The translations under genes were made by a program, and so were the position numbers. A stretch of DNA of 64,000 bases, taken from positions 62,001 through 126,000 of the forward strand of contig NZ_BJDU01000005.1 of NCBI RefSeq assembly GCF_005405305.1, given 5' to 3'. Position 1 is the stretch's first letter, and each line of letters opens with the position of its first letter. The notes beneath the pieces are model-generated. The model made no database searches, was not told the origin of the DNA, and saw only the letters and a list, made by a program, of their open reading frames with translations. This DNA comes from Companilactobacillus formosensis. GTDB taxonomy: Bacteria; Bacillota; Bacilli; Lactobacillales; Lactobacillaceae. Of the stretch, positions 1 through 64,000 are shown in pieces.

Positions 1-913
1 TGACTAAAGCTTCCAAAACCGTTCCTGTAAATTCTGGATAAATATCGATTTGATTCTTCTTCAAGGCTTTAAATAAGAATGTTGTACCACCAAAATTAGG
101 TTTTAGAGTAATGTTGGCATTTGGTTGGTCTTGTTTGATCAAATCTTTATACATATTCATCAGAATTTCTGGTTCGCTACCGAGTTTTCCGGCAATTGTA
201 ATATTCACTGGTTGGGGCTTAACTGCTTGATATACTCGACTACCACCGATACCCAATAGAAATAGCAGAATAACGATTCCGCCACCATAAATACGTTTTT
301 TGGATGAACCCATATACTTCAATAAACCACTGAAAATAAAGGCCAGTAGCGCTGATAAAACACCACCAATAACCAAATAGTAGTTATTGTTTTGTTGAAT
401 ACCGAGCATGATGTAATCACCCAAGCCACCAGCACCAATGAAGGCGGCTAAAGTGGCAGTACCAATGATCATAACTAAAGCGATTCTAATTCCGGAGATT
501 ATCATTGGTAAAGCTAACGGAAATTCTAGACGTTGCAGTCGTTTCCACTTAGATAGGCCAAAGGCTACTGCTGCTTCTTCTAGATTGGGATCAATATTAG
601 TCAAACCGGAATAAGTATTTTGATACAACGGCATAATGGCATACATTGTCAAAGCCACTACTGCTGGTACTGTACCAATACCCACGATTGGAATTAGCAA
701 ACCTAATAAGGCTAAGCTGGGAATCGTTTGAATAATTCCGGCGATTTGTAAACCAATTTCACCAAAGCGGCGATGATTTCGTAACAATATTGCCAATGGA
801 ATCGCAATCAACATTGCAATTAATAAGGAAATAAACGAAATTTCAATATGTTGATACAAAGCTTTTAAAATTTCTCCTCGTTGATCAACAATCGTCTGCA
901 TTAACACTTGCAT
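1..913 (-). CDS. Osmoprotectant ABC transporter permease fused to substrate-binding domain (partial, OpuCB/CC type)
   Basis: The gene starts at 913 and runs off the left edge, so its C-terminus is missing. About 304 codons are visible. Residues 1-220 hold the membrane segments of a ProW/OpuCB-type permease, with the typical EEAA-like stretch ([16 protein letters not shown]). After about residue 230 a periplasmic-binding-type domain begins ([13 protein letters not shown]), so permease and quaternary-amine receptor are fused. Such proteins import glycine betaine, carnitine or choline during osmotic stress. The start ATG shares one base with the stop codon of the upstream ATPase gene (TAATG), which implies translational coupling. 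The exact substrate cannot be read from the sequence. Confidence 0.85.
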
Positions 914-1845
914 TAGCGACTACCCCCTTCTTGACCCAAGTAGGCAATCAATTCTTGAGCAGTCATTGAATAACCTTTATTTTGATATTGAAAATCAAAC
1001 TTACTAACATCTTTAAGCTGATTCATCAATTGTTTAAATTCATTAACAACTGGTAATTTATCATCAAATGGAATTTCTCTTAGTAAACCTGACTCAATTA
1101 AAAAGTCCATATCCCACCAGTGCGGTGTTTTCGTATCAAAAAATTGACGAACAAAGTCAGTTGCCGGATTTTGCATAATATCGTGTGGCGTCCCAACTTG
1201 TTGAACAACACCCTTATTTAACACGGCAATTCGTTGTCCCATTCGCAAAGCTTCTTGCATATCGTGGGTAACAAATACAATTGTAGTTTGATATTGTTGA
1301 TGTAGTTTCAAAACTAAATCCTGTGATTTTCTTCTCAAAACCGGATCCAAGGCACTAAATGATTCATCCATCAAAATCAAACTTGGTTCCGTTGCCAAAG
1401 CTCGAATGATAGCGACACGTTGTTGTTGTCCACCAGACAATTCTGAAGGCATTCTTTTTGCGTACTTATTTGGATCTAATTCTACCGACTCCAATAATTC
1501 AGCAGCTCGTTGATGTCTTTTAGCTTTAGAAATCCCCTTTTGTTCCAATTGAATTGCAATGTTATCTTCAACGTTCAAATTTGGAAACAAACTACTATCC
1601 TGTAAAACATAGCCCATATCCAAACGTAATTTCTGAACGTCATAATCTTTTACTTTACGATTGGCAAAATAAACATCCCCGTCAGTTGGCACAGTCAATT
1701 GATTAAGCATTCTCAATAAAGTGGTTTTACCGCTACCACTAGGACCAACGAGAACAAACAGTTCACCATCATTGATTGTTAAATTGATATCATGCAAAAT
1801 CGTGTTTTGACCGTACTTCATCCCGACATTCTTATAAGTTATCAA
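913..1845 (-). CDS. Osmoprotectant ABC transporter ATP-binding protein (OpuCA type)
   Basis: This 310-residue ATPase powers uptake of quaternary-amine osmoprotectants with the fused permease/receptor just downstream. Walker [10 protein letters not shown] is at residues 34-42, signature LSGGQ at 136-140 and Walker B LILMDE at 156-161. The 70-residue tail after the nucleotide-binding domain is shorter than the tandem CBS region of full-length OpuCA, so ionic-strength sensing by CBS domains is not evident. The start is TTG, preceded by AGAGGGG seven bases upstream. The two genes form one minus-strand operon. Confidence 0.85.
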
Positions 1846-1996
1846 TTTATTTCCCCTCTCTATTAACTTACTTTAATAATAATTATCTTCTGACTTTTAG
1901 ACAAAAAATTAGCACAGTAATATTTCTGTATTTGCTGCTACCACCTATTTATCAATAATTCATCATATAATATAGTTATCTTAATGGAGGAACAAC

Positions 1997-2410
1997 ATGG
2001 ACAACATTGATCAAAAAATACTCAAAGAATTAAATCGCAATTGTCGCATCACTAAAACTGAATTAGCCAAAATCGTCAATATGACTCCTCCGGCCGTAAA
2101 TACTCGTATTGAGCAGTTAGAAGCTGAAGGCATCATCAAACGTTACACAATTGAAGTTGATTTAGACAAAATGGGCTATACGCACCAAGTCTTCATCGAA
2201 ACACAAATGGAATATTATAGTCACGAAAAATACTTACAATTCATCCATTCTCAAAGAAATTCCATCCGTCATCACTACAAAATATCTGGTGAAATGAATT
2301 ATATGATTCATGGTGCTTTTCATTCCAATGATGAACTAAATACATTTTTAGAAAAATTAAACAAATATGCAAATTACAAAGTTTTAGACGTTATTTCCGA
2401 ATTAATTTAA
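1997..2410 (+). CDS. Lrp/AsnC family transcriptional regulator
   Basis: A 137-residue protein with an N-terminal winged helix (DNIDQKILKELNRNCRITKTELA, roughly residues 2-60) and a C-terminal RAM/ligand-binding half. Family members bind amino acids and form multimers that wrap DNA. It is transcribed away from the osmoprotectant transporter and could regulate it or itself, but no operator could be assigned. A GGAGG box sits 7 nt before the ATG, and a TATAAT-like -10 box lies around 1967-1972. Confidence 0.85.
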   Translation: MDNIDQKILKELNRNCRITKTELAKIVNMTPPAVNTRIEQLEAEGIIKRYTIEVDLDKMGYTHQVFIETQMEYYSHEKYLQFIHSQRNSIRHHYKISGEMNYMIHGAFHSNDELNTFLEKLNKYANYKVLDVISELI

Positions 2411-2450
2411 GCAACTGAATAAGTTTAATCGAATCTTATTAAATTCTACA

Positions 2451-2495
2451 TACATAAAATAAAGTATTTCCATTGAATATTTTATTTTTTAAAGT
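2451..2495. repeat. 45-bp AT-rich hairpin repeat, copy 1
   Basis: The first 15 bases and last 20 bases are identical to those of the copy at 3961-4005; only the 10-base centre differs. The arms AAAATAAAGTATT and AATATTTTATTTT pair apart from one G-T, so it can form a 13-bp hairpin. The two copies are direct repeats on either side of the oxidoreductase/VOC gene pair. Confidence 0.8.
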
Positions 2496-2510
2496 GTACA
2501 AAACCTACCA

Positions 2511-2560
2511 AAAAGGCCTCATAACCGTTAGACTAACTATCGATTATGAGGCCTCTTTTT
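2511..2560. terminator. Bidirectional terminator between lrp-like gene and oxidoreductase
   Basis: The arms GGCCTCATAA (2515-2524) and TTATGAGGCC (2544-2553) pair perfectly, with an A run on the left and a T run on the right. It can stop the two convergent genes in both directions. Confidence 0.9.
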
Positions 2561-3512
2561 ATGGTAAAACTACAACTTTGCCGGGTTTAATTTGATTTTC
2601 CAAAAATTCATGTGCTTCAGGAAGTTGCTTCAATGAGAAAACCTTAACTGGATGAACATCGACGTCTTTATCAGAAATCAATTTCAATAAATCGTTCAAC
2701 TGACCTTCGTCAATTACGTAGCTGGCAAAAGATGTCATATAACGATCATTGGGAATAGCGGTGACAGGATCAAAATGATCAATATCCCAAACTCCACCCA
2801 TATCACCAGTAATACTGGCAATACCAAATGGCTTTAAATTATTCATCGAATCCAAAGCTGTTGCTGCACCGACTAGATCAAAGATTCGATCAACTTGTTG
2901 ATGCATTTGCAACTTCTGATGATCATCCAAGACAAAACCATCGTAGCCTAATTGAAAGATTGCTTCTTTGGCAGTTGCTTTTCTAGATGTACCAAAAACT
3001 TTAATATTGGGATTGATTGCTCTAGCTAATTTCAATCCGGCTATTCCAACTCCACTAGTTCCTCCACGGATCAATAATGAATCAGCCTTATCGATTTGAA
3101 GCTGTAATAATGCTCGATAAGCAGTGTGAAAAGTTTCTGGAATGGCTGCCAAATCTTCCCAAGGAATATCCGTTGTAACCGGATGAATTATTTCATTTGG
3201 CAACAGTGCATATTCAGCGTAACTACCATCAAAATCACGTCCCATTTCACCGTTCATAGCGATAATCTTTTGTCCTACTGGTAAACGCTTGGCATCGGTA
3301 GTTTTTTCAATAACTCCGGCACACTCGATACCCAAAATTCGTGGAAACTTGACTGAAGGAGACTTACCTTGTCGAGTAAAAATCTCAGAATGAATGATTC
3401 CAAATCCTTTGATTTTTACTAATGACCAACCAGTTTTTGTTTCTGGTGTCGGAATTTCTTTATATTCCAATACCTCAGGACCACCAGCTTTAGAAACGAC
3501 AACTGCTTTCAT
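2559..3512 (-). CDS. Zinc-independent NADP-dependent alcohol dehydrogenase / quinone oxidoreductase family
   Basis: A 317-residue medium-chain reductase of the quinone oxidoreductase (QOR) type. The N-terminal GroES-like domain includes GKSPSVKFPRILGIECAGVI. The Rossmann domain has a nucleotide motif around RGGTSGVGIAGLKLA (about residues 148-162). Zinc-binding cysteines are absent, as is normal for the QOR branch. Such enzymes reduce quinones or enones with NADPH; the true substrate is unknown. The VOC gene lies 20 nt upstream on the same strand, so both are probably cotranscribed. The ATG follows AGAGGT. Confidence 0.8.
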   Translation of the reverse strand: MKAVVVSKAGGPEVLEYKEIPTPETKTGWSLVKIKGFGIIHSEIFTRQGKSPSVKFPRILGIECAGVIEKTTDAKRLPVGQKIIAMNGEMGRDFDGSYAEYALLPNEIIHPVTTDIPWEDLAAIPETFHTAYRALLQLQIDKADSLLIRGGTSGVGIAGLKLARAINPNIKVFGTSRKATAKEAIFQLGYDGFVLDDHQKLQMHQQVDRIFDLVGAATALDSMNNLKPFGIASITGDMGGVWDIDHFDPVTAIPNDRYMTSFASYVIDEGQLNDLLKLISDKDVDVHPVKVFSLKQLPEAHEFLENQIKPGKVVVLP

Positions 3513-3532
3513 AAATTATTACCTCTCTTTTT

Positions 3533-3898
3533 TTATTGACCAGCTGAAAATACACCAAATTGATGACCAGTACTGTCATTTAATCTGGCAAAAGTTAAAC
3601 CTGTCTTATCAGTAACAGGACCCCAAATAACGGTTGCCCCTTTATCCTTGGCTGCCTTAATTGCCTTATCAACATCACTTACTAACGTATAAAATGTTGA
3701 ATATTCAGCAATTTTACCAGCTGTACCCAAAATACCACCGGTTGGATATTCATTGCCTGGTTCAATAATATTATAATATTCATTTTCCATATCTGTATAT
3801 TCTTGAAACTTCCAACCAAACATTTTGCCATAAAAATCCATTGTTTCTTGAGGATGATCTGTTCCAATCTCAAACCAATTTACGTTATTGTTGTTCAT
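3533..3898 (-). CDS. VOC (glyoxalase/bleomycin resistance) family protein
   Basis: A 121-residue single-domain VOC protein. It begins NVNWFEIGTDHPQETMDFY and ends with the FARLNDSTGHQFGVF strand typical of the fold. Family members bind a metal and act on small electrophiles, or bind antibiotics. The actual substrate cannot be told here. It is the first gene of a two-gene unit with the quinone-oxidoreductase-like enzyme, which hints at joint handling of reactive carbonyls (inference). AAGGA precedes the ATG. Confidence 0.75.
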   Translation of the reverse strand: MNNNNVNWFEIGTDHPQETMDFYGKMFGWKFQEYTDMENEYYNIIEPGNEYPTGGILGTAGKIAEYSTFYTLVSDVDKAIKAAKDKGATVIWGPVTDKTGLTFARLNDSTGHQFGVFSAGQ

Positions 3899-3960
3899 AT
3901 TAAAATTCCTTCTTTCTTAACTGTCTAAAACAGCTTAAGACAAAAGTTTTAATAACCGAA

Positions 3961-4005
3961 TACATAAAATAAAGTGTTCTAGTAAAATATTTTATTTTTT
4001 AAAGT
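3961..4005. repeat. 45-bp AT-rich hairpin repeat, copy 2
   Basis: Same orientation as the copy at 2451-2495, with 35 of 35 outer bases identical and a different 10-base centre. The arms still pair through two G-T positions. It lies just upstream of the VOC gene and may carry part of its promoter. Confidence 0.8.
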
Positions 4006-4030
4006 AAAATAAATAATAAAAGACGTTTTC

Positions 4031-4190
4031 CAGTCGGGAGTGGCAGCTTTGTGGATGCTCAGTACTGAAATTTTGCTTAGCGATTTATCGCTTAGCAAAA
4101 GGTCAATCTTGGAGATGATTCCCGGTTCTGGAATTAGCTTCAAGTTGCGCCCAGTACGTTCCAGCATCCACAAAGCAGAACGGACGACGA
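4031..4190. ncRNA. Structured intergenic element, copy A (candidate non-coding RNA)
   Basis: Strand is not settled; coordinates are given on the plus strand. Long stem P1: GCTTTGTGGATGCT (4046-4059) with AGCATCCACAAAGC (4163-4176). P2: GTACTG (4062-4067) with CAGTAC (4152-4157). P3 hairpin: 4071-4083 with 4088-4100, loop TTTA, one T-T mismatch (4078 and 4093). P4: 4108-4114 with 4138-4144. A small inner hairpin surrounds CCCGGTT. Copy B at 18211-18377 has the same plan with different stem sequences. The plus-strand 3' side is followed by a hairpin with a T run (4212-4252). I do not recognise the family. Open reading frames here do not look like proteins. Confidence 0.65.
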
Positions 4191-4211
4191 CATCTAGCGG
4201 TAACCTAGCTT

Positions 4212-4252
4212 AAAAAAGAACCCAGAAAAATTAATTTCTGAGTTCTTTTTTT
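4212..4252. terminator. Terminator after asnS (works in both directions)
   Basis: An AAAAAAGAAC..AGAAA arm pairs with TTTCT..GTTCTTTTTTT around a short AT loop. It ends the minus-strand asnS transcript, and on the plus strand it follows structured element A. Confidence 0.85.
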
Positions 4253-4260
4253 ATTATCTA

Positions 4261-5652
4261 TTAAAATTCAGCGTTACCAGGTGTTCTTGGGTAAGCAATG
4301 ACATCTCTGATATTTTCCATACCTGTGATGTACATAACTAATCTTTCAAAACCAATACCGAAACCTGAGTGAACTGTACCACCGTACTTACGTAATTCTA
4401 AGTACCACTTGTAGTCTTCTTCGTTCATATCAAGTTCAGCCATTCTAGCTTCTAGTTTGTCTAAACGTTCCTCACGTTGTGAACCACCAATCAATTCACC
4501 AATTTCAGGAACTAACAAGTCAGCGGCAGCAACGGTCTTGCCATCGTCATTAGCACGCATATAAAATGCCTTGAAATCCTTAGGATAATCAGTGATGAAG
4601 ACAGGCTTCTTGTAAACTTGTTCTGATAGATAACGTTCATGTTCAGAATCAAGATCTAGTCCCCAGTAAGGTTTAACTTCGAATTCAACGTCAGTAGCTT
4701 TTTCTAGGATGTTGATAGCATCAGTATAAGTTACGTGAGCAAATTCTTCGTTAGCTGTAGCTTTTAAGCGGTCGATCAAAGTATTATCAACGTTTTCGTT
4801 CAAGAATTCTAGTTCTTCTTTAGCGTGATCCATTACGTAGTTGATAACGTACTTCAACAATGCTTCTGAACAATCCATTTCATCTTTCAAGTCAGCAAAA
4901 GCAAGTTCTGGTTCAATCATCCAGAATTCTGAAGCGTGACGTCCAGTATGTGAGTTTTCAGCTCTAAATGTAGGACCGAATGTGTAAACATTTCTAAATG
5001 CCAAAGCAAATGGTTCAACTTCTAGTTGTCCAGAAACAGTTAAGTTTGTTTCTTTCTTGAAGAAGTCTTGGCTGTAATCAACCTTGCCATCATCTGTCTT
5101 TGGAACGTTGTTCATATCTAAAGTTGTAACTTCAAACATTTCACCAGCACCTTCAGCATCAGAACTAGTAATGATTGGTGTGTGAACGTAAACGAAGTCA
5201 TTGTGTTGCAAGTATTCGTGGATAGCAAAAGCAGCTAGTGAACGAATTCTGAAGACTGAGTAGAATGTGTTAGTTCTTGGGCGCAAATGAGCTACTGTTC
5301 TCATAAATTCATATGAGTGAGCTTTCTTTTGCAATGGATAATCAGCGTTTGAAGATCCTTCTTCGATTATTTCTGTAGCATGGATTTCAAATGGTTGTTG
5401 AGCTTTAGGTGTCAAAGCTAATTCACCAACAACTTTGATAGTTGTACTGATTGGGTACTTAACTACTTCAGCGTAGTTTTCCATGTCGCTAGTCATAACA
5501 ACTTGCACATTCTTGAAGAATGAACCGTCGTTTAATTCGATAAAACCAACTCTCTTTGAACCTCTGATTGTACGAATCCAACCAGAAACAGTGATCTTGT
5601 CACCGTCAGCAAATTCTTTTTTGTATAAATCTTTAACCAAAACGTTTTGCAT
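4261..5652 (-). CDS. asnS: Asparaginyl-tRNA synthetase
   Basis: Charges tRNA-Asn with asparagine in the cytoplasm. The 463 residues match the usual length. An N-terminal OB-fold anticodon-binding domain ([20 protein letters not shown]) is followed by the class II catalytic core, with motif 2 around [14 protein letters not shown] and motif 3 [15 protein letters not shown] near the C-terminus. The start ATG has AGGAG nine bases upstream. A T-box leader precedes it, so expression should rise when uncharged tRNA-Asn accumulates. Confidence 0.97.
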
Positions 5653-5688
5653 TGTTTTCTCCTTTTAAAATCCAGAATACTATAAACT

Positions 5689-5945
5689 AAAAAAAGATCC
5701 TCCATCCCTAATAAAAGGGACGAAAGATCTTTTCCGCGGTACCACCCAAGTTTTTTGTAAAAAACACCTCAAAGTACATAAATATACTCTCCAATTGTAA
5801 CGCATTGGGTCACGTCTGTACCTACTCTACCTCCATAGATGTATTTCAGCCAGAAATAACGAAGATGTTTTTCCTATATACCGACACGTTAAGTTCTCAC
5901 TTGCCTTAACTCCCTGTGGATAAAGTATACAGTACTCCTTCTTCT
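5689..5945 (-). promoter_or_regulatory. T-box riboswitch controlling asnS
   Basis: On the minus strand the T-box consensus GGGTGGTACCGCGG lies at 5734-5747. It is followed by a competing terminator, with AAAGATC/GATCTTT arms and a T run (5689-5732). Upstream is a stem I region with a GTTAAG/CTTAAC apical hairpin. A GGAAAAACATC segment offers AAC as the specifier codon at 5867-5869, which fits asparagine. Specifier placement is inferred from position rather than from a computed fold. Confidence 0.93.
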
Positions 5946-6034
5946 AATATTATTCATATTGATTTTCTTAAATGTAGCATATTTTCATACCAAATGTAAA
6001 GTACAATAGAGAAGTATTTATAAGGGAGGATTTT

Positions 6035-6754
6035 ATGAAGAAAAAAGTATGGAAATGGCTATTAGGGATCCTAATTGTTCTATTAGCAGTCATTTCAATA
6101 ATGGTCATAGTGGTTAAAAATAAAGAATACCAACCAAGCAAAACGGCTGTCTCTACTTCACAAGAAGCTTCAATCGTAGATAATGTTATTCGTTTTGAGG
6201 GCGACAACAACAAACCAAAAGTGATTTTTTATCCAGGTGCTTTAGTTGAACCAGCAAGTTACAGTATTTGGGCTCAAAAAGTAGCTCAAGCCGGCTATTC
6301 AGTTTATATCGTCCACTTCCCACTCGATTTAGCGGTTTTGAATAGTAACGCAGCTAATAAAATTTCTAAGAGCAATGGCTACGTTATCGGTGGTCACTCG
6401 CTTGGTGGAACGATGGCAGCTAAATATGCCAAAAATAATCCTAAGAATCTTAAGGGGCTCTTCTTTTTAGCAAGTTATCCTGAAAACAAGACTGATTTAC
6501 ATGAAATAAATGTACCAGTTCTCTCACTAACTGCTACAAAAGATGGTGTTTTGAACCATACCAATTATCAGAAAACTAAAAAACTGCTACCAAATAATAC
6601 AATTTATGAACAAATAAACGGTGGTAATCATGCTGGCTTCGGTAGCTACGGCAAGCAAAAGGGTGATAATGCAGCATCTATCAGTAATGCAAAACAGCAA
6701 AATATTATAAGCACACTTTTAATAAATTGGTTAAATAGCTCAATTAGTGAATAA
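6035..6754 (+). CDS. Membrane-anchored alpha/beta hydrolase
   Basis: A 239-residue protein with one N-terminal membrane anchor (about residues 8-27) and an extracellular alpha/beta-hydrolase domain. The nucleophile elbow GGHSLGG puts the serine near residue 122. A candidate Asp lies in TATKDGV and the His in GGNHAGFG, so the triad is complete. The substrate is unknown; an ester or peptide-type bond at the cell surface is likely. GGGAGGA precedes the ATG. It is divergent from the asnS leader. Confidence 0.75.
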   Translation: MKKKVWKWLLGILIVLLAVISIMVIVVKNKEYQPSKTAVSTSQEASIVDNVIRFEGDNNKPKVIFYPGALVEPASYSIWAQKVAQAGYSVYIVHFPLDLAVLNSNAANKISKSNGYVIGGHSLGGTMAAKYAKNNPKNLKGLFFLASYPENKTDLHEINVPVLSLTATKDGVLNHTNYQKTKKLLPNNTIYEQINGGNHAGFGSYGKQKGDNAASISNAKQQNIISTLLINWLNSSISE

Positions 6755-6755
6755 T

Positions 6756-6769
6756 ATAAAACGTTTTCA
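6756..6769. promoter_or_regulatory. Candidate CcpA cre site
   Basis: Read on the minus strand, TGAAAACGTTTTAT matches 12 of 14 positions of the cre consensus TGWAANCGNTNWCA. It lies upstream of the gene at 6838. The identical 14-mer recurs at 51929-51942. Confidence 0.4.
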
Positions 6770-6797
6770 TAATTTTCCACAAAAGCGCATACATTTT

Positions 6798-6806
6798 TGT
6801 TATACT
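6798..6806 (+). promoter_or_regulatory. Extended -10 promoter for the gene at 6838
   Basis: TGTTATACT gives an extended -10 box (TGN-TATACT) about 31 bp before the ATG. The -35 region is weak. Confidence 0.5.
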
Positions 6807-6837
6807 AACATTAATCGTTACAATTTTTGGGGGAATT

Positions 6838-7530
6838 ATGACAGTCTTATTTAATGAAAAAATAAATTTAACTGAGGATGCAACTGGATTTATCAATAAA
6901 TATATCGACTATGTCAAAGAACTCAATCATAAGGATCTCTTTGAGGGATTAAAAGATAAACAAATTCTCAAGAACAAGTTCATCTTTAAGATGTACCAAT
7001 TAGAAAATTTGGATTCTGCGACAATCGACATCCACGTTGCAAATAATCGTGTTTATGTTTTGGCAAGTGTCTGGACTTCTAAGGTCATTACAATTGGCTC
7101 AATTCCTCTCACACCTAAACTAAAAATAGCTTTATCAAATAATTATTATCCAAAACTAAGCATCACCGGTGGCTTCTTCAAACAAGTCGTACCGGATGAT
7201 TTCGATAAGGATAAAATTGTCGACGGCTTTGATCCATATCAACTAACATTAGAGATTCACAAAGCTGACATGACCGTCTACAAATCACAAAAAATCGATA
7301 CAATGTATCACGCTGCTTTCAAAACTGAGAATAGCTTGATCACAGTATCAAAAAACTTAATGCGCTGTTTTGCGGTCTTTGGATTATTATTAGGCTTAGG
7401 ATTCATGTTCTTAGGCTACATGTTAACCGGCTTACTAGTTATCATTGCCTTCTTCGGCGTAAACTCCTATACCTTAATAATTGCTGATACGCACATGCAA
7501 ACACAACCACAGCGACAAAGGATCAGTTAA
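6838..7530 (+). CDS. Uncharacterised membrane-associated protein
   Basis: I do not recognise this 230-residue protein. Residues 1-170 form a soluble domain rich in alternating hydrophobic strands. Two membrane segments follow (about 175-212, CFAVFGLLLGLGFMFLGYM onward), and a short polar tail (QTQPQRQRIS) ends the chain. A GGGGGA box precedes the ATG, and the gene has its own promoter and terminator, so it is probably a single-gene unit. A cre-like site upstream hints at carbon-source control (weak). Confidence 0.6.
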   Translation: MTVLFNEKINLTEDATGFINKYIDYVKELNHKDLFEGLKDKQILKNKFIFKMYQLENLDSATIDIHVANNRVYVLASVWTSKVITIGSIPLTPKLKIALSNNYYPKLSITGGFFKQVVPDDFDKDKIVDGFDPYQLTLEIHKADMTVYKSQKIDTMYHAAFKTENSLITVSKNLMRCFAVFGLLLGLGFMFLGYMLTGLLVIIAFFGVNSYTLIIADTHMQTQPQRQRIS

Positions 7531-7548
7531 TATACAATTTATGTAAAA

Positions 7549-7592
7549 TCCTCATAAAAATGTTGGTAACTTCATTTTTATGGGGCTTTTTT
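7549..7592 (+). terminator. Terminator after the gene at 6838
   Basis: CCTCATAAAAATG pairs with CATTTTTATGGGG, followed by CTTTTTT. It overlaps the earliest possible start of the next reading frame, which supports the later TTG start of the permease. Confidence 0.85.
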
Positions 7593-7678
7593 GCGTGTTT
7601 TATAGTATTATTATGATAAATATTTCCAAAATCGTTCGCTATTCACGAACAATGGGGGTTATGAGAGGGTGGTATATC

Positions 7679-9058
7679 TTGGAAAAAAAATCATTAAATA
7701 GAAGTCTGTCTTCAAGACAAATGCAGATGATTGCTTTGGGTGGAACAATTGGCGTTGGTCTATTTATGGGTTCAGCTTCGACTATCAAATGGACAGGTCC
7801 TTCGGTTTTAATCGCATATGCTATTGCAGGTTTGATTTTGTACATGGTTATGCGTGCTTTAGGTGAAATGATTTACACAGATCCATCTACAGGTTCTTTT
7901 GCAAAATTCGGCTCCGAATATATCCATCCAGTTATCGGTTATTTGACTGCTTGGAGCAATGTTTTTCAATGGTTAGTCGTCGGAATTTCTGAAGTAATTG
8001 CGGTTGGAACTTACCTAGAATTTTGGTGGCCCAATTTACCACAGTGGCTCGTTGGAATTGTCGTTGTCGCCACACTTTGTCTAGCTAATTTAACTTCTGT
8101 TAAAGCCTATGGCGAAATGGAGTTTTGGTTCTCACTGATCAAAGTTATCACGATTATTTTTATGATCATCATGGGACTTTTAGTTATCTTGTTCGGTGTT
8201 GGTAACAATGGACATCCCGTTGGTATCAGCAACCTTTGGACTAATGGCGGTTTCTTCACAGGAGGTTTGAAAGGTTTTATCTTTGCCCTTTCAATCGTTG
8301 TCGCTTCTTATCAAGGTATCGAAGTTATTGGTATCACGGCTGGTGAAGCAGAAAATCCTCAAAGCAGCATCGTTCATGCAATTCGTACTATCGTTGGAAG
8401 AATTTTGATTTTTTATATTGGTGCAATTTTTGTTATCGTTTCAATTTATCCTTGGAACAAATTAGGTACGATGGGCTCCCCTTTTACCGAAACCTTTGCC
8501 AAAGTCGGAATTACCTTTGCGGCTGAAATCATCAATTTTGTTGTTCTAACTGCAGCTCTTTCTGGGTGTAATTCAGGTATGTTCAGTGCCAGTCGAATGC
8601 TTTATACGCTTGGCTTAGAAAATAACTTACCAAAGTCGTTCAAGAAAATTTCTAAAGCGGGCGTTCCTTATATTGCCGTTATCACTATTTCACTGGGTAT
8701 CTTAATTGGCTTGATCATCAACTTCTTACTTCCCGTTTTATTCCACACTTCTAGCGATATCTTCGTAGTCGTCTATAGTTCCAGTGTCTTGCCGGGTATG
8801 GTACCGTGGTTCGTTATTTTGTTCAGTGAGCTTCATTTTAGAAGACTTAACAAAGATAAAATGAAAGATCATCCCTTCAAAATGCCACTCTATCCTATCA
8901 GCAATTACTTAGCTATTGCAGCATTGTTAGTAATTCTAGTCTTCATGTTCTTAAATCCAGAAACGACTATTTCATTGTTGATTGGAGTTGTTTTCTTGGT
9001 ATTCATGACTTGCTTCTACTTTGTTCGTGAAAGATTTCAAACACATAAGGAAAAATAA
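7679..9058 (+). CDS. AAT/APC-family amino acid permease
   Basis: About 12 membrane segments in 459 residues. The first segment carries the family glycine motif GGTIGVGLFMGS, and EMIYTDPSTGSFAKF and the EAENPQSSI loop are typical of proton-coupled amino acid permeases of the CycA/AnsP branch. The longer frame starts at 7580 inside the preceding terminator. The likely start is TTG at 7679, preceded by GAGGGTGG, giving MEKKSLNRSLSSRQ, which matches how family members begin. Substrate specificity cannot be deduced. Confidence 0.88.
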   Translation: MEKKSLNRSLSSRQMQMIALGGTIGVGLFMGSASTIKWTGPSVLIAYAIAGLILYMVMRALGEMIYTDPSTGSFAKFGSEYIHPVIGYLTAWSNVFQWLVVGISEVIAVGTYLEFWWPNLPQWLVGIVVVATLCLANLTSVKAYGEMEFWFSLIKVITIIFMIIMGLLVILFGVGNNGHPVGISNLWTNGGFFTGGLKGFIFALSIVVASYQGIEVIGITAGEAENPQSSIVHAIRTIVGRILIFYIGAIFVIVSIYPWNKLGTMGSPFTETFAKVGITFAAEIINFVVLTAALSGCNSGMFSASRMLYTLGLENNLPKSFKKISKAGVPYIAVITISLGILIGLIINFLLPVLFHTSSDIFVVVYSSSVLPGMVPWFVILFSELHFRRLNKDKMKDHPFKMPLYPISNYLAIAALLVILVFMFLNPETTISLLIGVVFLVFMTCFYFVRERFQTHKEK

Positions 9059-9096
9059 AAAACTTTGACTGTTTTTAAATAGTCAAAGTTTTTTCA
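9059..9096. terminator. Bidirectional terminator between permease and nadD
   Basis: AAAACTTTGACT pairs perfectly with AGTCAAAGTTTT, flanked by A and T runs between convergent genes. Confidence 0.9.
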
Positions 9097-9119
9097 TTAC
9101 AAAATAGAATCTAAATACT

Positions 9120-9764
9120 CTACTTTTTATAAATCCCCTTATCCTTAATATACCAAGCTACGTCATCAGGAACGTAATACTTCAACGACTTACCTTCACG
9201 AACTCGTTGTCTTATCACGGTTGAACTAATTTCAATCACTGGTGTATTGACCCACATGATTGGATATTGGGATTTTTTTTCGTAGCCTTTACGACAGACC
9301 CCGACAAAGTGAACTTCCTTAACTAATTCATCAATATGCGACCACTTGGACAAACTCTCAACAATGTCATAGCCGACAATCAAATAATACTCAGTATTAG
9401 GATTGCGTTCTTTTAGTCGTTTAATCGTTTCGTAAGTGTAACTGACCCCACCTAGATCAATATCAGTCATATCAAGTTGAAAATTAGGATTATCTCTAAT
9501 GCCATATTTGATCATATTGATACGGTCATCGACACTGACTTTAGGAATATAGCGGCTAACTCCACGATGTGGTGGCACTTTACTAGGAATAAATAAAATC
9601 TTATCCAAATTCAATTGTTCAAAAACTTGTTGAGCAATCATCAAATGACCATTGTGAATCGGATTGAATGATCCACTGAGAATGCCGACATGTTTCTTCT
9701 TAAAATTAAAATCTAATTGCGGTTGGACTTTTGTTCTAGTTAAAACTGCTCCAGCTGTATTCAT
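9120..9764 (-). CDS. nadD: Nicotinate-nucleotide adenylyltransferase
   Basis: Forms deamido-NAD from nicotinate mononucleotide and ATP. The nucleotidyltransferase motif GSFNPIHNGHL and the C-terminal ISSTVIRQRVREG are present. The 214-residue length includes a lactobacillus-style N-terminal extension of about 25 residues before the catalytic GILSGSFNP strand. A TTG at 9785 could extend it by seven codons, but the ATG at 9764 has AGGCGAG at suitable spacing. A TATAAT box at about 9805-9810 gives it its own promoter. Confidence 0.92.
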   Translation of the reverse strand: MNTAGAVLTRTKVQPQLDFNFKKKHVGILSGSFNPIHNGHLMIAQQVFEQLNLDKILFIPSKVPPHRGVSRYIPKVSVDDRINMIKYGIRDNPNFQLDMTDIDLGGVSYTYETIKRLKERNPNTEYYLIVGYDIVESLSKWSHIDELVKEVHFVGVCRKGYEKKSQYPIMWVNTPVIEISSTVIRQRVREGKSLKYYVPDDVAWYIKDKGIYKK

Positions 9765-9820
9765 ATTTCTCGCCTGCTTTAACAAATTATCTTTTGTTAT
9801 ATATTATACCAACTGTACAA

Positions 9821-9857
9821 AAAAATCTCCCACAACTAAATTTGTGAGAGATTTTTG
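9821..9857. terminator. Terminator after the PatB gene
   Basis: AAAAATCTC and GTGAGAGATTTTT pair around a short loop. It ends the minus-strand unit of ABC exporter, DUF3737 and PatB genes. Confidence 0.85.
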
Positions 9858-11027
9858 CTATTTTTGATAATCATTAAGCGATTTTTCTAAACGATTCAAA
9901 CCATCTTGAATCATACTTTCGGGACTAGCGATATTCATCCGAATAAAGTGTTGACCGTCGCCGCGATAAACAGAACCAGGATTGATGATCAAACCACTGT
10001 CGTCTTTAATAAACTGAGCTAATTTATCAGCATCATCAGTGATTTCTGAAATATCGAACCACAACAAGTAAGTTGCTTGACCTGGTACCCATTTGAGTTG
10101 TGGAATTTTTTCTTCGATGAAATCTAAAACTAATTGGCGATTCTTCAAAAGTTGTTCTTTCAAAGCCTTTAGCCATGGACCACCCTTTGTATAAGCGGCA
10201 ATTGTTCCCGGAATAGCTACGAAGTTTGGTTCAGCTAGTTCTTCACTATTTAAACCACGACTCACTTGCGCACGAAGATTTTCATTAGGAACAATAATCG
10301 TTGCTGCATGCATGGCGGCCACGTTGAAAGTCTTACTTGGAGAAACTGCTACAACAATATTGTCGAGATACTTACTGTCTAAACCAAAGATAGGATTATA
10401 ACCATTTTCAGTGAAGGTAATATCACCGTGAATTTCGTCACTGAATAACTTAACGTTGTATTTCAGACATAAGCTAGCAATTTTTTCTAATTCGGATTTT
10501 GTCCAAATTTTGCCAACTGGATTGTGAGGATTGCAAAGAATCATCATGTTAGTCAACGGATCACTTAATTTTGCTTCCAAATCCGTGAAATCGATTGAAT
10601 AAGAACGAGTTTTATCATCGTAAATTAAATCATTAGAAACCACATGGCGACCGCTGTTGACGATAGAATTGTAGAAAATATTATAAACTGGTGCTTGAAC
10701 TAAGACGTTATCGCCTAACGAAGTTAATCGTCTAACCGCTGAAGAAATAGCTGGAACTACTCCGGTCGCAAAAATCATCCAATCCTCTTGTGGACGAGCG
10801 TGATGTTCTTTTTCATACCAATCAGCCACGGCTTTGAAATATTCTGCTGGAATTTCTTCATAGCCAAACAACCCCATCGAAATTTTTTCTTGTAAAGCCT
10901 CGATAATCTCGGGAGCTGTTTGAAAATCCATATCGGCAATCGTCATTGGTAAATCACCGTTTGGAACATCCCATTTAGCTGAATTACCAGCTCGCTTTTT
11001 ATTTAGAGTTTCAAAATCATATGCCAT
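9858..11027 (-). CDS. MalY/PatB family PLP-dependent cystathionine beta-lyase / aminotransferase
   Basis: A 389-residue fold-type I PLP enzyme. The Schiff-base lysine lies in SPSKTFNVA, preceded by SDEIHGD (PLP ring contacts) and NPHNPVGKIW. The C-terminal NIASP region carries the arginine that binds the carboxylate. Family members split cystathionine or cysteine conjugates to pyruvate, ammonia and a thiol. The start is ATG at 11027, five bases after GAGGTG. It lies 20 nt after the DUF3737 gene, so is probably cotranscribed with the exporter genes. Confidence 0.87.
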   Translation of the reverse strand: MAYDFETLNKKRAGNSAKWDVPNGDLPMTIADMDFQTAPEIIEALQEKISMGLFGYEEIPAEYFKAVADWYEKEHHARPQEDWMIFATGVVPAISSAVRRLTSLGDNVLVQAPVYNIFYNSIVNSGRHVVSNDLIYDDKTRSYSIDFTDLEAKLSDPLTNMMILCNPHNPVGKIWTKSELEKIASLCLKYNVKLFSDEIHGDITFTENGYNPIFGLDSKYLDNIVVAVSPSKTFNVAAMHAATIIVPNENLRAQVSRGLNSEELAEPNFVAIPGTIAAYTKGGPWLKALKEQLLKNRQLVLDFIEEKIPQLKWVPGQATYLLWFDISEITDDADKLAQFIKDDSGLIINPGSVYRGDGQHFIRMNIASPESMIQDGLNRLEKSLNDYQK

Positions 11028-11049
11028 CAAAACACCTCATCATTGAACT

Positions 11050-11904
11050 TTATTGTACTTTTTCAGCGACTTCAATTTTAGTTTTATCAGGATCGATTTG
11101 AGGATCATCGAAGATTACTTTATCAACAGATTTTACTTTGATTGATCCACTGATAGGATTCTTGATACTCATCACATTAGTTGTAATGTCGGCATCAATA
11201 TTTGAACAGTATTCGAAGGCCAAATCAGTCCGCAAAACTTTACAATTGATCATCTTGAGACCATCGATGTAACAAAGTCCCTGATCACTTTCGATTGTAC
11301 AATTAATCAAAGTTAAATTCTTAGTATTCCAAGCTAAATATTCACCACTAATTTTTGAATCATAAATCGTTACGTTCTCACAGTTCCAAAAAGCATCTTT
11401 AGAAACGAAAGTTGAATTATGAACTTCAATATCCTTAGCACCATCGAAAACGTAGTTCCCAACGACATTTAAGTTTTCTGCATAAATATTTGAGCTATCC
11501 TTACCGAAGTAATTTCCGTTAACCTGGACATCTTTTAATTTGATATCGTCACAAGTCCACATTGTTTCTTCAGCGTCGGCAAAATGAACATTATTCAACC
11601 GAATATTAGAAGCTCTTCTGAATAATTTAGGTGCTTGTAAAGCTGAATCGTTAATTTCAATATCGTGAGTATACCAAATTCCAGAACGGGACATAGTTTC
11701 AAAAATACTGTTATTTACAACGACGTGATTAACGTACCAAAGTGGATACTTCCATTTGAAAACCACATCGTCTAAATTGATATTACTAGCTTCTTTTAGT
11801 GGTGATTCACCTTGTCCAAAAGTAGTATCAACGATTGTTGCATCATTGATTTTGAACAATGGACGTTCACCGTCAAAATATCCTTCATTAATTTCTGTTG
11901 TCAT
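11050..11904 (-). CDS. DUF3737 family beta-helix protein
   Basis: A 284-residue protein made of repeated short strands (NINLDDVVF, NIRLNNVHF, DIKLKDVQV, NVTIYDSKI, NLTLINCTI), which indicates a right-handed parallel beta-helix as in pectate-lyase-like proteins. It matches the DUF3737 family, whose function is unknown. There is no signal peptide. It sits between the ABC exporter pair and the PatB-type lyase in one unit. The family tie is from recognition of its N-terminal GYFDGERPLFKINDATIVDT. Confidence 0.8.
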   Translation of the reverse strand: MTTEINEGYFDGERPLFKINDATIVDTTFGQGESPLKEASNINLDDVVFKWKYPLWYVNHVVVNNSIFETMSRSGIWYTHDIEINDSALQAPKLFRRASNIRLNNVHFADAEETMWTCDDIKLKDVQVNGNYFGKDSSNIYAENLNVVGNYVFDGAKDIEVHNSTFVSKDAFWNCENVTIYDSKISGEYLAWNTKNLTLINCTIESDQGLCYIDGLKMINCKVLRTDLAFEYCSNIDADITTNVMSIKNPISGSIKVKSVDKVIFDDPQIDPDKTKIEVAEKVQ

Positions 11905-11920
11905 TTATTTTATCTCTCTT

Positions 11921-13717
11921 TTATTTTTCTTCATTATTTTGTAATTCATATAATTCTGCATAATGTCCACCAAGCTTCAATAATTCTTGATGAGTTCCTC
12001 GTTCAATGATGCGACCTTTATTCAACACTAAAATCAAATCGGCATCTTGAACGGTGGATAAACGGTGGGCAATAGCAATTGTTGTTCGGTCATCACGCAT
12101 TTTGTGCAATCCATTAGTAATACTTTGCTCAGTCTGGGGATCAATATTGGCTGTAGCTTCATCAAGGATCAAAACTTTTGGATTTCTAACAATGGTTCTG
12201 GCAAAAGAGATCAATTGTCTTTGACCTGTTGAAAAACTGGCACCTCTTTCACTAACCTTGGCATGATATTTACCAGGAAGTTGTTGAATAAAGTTATCAG
12301 CGTCGACAAATTTTCCAGCTTGTTCAACTTGTTGATCGGTAATTGAATCGTCAAACATGCGAATATTTTTGGCAATGTCACCGTAGAACAAGTAAGGTTC
12401 TTGAATGACCAAGCCGAGCTTCTGACGTAATTCTTGAGTTGAATAGTCACGAATATCACAATCATCGATTAAAATCTGACCTTCTCCAAATTCATAAAAT
12501 CTCAACAATAAATTGATGATAGAACTCTTACCACTTCCTGTGTGACCGACAAAAGCTACAGTTTGACCAGGTTGAACAGTGAAAGAAATATCCTTCAAAA
12601 CTGGTTTGCCCGGCTCATAACTAAAAGTCACGTGACGAAATTCGATTTTTCCTTGAGTAATTTCCTCGCGACTATTTTCGAGTTGTTTAGGAGCAGTTGT
12701 CTGATTGTCGAATAATTTCATGATTCTGAAACCAGCTACTAAACCATCTTGGAAAAATGACATGTAGTTCATCACATCAGACAGTGGATTGAAGAAGTTT
12801 TGTTGGTAGGACAAGAAGGCATAGATAACACCTGCTTGTACTAGAAAATGCATACTATCCCAACCAAAACCACTCAAAGACACGACTTCAGCTAAAATGA
12901 ACATCAAACTGATTGTCGGATACAACAAGAAAGCATTAACGTTGATCATCTTGTTACGCATTCCAAAATAGGCGTTATTTCGATCTTCGAATTCAGCGGT
13001 CATTCGTTTTTGTTGACCAAATTGTTGGATAATGCTGATACCCATCAACGATTCGTTCAATTTTGTATTGATTTGACTCAAGAATTCACGCAAATTTTGG
13101 TAAATTTTAAAGCTTAATTTCTGATAAAGCCACACTAAGAAGTACAACACAATCACAAATAAAGCAGTCAACAAGGCCAAAGTTTTGTTAACTGACATCA
13201 TCGCTACAAAAGCTGAGACCATGGCGAAAAATGCCACAATGATCATCAAAAACAAAGTCCAAAAATTATACAGTGTCTTCGTATCATTAGTAACTCTTGA
13301 AACGATTGACCCCGCTGGTGTGACGTCAAAGTAATTTAACCCTAAGGTATGTAATTTATGAAATAATTTGCTTCGGATTTTTTCTAGTGTTCGTTCGGCA
13401 CCCATTGCAAAGGCAAACTCCTCAACGAATTGAACGATTGCTTTGATGATTGTGCCGATAGCATACAAAATGGCAAATGAAATAATTAAGCGCACGCCGG
13501 TACTTTGGTCAGTCAAATAATGATCCATGTAAAATTGCAGCATTCTTGGTAATAACACATTGACAACACTCAATAAAATAGCAAATACAATTGCAATACC
13601 AAATTGCTTCTTGAACAACCAAGCAAATTTAAACAGACGTTTTAAAATTTGGCGTTGGTCTTTTCTAGTCAATGAATGAATCTCTGCAAGTGTCTTCTCA
13701 TTCTCATTTTTCATCAT
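11921..13717 (-). CDS. Heterodimeric ABC exporter subunit with catalytic ATP site
   Basis: A 598-residue half-transporter with an N-terminal six-helix exporter domain (to about residue 330) and a C-terminal nucleotide-binding domain. Walker A GHTGSGKSS, Walker B LILDEATANID with its catalytic Glu, and the switch AHRLSTV are intact. The signature motif is changed to FSTGQRQL. This pairs with a partner lacking catalytic residues, as in LmrCD or TM287/288, so the two subunits should form an asymmetric multidrug-type exporter. It overlaps the upstream partner gene by 14 bp. Confidence 0.9.
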   Translation of the reverse strand: MMKNENEKTLAEIHSLTRKDQRQILKRLFKFAWLFKKQFGIAIVFAILLSVVNVLLPRMLQFYMDHYLTDQSTGVRLIISFAILYAIGTIIKAIVQFVEEFAFAMGAERTLEKIRSKLFHKLHTLGLNYFDVTPAGSIVSRVTNDTKTLYNFWTLFLMIIVAFFAMVSAFVAMMSVNKTLALLTALFVIVLYFLVWLYQKLSFKIYQNLREFLSQINTKLNESLMGISIIQQFGQQKRMTAEFEDRNNAYFGMRNKMINVNAFLLYPTISLMFILAEVVSLSGFGWDSMHFLVQAGVIYAFLSYQQNFFNPLSDVMNYMSFFQDGLVAGFRIMKLFDNQTTAPKQLENSREEITQGKIEFRHVTFSYEPGKPVLKDISFTVQPGQTVAFVGHTGSGKSSIINLLLRFYEFGEGQILIDDCDIRDYSTQELRQKLGLVIQEPYLFYGDIAKNIRMFDDSITDQQVEQAGKFVDADNFIQQLPGKYHAKVSERGASFSTGQRQLISFARTIVRNPKVLILDEATANIDPQTEQSITNGLHKMRDDRTTIAIAHRLSTVQDADLILVLNKGRIIERGTHQELLKLGGHYAELYELQNNEEK

Positions 13718-15464
13718 TTAACCTCCCCTCAAGTTGTTCGTTTCGAGCTTGTAAATTATACGTATCAGCGTACCACCCAGCTTGCTGTAACAACTCTTGA
13801 TGAGTACCTTTTTCAACGATTGTTCCATTTTCAACAACGATAATCTCATCAGCATCTTCGACTGAACTCAAACGACTAGCAGCAATGATAGTTGTCCCCT
13901 GCCGGCGATTTTTGGCGATTCGAGATTCAATGTGACGTTCAGTTTTAGAATCAACCGCTGAAAGTGAATCATCCAAAATCAACAACTTAGGATTACTCAA
14001 AATAGCTCGTGCAATCGCTAAACGCTGCTTTTGACCACCAGATAATGAAACTCCGAGTTCACCGACTTGGGTATCATATCCCTCTGGCATTTGCTTAATA
14101 TCAGCATCCAAATCAGCAACAAAACTAGCTTGTTCAACTTCTTCTTGGGTAGCATCGATATTAGCAAATCTAACATTATCTCTGATATCTGTTGAGAATA
14201 AAAAGTTGGTCTGAGGTACGTAACCAATCGTATTTAAATAGCTGTTTAAATCAAATTTTCGAATATCGACTTTGCCAACATTAATTGATCCTTGATAATG
14301 ATCAAAATCACGCATTAATAAACTAATAATGGTCGACTTACCACCGCCAGTTGGTCCTACTATTCCTAAAGTCTGACCTGGCTTTAATTTGAAATCAACA
14401 TCATGTAAGGTAATCTTTGGATCGTCTGGGTAGGCAAAACTTTCAACTCGAAAATCCAACAATCCATTTGGAACAGTTGTGAGACTATCCTTAGTTTTGA
14501 CAGCCGAAGATTTCTCATTCAACAAATCACTGATTCGATCGTAACTAGCTGATCCTCTTTCCAATAAGTTGAACAGACTACCGACAGCATACATTGGCCA
14601 CATCAATTCGGCCATATAAGTAATGAATGATACAAGTTGACCAATCGTAATTCTCTGCTGCAATACCGCTAATCCACCAAAGATAATCGTTAACGTATAC
14701 GAGATCCCCATTATCAAAGTCGTCAGCGGATCAAACATTGCATCTAAACGATAAGAACGTTTATTGGCTTTGATATTTTTGTCAACATAACGGTCAAAAT
14801 CTTCTTCATCTTCAGTCTCCTGACCCAATGCTTTTAAAACTTTAATTCCGACGACACTTTCTTGAGTTTTATTGTTAATACTCGAAAAAGCCGCTTGGGA
14901 ATTACGAAAAGCGACATGGATTTTTCCACCAAGAACATTTGCCATAACTGCTAATAACAATAACGGTAAAACAGCCATCAAAGTCATCTTCCAATTAACA
15001 AACATCCCCATTGCTAAAATCATCGAGACACCCGTAATCAAAGAATCCGCTAAAGTCAAAATTCCTGGTCCCGGAACATCTCTGACAGCATCGATATCAT
15101 TAGTCGCATGAGCCATCAAGTCACCAGTCCGCCACTTCTGATAAAAAGTTTTATCCATCTTCATAAAATGACGAAAGAGTCGACTTCTCAAATCACGTTC
15201 CAGCACATAGGAACTTCCATAGATCATTTTCTGCCATAAAAAGCGCAACAAATACTGCATGATAGCAACGACAAAAAGTGTCACCATGTTAATGACTAAA
15301 AATCTCACAGTCATATTCTTATTGCTGACAGAATCAACTACATTCCCAATAATCCGTGGTGGTATTACATTACAAACTGCCACTAAAATTAAGGCCACCA
15401 CACCAATTAAATATTGTTTCCATTGGTGTTTAAAAAACCAACTTAAACGAGAAAAGATCCCCAT
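13704..15464 (-). CDS. Heterodimeric ABC exporter subunit with degenerate ATP site
   Basis: A 586-residue partner of the next gene. Walker A GPTGGGKST and signature LSGGQKQR are standard. Walker B reads LLILDDS (Asp where the catalytic Glu belongs), and the switch region is AASRLSSV, with Ser in place of His. Together these mark the non-hydrolytic site of a heterodimeric exporter. AGGTGG lies nine bases before the ATG at 15464; an upstream GTG directly abuts that box and is unlikely. Substrates are probably hydrophobic compounds (inference from the family). Confidence 0.9.
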   Translation of the reverse strand: MGIFSRLSWFFKHQWKQYLIGVVALILVAVCNVIPPRIIGNVVDSVSNKNMTVRFLVINMVTLFVVAIMQYLLRFLWQKMIYGSSYVLERDLRSRLFRHFMKMDKTFYQKWRTGDLMAHATNDIDAVRDVPGPGILTLADSLITGVSMILAMGMFVNWKMTLMAVLPLLLLAVMANVLGGKIHVAFRNSQAAFSSINNKTQESVVGIKVLKALGQETEDEEDFDRYVDKNIKANKRSYRLDAMFDPLTTLIMGISYTLTIIFGGLAVLQQRITIGQLVSFITYMAELMWPMYAVGSLFNLLERGSASYDRISDLLNEKSSAVKTKDSLTTVPNGLLDFRVESFAYPDDPKITLHDVDFKLKPGQTLGIVGPTGGGKSTIISLLMRDFDHYQGSINVGKVDIRKFDLNSYLNTIGYVPQTNFLFSTDIRDNVRFANIDATQEEVEQASFVADLDADIKQMPEGYDTQVGELGVSLSGGQKQRLAIARAILSNPKLLILDDSLSAVDSKTERHIESRIAKNRRQGTTIIAASRLSSVEDADEIIVVENGTIVEKGTHQELLQQAGWYADTYNLQARNEQLEGRLNDEK

Positions 15465-15580
15465 ATATTTCACCCACCTGTTACTTCAAAAATGACCTCA
15501 AAAATAACTCTACACCCTAAAGTCGACTTTAACTCAAGCGTTAATTTGAGATTATTTTTAGAAAAACGTTTTCTATACAA

Positions 15581-15620
15581 AAAGAACAATCCTCAAATTA
15601 ATTCTAAGGATTGTTCTCTA
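15581..15620 (-). terminator. Terminator after the lactate-oxidase-like gene
   Basis: AGAACAATCCT pairs with AGGATTGTTCT, followed on the minus strand by a T run. Confidence 0.85.
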
Positions 15621-15652
15621 TGATTAAATTCATTTTTATACTATTACAACAA

Positions 15653-16747
15653 TTATAATAAATCAACGTTCTTGACGTCATGAATCGTTTTAGTTCCAGC
15701 CAATTGCATTGTAATTGAAAGTTCTTTGTTCAAGTGTTCAATGACATCTGTGACACCTTGAGCACCACCAAGATTCAATCCATAAATAATTGGACGACCA
15801 ACGGCAACTAAATCAGCACCACTAGCCAAAGCTTTGAAGACATGTTCTCCACGACGAACGCCACTATCAAAGACGACTGGAACACGTTTGTCGACAGCCT
15901 CTGCAATTGCAGGTAATACGTCAAATGAAGCTGGACCTCCATCTAATTGACGGCCACCGTGATTTGATACCCAAATACCATCAGCACCAAATTCGATAGC
16001 AAGCTCTGCATCGTCTGGTGATTGAATACCTTTAACAAAGACTGGCAAACCAGACATATCTTTGATTTTTTGAATATCTGAAGGTACGATACCCTGCTTA
16101 GCGGCAGCATAAATTTCAGAGATTCCCTTACCTTCACCATCGCCGTTAGAAAAGGCAGCTAAGTTTGGCATTGGTAGTGGGAATTGGAATTTGTTGATAA
16201 CATCCTCTTCACGATAACCACCAAGCGTTGAATCAACCGTCAAAATGATAGCCTTAACACCGGCTTTGACAGCTTTCTTGATCAAGAATTCATTAAATTT
16301 GTCATCTTTACTCATGTAGAGTTGGAAGAATTGTGGGGCATCCGGAGCAGCTGCAGCACCATCTTCAATAGAAGTACTACCGTAAGTACTCATTGAGAAA
16401 ATTGAACCAGCAGCAGCCACACCTTTAGCAGTATCAACTTCGCCTTTAGCATGAGCCAAACCATGAGCAGCTGAAGGAGCTTCAATGATTGGAGTCTTCA
16501 AATCAATATCCCAAAGCTTAGTACTCAAATCAGCATGATCGATACCTTGCAAAACACGGGGCATAATTCTCTTTTTGTTGAAGGCCTCAGTATTTTGCTT
16601 CATTGTCCATTCGTCTTCAGAACCTCCACGAATATAACCAAAAGCACCTTTTTCATTGCTCATATGATCCTTGACACGTTGTTCCAAACTAGCAATATTG
16701 ACGATTTCAATATGCTTTTCTTCTGTACTTGCTTCATATTTTGCCAT
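15653..16747 (-). CDS. FMN-dependent alpha-hydroxy-acid oxidase (lactate oxidase-like)
   Basis: A 364-residue TIM-barrel flavoenzyme. The active-site segment SNHGGRQLDG gives the catalytic His and substrate Arg. VFDSGVRRGEHVFKALASGAD and GRPIIYG form the FMN phosphate site. GGSEDEWTMKQNTEAF matches L-lactate oxidases, which convert lactate and oxygen to pyruvate and hydrogen peroxide. Lactate monooxygenase or isopentenyl isomerase activity is less likely. The ATG at 16747 has GGATGGGG at good spacing; an ATG four codons earlier has none. Confidence 0.85.
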   Translation of the reverse strand: MAKYEASTEEKHIEIVNIASLEQRVKDHMSNEKGAFGYIRGGSEDEWTMKQNTEAFNKKRIMPRVLQGIDHADLSTKLWDIDLKTPIIEAPSAAHGLAHAKGEVDTAKGVAAAGSIFSMSTYGSTSIEDGAAAAPDAPQFFQLYMSKDDKFNEFLIKKAVKAGVKAIILTVDSTLGGYREEDVINKFQFPLPMPNLAAFSNGDGEGKGISEIYAAAKQGIVPSDIQKIKDMSGLPVFVKGIQSPDDAELAIEFGADGIWVSNHGGRQLDGGPASFDVLPAIAEAVDKRVPVVFDSGVRRGEHVFKALASGADLVAVGRPIIYGLNLGGAQGVTDVIEHLNKELSITMQLAGTKTIHDVKNVDLL

Positions 16748-16851
16748 AAAAATCCCCATCCTTTTTTGATGTTACTTTTTATTTAACAGGTACATTCTAG
16801 TCCATATCGACATATATTGCAGAAATTTATTCTTTGAAAAAGATATTTTTA

Positions 16852-18018
16852 TTAATTTGTCTCTTTTTGTCCACCACTAATAATTTTGTTGAACAGCGTT
16901 GGTCCAATCAAACACGTTATAATGGCTGCCAAAGTGATTGCTCCAGCTTGAGCAGTATTGATCAATTTCAAATTTTGACCAACTTGTAAAATTGGCAAAA
17001 CCAAAGTAATCGTAGTCGAAGTCAAAATTGTCGCTGCAGCTGAATATCTCTTGCCAAACTTTTTTCGAAAAGCTACGTAGACAATCATCTTAGACAAAAT
17101 GAAAGCAACGAAGAAAACAGGAATCAAAATTAAAGCTTGCTTGTTAGTCAACAAAGTTCTTAGATTCAAATTGACACCGGTAGTAATGAAGAAAACGGGA
17201 ATGAAGAAACCATATCCCATCGAACTCAATTTCTCTTCAGTATCTGACTTAGGCTTGAGTAATTTCATAACTGCTCCAGCTAAGAAAGCACCTAAGATAT
17301 TTTCAGCACCAATTTGTTCAGCAAATGTGACTAAGATAAAAATCAAAAAGAACGCCAAACGAATATCTAATTGTGTCGTACTCTTATCAATACCTTCGAA
17401 GAAAACATAAATCCGATTGAATCTCCGCAATAAAATAATGGCAATGATAAAGATAACTGGCAATCCCAAAACGGATAAATAGTTCTGCTGCTTCATAGCT
17501 GAATAGACTGTCAAAGCTAGTAGGGGAATAAACTCTCCCAAAGCACTAGTCAACAGAATCGTCTGTCCATAGTTAGTCTGCAACAACCCAACTTCTTTTA
17601 AGAGTGAAATAATAACTCCTAAAGCAATCGTACTGAATAAAATAACTGCCAAGATAAATTCACTAAAAATGCCAGTTGCATACAATATCGTACTCAAAAT
17701 CAACGACATGATTAGAATTGAAACAAAACCCCAAATCGAAGTTCCTAATGGTGAAAAAGTATTTTTATCTTTCTTAGGCTCTAACAACGAAAAATCAATT
17801 TCCATCCCACCTAAAAAGATCAACATAATAACACCTAAACTAGAAATGTAACGTAAACTAGCATCGGGTTGAACAATATTCAAACCAGTTTTTCCGATAA
17901 TTATTCCCATAATAATTTCCGAAATAGCTGTCGGCATTCGCGTCAAATGAAACCTTGCGGTAATTAAAGGTGTCGCTAAGGCCGCAAACAAGACGATTAA
18001 TAATGCAAATCTCTCCAT
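16852..18018 (-). CDS. CPA2-type cation/proton antiporter
   Basis: A 388-residue membrane protein with about 12 helices and no C-terminal nucleotide-binding domain. The N-terminal FHLTRMPTAISEIIMGIIIG and later FAEQIGAENILGAFLAGAVM fit the NapA/Kef Na+(K+)/H+ exchanger fold. It should exchange a monovalent cation for protons across the membrane. GAGGATATAAATT precedes the ATG. It appears to be a single-gene unit. Confidence 0.85.
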   Translation of the reverse strand: MERFALLIVLFAALATPLITARFHLTRMPTAISEIIMGIIIGKTGLNIVQPDASLRYISSLGVIMLIFLGGMEIDFSLLEPKKDKNTFSPLGTSIWGFVSILIMSLILSTILYATGIFSEFILAVILFSTIALGVIISLLKEVGLLQTNYGQTILLTSALGEFIPLLALTVYSAMKQQNYLSVLGLPVIFIIAIILLRRFNRIYVFFEGIDKSTTQLDIRLAFFLIFILVTFAEQIGAENILGAFLAGAVMKLLKPKSDTEEKLSSMGYGFFIPVFFITTGVNLNLRTLLTNKQALILIPVFFVAFILSKMIVYVAFRKKFGKRYSAAATILTSTTITLVLPILQVGQNLKLINTAQAGAITLAAIITCLIGPTLFNKIISGGQKETN

Positions 18019-18196
18019 AATTTATATCCTCGTATCCTCTGATAATTTCAACACTTGATGATATAATATTTTATTCAAAATATAAAATAAAACGATTTTT
18101 GAGACCCATTACACAAAAAAATACCTATTCAAATCTCTTCTAATTACTAGATTATCTGAATAAGTACTATTATTCTTTTAGATTAAAAACACTTGA
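18019..18196. other. Intergenic stretch with an imperfect hairpin
   Basis: No gene is seen here. An imperfect hairpin (18122-18134 with 18154-18166, 11 of 13 pairs) is followed on the minus strand by a T run and could end a minus-strand transcript coming from structured element B. Its TTCAGAT core also appears in the terminators at 29733 and 46791. An AT-rich segment (18061-18095) probably holds the antiporter promoter. Confidence 0.45.
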
Positions 18197-18210
18197 CTAA
18201 TCGTAGGATC

Positions 18211-18377
18211 TAGTCCGGAATAGCAAAGCAAATTGGCTCAAATGTGAAATTTCACTTGGCAATTTATTGCCTAGTGAAAGGTCGAGCTTGAAGACTTTGC
18301 CCGGTTTTGGGCTTAGCAAAGGCTCCAAGTCGTGCCCACATTGTTCCAGCCAAATTTGCTTTGCTATGGAGGACGGA
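18211..18377. ncRNA. Structured intergenic element, copy B (candidate non-coding RNA)
   Basis: Plus-strand coordinates; strand unknown. P1: TAGCAAAGCAAATTGGCT (18221-18238) with AGCCAAATTTGCTTTGCTA (18348-18366), one bulge. P2: AATGTG (18241-18246) with CACATT (18337-18342). P3: 18250-18262 with 18267-18279, loop TTTA, one T-T mismatch at the same stem position as copy A. An inner hairpin GCCC..GGGC surrounds GGTTTT. Unpaired GAAA, AGGTC, GCCC and GTTCCAGC are shared with copy A at 4031-4190. It lies directly downstream of the MFS gene on the minus strand. Confidence 0.65.
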
Positions 18378-18426
18378 ATATTACAGTTCAAAAAGAGCTA
18401 TTTTACATTATATTAGAGCCTAACCA

Positions 18427-19608
18427 TTATTCTTCAGTATTTAATTTCTGAGGCTCACCAACAATCAAGTGATCTAAAATCGAAATTACTAAGAATACAA
18501 AAGCTACAATACAAACTCCGGACCAACCGAATTGTCCCCAAGCCCAAGTAGCTGACAAAGTTCCGATTGAACCACCTAAAAAGTAACTGAACATGAAAAC
18601 TGAATTATTACGACTGCTTTGTTTACGATTAATCGATTGAACAATCGCTTGATTAGACACTTGACTGAATTGTGTACCTAAATCTAGCAAAACAATTCCG
18701 ACAATCAAGCCAATGATCCAAAAGCCAACTAGCCAAAAAATCACAAAAGCTAAACCAGAAAAAATCATACTCAAACTAATTGTCAGTTTAGGTGATTTTT
18801 GATCGACTAAATCTCCAACCCAAGGTGCTACTAAAACTCCGGCAATTCCAAGTAATCCTAATAATCCAGCAACATTACTACCTAAATGATACTGGTCTGC
18901 CAAATAGAAGGCTAACGTTGACCACAAGACATTTGACATTCCAAACATACAAAAGCCGTTGATAGAAGATCCACGTAATTCTTTTTGAGAAATAAATAAT
19001 TTTGGTAGCATTTTGATAACTAACAAATAGTTTAAATCTTGATGACCACGCTGATCTTTTGGCATAAAGCGATGCACAATAACTAAAAAGATTAAATCGA
19101 TTACCGCAGCGACTAAATAAATATCTTGCCAAGGCATGATGCTTCCCAATAGGCCACTAAACGAACGTGATAACAAAATACCAGTTAACAAACCACTCAA
19201 AACAATTCCCAAGACTTTTCCACGTTGTAAAGCTGGTGCTAAATAACCTGCATATGGAATGATAATTTGCGGTGCGACTGATGTGATACCAATTAAAGTT
19301 GTGGCAATCGCAAATACTGCAGCATTTGGTGCTAAAAAGGCTATCATTAATGAAATAATTGACAAAACCATCATGAATTGAATCAAGTGATACCGATCAA
19401 AAATATCTCCTAATGGAACTATTAGCAATAAGCCAAAAGCATAACCCAATTGCGTTACCATCGCTAATATCCCAACAACTGCTTTAGATACTCCAAAATC
19501 AGTCGCAATCAAGTTTTCAATCGGTTGAATAAAATTTAAATTAGCAACGATGACACCTGTTACTACGGCCATCAATAAAATGGTCTTTTTTGACATAGTT
19601 TTTTCCAC
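18427..19608 (-). CDS. MFS transporter (drug or sugar efflux type)
   Basis: A 393-residue major facilitator with 12 membrane segments. The loop 2-3 motif appears as PLGDIFDRYHLI. It most resembles the AraJ/YdeR-like efflux branch. It starts with GTG two bases after the PadR regulator's stop codon and uses the GGGGGAGAA box inside the end of that gene, so the two are coupled. PadR pairs of this kind usually repress a drug exporter until an inducer binds. The exported compound is unknown. Confidence 0.85.
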   Translation of the reverse strand: MEKTMSKKTILLMAVVTGVIVANLNFIQPIENLIATDFGVSKAVVGILAMVTQLGYAFGLLLIVPLGDIFDRYHLIQFMMVLSIISLMIAFLAPNAAVFAIATTLIGITSVAPQIIIPYAGYLAPALQRGKVLGIVLSGLLTGILLSRSFSGLLGSIMPWQDIYLVAAVIDLIFLVIVHRFMPKDQRGHQDLNYLLVIKMLPKLFISQKELRGSSINGFCMFGMSNVLWSTLAFYLADQYHLGSNVAGLLGLLGIAGVLVAPWVGDLVDQKSPKLTISLSMIFSGLAFVIFWLVGFWIIGLIVGIVLLDLGTQFSQVSNQAIVQSINRKQSSRNNSVFMFSYFLGGSIGTLSATWAWGQFGWSGVCIVAFVFLVISILDHLIVGEPQKLNTEE

Positions 19609-19610
19609 AG

Positions 19611-20150
19611 TTAATTCTCCCCCTCATTTAACTGTTTAATCGATTCTCTTACCCAATCTAAAGCTGCTTTCATCTTCATTTGTTCTAATTCGATGACCCA
19701 TCTGGCATTCTTCAAATCAGTTTTTGAAATCTTCGTATTTTTTAAATCTTGTGCTTGTTGAGTCAATAAATTCTGGCTCTTCAATAAATAAGTCTGATAA
19801 TCATGTAAAATTTGTTTTTTCAATTTTAAATCTACTTGATGAAAATTACGGAATTTCACGCTATAAGTAAAATCTAAATTTGGATTTAATGGAACTTTTT
19901 GCGCCATTAGTTCATAAAAATGCTTTTTACCTGCTTTAGTAATCGTCGCAACTTTAATAAAGCGATTATTCTCTGATTTCACCTCAGAAATCGTAATATA
20001 ACCAGCTTCGTTCAAGCGATTGAACAACGGATAAATCATCCCAAAACTAATTTTTCGTTGTCGTCCGACAATCTGTTGCAATATATTTTGCATCAAATAA
20101 CCACTCATCGACTCATCCATTAATTGACCTAAAACGAATAAATCATACAT
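19611..20150 (-). CDS. PadR family transcriptional regulator
   Basis: A 179-residue regulator with an N-terminal PadR winged helix (FVLGQLMDESMSGYLMQNIL, then MIYPLFNRLNEAGYI) and a C-terminal helical dimerisation domain with two long helices. It probably represses its own promoter, which carries two palindromes (20162-20178 and 20199-20211), and the coupled MFS exporter gene downstream. Confidence 0.9.
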   Translation of the reverse strand: MYDLFVLGQLMDESMSGYLMQNILQQIVGRQRKISFGMIYPLFNRLNEAGYITISEVKSENNRFIKVATITKAGKKHFYELMAQKVPLNPNLDFTYSVKFRNFHQVDLKLKKQILHDYQTYLLKSQNLLTQQAQDLKNTKISKTDLKNARWVIELEQMKMKAALDWVRESIKQLNEGEN

Positions 20151-20161
20151 AATCTCACCTC

Positions 20162-20211
20162 TATATCAGTCTGATATAAACACAACTTTTTTAATATATA
20201 TCAGACTGATA
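20162..20211. promoter_or_regulatory. Twin palindromic operators upstream of padR-like gene
   Basis: TATATCAGTCTGATATA (20162-20178) is a perfect dyad. TATCAGACTGATA (20199-20211) repeats its core. The centres are 35 bp apart, and both lie within 62 bp of the regulator start. ACACAACT and AGTTGTGT form a further inverted repeat around the second one. Confidence 0.75.
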
Positions 20212-20297
20212 GTTGTGTCAAATTACATTAAATTATTTTTATTAGCTTATACGATTTTACAATGGTCTAGCCCTATCTTTGATTAGAATATTCTTGC

Positions 20298-20303
20298 TAT
20301 AAT
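20298..20303 (+). promoter_or_regulatory. Extended -10 box for the DUF2628-like gene
   Basis: TTGCTATAAT gives a TGN-TATAAT extended -10 box, 36 bp before the ATG at 20340. The -35 region is poor. Confidence 0.55.
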
Positions 20304-20339
20304 CGAAATGATCAAAATCAAAATAAGGGGATTAAACTT

Positions 20340-20669
20340 ATGCAAACCAATTTGATTAATCATCGTACTAACGAGATTAAAAACGTTAAAGTAGGTTTCT
20401 CATGGACTGTTTTCTTTTGGGGGTTCTTTCCAGCTTTATTTAGGGGTGACTGGAAATGGCTTGCAATTATGATTGTTTCGAATATTTTAGTAGGATCTAT
20501 TACTTGGGGCTTTGGGTGCTGGTTGGTTTCACTAGTATTTTCGGTTATTTACAACAAAATCTATGTGACTGATTTAATGAATCAAGGTTTTGAACCTATC
20601 GATGAATCTGCAGCCAACATTTTATTATCCAAAGGATACATCACTAACTCTAATCAATTTCACCATTAA
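20340..20669 (+). CDS. DUF2628-like small membrane protein
   Basis: A 109-residue protein with a short soluble head (NHRTNEIKNVKVGFSWTVFF), two or three membrane segments (WTVFFWGFFPALFRGDWKWL, MIVSNILVGSITWGFGCWLV and following), and a C-terminal tail (LMNQGFEPIDESAANILLSKGYI). The pattern fits the DUF2628/HrgC group, whose function is not known. AAGGGGA lies before the ATG. It is a monocistronic unit with its own promoter and terminator. Confidence 0.7.
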   Translation: MQTNLINHRTNEIKNVKVGFSWTVFFWGFFPALFRGDWKWLAIMIVSNILVGSITWGFGCWLVSLVFSVIYNKIYVTDLMNQGFEPIDESAANILLSKGYITNSNQFHH

Positions 20670-20717
20670 AAAAACTCTTAATTCTCATCTAAATTGTATG
20701 AGAATTAAGAGTTTTTT
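20668..20717. terminator. Bidirectional terminator between DUF2628-like gene and azlD
   Basis: AAAAACTCTTAATTCTCAT pairs with ATGAGAATTAAGAGTTTTT between convergent genes. Confidence 0.93.
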
Positions 20718-21042
20718 AAATTACCAATCTAACTAATGCCAGAGAAATAATCCCGACAACAACAATCAGCAACAATTTCTTAGTAAGAATAGCTGTCAAA
20801 ACAGTTGGTACTGAAGCCAACAAATTAGCAAAGTCAATCTGTGGTAGATGCCCAATTTGTTGGTGGAATAAGTTTTCAAACCATAAGGCAGCCATGATAG
20901 TTATTGGTACGAAGCCCAAAAATTCGACTACTTTAGGTGATAAGTTAAACTTTTTTAAAAGGACAAATGGCATGATTCGAGACAGCCAGGTCACTAAACC
21001 ACATGCAATTAAAGTCCATAAAACAAATTTAGTCGATGGCAT
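20716..21042 (-). CDS. azlD: Branched-chain amino acid exporter small subunit
   Basis: A 108-residue hydrophobic protein with four membrane segments. TWLSRIMPFVLLKKF is characteristic of AzlD. It works with AzlC, encoded directly upstream with a 14-bp overlap, to move branched-chain amino acids or analogues out of the cell. Substrate assignment is by family. Confidence 0.88.
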   Translation of the reverse strand: MPSTKFVLWTLIACGLVTWLSRIMPFVLLKKFNLSPKVVEFLGFVPITIMAALWFENLFHQQIGHLPQIDFANLLASVPTVLTAILTKKLLLIVVVGIISLALVRLVI

Positions 21043-21736
21043 GTTTCAAAATCACCCCTATCGTGCAACCAATTAAAGTTACAACTAGAATTAATAAATC
21101 ACTGGAAATAAAAATCAATCCAAAATATACCAGTGGCAACATGATACCAACGACAATCAATTGAACTTTCAAAGAAATCGATTTGTCACTGATTAGTTGT
21201 AAGTATAACAATCCAATAAACATCGCCACTAAAGCAAAATCTAAACCGAATTTTTCTGGATCGGTGATAATTTTGCCCAACATTGCTCCCACTGCAGTCG
21301 ACACTGCCCAGACTAGATAGGCCATCACATTAACAGTATTAAACCACTTGAAAGTCAATTTACCGTCAGTGTAATTGAGCTTATTCATACTCAAGGCAAA
21401 ACTTTCATCAGTAATCAGACTTCCTAGTAAGATATTTTCAAATAACGAATTCTCTTTAAAGAAATTTGCTGTTGTCATGCTCATTAAGATCATCCGTGAA
21501 TTAACTAAAAAAACTGACAAAGCAATTGAAACAATCGGCGTTCCAATTACTAACAAACTGACTAAAATAAATTGCGCCGAACCTGCATAGACTATCAAAG
21601 ACATCAAGGTTGCCATCAAAACGCTCATTCCAGCAGACGCGGCCACGATGCCAAAAGACAGACCAATTCCAATGTAACCAAATACTGTTGGAAGTGTATC
21701 TTTGACAGCCGTCTCAACACTTAAACTATCATCCAT
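21029..21736 (-). CDS. azlC: Branched-chain amino acid exporter large subunit
   Basis: A 235-residue AzlC protein. The segment GIGLSFGIVAASAGMS and the YAGSAQFILVSLL helix are hallmarks of the family. With AzlD it forms an exporter for leucine, isoleucine, valine or related compounds. GGAGGGGG precedes the ATG. No regulator is adjacent; the neighbours are a DUF2628-like protein and an alcohol dehydrogenase. Confidence 0.9.
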   Translation of the reverse strand: MDDSLSVETAVKDTLPTVFGYIGIGLSFGIVAASAGMSVLMATLMSLIVYAGSAQFILVSLLVIGTPIVSIALSVFLVNSRMILMSMTTANFFKENSLFENILLGSLITDESFALSMNKLNYTDGKLTFKWFNTVNVMAYLVWAVSTAVGAMLGKIITDPEKFGLDFALVAMFIGLLYLQLISDKSISLKVQLIVVGIMLPLVYFGLIFISSDLLILVVTLIGCTIGVILKHAID

Positions 21737-21875
21737 AAACTTTCCCCCTCCTCAGTTAAATGATTATAATAATTTTAATTTAGTTAAATGTCAATTAGAT
21801 ATAAAGAAATAATCTAGAAACAAATAATTTTAAAAAAACGTTATAATCAAAGTGATAAATCAATGGAGGTATCGT

Positions 21876-22919
21876 ATGAAAAAAGCTATTTTTGAAAAAG
21901 TCGGTCAAATGAAGATCGAAGATGTTGCAAAACCTACTATCCAAAAAGATGATGACGTCATTATCAAAGTTGTCCGTGCTTGTGTCTGTGGCTCAGACCT
22001 TTGGGCTTACCGTGGTCTTGAAGATAAAGCTCAACACTCTGAAAATTCTGGTCACGAAGCTATCGGAATCGTTGAAGAAGTTGGAAAAGATATCACAACT
22101 GTCAAACCCGGTGATTTCGTAATTGCTCCATTTACTCACGGTTGCGGACATTGTCCAGCTTGTTTAGCTGGTTTTGACGGCGACTGCCAATCACACAAGG
22201 ATAATTTCAGTAATGGTAACCAAGCTGAATACATCAGATTCCAACATGGTCAATGGGCTTTGATCAAAGTTCCCGGTCAACCTAGCGATTATAGTGAAGG
22301 CATGCTCAAATCACTTTTGACTCTAGCCGATGTTTTGGCAACTGGTTTCCATGCTGCTCGTGTTGCTCACGTTAAAAAAGGCGATACAGTTGTCGTTTTA
22401 GGTGATGGAGCTGTTGGTTTGTGTGGAATCATTTCCGCTAAACTACTCGGTGCTAAGAAAATCATTTCTACTAGTCGTCACCCTGATCGTCAAGCACTCG
22501 CTAAAACTTTTGGTGCCACTGACAACGTCGCTGAACGTGGCGATGAAGGTGTCAAGAAGATGCTTGACCTAACTAACGGTTTTGGTGCTGACGCTGTACT
22601 TGAATGTGTCGGAACTGAATTATCAACCGAAACTGCACTACGCGTTGGTCGTCCTGGTAGTGTCGTTGGTCGTGTTGGTTTACCACATACTGGTAAGATG
22701 GATATCGCTACTCCATTTGAAAATAATATTTCAATTGCCGGTGGTCCCGCTTCTGTTTCAACCTATGATAAACAACTTCTTCTAAAGGCAGTTCTAGATG
22801 GAAAAATCAATCCTGGACTTGTCTTTACAAAGAGTTTCAAACTTGACGATATCGATGCTGCTTATAAAGCAATGACCGATCGTAAAGTCATCAAATCATT
22901 AGTTGTCGTTAGTGACTAA
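21876..22919 (+). CDS. Zinc-dependent alcohol dehydrogenase family protein
   Basis: A 347-residue medium-chain dehydrogenase. Catalytic zinc ligands are in VCVCGSD and GHEA; the structural zinc cluster is CGHCPACLAGFDGDC. The Rossmann motif is GDGAVGLCG. Oxidises or reduces an alcohol/aldehyde with NAD(P). In-frame codons before 21876 lack a ribosome site, while GGAGG sits seven bases before this ATG. The gene stands alone, with a terminator at 22922-22960. The substrate is unknown. Confidence 0.88.
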   Translation: MKKAIFEKVGQMKIEDVAKPTIQKDDDVIIKVVRACVCGSDLWAYRGLEDKAQHSENSGHEAIGIVEEVGKDITTVKPGDFVIAPFTHGCGHCPACLAGFDGDCQSHKDNFSNGNQAEYIRFQHGQWALIKVPGQPSDYSEGMLKSLLTLADVLATGFHAARVAHVKKGDTVVVLGDGAVGLCGIISAKLLGAKKIISTSRHPDRQALAKTFGATDNVAERGDEGVKKMLDLTNGFGADAVLECVGTELSTETALRVGRPGSVVGRVGLPHTGKMDIATPFENNISIAGGPASVSTYDKQLLLKAVLDGKINPGLVFTKSFKLDDIDAAYKAMTDRKVIKSLVVVSD

Positions 22920-22921
22920 TT

Positions 22922-22960
22922 AAAAAATGGTCTCGCCAAATTTGGTGAGGCTATTTTTTA
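22922..22960. terminator. Bidirectional terminator between dehydrogenase and nuclease genes
   Basis: An imperfect stem built on GTCTCGCC and GGTGAGGC is flanked by AAAAAA and TTTTTT between convergent genes. Confidence 0.85.
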
Positions 22961-23779
22961 TTAATAATTTCGATGATAACTTTTCTTATAATAATGACGT
23001 TGTTGATAAGGGTTCTGCACTTCTGGAACTTGGAATTCCAAATCGACCTTTGAGCGACCAGTTGTATAGTCGAATTGTAAGTGATTTTCAACATTCCATA
23101 AATAGCGATTCAATTTCATACTTCCATCAGTCGCCAAGGCTTGGACCCAAATACCTCGAGCCATCAATTCATTGCCACGAAAAACTGGCGTAACTTGATA
23201 AATAACTTTTTTATTTTTGGCTAAGGAATTTCTAACCGTCTGTTCAATTTGAACCATTGTTTTCTGATTGGAAAAACTCGTTTGCGTGAACAAATTATAT
23301 GGATTATCGATACTTCCTAATTGGCCTTGTTGAACTTGTCCGGATTTATTCAAATTAAAGGTCATTGTATAGGCTATCAGGTGTCCTCGATTTTGAGGAA
23401 TTATACGCTGCCCTTTTACGTATTTAGGTTGATTATTCCATCCCGTTGGACGCCAAGTTTGTTCAGTCCGAGTATTAGAACGTCCCAGATTATTTCTCGT
23501 CAAGTAAGCTGTTGCTGTTTTAGTTCGATTGAGTTTGTCCAAACCACCATAGTCGATATGCTCACTCTTGAAATCGGACGCTTTAATTGTTGAAGGTCTG
23601 TCGTCATTTAAAATTTTAACTGGTTTATCTCCTGACGAATAAGTCCATTGACTTAACTTTTCAGCACTAATAACCGAGTCAACTTTCGTCTGTGTATTGC
23701 TTTGCTGACTTTGATCATTGGTATTAACTGCACAACCACCTAGAAGTAACGGTAATAATAACAATAGTAATTTTCTCAA
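22961..23779 (-). CDS. DNA/RNA non-specific endonuclease, secreted lipoprotein
   Basis: A 272-residue protein with a lipoprotein signal (LLLLLPLLLGGC, Cys at 16) and a beta-beta-alpha-metal nuclease domain. The catalytic motif reads QNRGHLIAY (the usual DRGH His), followed by NLFTQTSFSNQKTM with the metal-binding Asn region. Homologues degrade extracellular DNA or act in DNA entry. The start is TTG with GGGAG eight bases upstream. Surface anchoring by lipid is predicted. Confidence 0.87.
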   Translation of the reverse strand: MRKLLLLLLPLLLGGCAVNTNDQSQQSNTQTKVDSVISAEKLSQWTYSSGDKPVKILNDDRPSTIKASDFKSEHIDYGGLDKLNRTKTATAYLTRNNLGRSNTRTEQTWRPTGWNNQPKYVKGQRIIPQNRGHLIAYTMTFNLNKSGQVQQGQLGSIDNPYNLFTQTSFSNQKTMVQIEQTVRNSLAKNKKVIYQVTPVFRGNELMARGIWVQALATDGSMKLNRYLWNVENHLQFDYTTGRSKVDLEFQVPEVQNPYQQRHYYKKSYHRNY

Positions 23780-23791
23780 AATAATCTCCCT

Positions 23792-24403
23792 TTAAAAAGC
23801 CATTCGTGACTTAATTTTCAAATAACTATCCACTAAAATTTCATCGTAAGCTTTGATGTAGTTAACATTGTCAATATCACAAATATTATCTAATTTATTC
23901 GTAGCAACAATAATCGTCTTATCCAATTTCACTAATTCTCTGATCCAACTAAAAACTTCCTGTGACGAAGTAAGATCTAAACCCATTTCTGGTTCATCAA
24001 ACAAATATAATTCTTTTTCTACCATAATGTTGAGATATATTATTACGAGCTTTTTCTCAATCATCGATAATTCTAGAAACTTTTGTTGTTCCAATTGTAA
24101 AATACGCAAAGGTGGCGTAAATTTTTTAGTTCCCGCTAATTGCCTGATAAAATTCAAAATTTCTGCCACTGTCAAATTAACGTAGAAGTCATTTTGTTGT
24201 GCCAAATAAGCAATTTCAGATGTCTTAGGAAAGCCGATTAAATTATCTTGTGCTTCATTCTGGGCAATCTGATCCAGTAATTCGGTTTTGCCACTTTGAC
24301 GTTTACCAAGCACAAAATTCAACTGACAATCCTCAAAATAGAAATTAACATCTTTAAAGATGATTCTTTTTTGCTTAGATAAATTAAAATTTTCGATTTT
24401 CAT
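23792..24403 (-). CDS. ABC transporter ATP-binding protein with degenerate motifs
   Basis: A 203-residue small ATPase coupled to the permease gene upstream by a 4-bp overlap. Walker A GKRQSGKT and Walker B LYLFDEPEMGLD are intact. The signature LSGGQ is replaced by LSMIE, and the switch His by Asn (VATNKLDN). Weak conservation suggests slow or altered ATP use, or a drifting gene. The substrate is unknown; such small ABC-2 pairs often export peptides or confer self-protection (inference). Confidence 0.75.
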   Translation of the reverse strand: MKIENFNLSKQKRIIFKDVNFYFEDCQLNFVLGKRQSGKTELLDQIAQNEAQDNLIGFPKTSEIAYLAQQNDFYVNLTVAEILNFIRQLAGTKKFTPPLRILQLEQQKFLELSMIEKKLVIIYLNIMVEKELYLFDEPEMGLDLTSSQEVFSWIRELVKLDKTIIVATNKLDNICDIDNVNYIKAYDEILVDSYLKIKSRMAF

Positions 24404-25107
24404 CGTAATTTTTCTCCAATCGAAAATTTCTTGAAAACTAATACGCTAATTATTAAGTATAGCAAACTACAAAAAACTAGAAAAACAGCGTATTTGATAG
24501 TCGAACAAGGTACAACATATAATCCATAAACAAATTGAAATGGACTAAACAATGTTAAAACCGCTTTGTTAAATCCTTGTGGATGGACTCCCAACAATAA
24601 TATGCCAATTGTAAATACACTCCCAGCTAAGCAATTAAAAATAACGCGCCGGATTTTTAGAATAAAAAAAATTGACGTCATCGCGATACATAAAACAGTT
24701 ATTAGTGAAGACGTCAAAAATCCATATACAAAAGTCAATGAAGATACGTGTGTAATAAAAAAAGTAACGTATAAATTAAACAGAAAAATCTCCAGTTGCA
24801 CAATTACTAACTGAACCAATAAATTAGCTAAAACAATCGAATGCCGTGAACCACTCAAATAAGTCAGCGTTTTTAAGAAGCCACTCTCACGTAAGCGAAT
24901 TAAATTCAATAAAAATCCATTAAAAACAGTCGTCACAACAATATATGACCAATATACATAGATTGATTCATTATCTTGAAAATCTAAAGTTTTATTCAAG
25001 AAAACCATAAACATCGGTACGATCAAGGTGTAGACAAAGTAAAAACGTTCTTTAAAAGCTATTGTTAGCTGTATTTTAAAAAGTGCCCAATCATTTCTTA
25101 ATTCCAA
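24400..25107 (-). CDS. ABC-2 type permease
   Basis: A 235-residue membrane protein with about six helices and an N-terminal cytoplasmic segment LFKIQLTIAFKERFYFVYT, typical of ABC-2 permeases. It probably starts with TTG after GGGGA. It forms a two-gene unit with the small degenerate ATPase. No accessory membrane-fusion or receptor gene lies nearby. The transported compound cannot be guessed. Confidence 0.7.
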   Translation of the reverse strand: MELRNDWALFKIQLTIAFKERFYFVYTLIVPMFMVFLNKTLDFQDNESIYVYWSYIVVTTVFNGFLLNLIRLRESGFLKTLTYLSGSRHSIVLANLLVQLVIVQLEIFLFNLYVTFFITHVSSLTFVYGFLTSSLITVLCIAMTSIFFILKIRRVIFNCLAGSVFTIGILLLGVHPQGFNKAVLTLFSPFQFVYGLYVVPCSTIKYAVFLVFCSLLYLIISVLVFKKFSIGEKLR

Positions 25108-25312
25108 ATTTAATCCCCATTTTCCTCAAAAATCATCAATTAAATTAATATATTTTAATCTAACTGTCAATTACGATTCTGATATATTGAAAATTAAGAA
25201 TTATTTATAAAATCACATAAAAATGAATTTCTGGATTTTAAAAATAATTCGTGTCTTTTTAGAAAAAATCGGGTATGATATTGAGAGAAAAATTTTAACC
25301 GAGGAAAAGCTT

Positions 25313-25624
25313 ATGAATTACTTACTACTACTAGTATCAATCGGTTTTGAAGTTTTGGGGACTTCACTTTTAAAGAAGACGGATGGCTTCACTAATTTGT
25401 TACCTACATTGGGTACATTATTGTCTTATTTCATCTGCTTATTCGTCCTCTCCCACGTATTGAAAAGATTACCTCTCAGTTTGACATATGCCACTTGGGG
25501 TAGCGTTGGGTTGATACTAGTCACAATTGCAGGAATGGTCTTTTATCACGAATCATTGTCAGCCGCTTCAATCGCTGGACTCGTTTTAGTAGTATCGGGA
25601 ACCGTTCTAATAAATGCATTCTAA
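25313..25624 (+). CDS. SMR family multidrug efflux protein
   Basis: A 103-residue, four-helix small multidrug resistance protein. The essential Glu is in SIGFEVLGTSLLK (residue 13), with the later helix motif YATWGSVGLILV. It exports cationic compounds in exchange for protons as a dimer; guanidinium export is an alternative. The frame extends back to 25223, but GAGGAAAAG before the ATG at 25313 fixes the start. Confidence 0.9.
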   Translation: MNYLLLLVSIGFEVLGTSLLKKTDGFTNLLPTLGTLLSYFICLFVLSHVLKRLPLSLTYATWGSVGLILVTIAGMVFYHESLSAASIAGLVLVVSGTVLINAF

Positions 25625-25661
25625 AAAAACGTGTGAATCCTAAAATTCACACGTTTTTTTT
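25624..25661. terminator. Bidirectional terminator between SMR and DUF916 genes
   Basis: AAAAAACGTGTGAAT pairs with ATTCACACGTTTTTT. Confidence 0.92.
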
Positions 25662-26697
25662 ATCTTCTTTTTCTATAAATGTAAATGACACTACCAGCAA
25701 TTATTACCATAGCTATGATTGCACCTAAAATAATCCATAGATCATGAGAACGATTTGGAACTTTCTTATTTAATTGTTTATTCTCACGACTGCTGATTGT
25801 AAAGTTACGTTTCATTTTCCAAGCATTTTGACCATTATTAGCTTTAACATTCAAATACATTGTATAAGTACCGGGTTTTAATCTCTTATTCTTCCCAGTG
25901 CCACTAGGTGTATTGACATTAACTGGATAATCAAATTTGCTATCAGGTGCAATGGACATATTCTTCTTATCAGATTTCAAAATAATCTTTTTACTATTTT
26001 TAGGAGTAATTTGAGCATCTACCGAAACTTTCTTCTCCAATTCTGGGACATCATTGTCCATTTGACCCTCAACGGAAATTTGGTCACTATTAGTAGTTAC
26101 TTGAAAAGCTTTGTCAAATTTCAAATCAGGTTTTACAGTATCTGTACTTTGTTGAAGTTGTAGACCCAAAACATAATCATATTTATTTCTTAATGAGACA
26201 CCTTTTACTTTCTTCTTATTATTTATCTGATTATTTTCTTCAACTAAAATACCTCCTAATAGTTCACCTTCAAAATGACCACTAGGTGCCTGAATACCGA
26301 CTGTTACTTCTTTAGAAGATTTTGCGGGTACATTCACATTCTTTGGATAAGTTACTAAATTTTCAATATTGTACTTTAGATCGTGATCAGGCTTTACTCC
26401 GTGTTTATTATAAACAATTACACCATTAACATCAGTTGTAGCACGATTGATCTGAATATCATAAGATTGCGTTGAAGTACTATTATTATTGATCTTAAAT
26501 TTAATATTTTCTCTCTGGTTAGGACTAACCTTCAGATCATAATAACCTACTTTTTTATCAATTTGATTAGTCGCGCTCTCTGGACTCACGCTGTAATTGA
26601 CCGTTGGCGTGACTGCAGCTTGAACTGGAGTATTTAAAAATTGAAAACCAAGAAACATCGATATAAAAATCAAAAATCCCACTAACGACTTTTTCAA
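25660..26697 (-). CDS. DUF916/DUF3324 cell-surface protein (WxL partner)
   Basis: A 345-residue protein with a signal peptide (cleaved near AQAA, about residue 28). The DUF916 domain (NYSVSPESATNQIDKKVGYYDLKVSP) is followed by DUF3324, then a C-terminal membrane helix (LWIILGAIIAMVIIAGSVIYI) with a positive YRKRR tail. Such proteins sit beside WxL proteins and are thought to bind host ligands and anchor WxL proteins to peptidoglycan. The start is TTG after GGAGG. It lies 75 nt downstream of the WxL gene. Confidence 0.9.
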   Translation of the reverse strand: MKKSLVGFLIFISMFLGFQFLNTPVQAAVTPTVNYSVSPESATNQIDKKVGYYDLKVSPNQRENIKFKINNNSTSTQSYDIQINRATTDVNGVIVYNKHGVKPDHDLKYNIENLVTYPKNVNVPAKSSKEVTVGIQAPSGHFEGELLGGILVEENNQINNKKKVKGVSLRNKYDYVLGLQLQQSTDTVKPDLKFDKAFQVTTNSDQISVEGQMDNDVPELEKKVSVDAQITPKNSKKIILKSDKKNMSIAPDSKFDYPVNVNTPSGTGKNKRLKPGTYTMYLNVKANNGQNAWKMKRNFTISSRENKQLNKKVPNRSHDLWIILGAIIAMVIIAGSVIYIYRKRR

Positions 26698-26772
26698 AAT
26701 AATTCCTCCAAAAAAAGAGAGGCATAATTAAATACCCCTCTTCTTTGTAACCTAAAATTGTAACTCTTTATT

Positions 26773-27402
26773 TTAGCTAGGTGCATTGGACAAAGTCCAA
26801 GTCAATGTTGAACTATATGATCCACCGACATTCCCAGCTGGAACCATCAATGAAGCATCGCCAGCATTGTATGTTGCAGTATAAGCACCAACGCCATCAC
26901 CAGCAGCGGCGTCAACTACAGTTGCTGGAGCTGTTGACAATGCAATTGTTGGACTAAATGTTGGTAATGCAGAAACGTTATCAGTAGCATCGGCCGTCAA
27001 TGCTGGTGACTTACTATCAGCAAGTGACAAAACTGCGCCTTTCAAACTACCACCAGTCGCATTACTAAAAGCACTATCTGCAACGGAAACTGACCAACCA
27101 GTTGGTTCACCAGGATTAGTTACGTGCAAATCGCTAGAAATACTTGTTGACTTGTATGTAGCGTCACTAGCACTTGATGCAACCGTACCAAAATCGATTC
27201 CACCGGGTGTCGTTGTACTTGTTGAGCCACCAGGTACACTATCCAACGTAATTGTTCCAGGCGTCAAATCTGCCGTCGATGTTGATGTTTCTGAAGGTGT
27301 CGTTGTTGTTGCAGCCTTCGTGACAATTCCACCTGCACCAACAGAACCAATTCCTAAAATTGCAGCACCGATTAACAAACTATTTTTTAATAATTTTTTC
27401 AT
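26773..27402 (-). CDS. WxL domain surface protein
   Basis: A 209-residue secreted protein with a signal peptide (residues 1-30, KKLLKNSLLIGAAILGIGSV) and a Thr/Ser-rich linker. Its WxL domain is recognisable by TGWSVSV and the terminal LTWTLSNA. WxL domains attach non-covalently to the cell wall. The frame could extend upstream to 27522, but GGAGGGG lies at the right distance only from the ATG at 27402. This is a minimal WxL locus: one small WxL protein plus one DUF916 partner. Confidence 0.88.
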   Translation of the reverse strand: MKKLLKNSLLIGAAILGIGSVGAGGIVTKAATTTTPSETSTSTADLTPGTITLDSVPGGSTSTTTPGGIDFGTVASSASDATYKSTSISSDLHVTNPGEPTGWSVSVADSAFSNATGGSLKGAVLSLADSKSPALTADATDNVSALPTFSPTIALSTAPATVVDAAAGDGVGAYTATYNAGDASLMVPAGNVGGSYSSTLTWTLSNAPS

Positions 27403-27560
27403 TATATAATTCCCCTCCATATGCGATTTTTTTCGATATGAAACAGAGCCAACTCTCAAGATGGTTTTCCAGGACCCTTTGGGGAATAACTTTTGCCATC
27501 TTTTTTCTTGGAGACCTCTCAACCTCCATTTCCGTTATATAATCCTTTTTAATTATTAAC
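27403..27560 (-). promoter_or_regulatory. Possible structured leader of the WxL gene
   Basis: No promoter can be placed close to the WxL start, so a leader of roughly 130 nt is likely. It contains GATGG..CCATC arms around a GTTATTCCCCAAAGGGTCC segment. I do not recognise a known riboswitch. Short frames through it look accidental. Confidence 0.3.
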
Positions 27561-27633
27561 AAGTAAATCTAATGCTACTGTACGAAAAGTAAATTATAAT
27601 AAGTATAGTAATAATTAGAAGGTGTCATAATAC

Positions 27634-28407
27634 ATGGTTGAAACTAATTTAAACAACAATTTAATCATCAATGTCGCTAATATTATTTGGAGTTTTGATC
27701 CAACTAATAAAGAAATACTTGTCTTGCTAGTTAAAAACTCATTGGGCCAAAATGTCGACAAATGGGGCTTACCTACGACGATTCTTCGAAAAGAGGAAAG
27801 TGCTGAGGAAGCTTCTTTGCGTTTGATTCGAGAAAAAATTGGCATTAACTTACCGAAGTTTTCGACTGAACAGCTAGCAACTTTTAGTAACGTTAATCGA
27901 ACTCAAAAGAATCGTGAAATTGCTTTAACTTATATGACTTATCTTCCACAAAAAATCGATTTAACAGCTGGCTATGGTGCTAAGGATGTTGAATGGTTTC
28001 ATGTTCAATATTCAGCAGATCAATATTTATTGAAATACCAAAATTTAATTTTTAAAACTTTATCGGATAAAATATCGGAAAGTGATTTTTATAACAATAT
28101 CGATGAATTCAATACTGACAAGCATTTAATGGCTGATCATGAATTGATCCTTCGTTTAGCATTTAATAGAATTACTAATCGTCTAGATTATTTACCAACA
28201 ATTTTGCTGATTTTGGGAGACCATTTTACCCTCAAGCAAGCTCGTGAAGTTTACGCTACTTTTTGGAAAGAACCGGTCACAAACATTGATAACTCAAACT
28301 TTCGTAAAACTCACTCTCATCTCTTTATTGAAGTAGGCATTGAACATGGTAAGAGTGGTCGACCAGCCAAATTGTATAAACTTCGCGGTCTACTTGACCA
28401 AAAATAA
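27634..28407 (+). CDS. nrtR: NrtR-type NUDIX-domain transcriptional regulator
   Basis: A 257-residue protein. An N-terminal NUDIX-like domain (IIWSFDPTNKEILVLLVKN, WGLPTTILRKEESAEEASLR) lacks a full catalytic NUDIX box. A C-terminal winged helix contains TLKQAREVYATFW and NFRKTHSHLFIEVG. This layout is that of NrtR, which senses ADP-ribose and represses NAD synthesis or niacin uptake genes. The next gene is a NiaP-like transporter, supporting the call. Confidence 0.8.
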   Translation: MVETNLNNNLIINVANIIWSFDPTNKEILVLLVKNSLGQNVDKWGLPTTILRKEESAEEASLRLIREKIGINLPKFSTEQLATFSNVNRTQKNREIALTYMTYLPQKIDLTAGYGAKDVEWFHVQYSADQYLLKYQNLIFKTLSDKISESDFYNNIDEFNTDKHLMADHELILRLAFNRITNRLDYLPTILLILGDHFTLKQAREVYATFWKEPVTNIDNSNFRKTHSHLFIEVGIEHGKSGRPAKLYKLRGLLDQK

Positions 28408-28431
28408 GGCTTCTGCTAGTCTTATTTTTAA
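28400..28431 (+). terminator. Terminator after nrtR
   Basis: AAAAATAAG and CTTATTTTT form the stem around GCTTCTGCTAGT. It separates nrtR from the transporter, which therefore needs its own promoter. Confidence 0.75.
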
Positions 28432-28438
28432 GCTATTT

Positions 28439-28455
28439 AAGGTAATTTTTACCTT
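28439..28455. promoter_or_regulatory. Candidate NrtR operator
   Basis: AAGGTAATTTTTACCTT is a perfect palindrome (7-bp arms, 3-bp centre) 44 bp before the transporter start. A TATAAT-type -10 box follows near 28480. Assignment to NrtR is by position only. Confidence 0.45.
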
Positions 28456-28498
28456 TAATAAAAATAGTTATTATTCTTTATAATTTTGGAGGTAGATC

Positions 28499-29695
28499 TT
28501 GAAATCACAAGAAATAAATACCAAAGACAACAGTGGTTTAAAACTACTAATGGTCATTGGTACGGCTTGGCTATTTGATGCTGCGGACGTAGCTCTATTA
28601 TCATTTATCATGCCTTTATTGAAAAAAGAAATGCTATTAACTGACGGACAAGTTGGACTAGTTAGTTCCATTACAACCGTCGGTATGATTATTGGTGCCA
28701 TTCTATTCGGTTACTTGGCTGATAAATTTGGCAAAAAAAATATCATCATCATTACGTTATTATTGTTCTCCATCAGTAATTTAGCACTGGCATTGACACA
28801 AAACTTGCCACAATTTCTCTTAGTCCGTTTCATCACTGGAATTGGACTTGGAGGCGAATTACCAGTAGCTACAACTATTATTGCCGATTCATTTTCAGGT
28901 CATCGTCGCTCGAAAATGTTAATTTTAGTCGATAGTTTTTGGGCCATCGGTTGGATTTTGGCTTCTCTATTAGCCTTTTTATTCATGCCCGTTTATGGTT
29001 GGCGTCCTACAGTTATTATCACTTCGGTTATGGCTCTTTACACACTAGTAATCAGACGCCATTTACCAGAGCAAACAAATATCAAAAATGACAAATTGAA
29101 TCTAAAAGTCGCTTTTGGTCAAATTTGGTCTAAGGATTTTCGCCGCGCTACTATTTGTTTGAGCATCCTTTGGTTTATCATCATGTTCACTTACTACGGT
29201 ATGTTTTTGTGGCTACCTAGTGTCTTGATCAAACGTGGTTTTTCAGTTGTTCATATTTTTAAATATACTTTATTGATGAGTTTTGCTCAATTACCAGGAT
29301 ATTTCTTGGCGGCTTATTTAATGGGAAAACTCAGTCGAAAAAAAGTTCTCGCTATTTATCTAACAGGTACTATCATCGGAGCGTTTATGTTTGCCACTGC
29401 TCAAAGCGAGTTCTTAGTTGTCTTCAGTAGTTGTGTTCTCTCCTTCTTTACTTTAGGTGCCTGGGGAATCATGATTGCTTTGACACCAACTCAATATCCG
29501 TTAGAGATTCGTGGCGTTGGTATTGGCTTTACTCAATCGATCGGTCGAATCGGTGCTACAATTGGACCTTACTTGATTGGTTTTTCATTAGGATTAGGTA
29601 TCAGTGTTTCAACAGTCTTCTCTTATTTCGTTGTCGGCTTAATTATCGGTATCATCGTTCTAGTCTTTGGCATGGTCGATAACGATCAAAAATAA
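28499..29695 (+). CDS. MFS transporter, NiaP-like (niacin uptake)
   Basis: A 398-residue 12-helix major facilitator of the AHS/NiaP branch. It has FDAADVALLSFIMPLL in helix 1, GYLADKFGKKN in loop 2-3 and GIGLGGELPVATT in helix 4, as in NiaP nicotinate transporters. Adjacency to nrtR supports niacin or nicotinamide uptake for NAD synthesis. The start is TTG with GGAGG seven bases upstream. An aromatic-acid or sugar substrate is the alternative. Confidence 0.75.
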   Translation: MKSQEINTKDNSGLKLLMVIGTAWLFDAADVALLSFIMPLLKKEMLLTDGQVGLVSSITTVGMIIGAILFGYLADKFGKKNIIIITLLLFSISNLALALTQNLPQFLLVRFITGIGLGGELPVATTIIADSFSGHRRSKMLILVDSFWAIGWILASLLAFLFMPVYGWRPTVIITSVMALYTLVIRRHLPEQTNIKNDKLNLKVAFGQIWSKDFRRATICLSILWFIIMFTYYGMFLWLPSVLIKRGFSVVHIFKYTLLMSFAQLPGYFLAAYLMGKLSRKKVLAIYLTGTIIGAFMFATAQSEFLVVFSSCVLSFFTLGAWGIMIALTPTQYPLEIRGVGIGFTQSIGRIGATIGPYLIGFSLGLGISVSTVFSYFVVGLIIGIIVLVFGMVDNDQK

Positions 29696-29732
29696 AAAAG
29701 TTACCTTACTTTATTTATTCCAATAAATCAAA

Positions 29733-29797
29733 ATAGCATCAATTCAGATATAGTCGATTTGCGATAATTAACTATTTATCTGAATTGATGCTTATTT
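29733..29797. terminator. Long palindromic bidirectional terminator
   Basis: GCATCAATTCAGATA pairs with TATCTGAATTGATGC over a 28-nt loop region, flanked by AAATA and TTATTT. It lies between convergent genes and shares its TTCAGAT core and inner TAGT/ACTA pairing with the element at 46791-46848. Confidence 0.85.
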
Positions 29798-29845
29798 ATT
29801 TGATCGTAAAAATATATGATCACTGCCTAGTCCGGATTTTTTATT

Positions 29846-30559
29846 TTATAATTGTTCAGTTTCTGGATGGTCTTTTGTCAAATGTTCAATCTTACCATCA
29901 ACCTTGAAATACTTCTCAGTCAATTCCTTTAATTCTTCAATTGCTTCACTAGCACGTTTAGCTTGTTCTTCATTGATAGCTTCAACAACCAAAACTGAAT
30001 CAGTTGTGTCTTCAGTCAACATAGTTCTTTGAGCTTCACGCCAGTTAAGGCAACGACAAATAGCACCGGAATTATCATAATAAATAATTTCTCCTGGTAA
30101 AGCTGGTGAATCCTCTGTTGCACCCAATGGTTTAAAACCTTCGCCACCTTCAGCTTCTCCCAAATGCATATCGCCATCGAAAGCATTAATATTTTCTCCA
30201 CCACAAGGAACGCCATATTTTAGAGAAACACTGTTATAAATATCAACTAGGGGATTGATTGGTGAAAATTCATGTCCTTGACTAACCCGTTTTAACAAGG
30301 CTTCAATTGAACAACGAGCACCTTTTTTAGTCTTAAATTGGCGAAAAGCTTGACGCCATTGATCAATCACATCATTTTCACGGAAAACATCATTGGTGAT
30401 AAACTTCTTCGATTCTTCTGAACCCTCGTGCAACAATTTGGCAAAATATGGATCGTCTTTTTCGTCCACATGATTGTCAATCCCATGAATTGTTAAAGTG
30501 CTAATTTGTGCTTCTGGGAATAATTCAAAAAACTTTTTATCTATAACTACCTTTGTCAT
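29846..30559 (-). CDS. B3/B4 tRNA-binding domain protein (paralogue 1)
   Basis: A 237-residue stand-alone B3/4 domain protein, the module found in the beta subunit of phenylalanyl-tRNA synthetase. Key conserved segments are FKTKKGARCSIEALLKR, YNSVSLKYGVPCGGENI and LPGEIIYYD. Solo B3/4 proteins are suspected to edit misacylated tRNA or bind a related ligand; function is unproven. It is last in a MarR-GNAT-B3/4 operon, two bases after the GNAT stop codon. A paralogue is encoded at 33758. Confidence 0.82.
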   Translation of the reverse strand: MTKVVIDKKFFELFPEAQISTLTIHGIDNHVDEKDDPYFAKLLHEGSEESKKFITNDVFRENDVIDQWRQAFRQFKTKKGARCSIEALLKRVSQGHEFSPINPLVDIYNSVSLKYGVPCGGENINAFDGDMHLGEAEGGEGFKPLGATEDSPALPGEIIYYDNSGAICRCLNWREAQRTMLTEDTTDSVLVVEAINEEQAKRASEAIEELKELTEKYFKVDGKIEHLTKDHPETEQL

Positions 30560-30561
30560 TA

Positions 30562-31080
30562 CTATTTCCTCAATTCTTTTTTTAAAATGAAATCTGTTTG
30601 TACTGAATCGCCCATCGTAAAACGGTGAGAACTATACTTCTCAAAGCCCAGAGAATTATAAAATTTTTGGGCTGCAAAGTTTTTCTCCCATACGCCTAAC
30701 CATAAACGATCTTTGCCTAAATCACTGGCTCTTTTAATAGCAAATTCCAACATTTTTTTGCCAATGCCGTGACGCTTAAACTTCTCTCTGACATAGATTC
30801 GTTGAACTTCCAAAAAATCATCGGCCATTTTTTCGCTCTGGGCATCTAAAATATTAATTTTTAAATATCCAGCCATTTCACCATCTTCATAAGCAAAATA
30901 GAACTCGGAATTCAGATTGCTTAATTCTTGCTCCAAAACTTTAATATCATAAGCTTTTTTCAAATAGCTTTTTAAATTTGTTTCTGTATTATAAGGACCA
31001 AAAGTTGCCGAAAAAGTCTCAATACTGATATTTTGCAAAAGTTCAGCATCCTTTGGCGTACATTTAACCAGTTTTATCAT
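30562..31080 (-). CDS. GNAT family N-acetyltransferase
   Basis: A 172-residue GNAT protein. The acetyl-CoA motif is RIYVREKFKRHGIGKKMLEFA, and the C-terminal strand NFAAQKFYNSLGFEKY is typical. The ATG overlaps the stop codon of the MarR gene (TGATG), so the pair is translationally coupled. The acceptor substrate is not known; polyamine or peptide acetylation is possible. Confidence 0.85.
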   Translation of the reverse strand: MIKLVKCTPKDAELLQNISIETFSATFGPYNTETNLKSYLKKAYDIKVLEQELSNLNSEFYFAYEDGEMAGYLKINILDAQSEKMADDFLEVQRIYVREKFKRHGIGKKMLEFAIKRASDLGKDRLWLGVWEKNFAAQKFYNSLGFEKYSSHRFTMGDSVQTDFILKKELRK

Positions 31081-31532
31081 CAATACACCCGTTTATTACC
31101 TTTTTTTACGTATTCCCAATTTTCAGAAATATTCTTCTCAACTACTTCCAAAAGTTCAAAAACTTGCTCTTTTTGACTATCTGATAATCCCCTTAAGGCA
31201 ATCTCATTAGAATAATTTTCTTCACGAGATAAAATTGGATAAGTTTCTTTACCTTTTTTAGTCACGTAAAGTTTTTTCTCTTTCTTGTTGTCTGGAGCTT
31301 GTTTACGAACAATAAAGCCATTATGCTCAAGTTTTTTAATGGCCCGGGCTGCAGTCGTTCGATCAACTTTGATCATTTCGGCTACTTTTTCTTGAATAAT
31401 ACCAGGGTTCTCATAAATTCGTGCTAGATAAATATACTGTCCTTTGGTTAAATCATACTGCTTAAATTCAATATTACTGATTGAATCCAATGATCTAGCA
31501 ATCACTCCAATAGATCTCAAAATGTCTACCAC
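31080..31532 (-). CDS. MarR family transcriptional regulator
   Basis: A 150-residue MarR protein: dimerisation helices, winged helix (GIIQEKVAEMIKVDRTTAARAIKKL) and wing (NGFIVRKQAPDNKKEKKLYVT). An upstream TTG frame exists, but AGGAGG sits five bases before the GTG at 31532. The palindrome TTGCGTTTGCAA at 31577-31588 beside its promoter is a candidate autoregulatory site. It heads the operon with GNAT and B3/4 genes. Confidence 0.87.
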   Translation of the reverse strand: MVDILRSIGVIARSLDSISNIEFKQYDLTKGQYIYLARIYENPGIIQEKVAEMIKVDRTTAARAIKKLEHNGFIVRKQAPDNKKEKKLYVTKKGKETYPILSREENYSNEIALRGLSDSQKEQVFELLEVVEKNISENWEYVKKGNKRVY

Positions 31533-31576
31533 AAAATCCTCCTCTTCCAAACAAATTGTATTGTATAATCATTTTA

Positions 31577-31588
31577 TTGCGTTTGCAA
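31577..31588. promoter_or_regulatory. Candidate MarR operator
   Basis: TTGC-GTTT-GCAA dyad just upstream of a TATACAAT -10 region read on the minus strand. Confidence 0.4.
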
Positions 31589-31601
31589 CAAAAATATAAA
31601 T

Positions 31602-31640
31602 AAAAAAATTAGCAACCTTTAATCATTGCTAATTTTTTTA
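31602..31640 (-). terminator. Terminator after the small helical protein gene
   Basis: AAAAAATTAGCAA pairs with TTGCTAATTTTTT (one short loop). Confidence 0.85.
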
Positions 31641-31645
31641 TTATA

Positions 31646-31921
31646 TTAATGAATTGCAAAGTTTACATTATGAGCAAATTGGTCGATTTGTTCGATATAG
31701 TCTTCACCATTTTCCAATTTAGCAAGTGTGGCCTGAACGTTTCTGTCATCCCGCAATCGGCTAAACAAGTATTGGAAGGAATAATTCTTGTCCAACAAAT
31801 TATATGTTTTTAGAACAAAATCCTTAGAATAATCTTCTTCGTCGATGTCTTTTTGATTATTAATATCGGTATATAGCTCCGATAAAACTTTCTTTGCTTC
31901 AGTATTGTCATTTAGTTTCAT
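31646..31921 (-). CDS. Small helical protein, possibly a bacteriocin immunity protein
   Basis: A 91-residue acidic, all-helical protein. Length and the spacing of helices (VLSELYTDINNQKDIDEEDY, FVLKTYNLLDKNY, FQYLFSRLRDD, YIEQIDQFAHNVNFAIH) recall the EntA-immunity group of four-helix bundles. No bacteriocin gene is seen nearby, so an orphan immunity role is only a suggestion. AGGTGG precedes the ATG. A cre-like site lies 53 bp upstream. Confidence 0.55.
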   Translation of the reverse strand: MKLNDNTEAKKVLSELYTDINNQKDIDEEDYSKDFVLKTYNLLDKNYSFQYLFSRLRDDRNVQATLAKLENGEDYIEQIDQFAHNVNFAIH

Positions 31922-31973
31922 CAATACGCACCACCTAATTAATTATTAATCTCTCGACAGAACTACGCTTTTA

Positions 31974-31987
31974 TGTAAGCGTTTACC
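31974..31987. promoter_or_regulatory. Candidate CcpA cre site
   Basis: TGTAAGCGTTTACC matches 13 of 14 positions of TGWAANCGNTNWCA. It is positioned upstream of the small helical protein gene. Confidence 0.5.
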
Positions 31988-32053
31988 AAGTTCCGTATTT
32001 ACATTATATAACTTCTAGGTAGAAATTTCATTGAAATGCCAAATATCATAAAT

Positions 32054-32713
32054 TTAATTATTTTTGGTTTTAAAATTATGTTTTAATGCTGGCCAAATCC
32101 ATTTATCGGCACTAGCTATTAAAATCCCGTTAAAAACAAAGGAGAAAATAGTCCCAATATTAACTGAATAAACTCGACCGATGGCAATTCCGGCCACAAT
32201 GATAATAATAATTGGTGGAATAAAATCGATAATTTGAGCTGCTGTCGAATTACCTTTTAAATATAAAAATCTCAAAATATTAGTCGTATCATCATTTGGA
32301 TGCATTACGATATTAGCTCTCTGATACAGAGAAATTGCCACGCAGAAAAAGACGACGCCTAAACAGGATAAAATAATTCTAATAAAGATTGGTAAGCTTG
32401 GCACGCCTAAGAAATTGAGTAAATTTGTAAACACATTTACAAAATAACTGAAAAACATAACATAAAGTACCTCACCAATCAGACGTCTTGCATCCAATCG
32501 CTTGATCAAAAACTGATTCGTGATTGCATTAATAACTCCGATAATAAACAACAATAGTCCCGTATTCCAACCAAACCATTTAGTCATGTTGACCGCCGAA
32601 GCTGTCCACAAACCACTACCCATATCGGCTGAAATACACAGACCATTTCCAAAAGCATTTAAAATCAAACCAGAGATTAATCCGATAACTCTAGTTTGGA
32701 TTGAATTTTTGAT
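32054..32713 (-). CDS. YczE/YyaS/YitT-like membrane protein with a non-canonical start
   Basis: A membrane protein of about 219 residues with five or six helices, of the YczE type (GNGLCISADMGSGLWTASAVN). The first usual start codon, TTG at 32668, would cut into the first helix and lacks a ribosome site. An AGAGGTG box instead sits five bases before an ATC codon at 32713, giving KNSIQTRVIGLISGLILNAF, which fits family N-termini. No ATG, GTG or TTG lies in frame between an upstream stop and the 32668 TTG. Function is unknown. Confidence 0.65.
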   Translation of the reverse strand: MKNSIQTRVIGLISGLILNAFGNGLCISADMGSGLWTASAVNMTKWFGWNTGLLLFIIGVINAITNQFLIKRLDARRLIGEVLYVMFFSYFVNVFTNLLNFLGVPSLPIFIRIILSCLGVVFFCVAISLYQRANIVMHPNDDTTNILRFLYLKGNSTAAQIIDFIPPIIIIIVAGIAIGRVYSVNIGTIFSFVFNGILIASADKWIWPALKHNFKTKNN

Positions 32714-32781
32714 AGTATCACCTCTTACACAATATGCTGTCTATCATACAACAAGATGACACATCGATTCAAAAAAGCTAC

Positions 32782-33639
32782 TTATTTATAGTTAACGTTT
32801 AAAAAATCTACCAAATCTTGAGCTGGATGTCCCATAATGGTTTGATAATCGGAACTAACTTCATCTAACAAACCTAATCCTCCAGCGGCATACATTGAAG
32901 ATAACATGTGTCCTTCATTACCCTCATTATAGATTTGAGCAAATTCATCGAGACTAACTGGTTGATAACCAATTTTGCTACCTGAAACTGCACTCAAGAC
33001 TTCAGCTAATTGTGGCATCGTATAATTTCTTGATTGAGTTAATGTATAAATTCTTCCATTCTGCAACAAAGTCTTTTCACTAGCAACTTTAGCAAAAGCT
33101 TGAGCACTATCTTGTAAGCTAATGAATGACAAAGCTTGATCCTTTACTGGATAAATTATATTTTGACGTTCAATCAACTCTGGTAGATAAGGCACTAATG
33201 GATCTGCATACAAGGCATTACGTATAATCGTATAAGGAATGCCACTAGCAGCTAATCTACGTGGCAAGTAACCATAAAAGGCAGACAAATCAAACGGGTT
33301 ATTAACTTGATCAGCAATAAATCCCATCGATAAAATATGCCCAACATTAGCTTTTTTGGCGGCCACCAAAACATTTTCCAATTCGCTGACCCGACTAAAA
33401 CTATCATGACTCTTACTTGGAACATAAATTAAAACATCGACATTTTTAAAAGCTTCTAACAAAGTATTTTCTTTTAAGAAATCAATTCCAACAACTTTGG
33501 CTCCAGCTTCTGACAAAGATTTAGCCTTAGAAATAGTGTGAACACCTACTGTAATATCACTACTTGGTACTAATTTAATTAATTCGTTAAAAATATGACC
33601 ACCCAAATGGCCTGTTGCTCCAGTTAATAAATATTTCAT
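32782..33639 (-). CDS. NmrA/SDR-type NAD(P)-binding oxidoreductase
   Basis: A 285-residue atypical short-chain dehydrogenase. The Rossmann motif is TGATGHLGGHI at residues 6-16. The later YGYLPRRLAASGIPYTIIRNALYAD region matches the quinone oxidoreductase QorB/YtfG group, which reduces quinones with NADPH. GGAGGA sits six bases before the ATG at 33639; the 18 codons before it are not needed. Monocistronic. Confidence 0.82.
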   Translation of the reverse strand: MKYLLTGATGHLGGHIFNELIKLVPSSDITVGVHTISKAKSLSEAGAKVVGIDFLKENTLLEAFKNVDVLIYVPSKSHDSFSRVSELENVLVAAKKANVGHILSMGFIADQVNNPFDLSAFYGYLPRRLAASGIPYTIIRNALYADPLVPYLPELIERQNIIYPVKDQALSFISLQDSAQAFAKVASEKTLLQNGRIYTLTQSRNYTMPQLAEVLSAVSGSKIGYQPVSLDEFAQIYNEGNEGHMLSSMYAAGGLGLLDEVSSDYQTIMGHPAQDLVDFLNVNYK

Positions 33640-33757
33640 GATCATTCCTCCATTTTCATCACAAATGTTACTATATAAATAACAGGATATCAAATCAATC
33701 GTCTTTATTTCTTTAAAAAATATATAATGAAATCAAAAGAATAATGGAGGGATTTTA

Positions 33758-34465
33758 ATGCAAAAAATTATAATTGATCAAGCTTTTTGGGATTTGTTTC
33801 CCGATGTAAAAATTGCCGTAATGACAGCCCACAATGTCGACAATAAGGAGCAAAACGTTCCAAGTGATTTAATTCAAAACGCCAATGAGATTGCCAAAAA
33901 ATGGGTACCCGATGACCCAATCAGCGCTAACCCAGTAGTCAAAGCTTGGCGTGAGGCTTATCGTAAATTCAAAACTAAAAAAGGTGCCCGCAATGCCGTA
34001 GAAAATCTTCTAAAACGAGCCAAAAATAACAAAGGTGTAGGCAATATCAATCCTGTCGTTGACGTCTACAATTCAGTTTCCCTAGAATATGCCTTCCCAA
34101 TCGCTGCTGAAGATTTGGATAAAATTGTTGGCGACGTTCATCTGACCGTTGCTAAAGGTGGCGAAACCTTCACCCCAATCGGTGAAGATGAAATTGAAGA
34201 AGCTTTGCCAGGGGAAGTAATTTATCGCGATGATCAAGATGTAATTTCACGTTGCTGGGCTTGGCGAGACAGTGCTCGTGTAGCCGATACCGATGAAACA
34301 AAAAACTTACTATTTTATATGGAAAACATTCAACCCGAAAGAGACGATGATCACCTAGCTGCCGCTCATCAACTAGAAAAACGATTCCACGATTATTTGA
34401 ATATCGACATCAATGACTTAACAATCCTTACTCGTGACAATCCAGAATTTATCTTTGCTAAATAA
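33758..34465 (+). CDS. B3/B4 tRNA-binding domain protein (paralogue 2)
   Basis: A 235-residue solo B3/4 protein related along its length to the one at 29846. It shares FKTKKGAR, INP.VDVYNSVSLEY, LPGEVIYRD and CWAWRDS. It lacks the operon context of its paralogue and has its own ribosome site (GGAGG) and terminator. Possible editing of mischarged tRNA is inferred from the domain only. Confidence 0.82.
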   Translation: MQKIIIDQAFWDLFPDVKIAVMTAHNVDNKEQNVPSDLIQNANEIAKKWVPDDPISANPVVKAWREAYRKFKTKKGARNAVENLLKRAKNNKGVGNINPVVDVYNSVSLEYAFPIAAEDLDKIVGDVHLTVAKGGETFTPIGEDEIEEALPGEVIYRDDQDVISRCWAWRDSARVADTDETKNLLFYMENIQPERDDDHLAAAHQLEKRFHDYLNIDINDLTILTRDNPEFIFAK

Positions 34466-34505
34466 CAAAAAATAATCCGCCTAATATTAGGTGGATTATT
34501 TTTTA
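34466..34505. terminator. Bidirectional terminator
   Basis: AAAAAATAATCCGCCT pairs with AGGTGGATTATTTTTT. Its right arm reaches the stop codon of the small gene at 34503. Confidence 0.9.
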
Positions 34506-34682
34506 CCATTGTTCATGATTCCAAAGTCGACCGTCAACTTCACCTTCTAATTGTGCTTGACGTTGGTTTTGTTCTTCAATCACTTTTTTCATAGCTACCA
34601 AAAAGGCCCGATTTTCATATTGAGTCTGTTTAGTAGATAAATCTTTAACTGTTTGACTTAACCATTGACCAGTTTCACTCAT
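34503..34682 (-). CDS. Small uncharacterised protein (59 aa)
   Basis: A 59-residue Gln/Glu-rich soluble protein beginning MSETGQWLSQTVKDLSTKQT and ending GRLWNHEQW. Its ATG lies two bases after the stop codon of the flavodoxin-like oxidoreductase, and GTGAGGA serves as ribosome site, so the two are cotranscribed. One helix with coiled-coil character is likely. I do not recognise it. Confidence 0.65.
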   Translation of the reverse strand: MSETGQWLSQTVKDLSTKQTQYENRAFLVAMKKVIEEQNQRQAQLEGEVDGRLWNHEQW

Positions 34683-34684
34683 AA

Positions 34685-35377
34685 TTATTCATCCTCACCT
34701 TGTTTAATTAAGCTAATCGTACTTTTCAATTGTGAAATATCTTCTCGTTGTTGAATAAAAGTATTCAAAATTGTCTCACATTCGTTGCAATTCGTACCAT
34801 CGAAATTCTTAAATCGATCAGCAAATTCTCTCTCAAACCACAATTGACGATTTTGTAAACTATCAGGATATTGTTGAGTCAGAAAACGTTGATAATCAAT
34901 CAGTAATTGCATCTGTGCATTTTCTTGCAAATATTGGAATTGAGCTATCGTAAAGACAGGCAAGATTTTCATCTTAGCACGTTGAGCAATAGCAAAATAA
35001 GGTGCCATTATTTCATCAATTGTAACATTCTCACTGCCACCACGTTGAAAGTCTTTTAGAGGCATCCCAGTACTTACAACGATACCAAATTCCTTTTCAG
35101 CTAAATTATCATCACCATCGCCGTAGACAAAGTTTCTCGTTAGGACGTTATCTTCCCAATGTTTTAAGCCCTCTGGAGCTGCATACCAGTATAAAGGAAA
35201 CTGAAAAATTATTCGGTCATGTTCTTTTAGCAAAGCTTGTTCTTTTTCGACATCAATTTCTGACAATTCTTCCACATGATGCCAAGTTACGTCTTGCAAC
35301 TTAGCTCCCTGCAACAAAAATTGTTGTGTCTGTGAATTATTGATTTCTGGGTGTGACACTACTACCAAAGTTTTCAA
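34685..35377 (-). CDS. Flavodoxin-like NAD(P)H oxidoreductase (KefF/MdaB type)
   Basis: A 230-residue protein starting KTLVVVSHPEINNSQTQQFL, the FMN-phosphate region of the flavodoxin-like fold. FQFPLYWYAAPEGLKHWEDNV is the typical flavin/NADPH quinone reductase signature. It reduces quinones or azo compounds with NAD(P)H. Start choice: GGAG directly abuts the ATG at 35386, but lies nine bases before the TTG at 35377, where homologues begin. Confidence 0.8.
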   Translation of the reverse strand: MKTLVVVSHPEINNSQTQQFLLQGAKLQDVTWHHVEELSEIDVEKEQALLKEHDRIIFQFPLYWYAAPEGLKHWEDNVLTRNFVYGDGDDNLAEKEFGIVVSTGMPLKDFQRGGSENVTIDEIMAPYFAIAQRAKMKILPVFTIAQFQYLQENAQMQLLIDYQRFLTQQYPDSLQNRQLWFEREFADRFKNFDGTNCNECETILNTFIQQREDISQLKSTISLIKQGEDE

Positions 35378-35515
35378 AATTAACATCTCCAATCAACAAT
35401 AGAATAGCAAAAAATAGCACTTTATAACAGTTGAAACTATTTTTTAGAAATTAATTCCAACGACAAAATCCAATGATATACTGAAGAAGATACCGATTCG
35501 CTTAAGGAGTTTATT

Positions 35516-35950
35516 ATGGAAAAATATTATATAGTTGATAGCTCTATTCTTCCTGAATCATTTGAAAAAGTTATTGAAGCGCGTAATTTATTAGAGACAA
35601 AAAAAGTCCACAACGTCAGCGAGGCTGTAAAGGTTGTGGGTATCAGTCGTGGTACATATTATAAATATAAAGACTTAGTTTTTAAGCCCGACGAAGAGAG
35701 AAACGAACGTAAAGCTGTCATTTCAATGATGTTAAAGCACCAGCAAGGTACTCTCTCCAAAGTTCTGGTCGATATTTCGGAATTGAACGCTTCTATTCTG
35801 ACCATTAATCAAAATATCCCAATCCACAATATTGCAACAGTCGTCATTTCTCTAGACATCAGTCACCTAAACGGGACTATGGACGATCTAATTGACACAC
35901 TGCAACTGTCAGATTCGGTCGAAAATGTGCAATTAGTTGCGATTGAATAA
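35516..35950 (+). CDS. ACT domain protein, UPF0735/PheB type
   Basis: A 144-residue protein with an N-terminal helix-turn-helix-like part (VHNVSEAVKVVGISRGTYYKYKD) and a C-terminal ACT domain (VISMMLKHQQGTLSKVLVDI). Matches the UPF0735 group, whose members often sit near homoserine/threonine or phenylalanine genes. A regulatory role sensing an amino acid is inferred. It has its own promoter region and terminator. Confidence 0.82.
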   Translation: MEKYYIVDSSILPESFEKVIEARNLLETKKVHNVSEAVKVVGISRGTYYKYKDLVFKPDEERNERKAVISMMLKHQQGTLSKVLVDISELNASILTINQNIPIHNIATVVISLDISHLNGTMDDLIDTLQLSDSVENVQLVAIE

Positions 35951-35971
35951 GCTCTCAATGAGGGCTTTTTA
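35950..35971 (+). terminator. Terminator after the ACT protein gene
   Basis: GCTCTC-AAT-GAGGGC followed by TTTTT. Confidence 0.75.
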
Positions 35972-36121
35972 TTTTGGCCAAGCGATGTACATAGCCATCA
36001 AAACGCTCAAAGTCCCACAAGCGAATAACGATTTTGAAATAAAACGACTTTTAACATGTCCCGCATAAACTAATAAAAACAATCCTAAAGCAAAAACAAT
36101 TACCATTTTCAAAAAACTCAT
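35969..36121 (-). CDS. Small membrane protein (50 aa)
   Basis: A 50-residue protein, MSFLKMVIVFALGLFLLVYA then a short charged loop (GHVKSRFISKS) and a second helix ending MYIAWPK. GTAGGTGACGCA before the ATG offers a ribosome site. Two-helix hairpin proteins of this kind are common in lactobacilli but unnamed. No partner gene is evident. Confidence 0.55.
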   Translation of the reverse strand: MSFLKMVIVFALGLFLLVYAGHVKSRFISKSLFACGTLSVLMAMYIAWPK

Positions 36122-36213
36122 TGCGTCACCTACCATTTAAGATTTTCATTCAAAAAATACTTTAAAGGATAAATGTGACTAAATAATGAATTTGTTATGG
36201 AGAATCTGTTCTT

Positions 36214-37047
36214 TTAATTTCGTTGCCACAAAAAATGCTCGATATCATGCAATACTTTGGGATTTCTTCTCGTCAAAGCACTGTGTTCTGCCAAACGTCC
36301 AGTAAACAGTCTGGCCTCATAAGTTTGATGTGGTCCCTTAAAAACCTTCTTCAAAGACTTTGCAGATGATACAGGTACCGCTTTATCAAAATGGTCTTCT
36401 TTGGAAAGTTGACCCATGATATTCAACTCCCGAATGTGCAGCTGACGCATAACTGAATCAGGATGAGTATATTTATCAAAGTCTCTAGTCAATTGATCAG
36501 AATAACGCCAAGGATTACGTCGATAAATATCTCTGTTTAATACTTGCATTGGAGCCGCAATATTTACTAATGAATCAATTTGTGGCTGATTTTTTTTATC
36601 GCTATATTTGAACAAATAATACATAACAGCGTTATTGCCCCAAGAATGTGCCACAGCATTGTATCTAGTTATCTGATATTTTTTTTGCAATGTCAAAATA
36701 ACCGTATTGATCCACTTAGCTGTCTTATGATAATCAGATTGATGATTATTACCAAACAAAACTTGAATTTCGGGATTTTTTGCATTTTTAGGCCAAGTTC
36801 CATCAAAACTGAGCTTGCCTTTTTTTGACACAAAAATAGTCAACGTTCTAGTAGCATAACCGTCAGCTTGTGATTGATCGATTAAGTAGTCCATTGACCG
36901 CACCGTACCACCAAAGCCATGAAAAAACAAAGTTGGAATTTCTCTTGGATTTTTAGAACTAGCAAAAATAGTTTGAGAATTGATTAAGAATCCTACACTA
37001 ACTATGAAACTGATTAAAAATATTCTGATTAATAATTTATTTTTCAT
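36214..37047 (-). CDS. Secreted DUF915 alpha/beta hydrolase
   Basis: A 277-residue exported hydrolase. It has a signal peptide or anchor (LLIRIFLISFIVSVGFLI), the oxyanion strand IPTLFFHGFGGT and the nucleophile motif AHSWGN (Ser). A candidate Asp/His lies in the C-terminal EHSALTRRNP region. It matches DUF915, often described as cell-surface hydrolases. The ribosome site before the ATG is weak. The substrate is unknown. Confidence 0.8.
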   Translation of the reverse strand: MKNKLLIRIFLISFIVSVGFLINSQTIFASSKNPREIPTLFFHGFGGTVRSMDYLIDQSQADGYATRTLTIFVSKKGKLSFDGTWPKNAKNPEIQVLFGNNHQSDYHKTAKWINTVILTLQKKYQITRYNAVAHSWGNNAVMYYLFKYSDKKNQPQIDSLVNIAAPMQVLNRDIYRRNPWRYSDQLTRDFDKYTHPDSVMRQLHIRELNIMGQLSKEDHFDKAVPVSSAKSLKKVFKGPHQTYEARLFTGRLAEHSALTRRNPKVLHDIEHFLWQRN

Positions 37048-37085
37048 TATTACCAAAGTTTAATGCATTTTGACCTCGAGTCAAC

Positions 37086-37118
37086 AAAAAAAGGCTTAGA
37101 TTGCTCTAAGTCTTTTTG
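37086..37118 (-). terminator. Terminator after the C69 dipeptidase gene
   Basis: AAGGCTTAGA pairs with TCTAAGTCTT around TTGC, flanked by A and T runs. Confidence 0.85.
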
Positions 37119-37119
37119 A

Positions 37120-38544
37120 TTACAAATTTTGACCTTTTTCCCAAGTAGTCTTTGAAAGTAATAAACCTTTTTTGACTAAGTTGTTAAACAATTGATGCGT
37201 ACGAGAAGAAATTTCACCAGCTGTTGTTTGGTTGCTTGCTGTCAAAAATTCAGTAACATCATCAGTTTTTGCCACTGCTTGATCAGTCTCTTCAACTCGT
37301 TGACGAGCAAATGATTGGCAGCCATCTAAGTATGCATGAATCATGTCAGAATATTCATGATAATGTGGTTCGATGATAACTGACAAAGTTTTCTCTAGCC
37401 AATAAACATTGTCGACTGAAACTTCAGTAGTTGTATTTTTGTAATCTTCTGGAGTATCAGTAATGTTAGTAAAGAATGGTACATAAGGACTGTAAGCAAA
37501 GAATCCCATTGACAACCATTGGATAGCAGCGTGGTCGTCATCAACGTCATTTCTGATTTGCAAAATTGATGATGCTTGATTTCTATCCATAGCGATAGAA
37601 CGGAATTGACGTTGTTCTTTTGGAGTTCCTGAAGCAAAAGTTCCAAATGGATCATATTTCGTACCATTGTAATGTGATGACAAGAAAGCTTCAACATCTT
37701 CGATAGCTAATTTCTTGGCAGGTTTTTTGCACATTGGCATATCTTGAGCGGTTGGCATTTGTTCAATTTCTGGGTTGAACATCTTTTGTCCATACCAAGT
37801 ACGTGGTGTGTTGTAATAGGCATCAGCTTCACTTTGTGTTCCAAATATTTCACGGAAATTAAAGTGACCTGGTTGTGGATTTAAATGATGCTTTTCAACA
37901 AATTCAACCAAATCAGTCGCTACTAAGAAGTTATCAGTATCATTGACGTCAACTTCTTGCATAACAGTTTGATTAGGCACGATAGCATAAGTATCTTCTG
38001 GCAAACGCATAGCAGCCCAATGGTGACCACCCGCTGTTTCTAAGAGCCAAATTTCATCTTTATCGTTGAAAGCAATACTGTTGCATTCACCAGTACCGTA
38101 TTTTTCCAACAAGGCTCCTAATCTCTTGGCACCTTCTTTGGCAGATTTAACGTATGGCAAAACTAAAGTCAACATGGCTTCTTCATCGATACCATCATGA
38201 ACTAATGGATCGTATCCTAAAACACGAGCATTAGTAGCAGTAGTTTCAGTTGAACTCATACCAACATTTAGTTCATTAATACCGGCTTCTTCATATTGAC
38301 CATCACTTTGGTCTGCCTGTGGTGTAGCGGTGTATCTTAGAGCGTGTTCAGGTAGTGGCACTTTAACACCTGTAGTTACTGAAGTATAAAAGGCGTTCTT
38401 TTGATCTTTAGCAACGTGTGCAACAAATTTAATGGGATTGATTGGACCATAACCGTCTTCATTACGGGCGACAATAGTGGAACCATCCATGCTAGCGGCT
38501 TTACCAACTAGTATCTCAGTACAATCGGAACTTGGATTTATCAT
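37120..38544 (-). CDS. pepD: C69 family dipeptidase
   Basis: A 474-residue N-terminal nucleophile hydrolase that splits a broad range of dipeptides. The nucleophile Cys8 is in MINPSSDCTEILVGKAA, followed by MDGSTIVARNEDGYGP, standard for PepD. GTGECNSIAFNDKDEIWLLETAGGHHWAA is also typical of the family. It is cytoplasmic with no signal peptide. AGGGAGGG precedes the ATG. Such enzymes finish peptide breakdown in proteolytic lactic acid bacteria. Confidence 0.93.
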   Translation of the reverse strand: MINPSSDCTEILVGKAASMDGSTIVARNEDGYGPINPIKFVAHVAKDQKNAFYTSVTTGVKVPLPEHALRYTATPQADQSDGQYEEAGINELNVGMSSTETTATNARVLGYDPLVHDGIDEEAMLTLVLPYVKSAKEGAKRLGALLEKYGTGECNSIAFNDKDEIWLLETAGGHHWAAMRLPEDTYAIVPNQTVMQEVDVNDTDNFLVATDLVEFVEKHHLNPQPGHFNFREIFGTQSEADAYYNTPRTWYGQKMFNPEIEQMPTAQDMPMCKKPAKKLAIEDVEAFLSSHYNGTKYDPFGTFASGTPKEQRQFRSIAMDRNQASSILQIRNDVDDDHAAIQWLSMGFFAYSPYVPFFTNITDTPEDYKNTTTEVSVDNVYWLEKTLSVIIEPHYHEYSDMIHAYLDGCQSFARQRVEETDQAVAKTDDVTEFLTASNQTTAGEISSRTHQLFNNLVKKGLLLSKTTWEKGQNL

Positions 38545-38625
38545 TTTGTTCCCTCCCTTTAAAATAAGTATAAAATTAAAAAAGCTTTTAATCTAGTAGC
38601 TATATTAGAAATTTTATAATTATAC

Positions 38626-38660
38626 AAAAAAAACAGAACAAATTAATGTTCTGTTTCTCA
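38626..38660 (-). terminator. Terminator after the LysM protein gene
   Basis: AAACAGAACA pairs with TGTTCTGTTT around AATTAA. On the minus strand it is followed by eight T. Confidence 0.85.
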
Positions 38661-38670
38661 AATATTTATC

Positions 38671-39342
38671 TTAAAGTACTTCAACAGATGCAGTAGTTAC
38701 ACCGTATGAAGGAATTTGGTTATTTGGCATAGCAACGTCTAATTGGTTAGGGTTACTGTATGCAAATGTACCTGTATCATTAACTGTTCTGATCAATACT
38801 GTACCATCAGAAAGTGTGATCTTAAGTGTTGTACCCTTAGGGAATACTGAAAGGTTAGCGGCAACACCACCATAACCCATGTTTGAACCTAGTACGGCTG
38901 GATCATAGAAAGAAATCTTGAATGTTCCTTGTGATGTACCAGTTTGTGTTGTTGATGATTGTGTTGTTGTAGCAGCACTTTGAGTTGTAGCTTGTGCTTG
39001 GTAACTTGTATCTTCAGTAGTTTGTGTTGCTTGAGCTGTTTGTGTTGTATCTTGTGCAGCTTGTGTTGTTGTATCAGTAGTTGCTGTAGTTGTAGCACCT
39101 GGTAATGTTACTGTTTCACCAGGGAAGATCAAGTCGTATCCGCCAACTTCACGGCCGTTAGCTTGTTCAAGTTCAGCGATTGTTACGCCAGCATTTTCAG
39201 CGATGCTCTTGTATGTGTCGCCTGCTTCAACTTGGACATGGTTACTGTCGAGTTGTACTGCAGCTTGAGCAGTTTTTGTTGTTGCAGAAATTGCTGTTAA
39301 AGCCATAGTACTTACTAAAGCGATAGATAAAACTTTTTTCAT
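38671..39342 (-). CDS. Secreted LysM protein with C-terminal beta-barrel domain
   Basis: A 223-residue wall protein: signal peptide (cleaved after TAQA, residue 27), one LysM domain (residues 34-80, VQVEAGDTYKSIAENAGVT), a low-complexity Thr/Gln linker of about 60 residues, and a C-terminal double-psi barrel-like (3D/RlpA type) domain (FKISFYDPAVLGSN, VNDTGTF, NQLDVAMP). LysM binds peptidoglycan, and the C-terminal domain may cut or bind glycan. A related arrangement occurs in aggregation-promoting-factor-like proteins. Confidence 0.82.
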   Translation of the reverse strand: MKKVLSIALVSTMALTAISATTKTAQAAVQLDSNHVQVEAGDTYKSIAENAGVTIAELEQANGREVGGYDLIFPGETVTLPGATTTATTDTTTQAAQDTTQTAQATQTTEDTSYQAQATTQSAATTTQSSTTQTGTSQGTFKISFYDPAVLGSNMGYGGVAANLSVFPKGTTLKITLSDGTVLIRTVNDTGTFAYSNPNQLDVAMPNNQIPSYGVTTASVEVL

Positions 39343-39599
39343 GAATTAATTACATCCTTATATTTAAAATTGTTTAGCCCTCATTTGCTATGTTGCATAT
39401 ACTAACAGGTATTTATTACACAACAACGTCTGTAAAGTTACAAAAAAGCCATTTTCTGTAATTTTAGTAATACAAATGAAACAAACATCCGTTCTATCGT
39501 TGGTATAACCCACTTTTGAATTTCATAAAATTGCCAATAAAAAACTAAATTATTTCGAATTTTTTCGTACTTTTTTGAATTGTCAACTTATAAAAAGAT
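39343..39599 (-). promoter_or_regulatory. Upstream region and promoter of the LysM gene
   Basis: On the minus strand, TTGTAA (39438-39443) and TGTAAT (39415-39420) are 17 bp apart, giving a leader of about 65-70 nt. The rest, up to the terminator at 39600, holds no gene. Confidence 0.5.
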
Positions 39600-39647
39600 T
39601 AAAAAAACACCACAAATCTTGATTTAACAAGGTTTATGATGTTTTAT
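39600..39647 (-). terminator. Terminator after the gluconokinase-like gene
   Basis: ACACCACAAATCTTG pairs, with a few mismatches, to CAAGGTTTATGATGTT, with a T run on the minus strand. Confidence 0.85.
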
Positions 39648-39679
39648 TCAAAAAAATATAATTAAAAATATCGGTCAAA

Positions 39680-41215
39680 CTAATTATTGTGCTTCTTTTG
39701 AAAATCAGCAATTGCTTTATATTCTGGTTCTAAAATCTTGGAAATACGAATCCAAATCGGTAATAATTCTCGATAAATTTTGGAATTTTCATAATTTGGT
39801 TGATGTGTATCAGTCACACCGACCATATTTTTGACAGCCGATAAATCATCAATATAACCTAACGAATACATTGCTAAAACAGCTGCACCCAAACAAGAAC
39901 TTTCAAAACTCTCAGGAATCGAAACTTCCTGTTCAAAGATATCTGCCAACATTTGTCTCCATAAAGCAGATCTTGCGAATCCACCAGTGGCCTGAATACT
40001 CTTAGGTTTTCCAGTAATCTTCTCAATCGTTAGCATTACAACGTATAGATTGTAGACAATTCCTTCAAGAGTTGCACGTAACATGTGAGCTCTAGTGTGT
40101 TTTCTCGTTAAGCCAAAGAAAGATCCTCTGGCATAGGCATTCCAAATTGGAGCTCGTTCCCCGCCTAAGTATGGATGAAAAAGTAATCCATCTGATCCGG
40201 CAGGAATCTTTTGAGCTATTTTTGTCAAGATATCATAGGTAGAAACTTGCATTTGCTCGGCAGTAATTTTTTCTGGAGCAAATAACTGATCTTTGACCCA
40301 ACGAAAGACGATACCACCATTATTGACTGGACCACCGACGACCCATTTATCTTTGGTCAAAGCGTAACAAAATAACTTTCCATCTGGATCAACGACCGGC
40401 TTATCCACGACAACTCTGACAGCTCCACTAGTTCCAATCGTAACAGCCACCACTCCAGGATCGATAGCATTGACTCCCAAATTAGACAAGACACCATCAC
40501 TAGCACCGAAAATAAATGGTGTTGTTTCTTCAAGACCTAACAATTGAGCATATTCAGATTTCAAACCTGTGATTTGATCAGTTGGCTCAACTAATTGTGG
40601 CAGTTGATTCCGGTCAATTTGTAAAACATCCAAAGCTTGTTGATCCCAATCGAGCCTAAAAATATTGAACATCCCCGTAGCTGAAGCAATTGAGTATTCC
40701 ATTTTATAGACGCCAAATAATTTAAAGAAGACATAAGTCTTCAAATCGATAAATTTTTTCGTCTGTTTGAATAAATTATTTTTCTCATGACGTAACCAAA
40801 GAATCTTTGATAATGGTGCCATTGGGTGAATTGGTGTCCCAGTTTTTTGATAAATTTGTTGGCCCAAACCATTTTCTTTTAACTCCTCACTATACTTGGC
40901 AGCTCGGTTGTCGGCCCATGTGATAGCTCGAGTCAATGGCTGATCATTTTGGTCCATTAAGATCAAACTGTGCATCGCTGAAGAGAACGAAACACCCTTT
41001 ATTTCTGAAACTTGGACTTGAGATTTACGAATAACTGAACCCATCGTTTCCAAAACGGCCCCAAAGATTTCTTCAGGGTCTTCCTCGGCCATATCAGGAA
41101 TATCTTGATAGAGTTGATAACCAGAATTGGCATAGGCAATCACTTTACCTTTAGTATCGTAAAGTACACTTTTAGTACTCGTTGTTCCAATATCTACACC
41201 AATAATATAATCCAT
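39680..41215 (-). CDS. gntK: FGGY family carbohydrate kinase, gluconokinase type
   Basis: A 511-residue sugar kinase. The N-terminal phosphate loop is VDIGTTSTKSVLYD, the ATP-binding region includes VAVTIGTSGAVR, and ATGGFARSALWRQMLADI is the C-terminal FGGY signature. Sequence details (HPMAPLSKILWLRHE, GGERAPIWNAYARG) fit gluconate kinases more than xylulokinase or glycerol kinase. AGGAG lies eight bases before the ATG. No gluconate permease or dehydrogenase lies beside it. Confidence 0.82.
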   Translation of the reverse strand: MDYIIGVDIGTTSTKSVLYDTKGKVIAYANSGYQLYQDIPDMAEEDPEEIFGAVLETMGSVIRKSQVQVSEIKGVSFSSAMHSLILMDQNDQPLTRAITWADNRAAKYSEELKENGLGQQIYQKTGTPIHPMAPLSKILWLRHEKNNLFKQTKKFIDLKTYVFFKLFGVYKMEYSIASATGMFNIFRLDWDQQALDVLQIDRNQLPQLVEPTDQITGLKSEYAQLLGLEETTPFIFGASDGVLSNLGVNAIDPGVVAVTIGTSGAVRVVVDKPVVDPDGKLFCYALTKDKWVVGGPVNNGGIVFRWVKDQLFAPEKITAEQMQVSTYDILTKIAQKIPAGSDGLLFHPYLGGERAPIWNAYARGSFFGLTRKHTRAHMLRATLEGIVYNLYVVMLTIEKITGKPKSIQATGGFARSALWRQMLADIFEQEVSIPESFESSCLGAAVLAMYSLGYIDDLSAVKNMVGVTDTHQPNYENSKIYRELLPIWIRISKILEPEYKAIADFQKKHNN

Positions 41216-41278
41216 TATCAAAACTCCTTTATAAATAGTAGAAACTTGTTTAATTGTAATAATAGATTTCTAAAAAGT

Positions 41279-41812
41279 CTACTTTCTATTCATCCATTCT
41301 GACCTCAAAATTCCATACACCACTGAATCATAATACTTGCCATTGTAATATCTCACCGAACGTATACGAGCTTCCTGTCGCATACCAATTTTTTCTGCTA
41401 AATGCATCATTCTAGGATTACCTGACCAAGTAGTTAAACCTAGATGAGGTAAATCGTAAATTTTAAATAGATAATCAAAAAATAATTCCAGTGCTTGGGT
41501 ACCTATATGCTTGTCCCACATTTTTTCCGGATAAATTGTGATTCCTACATCCAACCAACGTTTTAAATCACCATCTTTAAAACTAGCTCCTACTGAACCC
41601 ACTATTGTCCCGTCAAAGGTTATTACAAGATGATCTTTGTTATTGAGCCAATACTTCTTTGCTAATACTTTCTCAAAATAATCTTTTGTTGGTAAATCAT
41701 CATGAAAATATGGGCCATTTAATTTTGTCCAATCAGCATCAGCATCACTAAATGCCAGTTTCCAAAAATCTGCTACTTCATTTGATTGTAACTGTCTTAT
41801 TTTAACTACCAA
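41279..41812 (-). CDS. GNAT family N-acetyltransferase (RimJ/RimL-like)
   Basis: A 177-residue acetyltransferase with the motif ITIYPEKMWDKHIGTQALELF for acetyl-CoA and TWSGNPRMMHLAEKIGMRQEA at the C-terminal half, as in RimJ/RimL or SpeG-like proteins. It starts with TTG after GGGGTG. Its substrate is unknown. It lies between the gluconokinase-like and PTS genes but has separate terminators. Confidence 0.8.
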   Translation of the reverse strand: MVVKIRQLQSNEVADFWKLAFSDADADWTKLNGPYFHDDLPTKDYFEKVLAKKYWLNNKDHLVITFDGTIVGSVGASFKDGDLKRWLDVGITIYPEKMWDKHIGTQALELFFDYLFKIYDLPHLGLTTWSGNPRMMHLAEKIGMRQEARIRSVRYYNGKYYDSVVYGILRSEWMNRK

Positions 41813-41829
41813 TTTAAAACACCCCTAAC

Positions 41830-41868
41830 AAAAAAAGATTTGCCATATATTATACGACAAATCTTTTA
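41830..41868 (-). terminator. Terminator after the PTS gene
   Basis: AAAGATTTG and CAAATCTTT form the stem around CCATATATTATACGA, with A and T runs outside. Confidence 0.8.
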
Positions 41869-41882
41869 ATTAGCATCTTATA

Positions 41883-43850
41883 TTAATTAGCTTGTGCAGG
41901 TTCACGGCTACCTAATCTTACTTTTTCTACAGCGTGACTGCTTTCCAAATCTTCTTCTTTAAATCCGAAGAGATAAGTACATACAAATGAGACGACAATT
42001 GTTGCAGCTGAAGCGATTAAGTATCCAGTGAAACTAGCATCGATACCTTTAGGGTTAATAAATGAAGCAAAACCAATCAATGATCCAGCAAAGCCCCACA
42101 TATCGACGTGAAGTAAACCTGTTAACAAACCACCGACGGCACTACCGATATTAGCAGTCCAGAAAATTCTACCGTACTTCAAATTAATACCGTACATTGC
42201 AGGTTCAGTTACTCCGGCAAAAGCTGAAAGTGTAGCAGCACCGGCAATTTGTTTCATATCGATATTCTTCTTAGTTTTAACAAAGACAGCCATAGCAGCG
42301 GCACCTTGAGCAATCATTGTAGCTGAAACAATGGCATTCAAAGCACTGTGTCCAGTCGTGGCGATTTGACTGGCAACAACGGGGATAACTGCCCAATGCA
42401 ATCCGAAGATAACCAAGCATTGATAAAATCCACCGATGATCAATCCTGAAATTGCGGGACTGAACTTCAATAGAGCAACAATACCACTAGCTAAATATGA
42501 ACTTAATAACGTAATAACTGGTCCAACGATTACAATAATAATTGCACTGACAATGAATACTTCTAGCAAAGGACTAAGAATCATTCTTAGAGACATTGCG
42601 ATATGTTTCTTGAGCCAAGGTTCAATTTTTGAAGCTAACCAAGCAGCTGCAATCATTGGAAAAATTGAATAAGTATAGTTGGCAATGTGAATTGGAATAC
42701 CAAAGAAATCTCCATTGATATTCATAGAAGTACTTGCTGTCTTGCTGGCAACTTGTACTAAAGTTGGATAGGCTAGAACACCACCAACAACACCCATGAT
42801 AATTTGGTTAGCACCTAATCTCTTAGCTGCAGTAAATCCAACTAAAATTGGCAAGAAGTAGAAGACTGAATCTCCCATCGCATTGATGATCATGTAAGTA
42901 GAACTCTTAGCTGATAACCAATTAGCTGAAACAATTAAAGCTAGTAATCCTTTCAAAATACCAGAAGCAGCTAATAGCCCGATAACAGGCATCATGCTGG
43001 CTGTAATAACACCAATAAGAGCACTAAAATAAAATTTGGTTTTAGGCCAAACACCCTTAGGAGCTTTAGCTTTGGGAGTTTTGGCTTCAGAACTTCCACC
43101 AAAACTAGGTCCTAAAGCTTTAACAACGGCATCATAAACATCATTTACGGCCGGTCCAATAACAACTTGATATTGTCCACCGGCTTTAGCAACATCTAAT
43201 ACACCATTCATATTTTTGATGACTTCATCATTAGCTTTATTGTCATCTTTTAAATAGAAACGAACACGTGTGATACAGTGGATAACGTTCTCAACATTGC
43301 TTACTCCACCAACGTTCTTAACAATATCTTTACCTAATTGATCATAATCAACTTTGCCCGTAGGTCTAGCTGTAGCTTCTCCTGGAGCCATTGGTTCAAC
43401 TTGAGCAACTTCTTGACCAGCTTTGACGTCACCAGAATTGATATGGATTTCCTTAACTGTCTTAGCTGTATTAGTAATAGCAACAATAACATCAGTTACC
43501 TTACCGGCTTTTTTGACTGCTTCTGTATCCATCGTTGCAATCTTTTGACCAGCTTTGACTGAATCCCCTTCTTTAACGAATAATTCAAAAGGGGTTCCAT
43601 TCAATTCAACAGTATCAACACCCATGTGAACTAGTACTTCAAGCCCATCAGCAGTACTAAAACCAATTGCATGTTTAGTTGAAGCAACTAACATAACTTT
43701 ACCTGAAACTGGAGCCACAATTTCATGGCCAGTGGGAAATACCCCGTAACCTTCACCCATTGCTTTTTCTGAAAACATTGGATCATGGACTTCAGTTATC
43801 TCAACCGCTCGCCCAGAAACTGGCGCAAGCATTTTAACTGTACCTTTCAT
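41883..43850 (-). CDS. PTS EIIABC, beta-glucoside/trehalose/sucrose family
   Basis: A 655-residue permease in the order EIIA-EIIB-EIIC. EIIA (residues 1-150) carries the active His in VLVHMGVDTVEL. EIIB (about 165-245) has the phosphocysteine in HCITRVRFYL. EIIC (about 270-630) contains FAGVTEPAMYGINLKYG. It imports and phosphorylates a disaccharide. A divergent GH65 phosphorylase suggests trehalose or another alpha-glucoside (inference). AGGAGGT precedes the ATG at 43850; 16 earlier in-frame codons lack a ribosome site. A cre site lies just upstream. Confidence 0.88.
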   Translation of the reverse strand: MKGTVKMLAPVSGRAVEITEVHDPMFSEKAMGEGYGVFPTGHEIVAPVSGKVMLVASTKHAIGFSTADGLEVLVHMGVDTVELNGTPFELFVKEGDSVKAGQKIATMDTEAVKKAGKVTDVIVAITNTAKTVKEIHINSGDVKAGQEVAQVEPMAPGEATARPTGKVDYDQLGKDIVKNVGGVSNVENVIHCITRVRFYLKDDNKANDEVIKNMNGVLDVAKAGGQYQVVIGPAVNDVYDAVVKALGPSFGGSSEAKTPKAKAPKGVWPKTKFYFSALIGVITASMMPVIGLLAASGILKGLLALIVSANWLSAKSSTYMIINAMGDSVFYFLPILVGFTAAKRLGANQIIMGVVGGVLAYPTLVQVASKTASTSMNINGDFFGIPIHIANYTYSIFPMIAAAWLASKIEPWLKKHIAMSLRMILSPLLEVFIVSAIIIVIVGPVITLLSSYLASGIVALLKFSPAISGLIIGGFYQCLVIFGLHWAVIPVVASQIATTGHSALNAIVSATMIAQGAAAMAVFVKTKKNIDMKQIAGAATLSAFAGVTEPAMYGINLKYGRIFWTANIGSAVGGLLTGLLHVDMWGFAGSLIGFASFINPKGIDASFTGYLIASAATIVVSFVCTYLFGFKEEDLESSHAVEKVRLGSREPAQAN

Positions 43851-43872
43851 AGAAAGCACCTCCAAAAATATT

Positions 43873-43886
43873 AGTAACCGATTACA
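43873..43886. promoter_or_regulatory. CcpA cre site upstream of the PTS gene
   Basis: On the minus strand TGTAATCGGTTACT matches 13 of 14 cre consensus positions, 23 bp before the PTS start. Catabolite repression is expected. Confidence 0.65.
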
Positions 43887-44004
43887 TACTCTTAACATAT
43901 ACTATATTACAACTATTCCTGTATAAACATCAAGTTTTGTAATAATTTATTATAAAAAGCGCGTTGAAACACTAATAATTGGGTGTATAATACGTATTGT
44001 ACAG

Positions 44005-44038
44005 ATATGTTTAAACACATGAATTACGCTTTTATTCT
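44005..44038 (+). promoter_or_regulatory. Promoter and palindromic operator of the GH65 gene
   Basis: ATATGTTTAAACACAT (44005-44020) holds the -35-like TTTAAA (44010-44015). TATTCT (44033-44038) lies 17 bp on as -10. The same geometry and core palindrome occur before the ROK gene at 50881. Confidence 0.65.
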
Positions 44039-44061
44039 GCTATTTTATGGAGGAATTAATT

Positions 44062-46761
44062 ATGAAACCTTTGTTTTTAAAAATTACTGAACATCATCTA
44101 GTCTACTCAGACGACATAAATACTCTAGATGAAGGTAGTTTTGAATTAGATTCAAATTTGGAACTTAAACAAAATTTTCACAATTTTAAAGAAAATATTT
44201 CTGATTCCATTGATATAATTGTCATTATGAATTCTCCACAAACTATTTTGAAAAAAAACATTTTTCGATTCAATAATGAGGTCTTTGATTTTGGTGAAGA
44301 ATTAGAAAATACTTTCCATATTCCAGTAATTAATTACGCTGATTTAAAAAATTCAGACTTAGATACCCTAGCTCAAAAAGAAATCGACTACTCAACTTGG
44401 CATCTTGATTACTATGGAATTGCACATACTAAACGTCAATATGGTCAAGAATCAATGCAAACAATCGGAAATGGATTTCTAGGATTACGTGGTACTTATT
44501 TAGAAGCCAAAGCCAATGTTGACAACTATCCTGCTACATATGTTGCTGGTGTATTCAATCAATTAGCTACTCCCGTTAACAATCGTAATGTTATTAATGA
44601 GGATCTAGTCAACTTACCTAATGCTCAATATTTAAGTTTTAAAGTAGACGATGGTGATTTCTTCAAGATTGATCAAAAAACTATTCAAGAATCACTACGT
44701 TCACTTGATTTAAAAACTGGCATCCTAACTATTACGAATCTAATCAAATTAAACGATGGTAAGGAATTAAAAGTTGTCGCTAAAAAGACTGCAGATTTAA
44801 AGAATTATCATAATTACTATTTGCAATATGAAATTCAGCCTTTAAATTTCTCTGGTAACGTTACGGTAATTTCGCAAACTGATGCTTCAATAGTCAATAG
44901 TAACGTCGAACGTTATAAAAATTTGGCAAAGAAACATTTATCAGTTGATAACATTGAAAATAACGATCATGAAACCATTTTATTGGCCCACACTAATCAA
45001 TCTAAAATTAAATTAGCCCTTAAAACTTACCTACGTTTTTCACAGATTGCCAATGCAGACTATTCCGTCAATAATACTGATGAGATAGCTACTCAATTCA
45101 TTGAATTTCCTGTTTCTGAAGGAAAAACTTACTCAATTGAAAAAGACGTTGCTATCTTTACATCCTTAGAAACAAAAACCGATATTGAACAAGTTATCAA
45201 CAAATATCACTTTATTAACGACTTTGCCTTTAATCAAAAACAAGCTCAAATAAACTGGCAACAAATTTGGAATAAGGAAGATGTTATCGTTACAGGTGAT
45301 ATAACGGCTCAGAAATTGCTTCGATTAAATAGCTATAGTATGACTACAGCCGCACAATCGCACGCTAATAAGGATCTCGATGCTTCCGTTGGTTCTCGTG
45401 GTTTAACAGGTGAAGGTTATCGTGGTCACGTCTTCTGGGACGAACTCTTCGATATGAACTTTTACGTTTTGCACGCTCCCCAACTAGTCAAATACTTGCT
45501 TATGTATCGTTATAACCGTTTAGGAGCTGCTATGGATTACGCTTCTGATGATGACTATAACGGTGCTATGTATCCTTGGCAAAGTGGTATGTATGGTGAT
45601 GAACAGTCGCAAGAAGTTCACTTGAATCCAATCACTAACAAATGGGACCCCGACAATTCGCGTAAACAACGTCATGTCTCCTTAGCAATTGCTTATAATA
45701 TTTGGAATTATTACAACCTAAGTGAAGACGAAGAGTTTATGAAACAATATGGTCTAGAAATGCTACTTCAAATTGCTAAATTCTGGATCGATATGGCTAA
45801 ATTTGATGAAAAAACTGGTAAATACACAATCGAGAACGTAATGGGACCAGATGAATTCCATGAAGATTACCCTGGAAATGACGACGGTGGTCTAAAGAAT
45901 AATGCTTATACTAATATCATGGTCAGTTGGCTCTTCAAACAAATCACCAAAATGTTGCATACTCAGTCAATTGACAGCATTAAAGACAATCTAAAGCGGA
46001 CGGATTTCAATCCTGACTATCTCGAAAAAATGGATAAGATTCGTCATAACCTCAAATTAGATTTCCAAGATGATATTTTAGGCCAATTCGAAGGCTACTT
46101 TGATTTGAAAGAATTAGATTTTGACAAATATCGTCAACAATATGGCAATATTTCGAGAATGGATCGTATTCTTAAGGCTCATAATGATTCTCCAGATAAT
46201 TATAAAGTCGCCAAGCAAGCCGATACTTTAATGGCACTCTTCAATATTAGGGAAAATGATTTTCTCGATATCATGAAGGATCTAGGATATCCCATCACTA
46301 ACCCAAATAAATTCATCAGTGACAACATTCAATACTACATTCAAAGAACTACTCACGGATCTACCCTCTCCAGAATTGTCTATTCGATGTTGCTTCTAAA
46401 AGTTAACGATGACAAACAGGCTTGGAAATTATTCTACGAAGCTTTAACTAGTGACTATTACGATATTCAAGGTGGTACTACTGCTGAAGGAATCCATTTA
46501 GGCGTAATGGGCGCCACTTTGAATGTTGTTACATCATATTTTGCTGGAATTGACTATCGTGGTGATCAACTAGACATCAATCCCCACATGCCAAAGCAAT
46601 GGAAAAAAATCACCTTCAACATGCTCTTTAAAGGAGTTAAGTTTGCTTTTGAAGTCACTCAAGATACAATTACCATCGTGGCTGATAAAGATACCGAAGT
46701 TCAATTCATTGGCAAAGACTTGCCTTTAACAGCTAATCAAGAAATTGAATTAACTTATTAA
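44062..46761 (+). CDS. GH65 family glycoside phosphorylase
   Basis: An 899-residue GH65 enzyme that splits an alpha-glucoside with phosphate to give beta-glucose 1-phosphate. The general acid Glu is in VMGPDEFHE, and THGSTLS contributes the phosphate site. WDELFDMNFYVL and GGTTAEGIHLGVMGAT are family signatures. About 115-120 N-terminal residues precede the usual start (WHLDYYGIAHTKRQYGQE), making it longer than typical 750-780-residue members. Divergent EIIABC suggests a sugar phosphate such as trehalose 6-phosphate, but maltose, kojibiose or nigerose remain possible. Start ATG follows GGAGG. Confidence 0.88.
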   Translation: MKPLFLKITEHHLVYSDDINTLDEGSFELDSNLELKQNFHNFKENISDSIDIIVIMNSPQTILKKNIFRFNNEVFDFGEELENTFHIPVINYADLKNSDLDTLAQKEIDYSTWHLDYYGIAHTKRQYGQESMQTIGNGFLGLRGTYLEAKANVDNYPATYVAGVFNQLATPVNNRNVINEDLVNLPNAQYLSFKVDDGDFFKIDQKTIQESLRSLDLKTGILTITNLIKLNDGKELKVVAKKTADLKNYHNYYLQYEIQPLNFSGNVTVISQTDASIVNSNVERYKNLAKKHLSVDNIENNDHETILLAHTNQSKIKLALKTYLRFSQIANADYSVNNTDEIATQFIEFPVSEGKTYSIEKDVAIFTSLETKTDIEQVINKYHFINDFAFNQKQAQINWQQIWNKEDVIVTGDITAQKLLRLNSYSMTTAAQSHANKDLDASVGSRGLTGEGYRGHVFWDELFDMNFYVLHAPQLVKYLLMYRYNRLGAAMDYASDDDYNGAMYPWQSGMYGDEQSQEVHLNPITNKWDPDNSRKQRHVSLAIAYNIWNYYNLSEDEEFMKQYGLEMLLQIAKFWIDMAKFDEKTGKYTIENVMGPDEFHEDYPGNDDGGLKNNAYTNIMVSWLFKQITKMLHTQSIDSIKDNLKRTDFNPDYLEKMDKIRHNLKLDFQDDILGQFEGYFDLKELDFDKYRQQYGNISRMDRILKAHNDSPDNYKVAKQADTLMALFNIRENDFLDIMKDLGYPITNPNKFISDNIQYYIQRTTHGSTLSRIVYSMLLLKVNDDKQAWKLFYEALTSDYYDIQGGTTAEGIHLGVMGATLNVVTSYFAGIDYRGDQLDINPHMPKQWKKITFNMLFKGVKFAFEVTQDTITIVADKDTEVQFIGKDLPLTANQEIELTY

Positions 46762-46790
46762 TTATTTAAAAGAAAAACTTTATTAGAAAA

Positions 46791-46848
46791 TAAATAAGCA
46801 GCTGTTCAGATGATAGTTAAGACTATGTCTGAATAGCTGCTTATTTTT
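46791..46848. terminator. Palindromic bidirectional terminator
   Basis: AAATAAGCAGCT..TTCAGA and TCTGAATAGCTGCTTATTT pair, with inner ATAGT/ACTAT. It resembles the element at 29733-29797 in its core, with changed but still paired outer bases. Confidence 0.85.
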
Positions 46849-46872
46849 GATTTTAAAAGATTATTTTATTCT

Positions 46873-48207
46873 CTAAGCGCGATGCCAAGCAGCATAACCG
46901 ATTGTTGGGAATAGTCCAATCAAACGACTAACTTGTTGACGGTCGAATTTGAATTCAATTGCTGGCAACAAGGCATTGATAGCATCTTCAGCTTGATCAC
47001 TGATTTCTGTAACACCAACCAAATGTCCTTCTTTGTCATGAATTTGAGTACTGTGGGCAATTGGTTCTTTATCAACAATATAATACCAATAATTAGCTAA
47101 ATCATTTTCACTAATTTGATAGCCCTTCTTCTTACCTTCATCAACTGAAATTCCCGCTTGAGCAATTCTTGGAGAAGTGAAAACTACTGTTGGGATTACT
47201 GGGAACTTAATTGGATCAGTAGTTTGCCCCGAGAATAGAGACATTAAATACTTAGATTCAAAGTAAGCTGCCGGAGTTACTTTAGGTTGATCACTTGAAA
47301 TAACATCCCCGGAAGCATAAATATTTTCGATATTAGTTTGTAAATAATCGTTTACCAAAACACCGGTTTTATCATGTTTAACGCCAATTTCATCTAAACC
47401 TAAATTATCAACATTTGGAATTCTTCCTGTAGCATCCAAAATCCAATCAGTAGTTAATGTTTCATCATGACCATAGTGGATTAGATAGCTATCATTTTCT
47501 TGTTCAAAGGATTGAACATCACTATTCTTGATAAATTGAACACCACGTTTTTTCAAATCAGCAACTACTTGTTCAACATATGGTTGGTAAAAATCTCTTA
47601 AAACCTTATCAGAATGCAACATTACTGTAACCTTTGAACCCGCTTCATTAGCAATCGTAGCGAACTCCATTCCGATATAGCCTGAACCAATAATCGTGAT
47701 GTGTTTTGGTAATTTAGTCAAATTCAAGAAGTCTTCACTATCATGTGCTAATTCAGTACCAGGAATATCAAGACGATGTGGTTTCAAACCTGTTGAAATA
47801 ACAATCTTTTCAGCTGTAACTTTCTTATCATCATCAATAACAACAGTATGATTATCAACAAATTTAGCATGACCGTGCATCACCTCAGCACCGGCATCTT
47901 CCAAACGTTTCGTTAATCCTTCTGGCAAAACGTCAATAATTTCTTGCTTATGTTCCATATTTTTTGCCCAATCAATGGAAATATTTCCTTGCAAAATATC
48001 ACCCATTCTTTGAGCCTCACGAGTCATTTTTACCGGTTCATCAAGCGTTATCTTCGCGTTACAACCACGATTTGGACAAGTTCCTCCGACTAGTCCGCTT
48101 TCGATAACTCCGACAGAGACTCCTGTTTGAGCCAAGGGAGCCGCCCCGTCAAAAGTACCATGACCTGCTCCAATATAAAGTACGTCAAAATCAAATTTTG
48201 CTGACAT
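46873..48207 (-). CDS. Glutathione-reductase-like NAD(P)/FAD disulfide oxidoreductase lacking the C-terminal His-Glu pair
   Basis: A 444-residue flavoprotein. The FAD motif is YIGAGHGTFDGA, the redox disulfide is GGTCPNRGCNAK, and the NAD(P) motif is IGSGYIGMEFATIA. In most members a C-terminal HPTxxE supplies the catalytic base; here the matching site reads LFPTIGYAAWHRA, with Phe for His and no Glu. It may reduce a different partner or use another base. GGAGGG precedes the ATG at 48207; 18 upstream codons are unlikely to be translated. Confidence 0.85.
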   Translation of the reverse strand: MSAKFDFDVLYIGAGHGTFDGAAPLAQTGVSVGVIESGLVGGTCPNRGCNAKITLDEPVKMTREAQRMGDILQGNISIDWAKNMEHKQEIIDVLPEGLTKRLEDAGAEVMHGHAKFVDNHTVVIDDDKKVTAEKIVISTGLKPHRLDIPGTELAHDSEDFLNLTKLPKHITIIGSGYIGMEFATIANEAGSKVTVMLHSDKVLRDFYQPYVEQVVADLKKRGVQFIKNSDVQSFEQENDSYLIHYGHDETLTTDWILDATGRIPNVDNLGLDEIGVKHDKTGVLVNDYLQTNIENIYASGDVISSDQPKVTPAAYFESKYLMSLFSGQTTDPIKFPVIPTVVFTSPRIAQAGISVDEGKKKGYQISENDLANYWYYIVDKEPIAHSTQIHDKEGHLVGVTEISDQAEDAINALLPAIEFKFDRQQVSRLIGLFPTIGYAAWHRA

Positions 48208-48384
48208 TAAAACACCCTCCGATCTTTTTATACCTTTAACATAGCTTATTTCTATTATCATGACAATTAATTTAATTTATAAAAAAATGGTTCTCTAAAA
48301 AAATAATATTTATGTGTTCCATTTATAACTATTGATTTTAAACATGCTAGAATGGTCTTAATTAGATAAAGGGGAATTTGTCAT

Positions 48385-49737
48385 ATGATAGATCTGACTC
48401 GTGGAAGACCTATGAAAGTCATTTTTCTGTATACAATTCCTTTACTACTAGGTAACTTTTTCCAACAATTTTATAGTTTCATCGATACCTTAATCGTTGG
48501 GAAAACAATCAGTGTTAATGCTTTAGCTAGTGTTGGTGCTACTGGTGGTTTGACCGGTTTGATCATCGGTTTTGCCCAAGGTATGACCAGTGGTCTAACT
48601 ATTTTAACGGCACAAAAACACGGTGCTCATGATGAACAAGGTGTAAAACAAAGTTTTGCCTCAGGAATAATCATTTCCTTCTGGATCACAATTATTTTTA
48701 CTTTGTTAGCCTTAGTTCTTGCCTACCCACTATTAGTCGTTATGCAGACACCTAAAGTTTTAATTCATGATTCATTTATCTTCTTGGAAATTATTTTTGC
48801 AGGAATATTCTCTTTCGTTGGGTTCGATTTTTTAGGTAATACAATGCGGGCACTCGGTGATTCACGTGTACCATTATTTTTCTTGATCATCAGTACCGTT
48901 TTAAATATTTTATTAGAATTAGTCTTCATTTTATATTTACGCATGGGTGTAGCTGGTGCCGGATTAGCAACCGTTGTCGCACAAACGATTACATTTATAA
49001 TTCTTTATTTCTATATTCGACATCACATTCCATATTTGATTTTGACGCGAAAAGATTTCAAAATCGACAAAACCGAAATCAAAGAATTACTCCACATCAG
49101 TTTACCAATGGGATTTCAATCTTCTATCATCGCCATTGGTTCCATCATCTTACAAGTAATGTTGAATACTCTTGGTGCTAATGCTGTTGCCGCCTATACT
49201 GTTGCTGGACGTGTTGAACAAATTGCCACTTTGCCAGCCTTTAGTTTTGGCTTAGCTTTGGTCAATTACACAGCTCAAAATCTTGGTGCAAAGAAATTTC
49301 AACGAATTCTACGTGGTGTTCGTGATGGCATCATTATTTCCGTTTCTTCCAGTCTTGTGATTGGTGGACTCCTAATTGTCTTTGGACGTGCCATTTCGCA
49401 CCTATTCATGAATGGTTCTCAAAACGCCGTTTTAAATTTGGTTCAAATCTACTATTACTTCAACGGTTCGACTTACTTTATTTTGTCGATACTATTCATT
49501 GTTAGATATACACTTCAAGGTTTAGGCAATCAAAAGGCTCCTACTATTGCGGGAATCGCTGAACTATTGATGCGGGTCTTCGCCGGAATCGTTTTAGTTC
49601 ATTTCTTTGGTTTCTACGGAGCTGCTATGGCCAATCCATTAGCTTGGAGTGGATCAGTTTTAGTTTTAGTAAGTACGTGGAATATTCAAATTAAAAAACT
49701 TAAAAATATGAGTAACCTTCTTGGTGAAAATGTTTAA
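48385..49737 (+). CDS. MATE family efflux transporter
   Basis: A 450-residue membrane protein with 12 helices. The two halves begin with YTIPLLLGNFFQQFYSFID and HISLPMGFQSSIIAIGSIIL, showing the MATE internal repeat. It exports drugs or toxic metabolites against a Na+ or H+ gradient. AAAGGGGAA precedes the ATG. It is a single gene with its own terminator. Confidence 0.9.
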   Translation: MIDLTRGRPMKVIFLYTIPLLLGNFFQQFYSFIDTLIVGKTISVNALASVGATGGLTGLIIGFAQGMTSGLTILTAQKHGAHDEQGVKQSFASGIIISFWITIIFTLLALVLAYPLLVVMQTPKVLIHDSFIFLEIIFAGIFSFVGFDFLGNTMRALGDSRVPLFFLIISTVLNILLELVFILYLRMGVAGAGLATVVAQTITFIILYFYIRHHIPYLILTRKDFKIDKTEIKELLHISLPMGFQSSIIAIGSIILQVMLNTLGANAVAAYTVAGRVEQIATLPAFSFGLALVNYTAQNLGAKKFQRILRGVRDGIIISVSSSLVIGGLLIVFGRAISHLFMNGSQNAVLNLVQIYYYFNGSTYFILSILFIVRYTLQGLGNQKAPTIAGIAELLMRVFAGIVLVHFFGFYGAAMANPLAWSGSVLVLVSTWNIQIKKLKNMSNLLGENV

Positions 49738-49781
49738 AAAAAGCAATCTCACTTAACCGAAAAAGTAAGATTGCTTTTTAT
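49736..49781. terminator. Bidirectional terminator between MATE and esterase genes
   Basis: AAAAAGCAATCTCACTT pairs with AAGTAAGATTGCTTTTT. Confidence 0.9.
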
Positions 49782-50821
49782 TTGTCTTCATTTAAATATT
49801 GAGCTGACATATTCAGAGAATCTTCGACTGCTGGAACTTTACCAATATAATTTAGAAAGGCATGTCCTAAGCCACCATAACGAATATATTTAGCATCACA
49901 ACCAGCCAAACCAATTTTTTGAACAAATGCTTCATCTTGTAATCTAAATGGATCAAATTCTCCCGTCAGCATTAGTACTTTTTTAAAGTTTAAAGGTTGA
50001 GCGTACAAAGGTGAAATAATTGGTGCTTCTAAATCTATGTTTTGTCCATTCACGTAATACTTTGTCATAATAGAATCCAATTGCTTAAATTGCGTATAAT
50101 TATTGTGCAAAATACGTTTTTGATCTTCTTTAATCGAAATGTCATGATCATTCCAAAAACAACCTTGATGATTGGAACCATGCACAACTGTGGGATAAAA
50201 TAGAACATGCTTATCTATTTCACAAAGTCCTAAATTATGGCACAATTGACTGACACCTAAAGCAATTGCACCACCAGCAGAGTCTCCCGCTAATGATATT
50301 TTTTCAAATGATTTATGAACTTCGGCTACAACGGATAATGAATCCATGATGCCATTTGGATAAGGTTTTTCTGGTGCAATTCCATAATCAACGCTATAAA
50401 TTACTCCAGCAAATTTAGTGGCTAAAAAGGTTAAAAATGGTAAAGTATCTTCTGGAGTACCACCGTAAAAAGCTCCGCCATGCATGTAAACAAGCGCCTT
50501 ATTTGAAGATACATTGTTTCTAAAAATTTTCAAATAACGAACCTTACGACCTAACTCATAAGTAAAATCATTTTCTACAGTAATATTAGGATAAGAATTC
50601 TGGACAACATCATGGTCATTGCCATCGCGTAATTTTGTCAAATCATCTGGCAAATCAGGATCATCTGGTAATTGCTTCAAATGGTCAAAAATTATTGGAT
50701 CATAAGAATGTGCATCCACTCGATCTTTAACTATCATTTGAACTCTCTTCAAATGTGGTATATCAACAGATTGAATTTGATTTAATCGTTCAAGTTCTAC
50801 GTTATAATTGTTTTTTATCAT
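49778..50821 (-). CDS. Alpha/beta hydrolase esterase, hormone-sensitive-lipase type
   Basis: A 347-residue esterase. The oxyanion motif reads MHGGAFYGG and the nucleophile motif is AGDSAGG. Acid and base candidates are in GEFDPFRLQ and GLGHAFLNY. It hydrolyses short-chain carboxylic esters (family knowledge). There is no signal peptide, so it is cytoplasmic. GGTGACG before the ATG at 50821 is the likely ribosome site; an upstream GTG frame is less well supported. Confidence 0.85.
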   Translation of the reverse strand: MIKNNYNVELERLNQIQSVDIPHLKRVQMIVKDRVDAHSYDPIIFDHLKQLPDDPDLPDDLTKLRDGNDHDVVQNSYPNITVENDFTYELGRKVRYLKIFRNNVSSNKALVYMHGGAFYGGTPEDTLPFLTFLATKFAGVIYSVDYGIAPEKPYPNGIMDSLSVVAEVHKSFEKISLAGDSAGGAIALGVSQLCHNLGLCEIDKHVLFYPTVVHGSNHQGCFWNDHDISIKEDQKRILHNNYTQFKQLDSIMTKYYVNGQNIDLEAPIISPLYAQPLNFKKVLMLTGEFDPFRLQDEAFVQKIGLAGCDAKYIRYGGLGHAFLNYIGKVPAVEDSLNMSAQYLNEDK

Positions 50822-50880
50822 AAACGTCACCATTCTCTAAAAAGTAAATTTGTTATCCTTATAACTGAATACATTATATT

Positions 50881-50914
50881 ATATGTTTAAACATGTATGA
50901 CTCTGCTTTATAAT
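50881..50914 (+). promoter_or_regulatory. Promoter and palindromic operator of the ROK gene
   Basis: ATATGTTTAAACATGTAT (50881-50898) is a dyad containing TTTAAA (50886-50891) as -35. TATAAT (50909-50914) follows 17 bp later. The layout matches the GH65 promoter and fits autorepression. Confidence 0.65.
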
Positions 50915-50962
50915 AAATATTTTTATCAAATATGACAAAACGACAATTAGGAGGTTATTTTT

Positions 50963-51931
50963 TTGACAACGGAAGTCAGATTATCTACCCGCCAAAGAAA
51001 TTTACTAACAATGATCAACTTATTACAGCAAGATAGCTCTCAATCGGCCAAGGACCTATCGATTCAAACTGGCTTGAGTATCGTTAGCATCAATAAGTTG
51101 TTAGATGTACTAGATAATAAACACCTTATCACTAATGGTTTTTTAAATACTCCTGGTCGACGTGCTAAGACTTATCAATTACGGGCTGATGCTGGTAAAT
51201 TAGGGATTTTACAATTAGTTGAAATTGATGGAAAAATTCAATTGACTTATTTTCTTTGCGATTTACTAGGACAAGTTTATGTGCAAAAGAAAGCTGATAA
51301 ACCTTTGGAATCATTAGATTATTTATTAGATTTCATTAGGAATGAAACCTCAAAAGAACGACCTAACAAAATTATTGTTGGTATTCCGGGTGTGGAATTG
51401 AATACTCTTTTACAAATCAGCGATGTGCAATCACTTCAAGGTATTAACTTGAGTGCAGCAATTACTACTACCACTGGTATTGATTCTTTAATCGTAAATG
51501 ATGTTAATGCTAGTACTTATGGTGCCAATGAAAAATCTCCCCAAGAAAATATTACGGTTGGCATTTACTTCCCTAAAAATTTTGGACCGGGCGTTGGTAT
51601 CGTTATTAACAATCATTTAATACATGGTGCTGACGGTTTAACTGGTGAAATTGAATTTGGTACTGTTTCTTCGAAAAATAAACCTCAAGAAATAATTCAA
51701 CATTTACAAAATATCATCAGCTTACTAAATCCCAATTTAGTAATCGCCTATGTCGAAAAATTAAACCTATCAGACGCTGAAATCAGTCACATCAAACAAA
51801 CTATCGATCGTAAGTTACCCTTGCATCAAAACTATTCATTAAATTTTGATCATAATTTTGAAAATGATTATCTGACTGGTCTAATCGCTATTGGAAGACG
51901 ACAGTTTTTGCGTGACCAAGTCTTAAATTGA
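50963..51931 (+). CDS. ROK family transcriptional repressor
   Basis: A 322-residue regulator: N-terminal winged helix (LSTRQRNLLTMINLLQ, SAKDLSIQTGLSIVSINKLLDVL) and a C-terminal ROK fold. Kinase features are lost: no DxGGT phosphate loop, GEIEFG in place of GEIGH, and no zinc cysteine cluster. It is therefore a sugar-responsive repressor rather than a sugar kinase. The start is TTG, eight bases after AGGAGG. A shared palindrome predicts control of the GH65 gene 7 kb away and of itself. Confidence 0.82.
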   Translation: MTTEVRLSTRQRNLLTMINLLQQDSSQSAKDLSIQTGLSIVSINKLLDVLDNKHLITNGFLNTPGRRAKTYQLRADAGKLGILQLVEIDGKIQLTYFLCDLLGQVYVQKKADKPLESLDYLLDFIRNETSKERPNKIIVGIPGVELNTLLQISDVQSLQGINLSAAITTTTGIDSLIVNDVNASTYGANEKSPQENITVGIYFPKNFGPGVGIVINNHLIHGADGLTGEIEFGTVSSKNKPQEIIQHLQNIISLLNPNLVIAYVEKLNLSDAEISHIKQTIDRKLPLHQNYSLNFDHNFENDYLTGLIAIGRRQFLRDQVLN

Positions 51932-51956
51932 AAACGTTTTATCAATTTGGTACAAT
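51928..51956 (+). promoter_or_regulatory. Promoter with overlapping cre for the HAD gene
   Basis: TTGAAA (51928-51933), 17 bp, TACAAT (51951-51956). TGAAAACGTTTTAT (51929-51942) matches cre at 12 of 14 positions and covers the -35 box. Confidence 0.6.
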
Positions 51957-51995
51957 ATCCTTATCTTAATTAACTAAATTAAAAAAGGAGTACTT

Positions 51996-52802
51996 ATGAT
52001 TAAATTAATCGCTATTGATATAGATGACACACTTTTGAATTCACAAAATAAAATTACCATTCAAACAAAAGAGGCCTTGCAAAAAGCCCTTCAAATGGGA
52101 ATCAAAATCGTTCTTTGTTCTGGTCGACCTTTAGCTGGGGTAAGTCCTTATCTTAATGAATTAGGTATCAGTGGTGATGAACAATATGTAATTACTTACA
52201 ATGGTGCTTTAGTTGAGACCGTCTCTGGAAAAATCATTTCTAAAAATACTTTGGACAATGATAGTTATCAAAAAATTGTCAGTTATGCCACTATCAACGA
52301 TATGCCATATTATGTCCTAGATGATAAAAGTACTGTCTACACTTCTGATCATGATGTTAATCGCTTTGCTGTCATTCAGGCTTGGGAAAATAAAGCAGGT
52401 ATCTTAATTCGTACTCCTGATGAGCTAGATGATGACTTTGAAATAACAAAAGCTGCTATTGTCGGTGAAAAAGAACAGCTTGATCAATTTGAAAAACCTG
52501 TTAAAGATCAATTCTCAAATGACTATTATGTCGTTCGTGCTGGCGGCAACTTTTTGGAAATTATGCACCAAGATGTTAACAAAGGTAGCGGTCTGAAAAA
52601 ATTAGCCCATGCACTCAAAATAAATCCGGATGAGATTATGGCTCTTGGCGATGAGCAAAACGATATTCCAATGTTCAATTTTGCCAAAACAGCCGTAGCC
52701 ATGGGTAACGGTTCAGATCTTGCTAAATCCCATGCTGACTACATTACTGATACCAATGATAACGATGGAATTGCCAAAATTTTAACTAAAAAAGTTTTTT
52801 AA
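51996..52802 (+). CDS. Cof-type HAD phosphatase 1
   Basis: A 268-residue HAD-superfamily phosphatase of the Cof/YidA class IIB type. Motif I is DIDDTLLNS with the nucleophile Asp, motif II is in CSGRP, and motif IV is GDEQNDIPMF. Such enzymes remove phosphate from sugar phosphates or flavin precursors. It follows the ROK gene but has its own promoter with a cre-like site. AAAGGAG precedes the ATG. Confidence 0.88.
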   Translation: MIKLIAIDIDDTLLNSQNKITIQTKEALQKALQMGIKIVLCSGRPLAGVSPYLNELGISGDEQYVITYNGALVETVSGKIISKNTLDNDSYQKIVSYATINDMPYYVLDDKSTVYTSDHDVNRFAVIQAWENKAGILIRTPDELDDDFEITKAAIVGEKEQLDQFEKPVKDQFSNDYYVVRAGGNFLEIMHQDVNKGSGLKKLAHALKINPDEIMALGDEQNDIPMFNFAKTAVAMGNGSDLAKSHADYITDTNDNDGIAKILTKKVF

Positions 52803-52877
52803 AAAATTAATTATTTCGATTGCTAGTTCTTTGAACTCTCCTCTACAATTAAGTCAAACTTGAAAGGATTTAATAAT

Positions 52878-53672
52878 ATGACAATCAAATTAGTTGCAAC
52901 CGATATGGATGGTACTTTTTTAACCGATAAAAAGACCTTCGATAAATCTAGATTTCAAAAAGTTTATGATTATATGCTCCAAAATGACGTTCAATTCGTT
53001 TCCGCTAGTGGAAATCAATACGATCAATTGAGAAGTTTCTTCAAAGATTTCCCAGAAACTTTATTCGTAGCTGAGAATGGTGCTTTAGTCGGTAGTCACA
53101 ATGAAGTTTTTCGTTCTGACGTTTTCAGTGATGATTTGAAGATGCGTGTAATCGATCTTTTAAACAGTCTGGATGAAATTCAAGTCGTCATGTGTGGCGA
53201 AAAATCTGCTTATGTTTTAAAAAGCTCAACTCCCGAATTTATCAAAATTAGTACCTTCTACTTTCCAACGATTAAGTTAGTTGACGACTTTAAAACAGTT
53301 GATGACAATGTTTTGAAATTTTCTTGTAATTGCCCCGATGATGAAACAGAACTGTATATGCAAAAATTAGCCGATCTAATCGGACCCGAAGTTGCTATTC
53401 CATCAAGTGGTCATGGTGATATTGATGTCGTAAGAGCTGATGTTAACAAAGCCTATGGCCTAGAATATTTATCAAAAAAATTAAACATTAAGCCTGAGGA
53501 AATGTGTGCTTTCGGTGACGGTGGTAATGACTTGGAAATGTTGAGATATGTTGGTCACAGTGTTGCTATGGAAAATGGTTCACCTATTGTTTTAAAAACT
53601 GCCAAATATCACACAGTCAACAATAATCAACAAGGCGTTATTGCTCACCTAGAAGAAATTTTTGATATATAA
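52878..53672 (+). CDS. Cof-type HAD phosphatase 2
   Basis: A 264-residue HAD phosphatase. Motif I is DMDGTFLTD, motif II sits in SASGNQYDQL, and motif IV is GDGGNDLEML. It lies 75 nt after the first HAD gene and is diverged from it, so these are not a fresh tandem copy. AAAGGA precedes the ATG at 52878; six earlier codons are unlikely. The substrate is unknown, probably a sugar phosphate. Confidence 0.87.
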   Translation: MTIKLVATDMDGTFLTDKKTFDKSRFQKVYDYMLQNDVQFVSASGNQYDQLRSFFKDFPETLFVAENGALVGSHNEVFRSDVFSDDLKMRVIDLLNSLDEIQVVMCGEKSAYVLKSSTPEFIKISTFYFPTIKLVDDFKTVDDNVLKFSCNCPDDETELYMQKLADLIGPEVAIPSSGHGDIDVVRADVNKAYGLEYLSKKLNIKPEEMCAFGDGGNDLEMLRYVGHSVAMENGSPIVLKTAKYHTVNNNQQGVIAHLEEIFDI

Positions 53673-53703
53673 AAGAGCATGTGGACAATCCACATGCTCT
53701 TTT
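53671..53703. terminator. Bidirectional terminator
   Basis: AAAGAGCATGTGG pairs perfectly with CCACATGCTCTTT around ACAAT. Confidence 0.93.
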
Positions 53704-54310
53704 ATTGTTCAAAATAACGTTGTTTTTCTATTTCCCAATACTTTTTATCCTTATCGTTAATCTCACGTAAAACCTTACAAGGATTCCCAACCGCTATAAC
53801 GTTACTAGGAATATCCTTAGTGACAATGGATCCAGAACCAATTACAACATTGTCTCCAATTGTTACGCCTGGATTGAAGACCACATTTCCTCCAATTCAA
53901 ACATTATTACCAATCGTTATAGGTTTACCATACTCATAATGTTCATTGCGAATAACTGCATCGATTGGATGACCTGCTGTATAAAGACTTACTCGTGGTC
54001 CAAACATAACATTGTTGCCAATCGTGACGTTAGCAATATCTAAAATTATACAGTCATAATTACTATAGAAATTCTCTCCTATAACGGTGTTACAGCCATA
54101 ATCTGTATAAAACGGTGGTTCGATATGAATCTTCTTGCCACTTTGCTTGAAAAGATCTTTCAAAATTGTTTGTCTATCAGTTTCTTGATATTCAGTCGTT
54201 TGATTGTACTCACGCAACAATCCCTTAGCCTTATGAAAATCCTTGGCAAGCTCTGGATCATCAGCAATATACAAATCGCCGGATAACATTCTTTCTTTTT
54301 GTGAGCGCAT
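53702..54310 (-). pseudogene. Sugar O-acetyltransferase (Maa/LacA type) interrupted by one stop codon
   Basis: One continuous frame of 203 codons is broken only by TGA at 53899-53897. It stands where the family has Trp ([16 protein letters not shown]); TGG to TGA is a single change. Upstream part: Mac domain (ERMLSGDLYIADDPEL) and hexapeptide repeats with the catalytic His in TAGHPID. Downstream part: [17 protein letters not shown] and the [10 protein letters not shown] end. The protein would transfer acetyl groups from acetyl-CoA to a sugar. The stop removes the last third, so it is probably inactive unless read through. Confidence 0.88.
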
Positions 54311-54318
54311 ATTTTCTC

Positions 54319-54888
54319 CTATCTAAAAACAGGTTTACTATTACGATATTGAATATCTTCGACACCGTCAAGAACATTGCTAAAACGTGCCGCTGCGAAG
54401 AAATAATCTGACAAACGATTAATGAATTTTAAAACAAACTCATTAATTGGTTCTTCTTGCATCAAAGCCACAATTTCTCTTTCTGCACGGCGAGTTACCG
54501 TTCTTGCCATATGTAAATTAGCTGCTGTTTTTGATCCGCCAGGTAAGATAAACTTTTTAGTTACAGGTACTTTAGCTGAATAATCATCAATCTTTTTTTC
54601 TAGCCAATCGACTGAACCATTGTCAGCTTTAAAAATAAATTCATGTTTCTTATCGGTCGGCGAAACAGCCAAATCAGTTCCACAATCGAATAATAATTGT
54701 TGAATTTCCAATAATTCATCCTTCAAAACTTCTGTCTTTTCTGATAGGTTAGCAATTACCACCCCAACTAATGAATTTAATTCATCAACAGTTCCGTAAG
54801 AATCGATTCGTTGAGCTGATTTATATAAAACATCATTGCCAATAATTCTAGTTTTTCCTTTGTCACCAGTTCTAGTATAAATTTTCAT
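54319..54888 (-). CDS. Cob(I)alamin adenosyltransferase, PduO type
   Basis: A 189-residue ATP:corrinoid adenosyltransferase that makes coenzyme B12. The ATP motif MKIYTRTGDKGKT opens the protein. SYGTVDELNSLVG and the C-terminal RTVTRRAERE, FINRLSDYFFAAARF are diagnostic. GAGGAG precedes the ATG at 54888; the upstream 14 codons are not needed. No B12-dependent enzyme is encoded in the window, but glycerol uptake and ECF genes are neighbours, which suggests support of a glycerol/diol dehydratase elsewhere (inference). Confidence 0.92.
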   Translation of the reverse strand: MKIYTRTGDKGKTRIIGNDVLYKSAQRIDSYGTVDELNSLVGVVIANLSEKTEVLKDELLEIQQLLFDCGTDLAVSPTDKKHEFIFKADNGSVDWLEKKIDDYSAKVPVTKKFILPGGSKTAANLHMARTVTRRAEREIVALMQEEPINEFVLKFINRLSDYFFAAARFSNVLDGVEDIQYRNSKPVFR

Positions 54889-54996
54889 CCATGTACTCCT
54901 CATATAATTATGTGTATGAATAATTATCATACACTCTATAATAAATTATCAATAATTTCACAATGAATAACCGTAGCTTTATCTCTCGTACCTATG

Positions 54997-55022
54997 TATA
55001 ATATCACATGTAAGCGCAGTCA
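54997..55022 (+). promoter_or_regulatory. glpF promoter with cre site
   Basis: TATAAT (54997-55002), 6 nt, then TGTAAGCGCAGTCA (55009-55022), 13 of 14 to cre. The same TATAAT-6-TGTAAGCG order occurs before dhaK. Confidence 0.6.
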
Positions 55023-55044
55023 TTGTGAAATTGGAGGAGATTAC

Positions 55045-55764
55045 ATGAATGATAGTTTAACCTTACAGCTAGTAGGGGAATTCGTTGGTACTTTAATTTT
55101 GATCTTACTTGGTGACGGAGTTGTCGCCGCTGTTACATTGAAAAAATCTAAGGCCGAAGGTTCTGGCTGGATTGCCATTGCTCTTGGTTGGGGACTTGCA
55201 GTAACTTTGGGGGTTTACTGCTCAGCCTTCTTAAGTCCAGCCCACTTGAACCCAGCAGTTACATTAGGTATGGCTATTGCCGGAGTCTTTCCTTGGTCAA
55301 GCGTCATCCCTTATATGATTGCCCAAACCTTAGGTGGTATCGTTGGTGCCATTATCGTTTGGCTCAACTACTATCCACATTGGGAAGAAACAGAAGATTC
55401 CAGCGCCATTTTGGGAGTATTCGCAACTGGACCTGCTATTAGAAATTACTTCTTTAACTTTTTAAGTGAGTTCATTGGTACATTTGTCCTAGTCTTTGCA
55501 CTATTAGCCTTCACACGTGGTAAATTTACTGAAGGATTGAATCCCATCGTTGTCGGATTATTAATCACAGCTATCGGTTTCTCACTTGGTGGGACAACAG
55601 GTTATGCGATTAATCCAGCCCGTGACCTTGGACCAAGAATTGCCCATCAAATCTTACCAATTGCCAACAAAGGCGATTCCGATTGGGCTTATAGTTGGGT
55701 TCCTATCTTAGGACCTTTAGCTGGTGGTGCTGTTGGCGCATTCTTATATCTATTAATTCCGTAA
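55045..55764 (+). CDS. glpF: Glycerol uptake facilitator (aquaglyceroporin)
   Basis: A 239-residue channel with six helices and two half-helix motifs: HLNPAVT and GYAINPARDLGPR. The Asp after the second NPAR marks glycerol-permeable members. It lets glycerol and small polyols diffuse across the membrane. GGAGGAG lies before the ATG at 55045; the 17 upstream codons belong to the promoter region. It is divergent from the adenosyltransferase gene and likely under CcpA control together with dhaKLM. Confidence 0.9.
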   Translation: MNDSLTLQLVGEFVGTLILILLGDGVVAAVTLKKSKAEGSGWIAIALGWGLAVTLGVYCSAFLSPAHLNPAVTLGMAIAGVFPWSSVIPYMIAQTLGGIVGAIIVWLNYYPHWEETEDSSAILGVFATGPAIRNYFFNFLSEFIGTFVLVFALLAFTRGKFTEGLNPIVVGLLITAIGFSLGGTTGYAINPARDLGPRIAHQILPIANKGDSDWAYSWVPILGPLAGGAVGAFLYLLIP

Positions 55765-55770
55765 TAATTT

Positions 55771-55806
55771 AAAAAGCGAACCTAAATCGATAGGCTCGCT
55801 TTTTTA
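55771..55806. terminator. Bidirectional terminator between glpF and ECF S gene
   Basis: AAAAAGCGA and CGCTTTTTT form the outer stem with inner CCT/AGG. Confidence 0.85.
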
Positions 55807-55810
55807 ATGC

Positions 55811-56482
55811 TTAAAATAAATCATATTTTTGTTTGTAATTATTGAATAACTTTATCCACCGTTTACCCACAAACAACAATAAAACACCGGTAAACAAAGC
55901 ATGAACAAAATCAAAATAAAAACTGGCCATGATTGATGTGAGGATGCTCTTAATAGTAATTGGATCAACGTAACCGATAATGTAATAAATATCCATAATC
56001 CATCCCATCAAAAAGCCACTGAAGAATCCCCAAACAACTAAGAGCCATCTAGGAACATCACTACTCATTAATCCTGAAATTAACCCAATTATACCTAATG
56101 CAAACATTTGCCATGGCGTCCAAACACCTTGACCAAAATACATATTAGATGTCAGGGCAATGATTGTTCCCATTAAAAAACCAGTCTCCGGACCACTAAC
56201 GACTGCTCCCATAATTAAGATAAATAATTCTGGCTTTACAGATGGCAACGCTGCAAAAATTATTCTACCAACAACTGCTAAAGCACAAACAATAGCAATA
56301 AAAACTATCTCTTTAGAATTGTGTTGTGACTTTTCAAATCTCCAAAAATAAACTCCTAGAGTCACAATCAAAAATCCAAATGAGAATAACAAATAATTCC
56401 GACTAGAAAAGACGGCCATTAAAACTAAAACTAACAGTGATAATACTAATAAAATTGTTGATTTACGATTCAAGTCGTTCAA
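55811..56482 (-). CDS. ECF transporter substrate-specificity (S) component, cobalamin-type candidate
   Basis: A 223-residue membrane protein with about six or seven helices. The segment MYFGQGVWTPWQMFALGIIG strongly recalls B12-specific S components of the CbrT kind. It binds the vitamin and topples through the membrane using the T and A subunits encoded just upstream. It starts with TTG, overlapping the ATPase gene by 20 bp. The B12 assignment is supported by the neighbouring adenosyltransferase and DUF4430 genes but is unproven. Confidence 0.78.
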   Translation of the reverse strand: MNDLNRKSTILLVLSLLVLVLMAVFSSRNYLLFSFGFLIVTLGVYFWRFEKSQHNSKEIVFIAIVCALAVVGRIIFAALPSVKPELFILIMGAVVSGPETGFLMGTIIALTSNMYFGQGVWTPWQMFALGIIGLISGLMSSDVPRWLLVVWGFFSGFLMGWIMDIYYIIGYVDPITIKSILTSIMASFYFDFVHALFTGVLLLFVGKRWIKLFNNYKQKYDLF

Positions 56483-58058
56483 TATCCTTCCATGTTAAAG
56501 CTTTGGGGAAAATATCTCTCAAAGCTTTATTTATTTCTGTTGTATAAAAAAATCTGTGACTGAAAAACATTTGCGGACTATTGAATTCACTCAATTTGCC
56601 ACTAAACATCAACGCCACTTGATCAAAATACTGGGCTGCAAATAGTAAATCATGACTGTTGACAAAAACTGTGCCACCCTTTTCCTGAAAATCTTTAAGA
56701 CGTCGACCTAACTCCATGCGCTTATTAGGATCTAAGCCCTTTGTCGGCTCATCTAAGAACAAGATTTGGGGATTTTTGATAAATCCCAAGGCCAAGGCCA
56801 AAAATTCTTGTTGACCACCGCTTAGATCATAAGGACTGACATCCTCTAATCCTTCTAATGAAAAAGCTTTTAAAACATCCGCCACTTTTTGCTGACTTTG
56901 ACTCAATTCAATTTGAAATTCTAATTCCTTTGAAACTGTATCTTTGGCAAATAAAGTTGCTGGATCTTGTGGCAATACAAATACATTACGATAAAAATCT
57001 TTAGTTATTTTTTGTCCGGCAAACAAAATTTGGCCAGATTGTTTCTGCAGTTGTTGCGTAATGACTTTGAGTAGAGTCGTCTTCCCCATACCATTGGGAC
57101 CAACTACGCAATAAGATAAGCCCTTCATCAATTTAAAACTGACATTATCAACGATTTCGTTGCCATTATAATTAAAGCGAAAATTCAATCGACTCACTGA
57201 GAACAACTCACTGTCACTTTGAATTGGAACCTCGTTATCTCTAAAGTTCAATTCAGCTTGATGATGATGGATGATTGAACTTAACTTTTTATTATTTAAA
57301 GGTAAAACAATTTGTTCCGGTAAATGCAATTCTAAGAATAGACGATCCACTTGCGTTAAATAATTCCTATAACGGGGATTGTTAAAGATAGTTTGCAATG
57401 CTTCACTAATGTTCTGATCAACAATCAAGTGACTAGCTTCCATCACGACTAAACGATTCGCATATTGTATTACTTGATCTAGTTTGTGTTCCACTAAAAT
57501 AATTGTCATATCAAATTCAACATTGACCTTGTGGACCATTTGTAATAATTTCTCAGCTGCTATTGGATCAAGTTGTGAAGTGGGTTCATCTAACAATAAA
57601 ACTTGCGGTTTCAAAATCAAAGCACTCGCTAAATTGATTAATTGCTTTTGACCACCAGATAAATTCTTAACTGGTTCATCTAACAAATTAATTATTCCTA
57701 AAAAGCTAGCGATTTCAGCGATTCTCAAGCTAATTTCATCGTCAGATTGACCTTGATTATCTAAGATAAATTTCAATTCATCCCTAGGAGTTTCCATGAT
57801 CAACTGATTATCCACAAATTGTGAGACGTAAGAAAAATGATTAGTATCACGTAACAATTCGGTTTCAATACTTCCAAAACTTTTGCCATCAACTATTGGC
57901 AATAACTGTTTTAACAATGTACTCTTGCCACTGCCAGTCTCACCAATCATTACTACAAAATCACCTTTGTTGAGCGCAAAATTAATCTTGTCTAACGAAA
58001 GTCTTTGGCTGTTGTAGTATTGGAAACTGTAATTTTTGAAACGTAGTATTTCCACCAT
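56463..58058 (-). CDS. ECF transporter fused double ATPase (EcfA-EcfA')
   Basis: A 531-residue protein with two ABC domains in tandem. First: Walker A GETGSGKST, signature LSGGQKQ, Walker B LLLDEPTSQLD. Second: GPNGMGKTT, LSGGQQEF, LFLDEPTKGLD. All catalytic residues look intact. It powers vitamin uptake with the T and S subunits. The start is probably the ATG at 58058, twelve bases after AGGAGG. It overlaps the T gene by about 67 bp, which is unusually long. Confidence 0.88.
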   Translation of the reverse strand: MVEILRFKNYSFQYYNSQRLSLDKINFALNKGDFVVMIGETGSGKSTLLKQLLPIVDGKSFGSIETELLRDTNHFSYVSQFVDNQLIMETPRDELKFILDNQGQSDDEISLRIAEIASFLGIINLLDEPVKNLSGGQKQLINLASALILKPQVLLLDEPTSQLDPIAAEKLLQMVHKVNVEFDMTIILVEHKLDQVIQYANRLVVMEASHLIVDQNISEALQTIFNNPRYRNYLTQVDRLFLELHLPEQIVLPLNNKKLSSIIHHHQAELNFRDNEVPIQSDSELFSVSRLNFRFNYNGNEIVDNVSFKLMKGLSYCVVGPNGMGKTTLLKVITQQLQKQSGQILFAGQKITKDFYRNVFVLPQDPATLFAKDTVSKELEFQIELSQSQQKVADVLKAFSLEGLEDVSPYDLSGGQQEFLALALGFIKNPQILFLDEPTKGLDPNKRMELGRRLKDFQEKGGTVFVNSHDLLFAAQYFDQVALMFSGKLSEFNSPQMFFSHRFFYTTEINKALRDIFPKALTWKDIERLES

Positions 58059-58918
58059 AAGTACGCCCATCCTCCTGAAATTAATGGCAATAAAATTAAC
58101 AAACTATCCAAAATCATAATTATCCAAATTTTAATGTCAATTTGAATCGATAAATTAGCTGAGCCAAAATTGATTTTACCAACCTTCAAAATCACTAAGA
58201 TTAGATTGATTATTACTGATATTAAAACAGTACACAAAATTACCCAATCACTGTTTCTAAAATCAGTTTTTCCAACCTTTTGTTGTCTTTGTTCATAACC
58301 TTTCAAAGTTAAGGCATCGGCCACATTCATAAAATTAGCAATTGACTTATTCAACACCACTTCCGTAAGTGTCATAGTCTTTTTGATTTTTTGACTAAAT
58401 TTTTTTGACTCTTCATAAATTCGAAATTTATTTAACTCTTTAGTTTCATGATAAATAGCAATAATTCTAGGAATAAACTTAATCGTTAAAACAAAAACGA
58501 TCGCCACACTCTTAAAAAATTTTGCTAACAGTTCAAAAATGACTTTGATTCTAATCAACGCATCATACAAATAAAAAGCCCACAACAAATTAACAAATGA
58601 AATACCCAAAATAATACCATTACTAAGCGATTCAGTCGTAATTTTAATCAGAGGCAGTGTCAACAAAAGGTTATTTCCACGTTGATTCAAAATCAAATTA
58701 AACAAGACCGTCACCAGAAAAATTATCCCAGAAAATTTACAATACGTTTTGAATTTTTCCTGTCGTGTATAAAATGATACAACTAATAATGAAATTAATA
58801 TGCCCGTAATAATAATTGGATTATTAAACAGTAAAGATATCAAAATGACATTGGCTAAATAAGCAAATATCACCAAATTATTAGTATTTTTTTGAAAATG
58901 AAAAACTAACTGATTCAA
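57992..58918 (-). CDS. ECF transporter transmembrane (T) component
   Basis: A 308-residue EcfT protein: several N-terminal helices, then a coupling region with NKFRIYEESKKFSQKI and ADALTLKGYEQRQQ, the Ala-x-x-x-Arg/Gly-like motif that contacts the ATPase. It is first in the T-A-S operon. A TTG at 58918 has AGGAGG at eight bases; a GTG three codons earlier is too close to that box. Confidence 0.83.
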   Translation of the reverse strand: MNQLVFHFQKNTNNLVIFAYLANVILISLLFNNPIIITGILISLLVVSFYTRQEKFKTYCKFSGIIFLVTVLFNLILNQRGNNLLLTLPLIKITTESLSNGIILGISFVNLLWAFYLYDALIRIKVIFELLAKFFKSVAIVFVLTIKFIPRIIAIYHETKELNKFRIYEESKKFSQKIKKTMTLTEVVLNKSIANFMNVADALTLKGYEQRQQKVGKTDFRNSDWVILCTVLISVIINLILVILKVGKINFGSANLSIQIDIKIWIIMILDSLLILLPLISGGWAYLWWKYYVSKITVSNTTTAKDFR

Positions 58919-58999
58919 TATCTCCACCTCCTATCCAATATTCTTATTCTAACTTATTAACTTTAAAAAACTAAATGATTCAAGAAAGTTTTATTTTGT

Positions 59000-59005
59000 T
59001 ATAAT
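59000..59005 (+). promoter_or_regulatory. Extended -10 box for the DUF4430 gene
   Basis: TTTGTTATAAT gives a TGT-TATAAT extended -10 box, 36 bp before the ATG. Confidence 0.55.
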
Positions 59006-59041
59006 TGAAATCGTGTTTAATTTATGAGGAGGAATTTATCG

Positions 59042-59422
59042 ATGAAAAGAATTGCTGCATTTTTAGCTACATTATTGATGTTACTAGGAGTATTTGCTCC
59101 AGCTGCTGCAACACCCGTTCAAGCTAAGTCAACTAAGAATATCAAAGTAACTTACGTCTTGAAGAAGAACAAGAAACAAATCGCCAAGAAAACTCTAACT
59201 TTAAAGAAAAATACCACTGTTTCTAAAGGTTTGAAAAAGGCCTGGAAAGTTACTGACAAAGATGGTTTCATCACAAAGATCGATGGTCATAAACAAAATA
59301 CTAAGAAAAAAATTTACTGGACTTTTACCGTCAACAAGAAACAAGTTAATGTTTCAGCTGATAAGAAGAAATTACACAACAAAGATAAAGTCGAATTCAA
59401 GCTTTCAAAATATAACGGCTAA
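59042..59422 (+). CDS. Secreted DUF4430 (transcobalamin-like C-terminal) domain protein
   Basis: A 126-residue, very Lys-rich secreted protein. The signal peptide ends near PVQAKS (residue 28). The rest is one DUF4430 domain: ITKIDGHKQN, then KKIYWTFTVNKKQVNVSADK and KDKVEFKLSKY. In Pfam this fold resembles the C-terminal domain of transcobalamin. No lipobox, LPXTG or membrane anchor is visible; its strong positive charge may hold it to the wall. It is divergent from the ECF operon, suggesting vitamin capture (inference). GAGGAGG precedes the ATG. Confidence 0.78.
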   Translation: MKRIAAFLATLLMLLGVFAPAAATPVQAKSTKNIKVTYVLKKNKKQIAKKTLTLKKNTTVSKGLKKAWKVTDKDGFITKIDGHKQNTKKKIYWTFTVNKKQVNVSADKKKLHNKDKVEFKLSKYNG

Positions 59423-59424
59423 TA

Positions 59425-59472
59425 AAAATGCATTCAACAATTCCAAGTGGAAGATGTTGAATGCATTTTTTA
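59425..59472. terminator. Bidirectional terminator between DUF4430 and sulfotransferase genes
   Basis: AAAATGCATTCAACA pairs perfectly with TGTTGAATGCATTTT. Confidence 0.93.
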
Positions 59473-61116
59473 TTTGTTAACGTCAAATGTGTAAGAACTT
59501 GCATAAAATGGAACTCGATATGCTCTATAGACATAAGCTTTGGAAGCGGCATTTTCAATTGTTACATTGAAGACTTGATTACCAGCTTGATCGACTTCAA
59601 TAATATTGCTTTCTTTACCATTATTCTTAAATCCAAAATCAACTAAAGTATTACCATTAGATTCTCTTTCAGCGTACCCGATAATATTAGTAAAATTGGC
59701 TTTACCCAAATCTTTTCCATAAGACCACGTTTGATCAATAGTCATATTCTTAGTATCGATATGATATTGAACGGCTTGTGAATACTTGCCGCTAGTCTTC
59801 TTATCACCGTTTGTAACATCGATGTTGTTGTCATATAAGATTACATCTTCGGAATCCTTATCCTTACTCAAGAGATACAACCCATGTTGACCACCAGTAA
59901 TTGAGGTTCCCTTAGTTGGTGTTAAAACTTTACTGCGATATTTCTTAGGCCATGACGACTTCTTCTTACCACTGTAAATCCAGACTATTTTATCAGTCTT
60001 GTAATTCAATTTCATAATCATATCTTGATTACGTCCTGAAATCATAATCGAATTATCAGATGCATCGTAATCAACTGCGTTTTGATGGAACCAGTCGACT
60101 TTACCATCCGAACCAGCCTTGTAATTCTTGTACATTGAGCTAGGCAAGATCTTCTTCAAATCGATAACTTTAACTACCTTACCGGTCTTATGAGAAATCT
60201 GAACCATAACGTCTTCTTTGTACTTCGAACCATCACTGACAGTAGCTAAAATATCCTTATTCGGCAATTCAACTAAATCATGGTGAATCAAGGTTGTTTC
60301 ATCCTTAGCGTTTCCTGAATCATTTGATTTCGTCTTAGTACTGAAGGTATATTCTTTATAAACTCGACCTAAAACGTCTGTTTCAATCAAGTCATTGTAT
60401 ACTTGCGAATCTTGTTTTTTCTTGGTCAAAACTAACATATGGCCATTAGAAATTTGTTCGATCGTATGTTGCGAATAATCAGTTGAATACCAGCGAACCT
60501 CTCCATCAGCATCAATTGCAAATGGCTCTTTGGTCGTACGGTTGACGATAGTTAATTTATTATCACCGATATCCATCTTTGATTTATCGTTCTTAGAGAC
60601 AGTTATTTTGGCATTCTTGACATATTTTGGCAACGAACCAGTTTTAATTTGAATCGTCTTTTCGTCAGTCGTACCATCCTCATAAGTAACTTTGATTGTT
60701 ACATTATTAGTAGTATCAGCATACAAACCTACTATAGGTACTTGATGAGTTTTCGAATTGCCATTGACCTTGTTAGTAATATCCGTAGAATCAGTTTTAC
60801 CCTCAACAGTATATGAAACTTTCGCTTTTTGATCAGTCTGGAAAACTACTAATGCAGTTAATGGCGATGTCTTATATGGATTGACCTTAATATATGGATC
60901 ATCCAATGTATATTTTTTATTTTTGACTACTTTTTGGTAAGTCTTTGTTAGTGCCGCTTGTTTATCCTCACGTGTAGTAACAAGCTTTGAACCGATATTT
61001 TTCTTTATCTGAGCGGTGGATAGTACTTGTGAATCATTGCTACTTTGACTACATCCCACTAAGAGAAAAGAAATAAATAATAACGGTATTAAAGAAAATA
61101 CGACTCTCCTCCTCAA
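59470..61116 (-). CDS. Arylsulfotransferase (ASST) family lipoprotein
   Basis: A 548-residue lipoprotein (LLFISFLLVGC, lipid on Cys22) with an N-terminal immunoglobulin-like domain and a C-terminal six-bladed propeller. Residues matching the known active site can be placed: His in TLIHHDLVELP, His in FHQNAVDYD, Arg 18 residues later in SGRNQD, and His in GGQHGLYLL. ASST enzymes move sulfate between phenolic compounds without PAPS. Start TTG with GGAGGG upstream. The natural donor and acceptor are unknown. Confidence 0.83.
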   Translation of the reverse strand: MRRRVVFSLIPLLFISFLLVGCSQSSNDSQVLSTAQIKKNIGSKLVTTREDKQAALTKTYQKVVKNKKYTLDDPYIKVNPYKTSPLTALVVFQTDQKAKVSYTVEGKTDSTDITNKVNGNSKTHQVPIVGLYADTTNNVTIKVTYEDGTTDEKTIQIKTGSLPKYVKNAKITVSKNDKSKMDIGDNKLTIVNRTTKEPFAIDADGEVRWYSTDYSQHTIEQISNGHMLVLTKKKQDSQVYNDLIETDVLGRVYKEYTFSTKTKSNDSGNAKDETTLIHHDLVELPNKDILATVSDGSKYKEDVMVQISHKTGKVVKVIDLKKILPSSMYKNYKAGSDGKVDWFHQNAVDYDASDNSIMISGRNQDMIMKLNYKTDKIVWIYSGKKKSSWPKKYRSKVLTPTKGTSITGGQHGLYLLSKDKDSEDVILYDNNIDVTNGDKKTSGKYSQAVQYHIDTKNMTIDQTWSYGKDLGKANFTNIIGYAERESNGNTLVDFGFKNNGKESNIIEVDQAGNQVFNVTIENAASKAYVYRAYRVPFYASSYTFDVNK

Positions 61117-61212
61117 AAAATTATTCCCTCCTTTTATTCTTATACGAATAATTTACCAAATAAATATTTATATTCCTTCAATATTTTATGAACATTCTAT
61201 GAAATTTTGCTC

Positions 61213-61257
61213 AAAAAAAGCCTAAAATTATCTACTTCGGGATAATTTTAGGCTTTA
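61213..61257 (-). terminator. Terminator after dhaM
   Basis: AAAGCCTAAAATTATC pairs with GATAATTTTAGGCTTT. Confidence 0.92.
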
Positions 61258-61258
61258 T

Positions 61259-61627
61259 TTATTTAATTATTAATGGTTGAAGATTCTTCTCAATCTCAGC
61301 CAACGGAGTCTCAACTTGAGCTAAAGTAGCAGCAGTATAAGCGCCTTCTACCAAAGCTACATCATACTTATGAATCGTTTTATCAGTCATTTCCATCAGC
61401 ATTTCAAGATTCATTTTCGAACTACCTAAATCGTAAAATGCCAAAATCTCATCGCCAGTATTGTCATCAACAGCCGTTTTAATTTTCTCTAACGAAGAAC
61501 CAATTTCACCTTCATCAGTTCCTCCAGCGGTAGTTATTGATAAATCTGGTGCTGCTTGAGAAATTAAATCCTTCACTCCCGCGGCAATTTTACTCGAGTG
61601 AGAAACTATTACGATTCCATATTTCAT
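61259..61627 (-). CDS. dhaM: Dihydroxyacetone kinase phosphotransfer subunit
   Basis: A 122-residue EIIA(mannose)-type domain. The phospho-accepting His is His9 in IVIVSHSSKIAAG. It passes phosphate from HPr to the ADP bound in DhaL. It is a single-domain DhaM, lacking the HPr and EI-like extensions of the E. coli protein. It lies two bases after dhaL, the last gene of the dhaKLM operon. Confidence 0.92.
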   Translation of the reverse strand: MKYGIVIVSHSSKIAAGVKDLISQAAPDLSITTAGGTDEGEIGSSLEKIKTAVDDNTGDEILAFYDLGSSKMNLEMLMEMTDKTIHKYDVALVEGAYTAATLAQVETPLAEIEKNLQPLIIK

Positions 61628-61629
61628 TT

Positions 61630-62217
61630 TTAGTCCCCCAATACTTCTAATAAGGATTCAAATAAGTATGCACTTGATTCTGCACCTGGGTCGATATGAC
61701 CTTTAGATTTTTCTTCTAGATAACTAGCACGACCTTTAGTAGCAACTAAATCTTTGACATTTTCTAGTGCTGAATCGATAACTTTTTGATTGAAAGCATT
61801 GTTTTTCAAAGCATCACTAGCTGGTTGCCAAACATCAATCATCGTCTTCATACCGACATCTGACTGACCACGACGTTTGATACCGTCAGTTCCAATTTGA
61901 ATTAAATCGGACAATTCAATATTTTCCGCTTTGACTGCTTTAGACATATCCAAAAAAGCCGTTCCATACAAAGGACCTGAAGCCCCACCAACTTTTTGAA
62001 TCATTGCAAAGGCAGTTGTTTTGTATAAGTCAGCTAAGTTTTCCGGATCTTTTTTATCAAAAGAATCTTTGATAGCATTCATCCCACGATCCATATTTGT
62101 TCCATGGTCACCATCGCCAATTGCTGTATCTAATTCGTTTAAGTTTGCTTTATTAGCTTGAACTTTTTCTACAAATAAATTAATCCATTTTTTTGCATCA
62201 ATTAATTCTAATTTCAT
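61630..62217 (-). CDS. dhaL: Dihydroxyacetone kinase ADP-binding subunit
   Basis: A 195-residue DhaL protein. The metal/ADP site is in TAIGDGDHGTNMDRGM, with GGASGPLYGTAFLDM and SDVGMKTMIDVWQPA as further family motifs and LEEKSKGHIDPGAESS near the end. It holds ADP permanently as coenzyme; DhaM rephosphorylates it and it phosphorylates substrate on DhaK. It lies 13 bp after dhaK. Confidence 0.93.
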   Translation of the reverse strand: MKLELIDAKKWINLFVEKVQANKANLNELDTAIGDGDHGTNMDRGMNAIKDSFDKKDPENLADLYKTTAFAMIQKVGGASGPLYGTAFLDMSKAVKAENIELSDLIQIGTDGIKRRGQSDVGMKTMIDVWQPASDALKNNAFNQKVIDSALENVKDLVATKGRASYLEEKSKGHIDPGAESSAYLFESLLEVLGD

Positions 62218-62230
62218 CGAATCTTCCTCT

Positions 62231-63223
62231 CTACCAAGCGATTGTTGTAACTGGTTCTTTTAAGAATTTGATCCATTCACTGTCTGCTTTCATGATGGTC
62301 AAAGAAATTCCCTGCATATCGAGCGATGTAACTAAATTACCAACTTTACTAAACTCAACATCAATATCTTTATCAGCTAATTCTTTTAAAACGTCGTTAG
62401 CAAAGATGTATTGTTCCATTAAAGGTGTTCCACCCATACCGTTAACTAAAATAGCAAAATTGCCTGATTTATCATCAAATTCTTTTAAAATCTTCTCAAT
62501 CAATTCGTGTGCTAAATCTTTTGCAGGCTGAATCTTTTCGACAGCATAGCCGCGTTCATTGTGGATACCAATGCCATATTCAATTTCATCGTCACCTAAT
62601 TCAAATCCAGGATGCCCTACAGCGGGCACAGTAGCCGCATGGAGAGCAATTCCAATCGTTTTAGTATTGTCGATAACCTTTTGACCTAAAGTTGCAACAT
62701 CGTCTAAGGACATCCCAGAACGAGCTGCAGCTCCGACGATTTTTTCGACTAAAGCAGTACCGGCAACCCCACGTTTACCTTGAGTAAATTCACTATTTTC
62801 TACTGAAATATCATCGTCAACAACTATTGTCTTGATTTTAATATCATCCGCTTCAGCCATTTCTTTAGCCATGTCAAAATTCATAACGTCACCGGAGTAA
62901 TTCTTAACTACTAACAAAACGCCCAATCCTTGATCAACCGCCTTGATAGCCTCATAAATTTGGTCAGGAGTTGGTGAAGTAAAGACTTCTCCAGCCACAG
63001 CGGCACTGAGCATTCCATCGCCCACGTAACCAGCATGCAATGGTTCATGACCACTACCACCACCAGAAACGATACCGACTTGTTTGTTTTCAGTAAACTT
63101 CTTATCATTTCTAACTACAGCAGTCGTACCGTCGATTTGTCTTACTAAATCAGAATTGGTTTTAACTAAACCTGAAATCATTTCAGGAACAATATCCTCA
63201 ACATTATTAATAATCTTCTTCAT
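62231..63223 (-). CDS. dhaK: Dihydroxyacetone kinase substrate-binding subunit
   Basis: A 330-residue DhaK protein. The early GIVSGGGSGHEPLHAGYVG loop and NYSGDVMNFDMA bind dihydroxyacetone. The covalent-binding His is probably the one in GIALHAATVPAVGHPG. It converts dihydroxyacetone to its phosphate for glycolysis. GGAGGAG precedes the ATG. It heads dhaKLM; a cre site sits directly upstream, so glucose should repress it. Confidence 0.93.
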   Translation of the reverse strand: MKKIINNVEDIVPEMISGLVKTNSDLVRQIDGTTAVVRNDKKFTENKQVGIVSGGGSGHEPLHAGYVGDGMLSAAVAGEVFTSPTPDQIYEAIKAVDQGLGVLLVVKNYSGDVMNFDMAKEMAEADDIKIKTIVVDDDISVENSEFTQGKRGVAGTALVEKIVGAAARSGMSLDDVATLGQKVIDNTKTIGIALHAATVPAVGHPGFELGDDEIEYGIGIHNERGYAVEKIQPAKDLAHELIEKILKEFDDKSGNFAILVNGMGGTPLMEQYIFANDVLKELADKDIDVEFSKVGNLVTSLDMQGISLTIMKADSEWIKFLKEPVTTIAW

Positions 63224-63234
63224 ATTCTCCTCCT

Positions 63235-63260
63235 TGTTTACGCTTACAAATTTTATTATA
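63235..63260 (-). promoter_or_regulatory. dhaKLM promoter with cre site
   Basis: On the minus strand TATAAT (63260-63255), 6 nt, then TGTAAGCGTAAACA (63248-63235), 13 of 14 to cre, ending at the ribosome site. Same geometry as glpF. Confidence 0.65.
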
Positions 63261-63274
63261 CAGCTTTTTCATAA

Positions 63275-63309
63275 CAAAAAAACTACCCTAGAAATTAGAG
63301 TAGTTTTTC
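63275..63309 (-). terminator. Terminator after the NCS2 permease gene
   Basis: AAAAAACTAC and GTAGTTTTT form the stem with inner CT/AG. Confidence 0.82.
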
Positions 63310-63310
63310 A

Positions 63311-64000
63311 TTATGCCAAACTAGCTTTAGGCAAAATATTAATGATATAAAGTAAAATTACGAAAACAACGAACAATCCATACATGATAGGATTGATTTC
63401 TTTTCTCTTACCGGCAGCCAACATGGTAATTGGATAAACCAAGAAACCAAAGGCGATACCGTAGGAGATGTTATAAGTCAAAGGCATACCAACGATAGTT
63501 AGAAAGGCTGGCAAAGCAATTTCAAAGCGATCCCATCTAATTCCTTTCATCGATTGCGCCATCAATGTACCAACAATAATTAAAACCGGTGCCGTAACGT
63601 TTGTTGTTACAACCGATAATAATGGTGAGAAAAACATTGATAAAGCAAACATAACGCCGACTGTAATTGAAGTTAAACCAGTTCTACCACCAACAGCAAT
63701 ACCTGCTGAAGATTCAACATAAGCTGTTGGAGGAGTTGTACCAAAGACAGCTCCACTGACCATTGAAATCGAATCAGCCATCAAAGCATGACCAATTCTT
63801 GGCATTTTACCATCTTCGTCTTGCATAACGTCAACTTGCTCAGCTAAACCAATCAAAGTACCAGCAGTATCAAAAAAAGCTACTAATAAGAAGATTATTA
63901 CGACGGCCCATAATTGTGGATGTGTAATATCTGAAATGTGCATTACCCCAACACCAAAAGTTGGTTTTAAACTAGGAATTGCTGAAACAATATGTGATGG
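63311..64000 (-). CDS. NCS2 family purine permease (partial, AzgA/PbuG type)
   Basis: The C-terminal 229 codons of a nucleobase permease; the frame stays open to the right edge with no stop, so the start is outside the window. FDTAGTLIGLAEQ and the conserved SAGIAVGGRTGLTS segment identify the AzgA-like hypoxanthine/guanine/adenine branch. About six helices are visible. The substrate is likely a purine base. Confidence 0.9.
   Translation of the reverse strand, partial: PSHIVSAIPSLKPTFGVGVMHISDITHPQLWAVVIIFLLVAFFDTAGTLIGLAEQVDVMQDEDGKMPRIGHALMADSISMVSGAVFGTTPPTAYVESSAGIAVGGRTGLTSITVGVMFALSMFFSPLLSVVTTNVTAPVLIIVGTLMAQSMKGIRWDRFEIALPAFLTIVGMPLTYNISYGIAFGFLVYPITMLAAGKRKEINPIMYGLFVVFVILLYIINILPKASLA

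Follow-up and report, generated by a model that had tools for sequence, protein, structure and literature searches.

Short structured repeats of Companilactobacillus as probable halves of a mobile element with two unlike folded ends

Dispersed, mobile and folded repeats are known in Firmicutes, for example in the Bacillus cereus group with its bcr repeats, to which the modules described here can be likened in general description. The attC sites of integrons, single hairpins found in integrase cassette arrays, keep their structure while their sequence varies, and certain extrahelical bases are fixed. For Streptococcus pneumoniae, PMC3049150 describes the repeats BOX, RUP and SPRITE, with tens to more than 100 short folded copies per genome; BOX and RUP carry end repeats and target duplications, BOX is modular and SPRITE is terminator-like. 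Stem-loop clusters of Lactobacillus johnsonii are listed in PMC2267715. Among the papers listed by searches of an open-access collection, none describes the repeat reported here.

The window, a stretch of 64,000 nucleotides from Companilactobacillus formosensis, contains two solo structured modules on the plus strand. Copy A (4028-4190), of type A and composed of P0, P1, P2, P3, P4 and P5, was matched by model R1 with 161.3 bits and is backed by covariation in the family; copy B (18208-18376), of type B, was matched with 195 bits. These positions agree with those given by the first-pass annotation, and the ORF list bears out its statement that both copies are intergenic. The neighbours, all on the minus strand, are asnS and a gene of glyoxalase type at copy A, and MFS and antiporter-like genes at copy B (names read from ORF translations). 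The asnS gene (4261-5652, minus strand), which adjoins copy A, has a match in 36 of the 36 genomes of the genus, and the MFS transporter-like gene (18427-19608, minus strand), which adjoins copy B, served as the anchor for comparison of that site. Among named records, the one closest to this asnS comes from Companilactobacillus paralimentarius, with an identity of 94%. An ordinary T-box leader upstream of asnS (5713-5957, minus strand) is the sole match in the window to Rfam 15 at gathering scores.

Both copies retain parts of a larger unit. The inner arm of copy A (4011-4027, plus strand) was delimited from the sequence and from orthologous sites; the partner module is absent beyond it and present at this place in genomes G022 and G031. 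The outer arm (4191-4222, plus strand) extends to AAGAACC, a TIR-like end identified from the sequence, from comparison of outer arms and from the orthologous sites L108-L110, and runs into the asnS terminator hairpin. This hairpin (4212-4253), with A and T runs 3' of asnS, was read by eye as both terminator and insertion target with the help of the element-free site of G003 (L113); it received no terminator score in the consensus scan. Copy B is preceded by a spacer remnant (18113-18207, plus strand) with an imperfect hairpin and no partner module, recognized from the sequence and from comparison with G031, where an A-type module occupies the site. Its outer arm (18377-18420, plus strand; AATATTACAGTTCAAAAAGAGC...) has a decayed end, as compared with the outer arms of other B modules. 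Judged from these relatives, each copy would be what is left of a pair, A after loss of a type-B partner and B after loss of a type-A partner.

The sequence and alignment of A against B contain the base-pair swaps in P2 and P3 quoted by the first-pass annotation, as well as its TTTA loop and, in P3, the T-T mismatch. Of the segments it took to be unpaired, GCCC is mostly paired in helix P4. An outer helix, GTCN/NGAC, closes the module, with three pair types at N among 20 copies from the source genome. For these copies RNAalifold predicts 54 pairs, 30 of which show a two-sided change in one or more copies; among 47 distinct sequences of the genus, both-side change affects 51 of the 54 pairs and 96.6% of the cells are standard pairs. 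In the same 47 sequences pairing falls to 37-43% when partners are slid by one to three columns, and none of 500 shuffles reaches any of the five measures used. Seven other genera supplied 28 further modules with this fold, in which 96.7% of the cells pair and 45 of 50 pairs have changed on both sides. P1 is completely rewritten and the G+C content of the modules ranges from 0.38 to 0.69; the stretches CUCAG, GAAAU, AGGCCGAGCUU.GAGAC...GGCUC.AAGUCGUGCCC and GUUCCAGC are near-constant in most sequences of the seven other genera. The alignments A3, A4 and A5 were fitted to the structure of the model and lean towards it; A2, the source-genome alignment, is free of such fitting and gives the same kind of both-side change. 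The covariation is far beyond chance, and compensatory change keeps the fold of the module, as had been proposed from the two copies.

A known Rfam family is ruled out as the identity of the module by gathering-score and permissive scans with Rfam 15, in agreement with the first reading, which could place the element in no family. Gathering scores gave no match on the modules of other genera. The permissive scan of seven source-genome loci gave nothing on the elements, and over the 14 loci scanned permissively the sole weak overlap, of 21.7 bits, was with a microRNA model whose gathering score is 100.

The idea of a two-copy element had to be abandoned, as the source genome contains 55 R1 matches (E<=0.001), 41 of them of at least 150 nt. 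A pattern built from the conserved loop occurs at 28 places in this genome and the reversed pattern at 5. Nine R1 matches of 60-82 nt align from the first to the last position of the model, so that both ends are kept and inner domains are missing. The relatives G031 and G022 have 115 and 97 matches, respectively. In the first search of relatives, with the best 47 candidates per genome scored and counts that are lower bounds, R1 found matches in at least 32 of 36 Companilactobacillus genomes, including the source, and none were listed in 24 other genomes. A broader model, R2, built from 49 sequences, has matches in at least 95 of 301 Lactobacillaceae genomes and at least 14 of 40 genera, again as lower bounds, the best 10 candidates per genome being scored within this family. 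The result of 0/24 outside the genus therefore reflects the sensitivity of R1, because R2 finds the fold in other genera. Within Companilactobacillus, G006, G008, G020 and G034 have no R1 match; R2 matches G008 and G020 (10 of 10 scored candidates each) and has no match in G006 or G034. Three named lactobacillus loci (L192-L194) contain no module, and a distant BLAST search of the plasmid collection (E<=0.001) gave no match to either copy, so that plasmid-borne relatives were set aside.

The modules, folds of about 165 nt each, form divergent pairs with their 5' ends inward, separated by a spacer of about 50-440 bp from which each module is read 5' to 3' outwards. The order of the unit is end repeat, module (reverse), spacer, different module (forward) and end repeat, over a length of about 440-600 bp in Companilactobacillus and about 740-870 bp in genus g55. 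In G305, of the latter genus, 50 of the 53 modules are arranged in 25 pairs, all in (-,+) orientation; 22 pairs consist of a 160-161-nt and a 171-176-nt module, and the other three measure 172/209, 168/164 and 140/161. Neighbouring matches in the source genome are inverted in 9 of 11 pairs, and the other two involve a remnant or a run of N. These orientations do not fit an IS200/IS605-derived element, the end hairpins of which lie on the same strand. At one place of the source genome (G000 C8, about 9008-9336; L007, L093) two near-identical modules meet across a stretch of N, which may be a gap that the repeat left in the assembly.

Partners of one unit are unlike each other, with an identity of 58-77% in 32 other pairs picked by hand from the fetched loci; the pair L067 has similar P1 arms (0.88). 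In Companilactobacillus they look like different sequence types (A+B, D+B, D+C), the types A-D having been assigned by eye, as were hairpin splits and P3 junctions. Unlike partners may simply be survivors, because identical partners would form a long unstable palindrome. No intact transposase gene was found inside any unit. A shared gene beside the modules was sought at 29 loci and nine others and rejected, as both large ORF clusters coincide for the most part with the modules. In G100, from another genus, one spacer (L387), bounded by a module end at 559 and a module start at 886, contains an 86-aa ORF resembling RelB/DinJ antitoxins (36.8 bits, where that family requires 45.65; without a Pfam match), which is possibly cargo.

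Sister species provide empty and filled versions of the same sites. The place 3' of asnS is occupied by a hairpin without element in G003 and carries an element in the source genome, G022 and G031, the G022 unit being opposite in orientation to that of G031. At the copy-B site the element is absent in G026, G014 and G003, and two sites on contig C9 are without it in G003. Opposite orientations of A-B units among the source genome, G022 and G031 were seen at the asnS site, the copy-B site and one C9 site, which suggests inversion or repeated insertion. Over 264 kb of the source genome (the window and ten further stretches), 14 of 16 units are clear of predicted ORFs; one of the other two overlaps an ORF by about 10 bases and one has a 106-aa ORF across its right module. 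Convergent gene ends are not clearly enriched in units (4/16, background 44/242).

Other repeats occur in the same regions. An IS3-like element of two ORFs (name read from the ORFs) sits inside an A module of G022 (L182); being inserted within the module, it was rejected as the autonomous partner of the pieces around it. A second, different palindromic repeat (AGAGAGTGGAACAAGCCCGGGAATTTCC...TAGCTCGTTT...), whose outer stem is, by eye, long and whose inner stems vary, is present in the genus at L115, L116, L120, L121, L122 (after asnS), L145 and L146.

The ends of the units connect part of them to the ISL3 family. An end similar to TAACTTAAGAAAGAACC is found on 33 of 97 module 3' ends from 64 fetched Companilactobacillus loci, a count that includes one site twice (L098 = L110), and on 0 of 97 shuffles, which preserve single-base content only; two thirds of the module ends are without an ISL3-like end. 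The GGTTCTTTCTTAAG-like end repeats of units resemble the ends of an intact ISL3-family insertion sequence. This element, from G008 (609 aa; PF01610 and NF033550), has ends GGTTCTTTCTTAAACTTGGTTAG and an exact 8-bp duplication, GTTTTGCC, and is located in the loop of a perfect hairpin. The flanks of the units at L094, L102, L274 and L297 are, by eye, the two halves of one hairpin split at the loop. L297, which was missed by the end-repeat pattern and is read from the comparison of outer arms, has the 7-bp repeat AATTGAG (8 bp should the right end stop one base earlier), and near matches occur at L094 and L102. Exact target duplications are found at few units, and at the asnS site of G031 (L098) the unit is placed within the 3' arm of the hairpin instead of the loop, with a repeat of about 12 bases. 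The units of G305 have ends of another kind, GATTAAAACGTGCC with the core ATGATTAAAACGTGCC (L391-L410); this motif, used to look for a parent insertion sequence, has 46 hits, most of them flanking modules.

Several transposases were considered as partners. G016 has six matches to a related transposase, and in all six the right end CTAACCAAAGTACAACAAGAACC abuts, by eye, the P3 loop of a module; R1 scored one of these matches across the junction (18.7 bits). In G033 a decayed copy also abuts the P3 loop of an A module and has the 5' start of a second A module on its other side. This piece and the six of G016, the latter seen at their right ends, are read as insertions into modules, and the idea that either genome holds a transposase native to the unit was rejected. 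Of the 36 genomes, 6 contain the transposase subgroup nearest to the G033 piece. As direct parents, the 418-aa ISL3 elements of G031 and G022 were rejected because their ends differ. ISL3 matches in the source genome comprise a longer one of 332 aa, whose insertion sequence has a different end, and two short pieces at contig ends.

The distribution of these enzymes does not follow that of the units. An ISL3 match is absent in 11 of the 36 genomes of the genus, including the module-rich G024, G035, G030, G029 and G013, with at least 28-47 R1 matches each; as lower bounds, G024, G030 and G035 have more than 40 each. G006, conversely, has one ISL3 match and no module. Movement by ISL3 enzymes cannot therefore be the present state in every genome, and in the ISL3-free genomes the enzyme could have been lost since.

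That the repeat is a non-autonomous mobile element with two unlike folded end modules is well supported: it is multicopy, has element-free orthologous sites and carries no transposase of its own. End repeats matching an autonomous element, also expected of a MITE, were found for part of the units, in Companilactobacillus only. Movement by ISL3 transposases in this genus is likely, though inferred. As a whole, the reading of A and B as lone halves of one short MITE-like element, moved in trans by these enzymes, appears to us probable, with appreciable room for doubt. ISL3-family transposases would act on the units in trans and insert them into hairpin loops, including those of terminators; the fold would be kept since the plus strand serves as a folded single strand, ssDNA or RNA, in the cycle of the element, and the P3 hairpin may double as a landing site for hairpin-seeking ISL3 elements. 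The transposon or MITE origin that the first-pass annotation had set against its own proposal applies to the element as a whole and leaves the internal fold unexplained; a plain MITE requires no 165-nt fold, which counts against the MITE explanation. Across genera of Lactobacillaceae the folds of paired ends are kept and nearly every stem is rewritten. We offer only tentatively, as a rather doubtful extension, that the units form a mobile class of the whole family, in which two unlike three-way-junction ends act jointly as ssDNA or RNA in mobility or upkeep, on different transposase systems.

Other explanations start from the fold instead of from mobility. The module could be a structured non-coding RNA, regulatory or the partner of a protein, spread by a mobile element and working as the plus-strand transcript. 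This is a possibility that we regard as doubtful, even though the constant bulges, the T-T mismatch of P3 and the three-way junction with near-constant loops, present in most sequences of the seven other genera, would suit it. On the plus strand G-U exceeds A-C in the diverse sets (A3 69:30, columns 27:8, p=0.0019; A5 38:12, columns 17:4, p=0.0072), but the excess is missing in G031 (A4, 52:72, columns 13:15) and slight in the source genome (A2, 40:34), and G-U pairs are few on both strands, about 4% of the pairs in predicted folds (157/3944 on plus, 151/3941 on minus). RNA fold energy is lower on the plus strand in 45 of 65 sequences; with the G-U/A-C balance, this points weakly to a folded plus strand, DNA or RNA. 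Promoter-like sites favour the RNA reading in genus g55: compared with shuffles that preserve single-base content only, they are directed towards the shorter module in 14 of 20 G305 spacers (shuffled 6.2, sd 1.9) and towards the longer one in 11 (shuffled 5.8, sd 2.0), and 10 of the 20 have a site of the TTGACA-18-AACAAT type 49 nt before the shorter module. The G305 spacers are, however, related copies, so the common site may be due to descent; 16 Companilactobacillus spacers show no excess (7 of 32 directions, shuffled 10.6), and no such site was found around copy A or in L099. Dispersal in up to 115 copies per genome also speaks against an RNA gene. What remains of the "RNA family" of the first-pass annotation is the conserved fold without a match in Rfam 15, carried by a dispersed, apparently mobile repeat in place of a two-copy RNA gene.

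The covariation itself might be mainly a by-product of correction at the DNA level, in which the inverted arms of imperfect palindromes stay complementary through template switching or gene conversion, without a selected folded function. The stems are almost purely Watson-Crick, compensatory changes separate closely similar copies (L005 against L009), and the two end repeats of a G305 unit agree better than chance, with 0.76 mismatches inside a unit and 2.49 from one unit to another (p=5e-5, 17 of 20 units), which would fit this process; matched ends are, however, also expected where one transposase must bind both. Against it, short helices of 4-6 pairs with arms far apart covary, whereas bulges, loop letters and the T-T mismatch are nearly fixed across genera. 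Correction alone should repair the mismatch too, and we consider this account unlikely, although such a process could contribute to the covariation. It is still harder to see the units as terminators or mRNA 3'-end elements adopted by the host (SPRITE- or REP-like), their mobility being incidental. One C9 unit of the source genome does lie 13 bases past a stop codon, at a place taken in G003 by a terminator-like hairpin, and many spacers hold such a hairpin by eye. Incoming transcripts, however, would read the nearer module on its minus strand and not on the favoured plus strand, gene orientation at the units is in line with the background, spacers of 52-60 bp have no hairpin by eye, and the terminator scan of L099 found none; we regard this explanation as improbable.

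If the favoured reading of a mobile element with folded ends is correct, a well-studied bacterial family of food and health harbours an abundant and apparently undescribed class of structured repeats. It would also offer a clean system for asking why a mobile element retains an elaborate fold, with many natural variants, candidate transposases and sister species in which the same sites are empty or filled. A word of caution follows for annotation, in that strong covariation alone does not prove an RNA gene.

Among described systems, BOX, RUP and SPRITE are alike in their many short folded repeats, and BOX and RUP also in their end repeats, a likeness by description; here, two unlike three-way-junction modules of about 165 nt stand back to back and covary in several genera. 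With the ISL3 insertion sequences and their MITEs part of the units share the end repeat GGTTCTTTCTTAAG... and, at several sites, hairpin-loop targets; a few also have candidate duplications close to 8 bp. They differ from them in carrying no transposase and in their large folded modules, which are missing from the G008 insertion sequence, and the ends of the G305 units are different. Like attC sites, the modules retain their fold while letters change and some bases stay fixed; unlike these single hairpins, each is a three-way junction.
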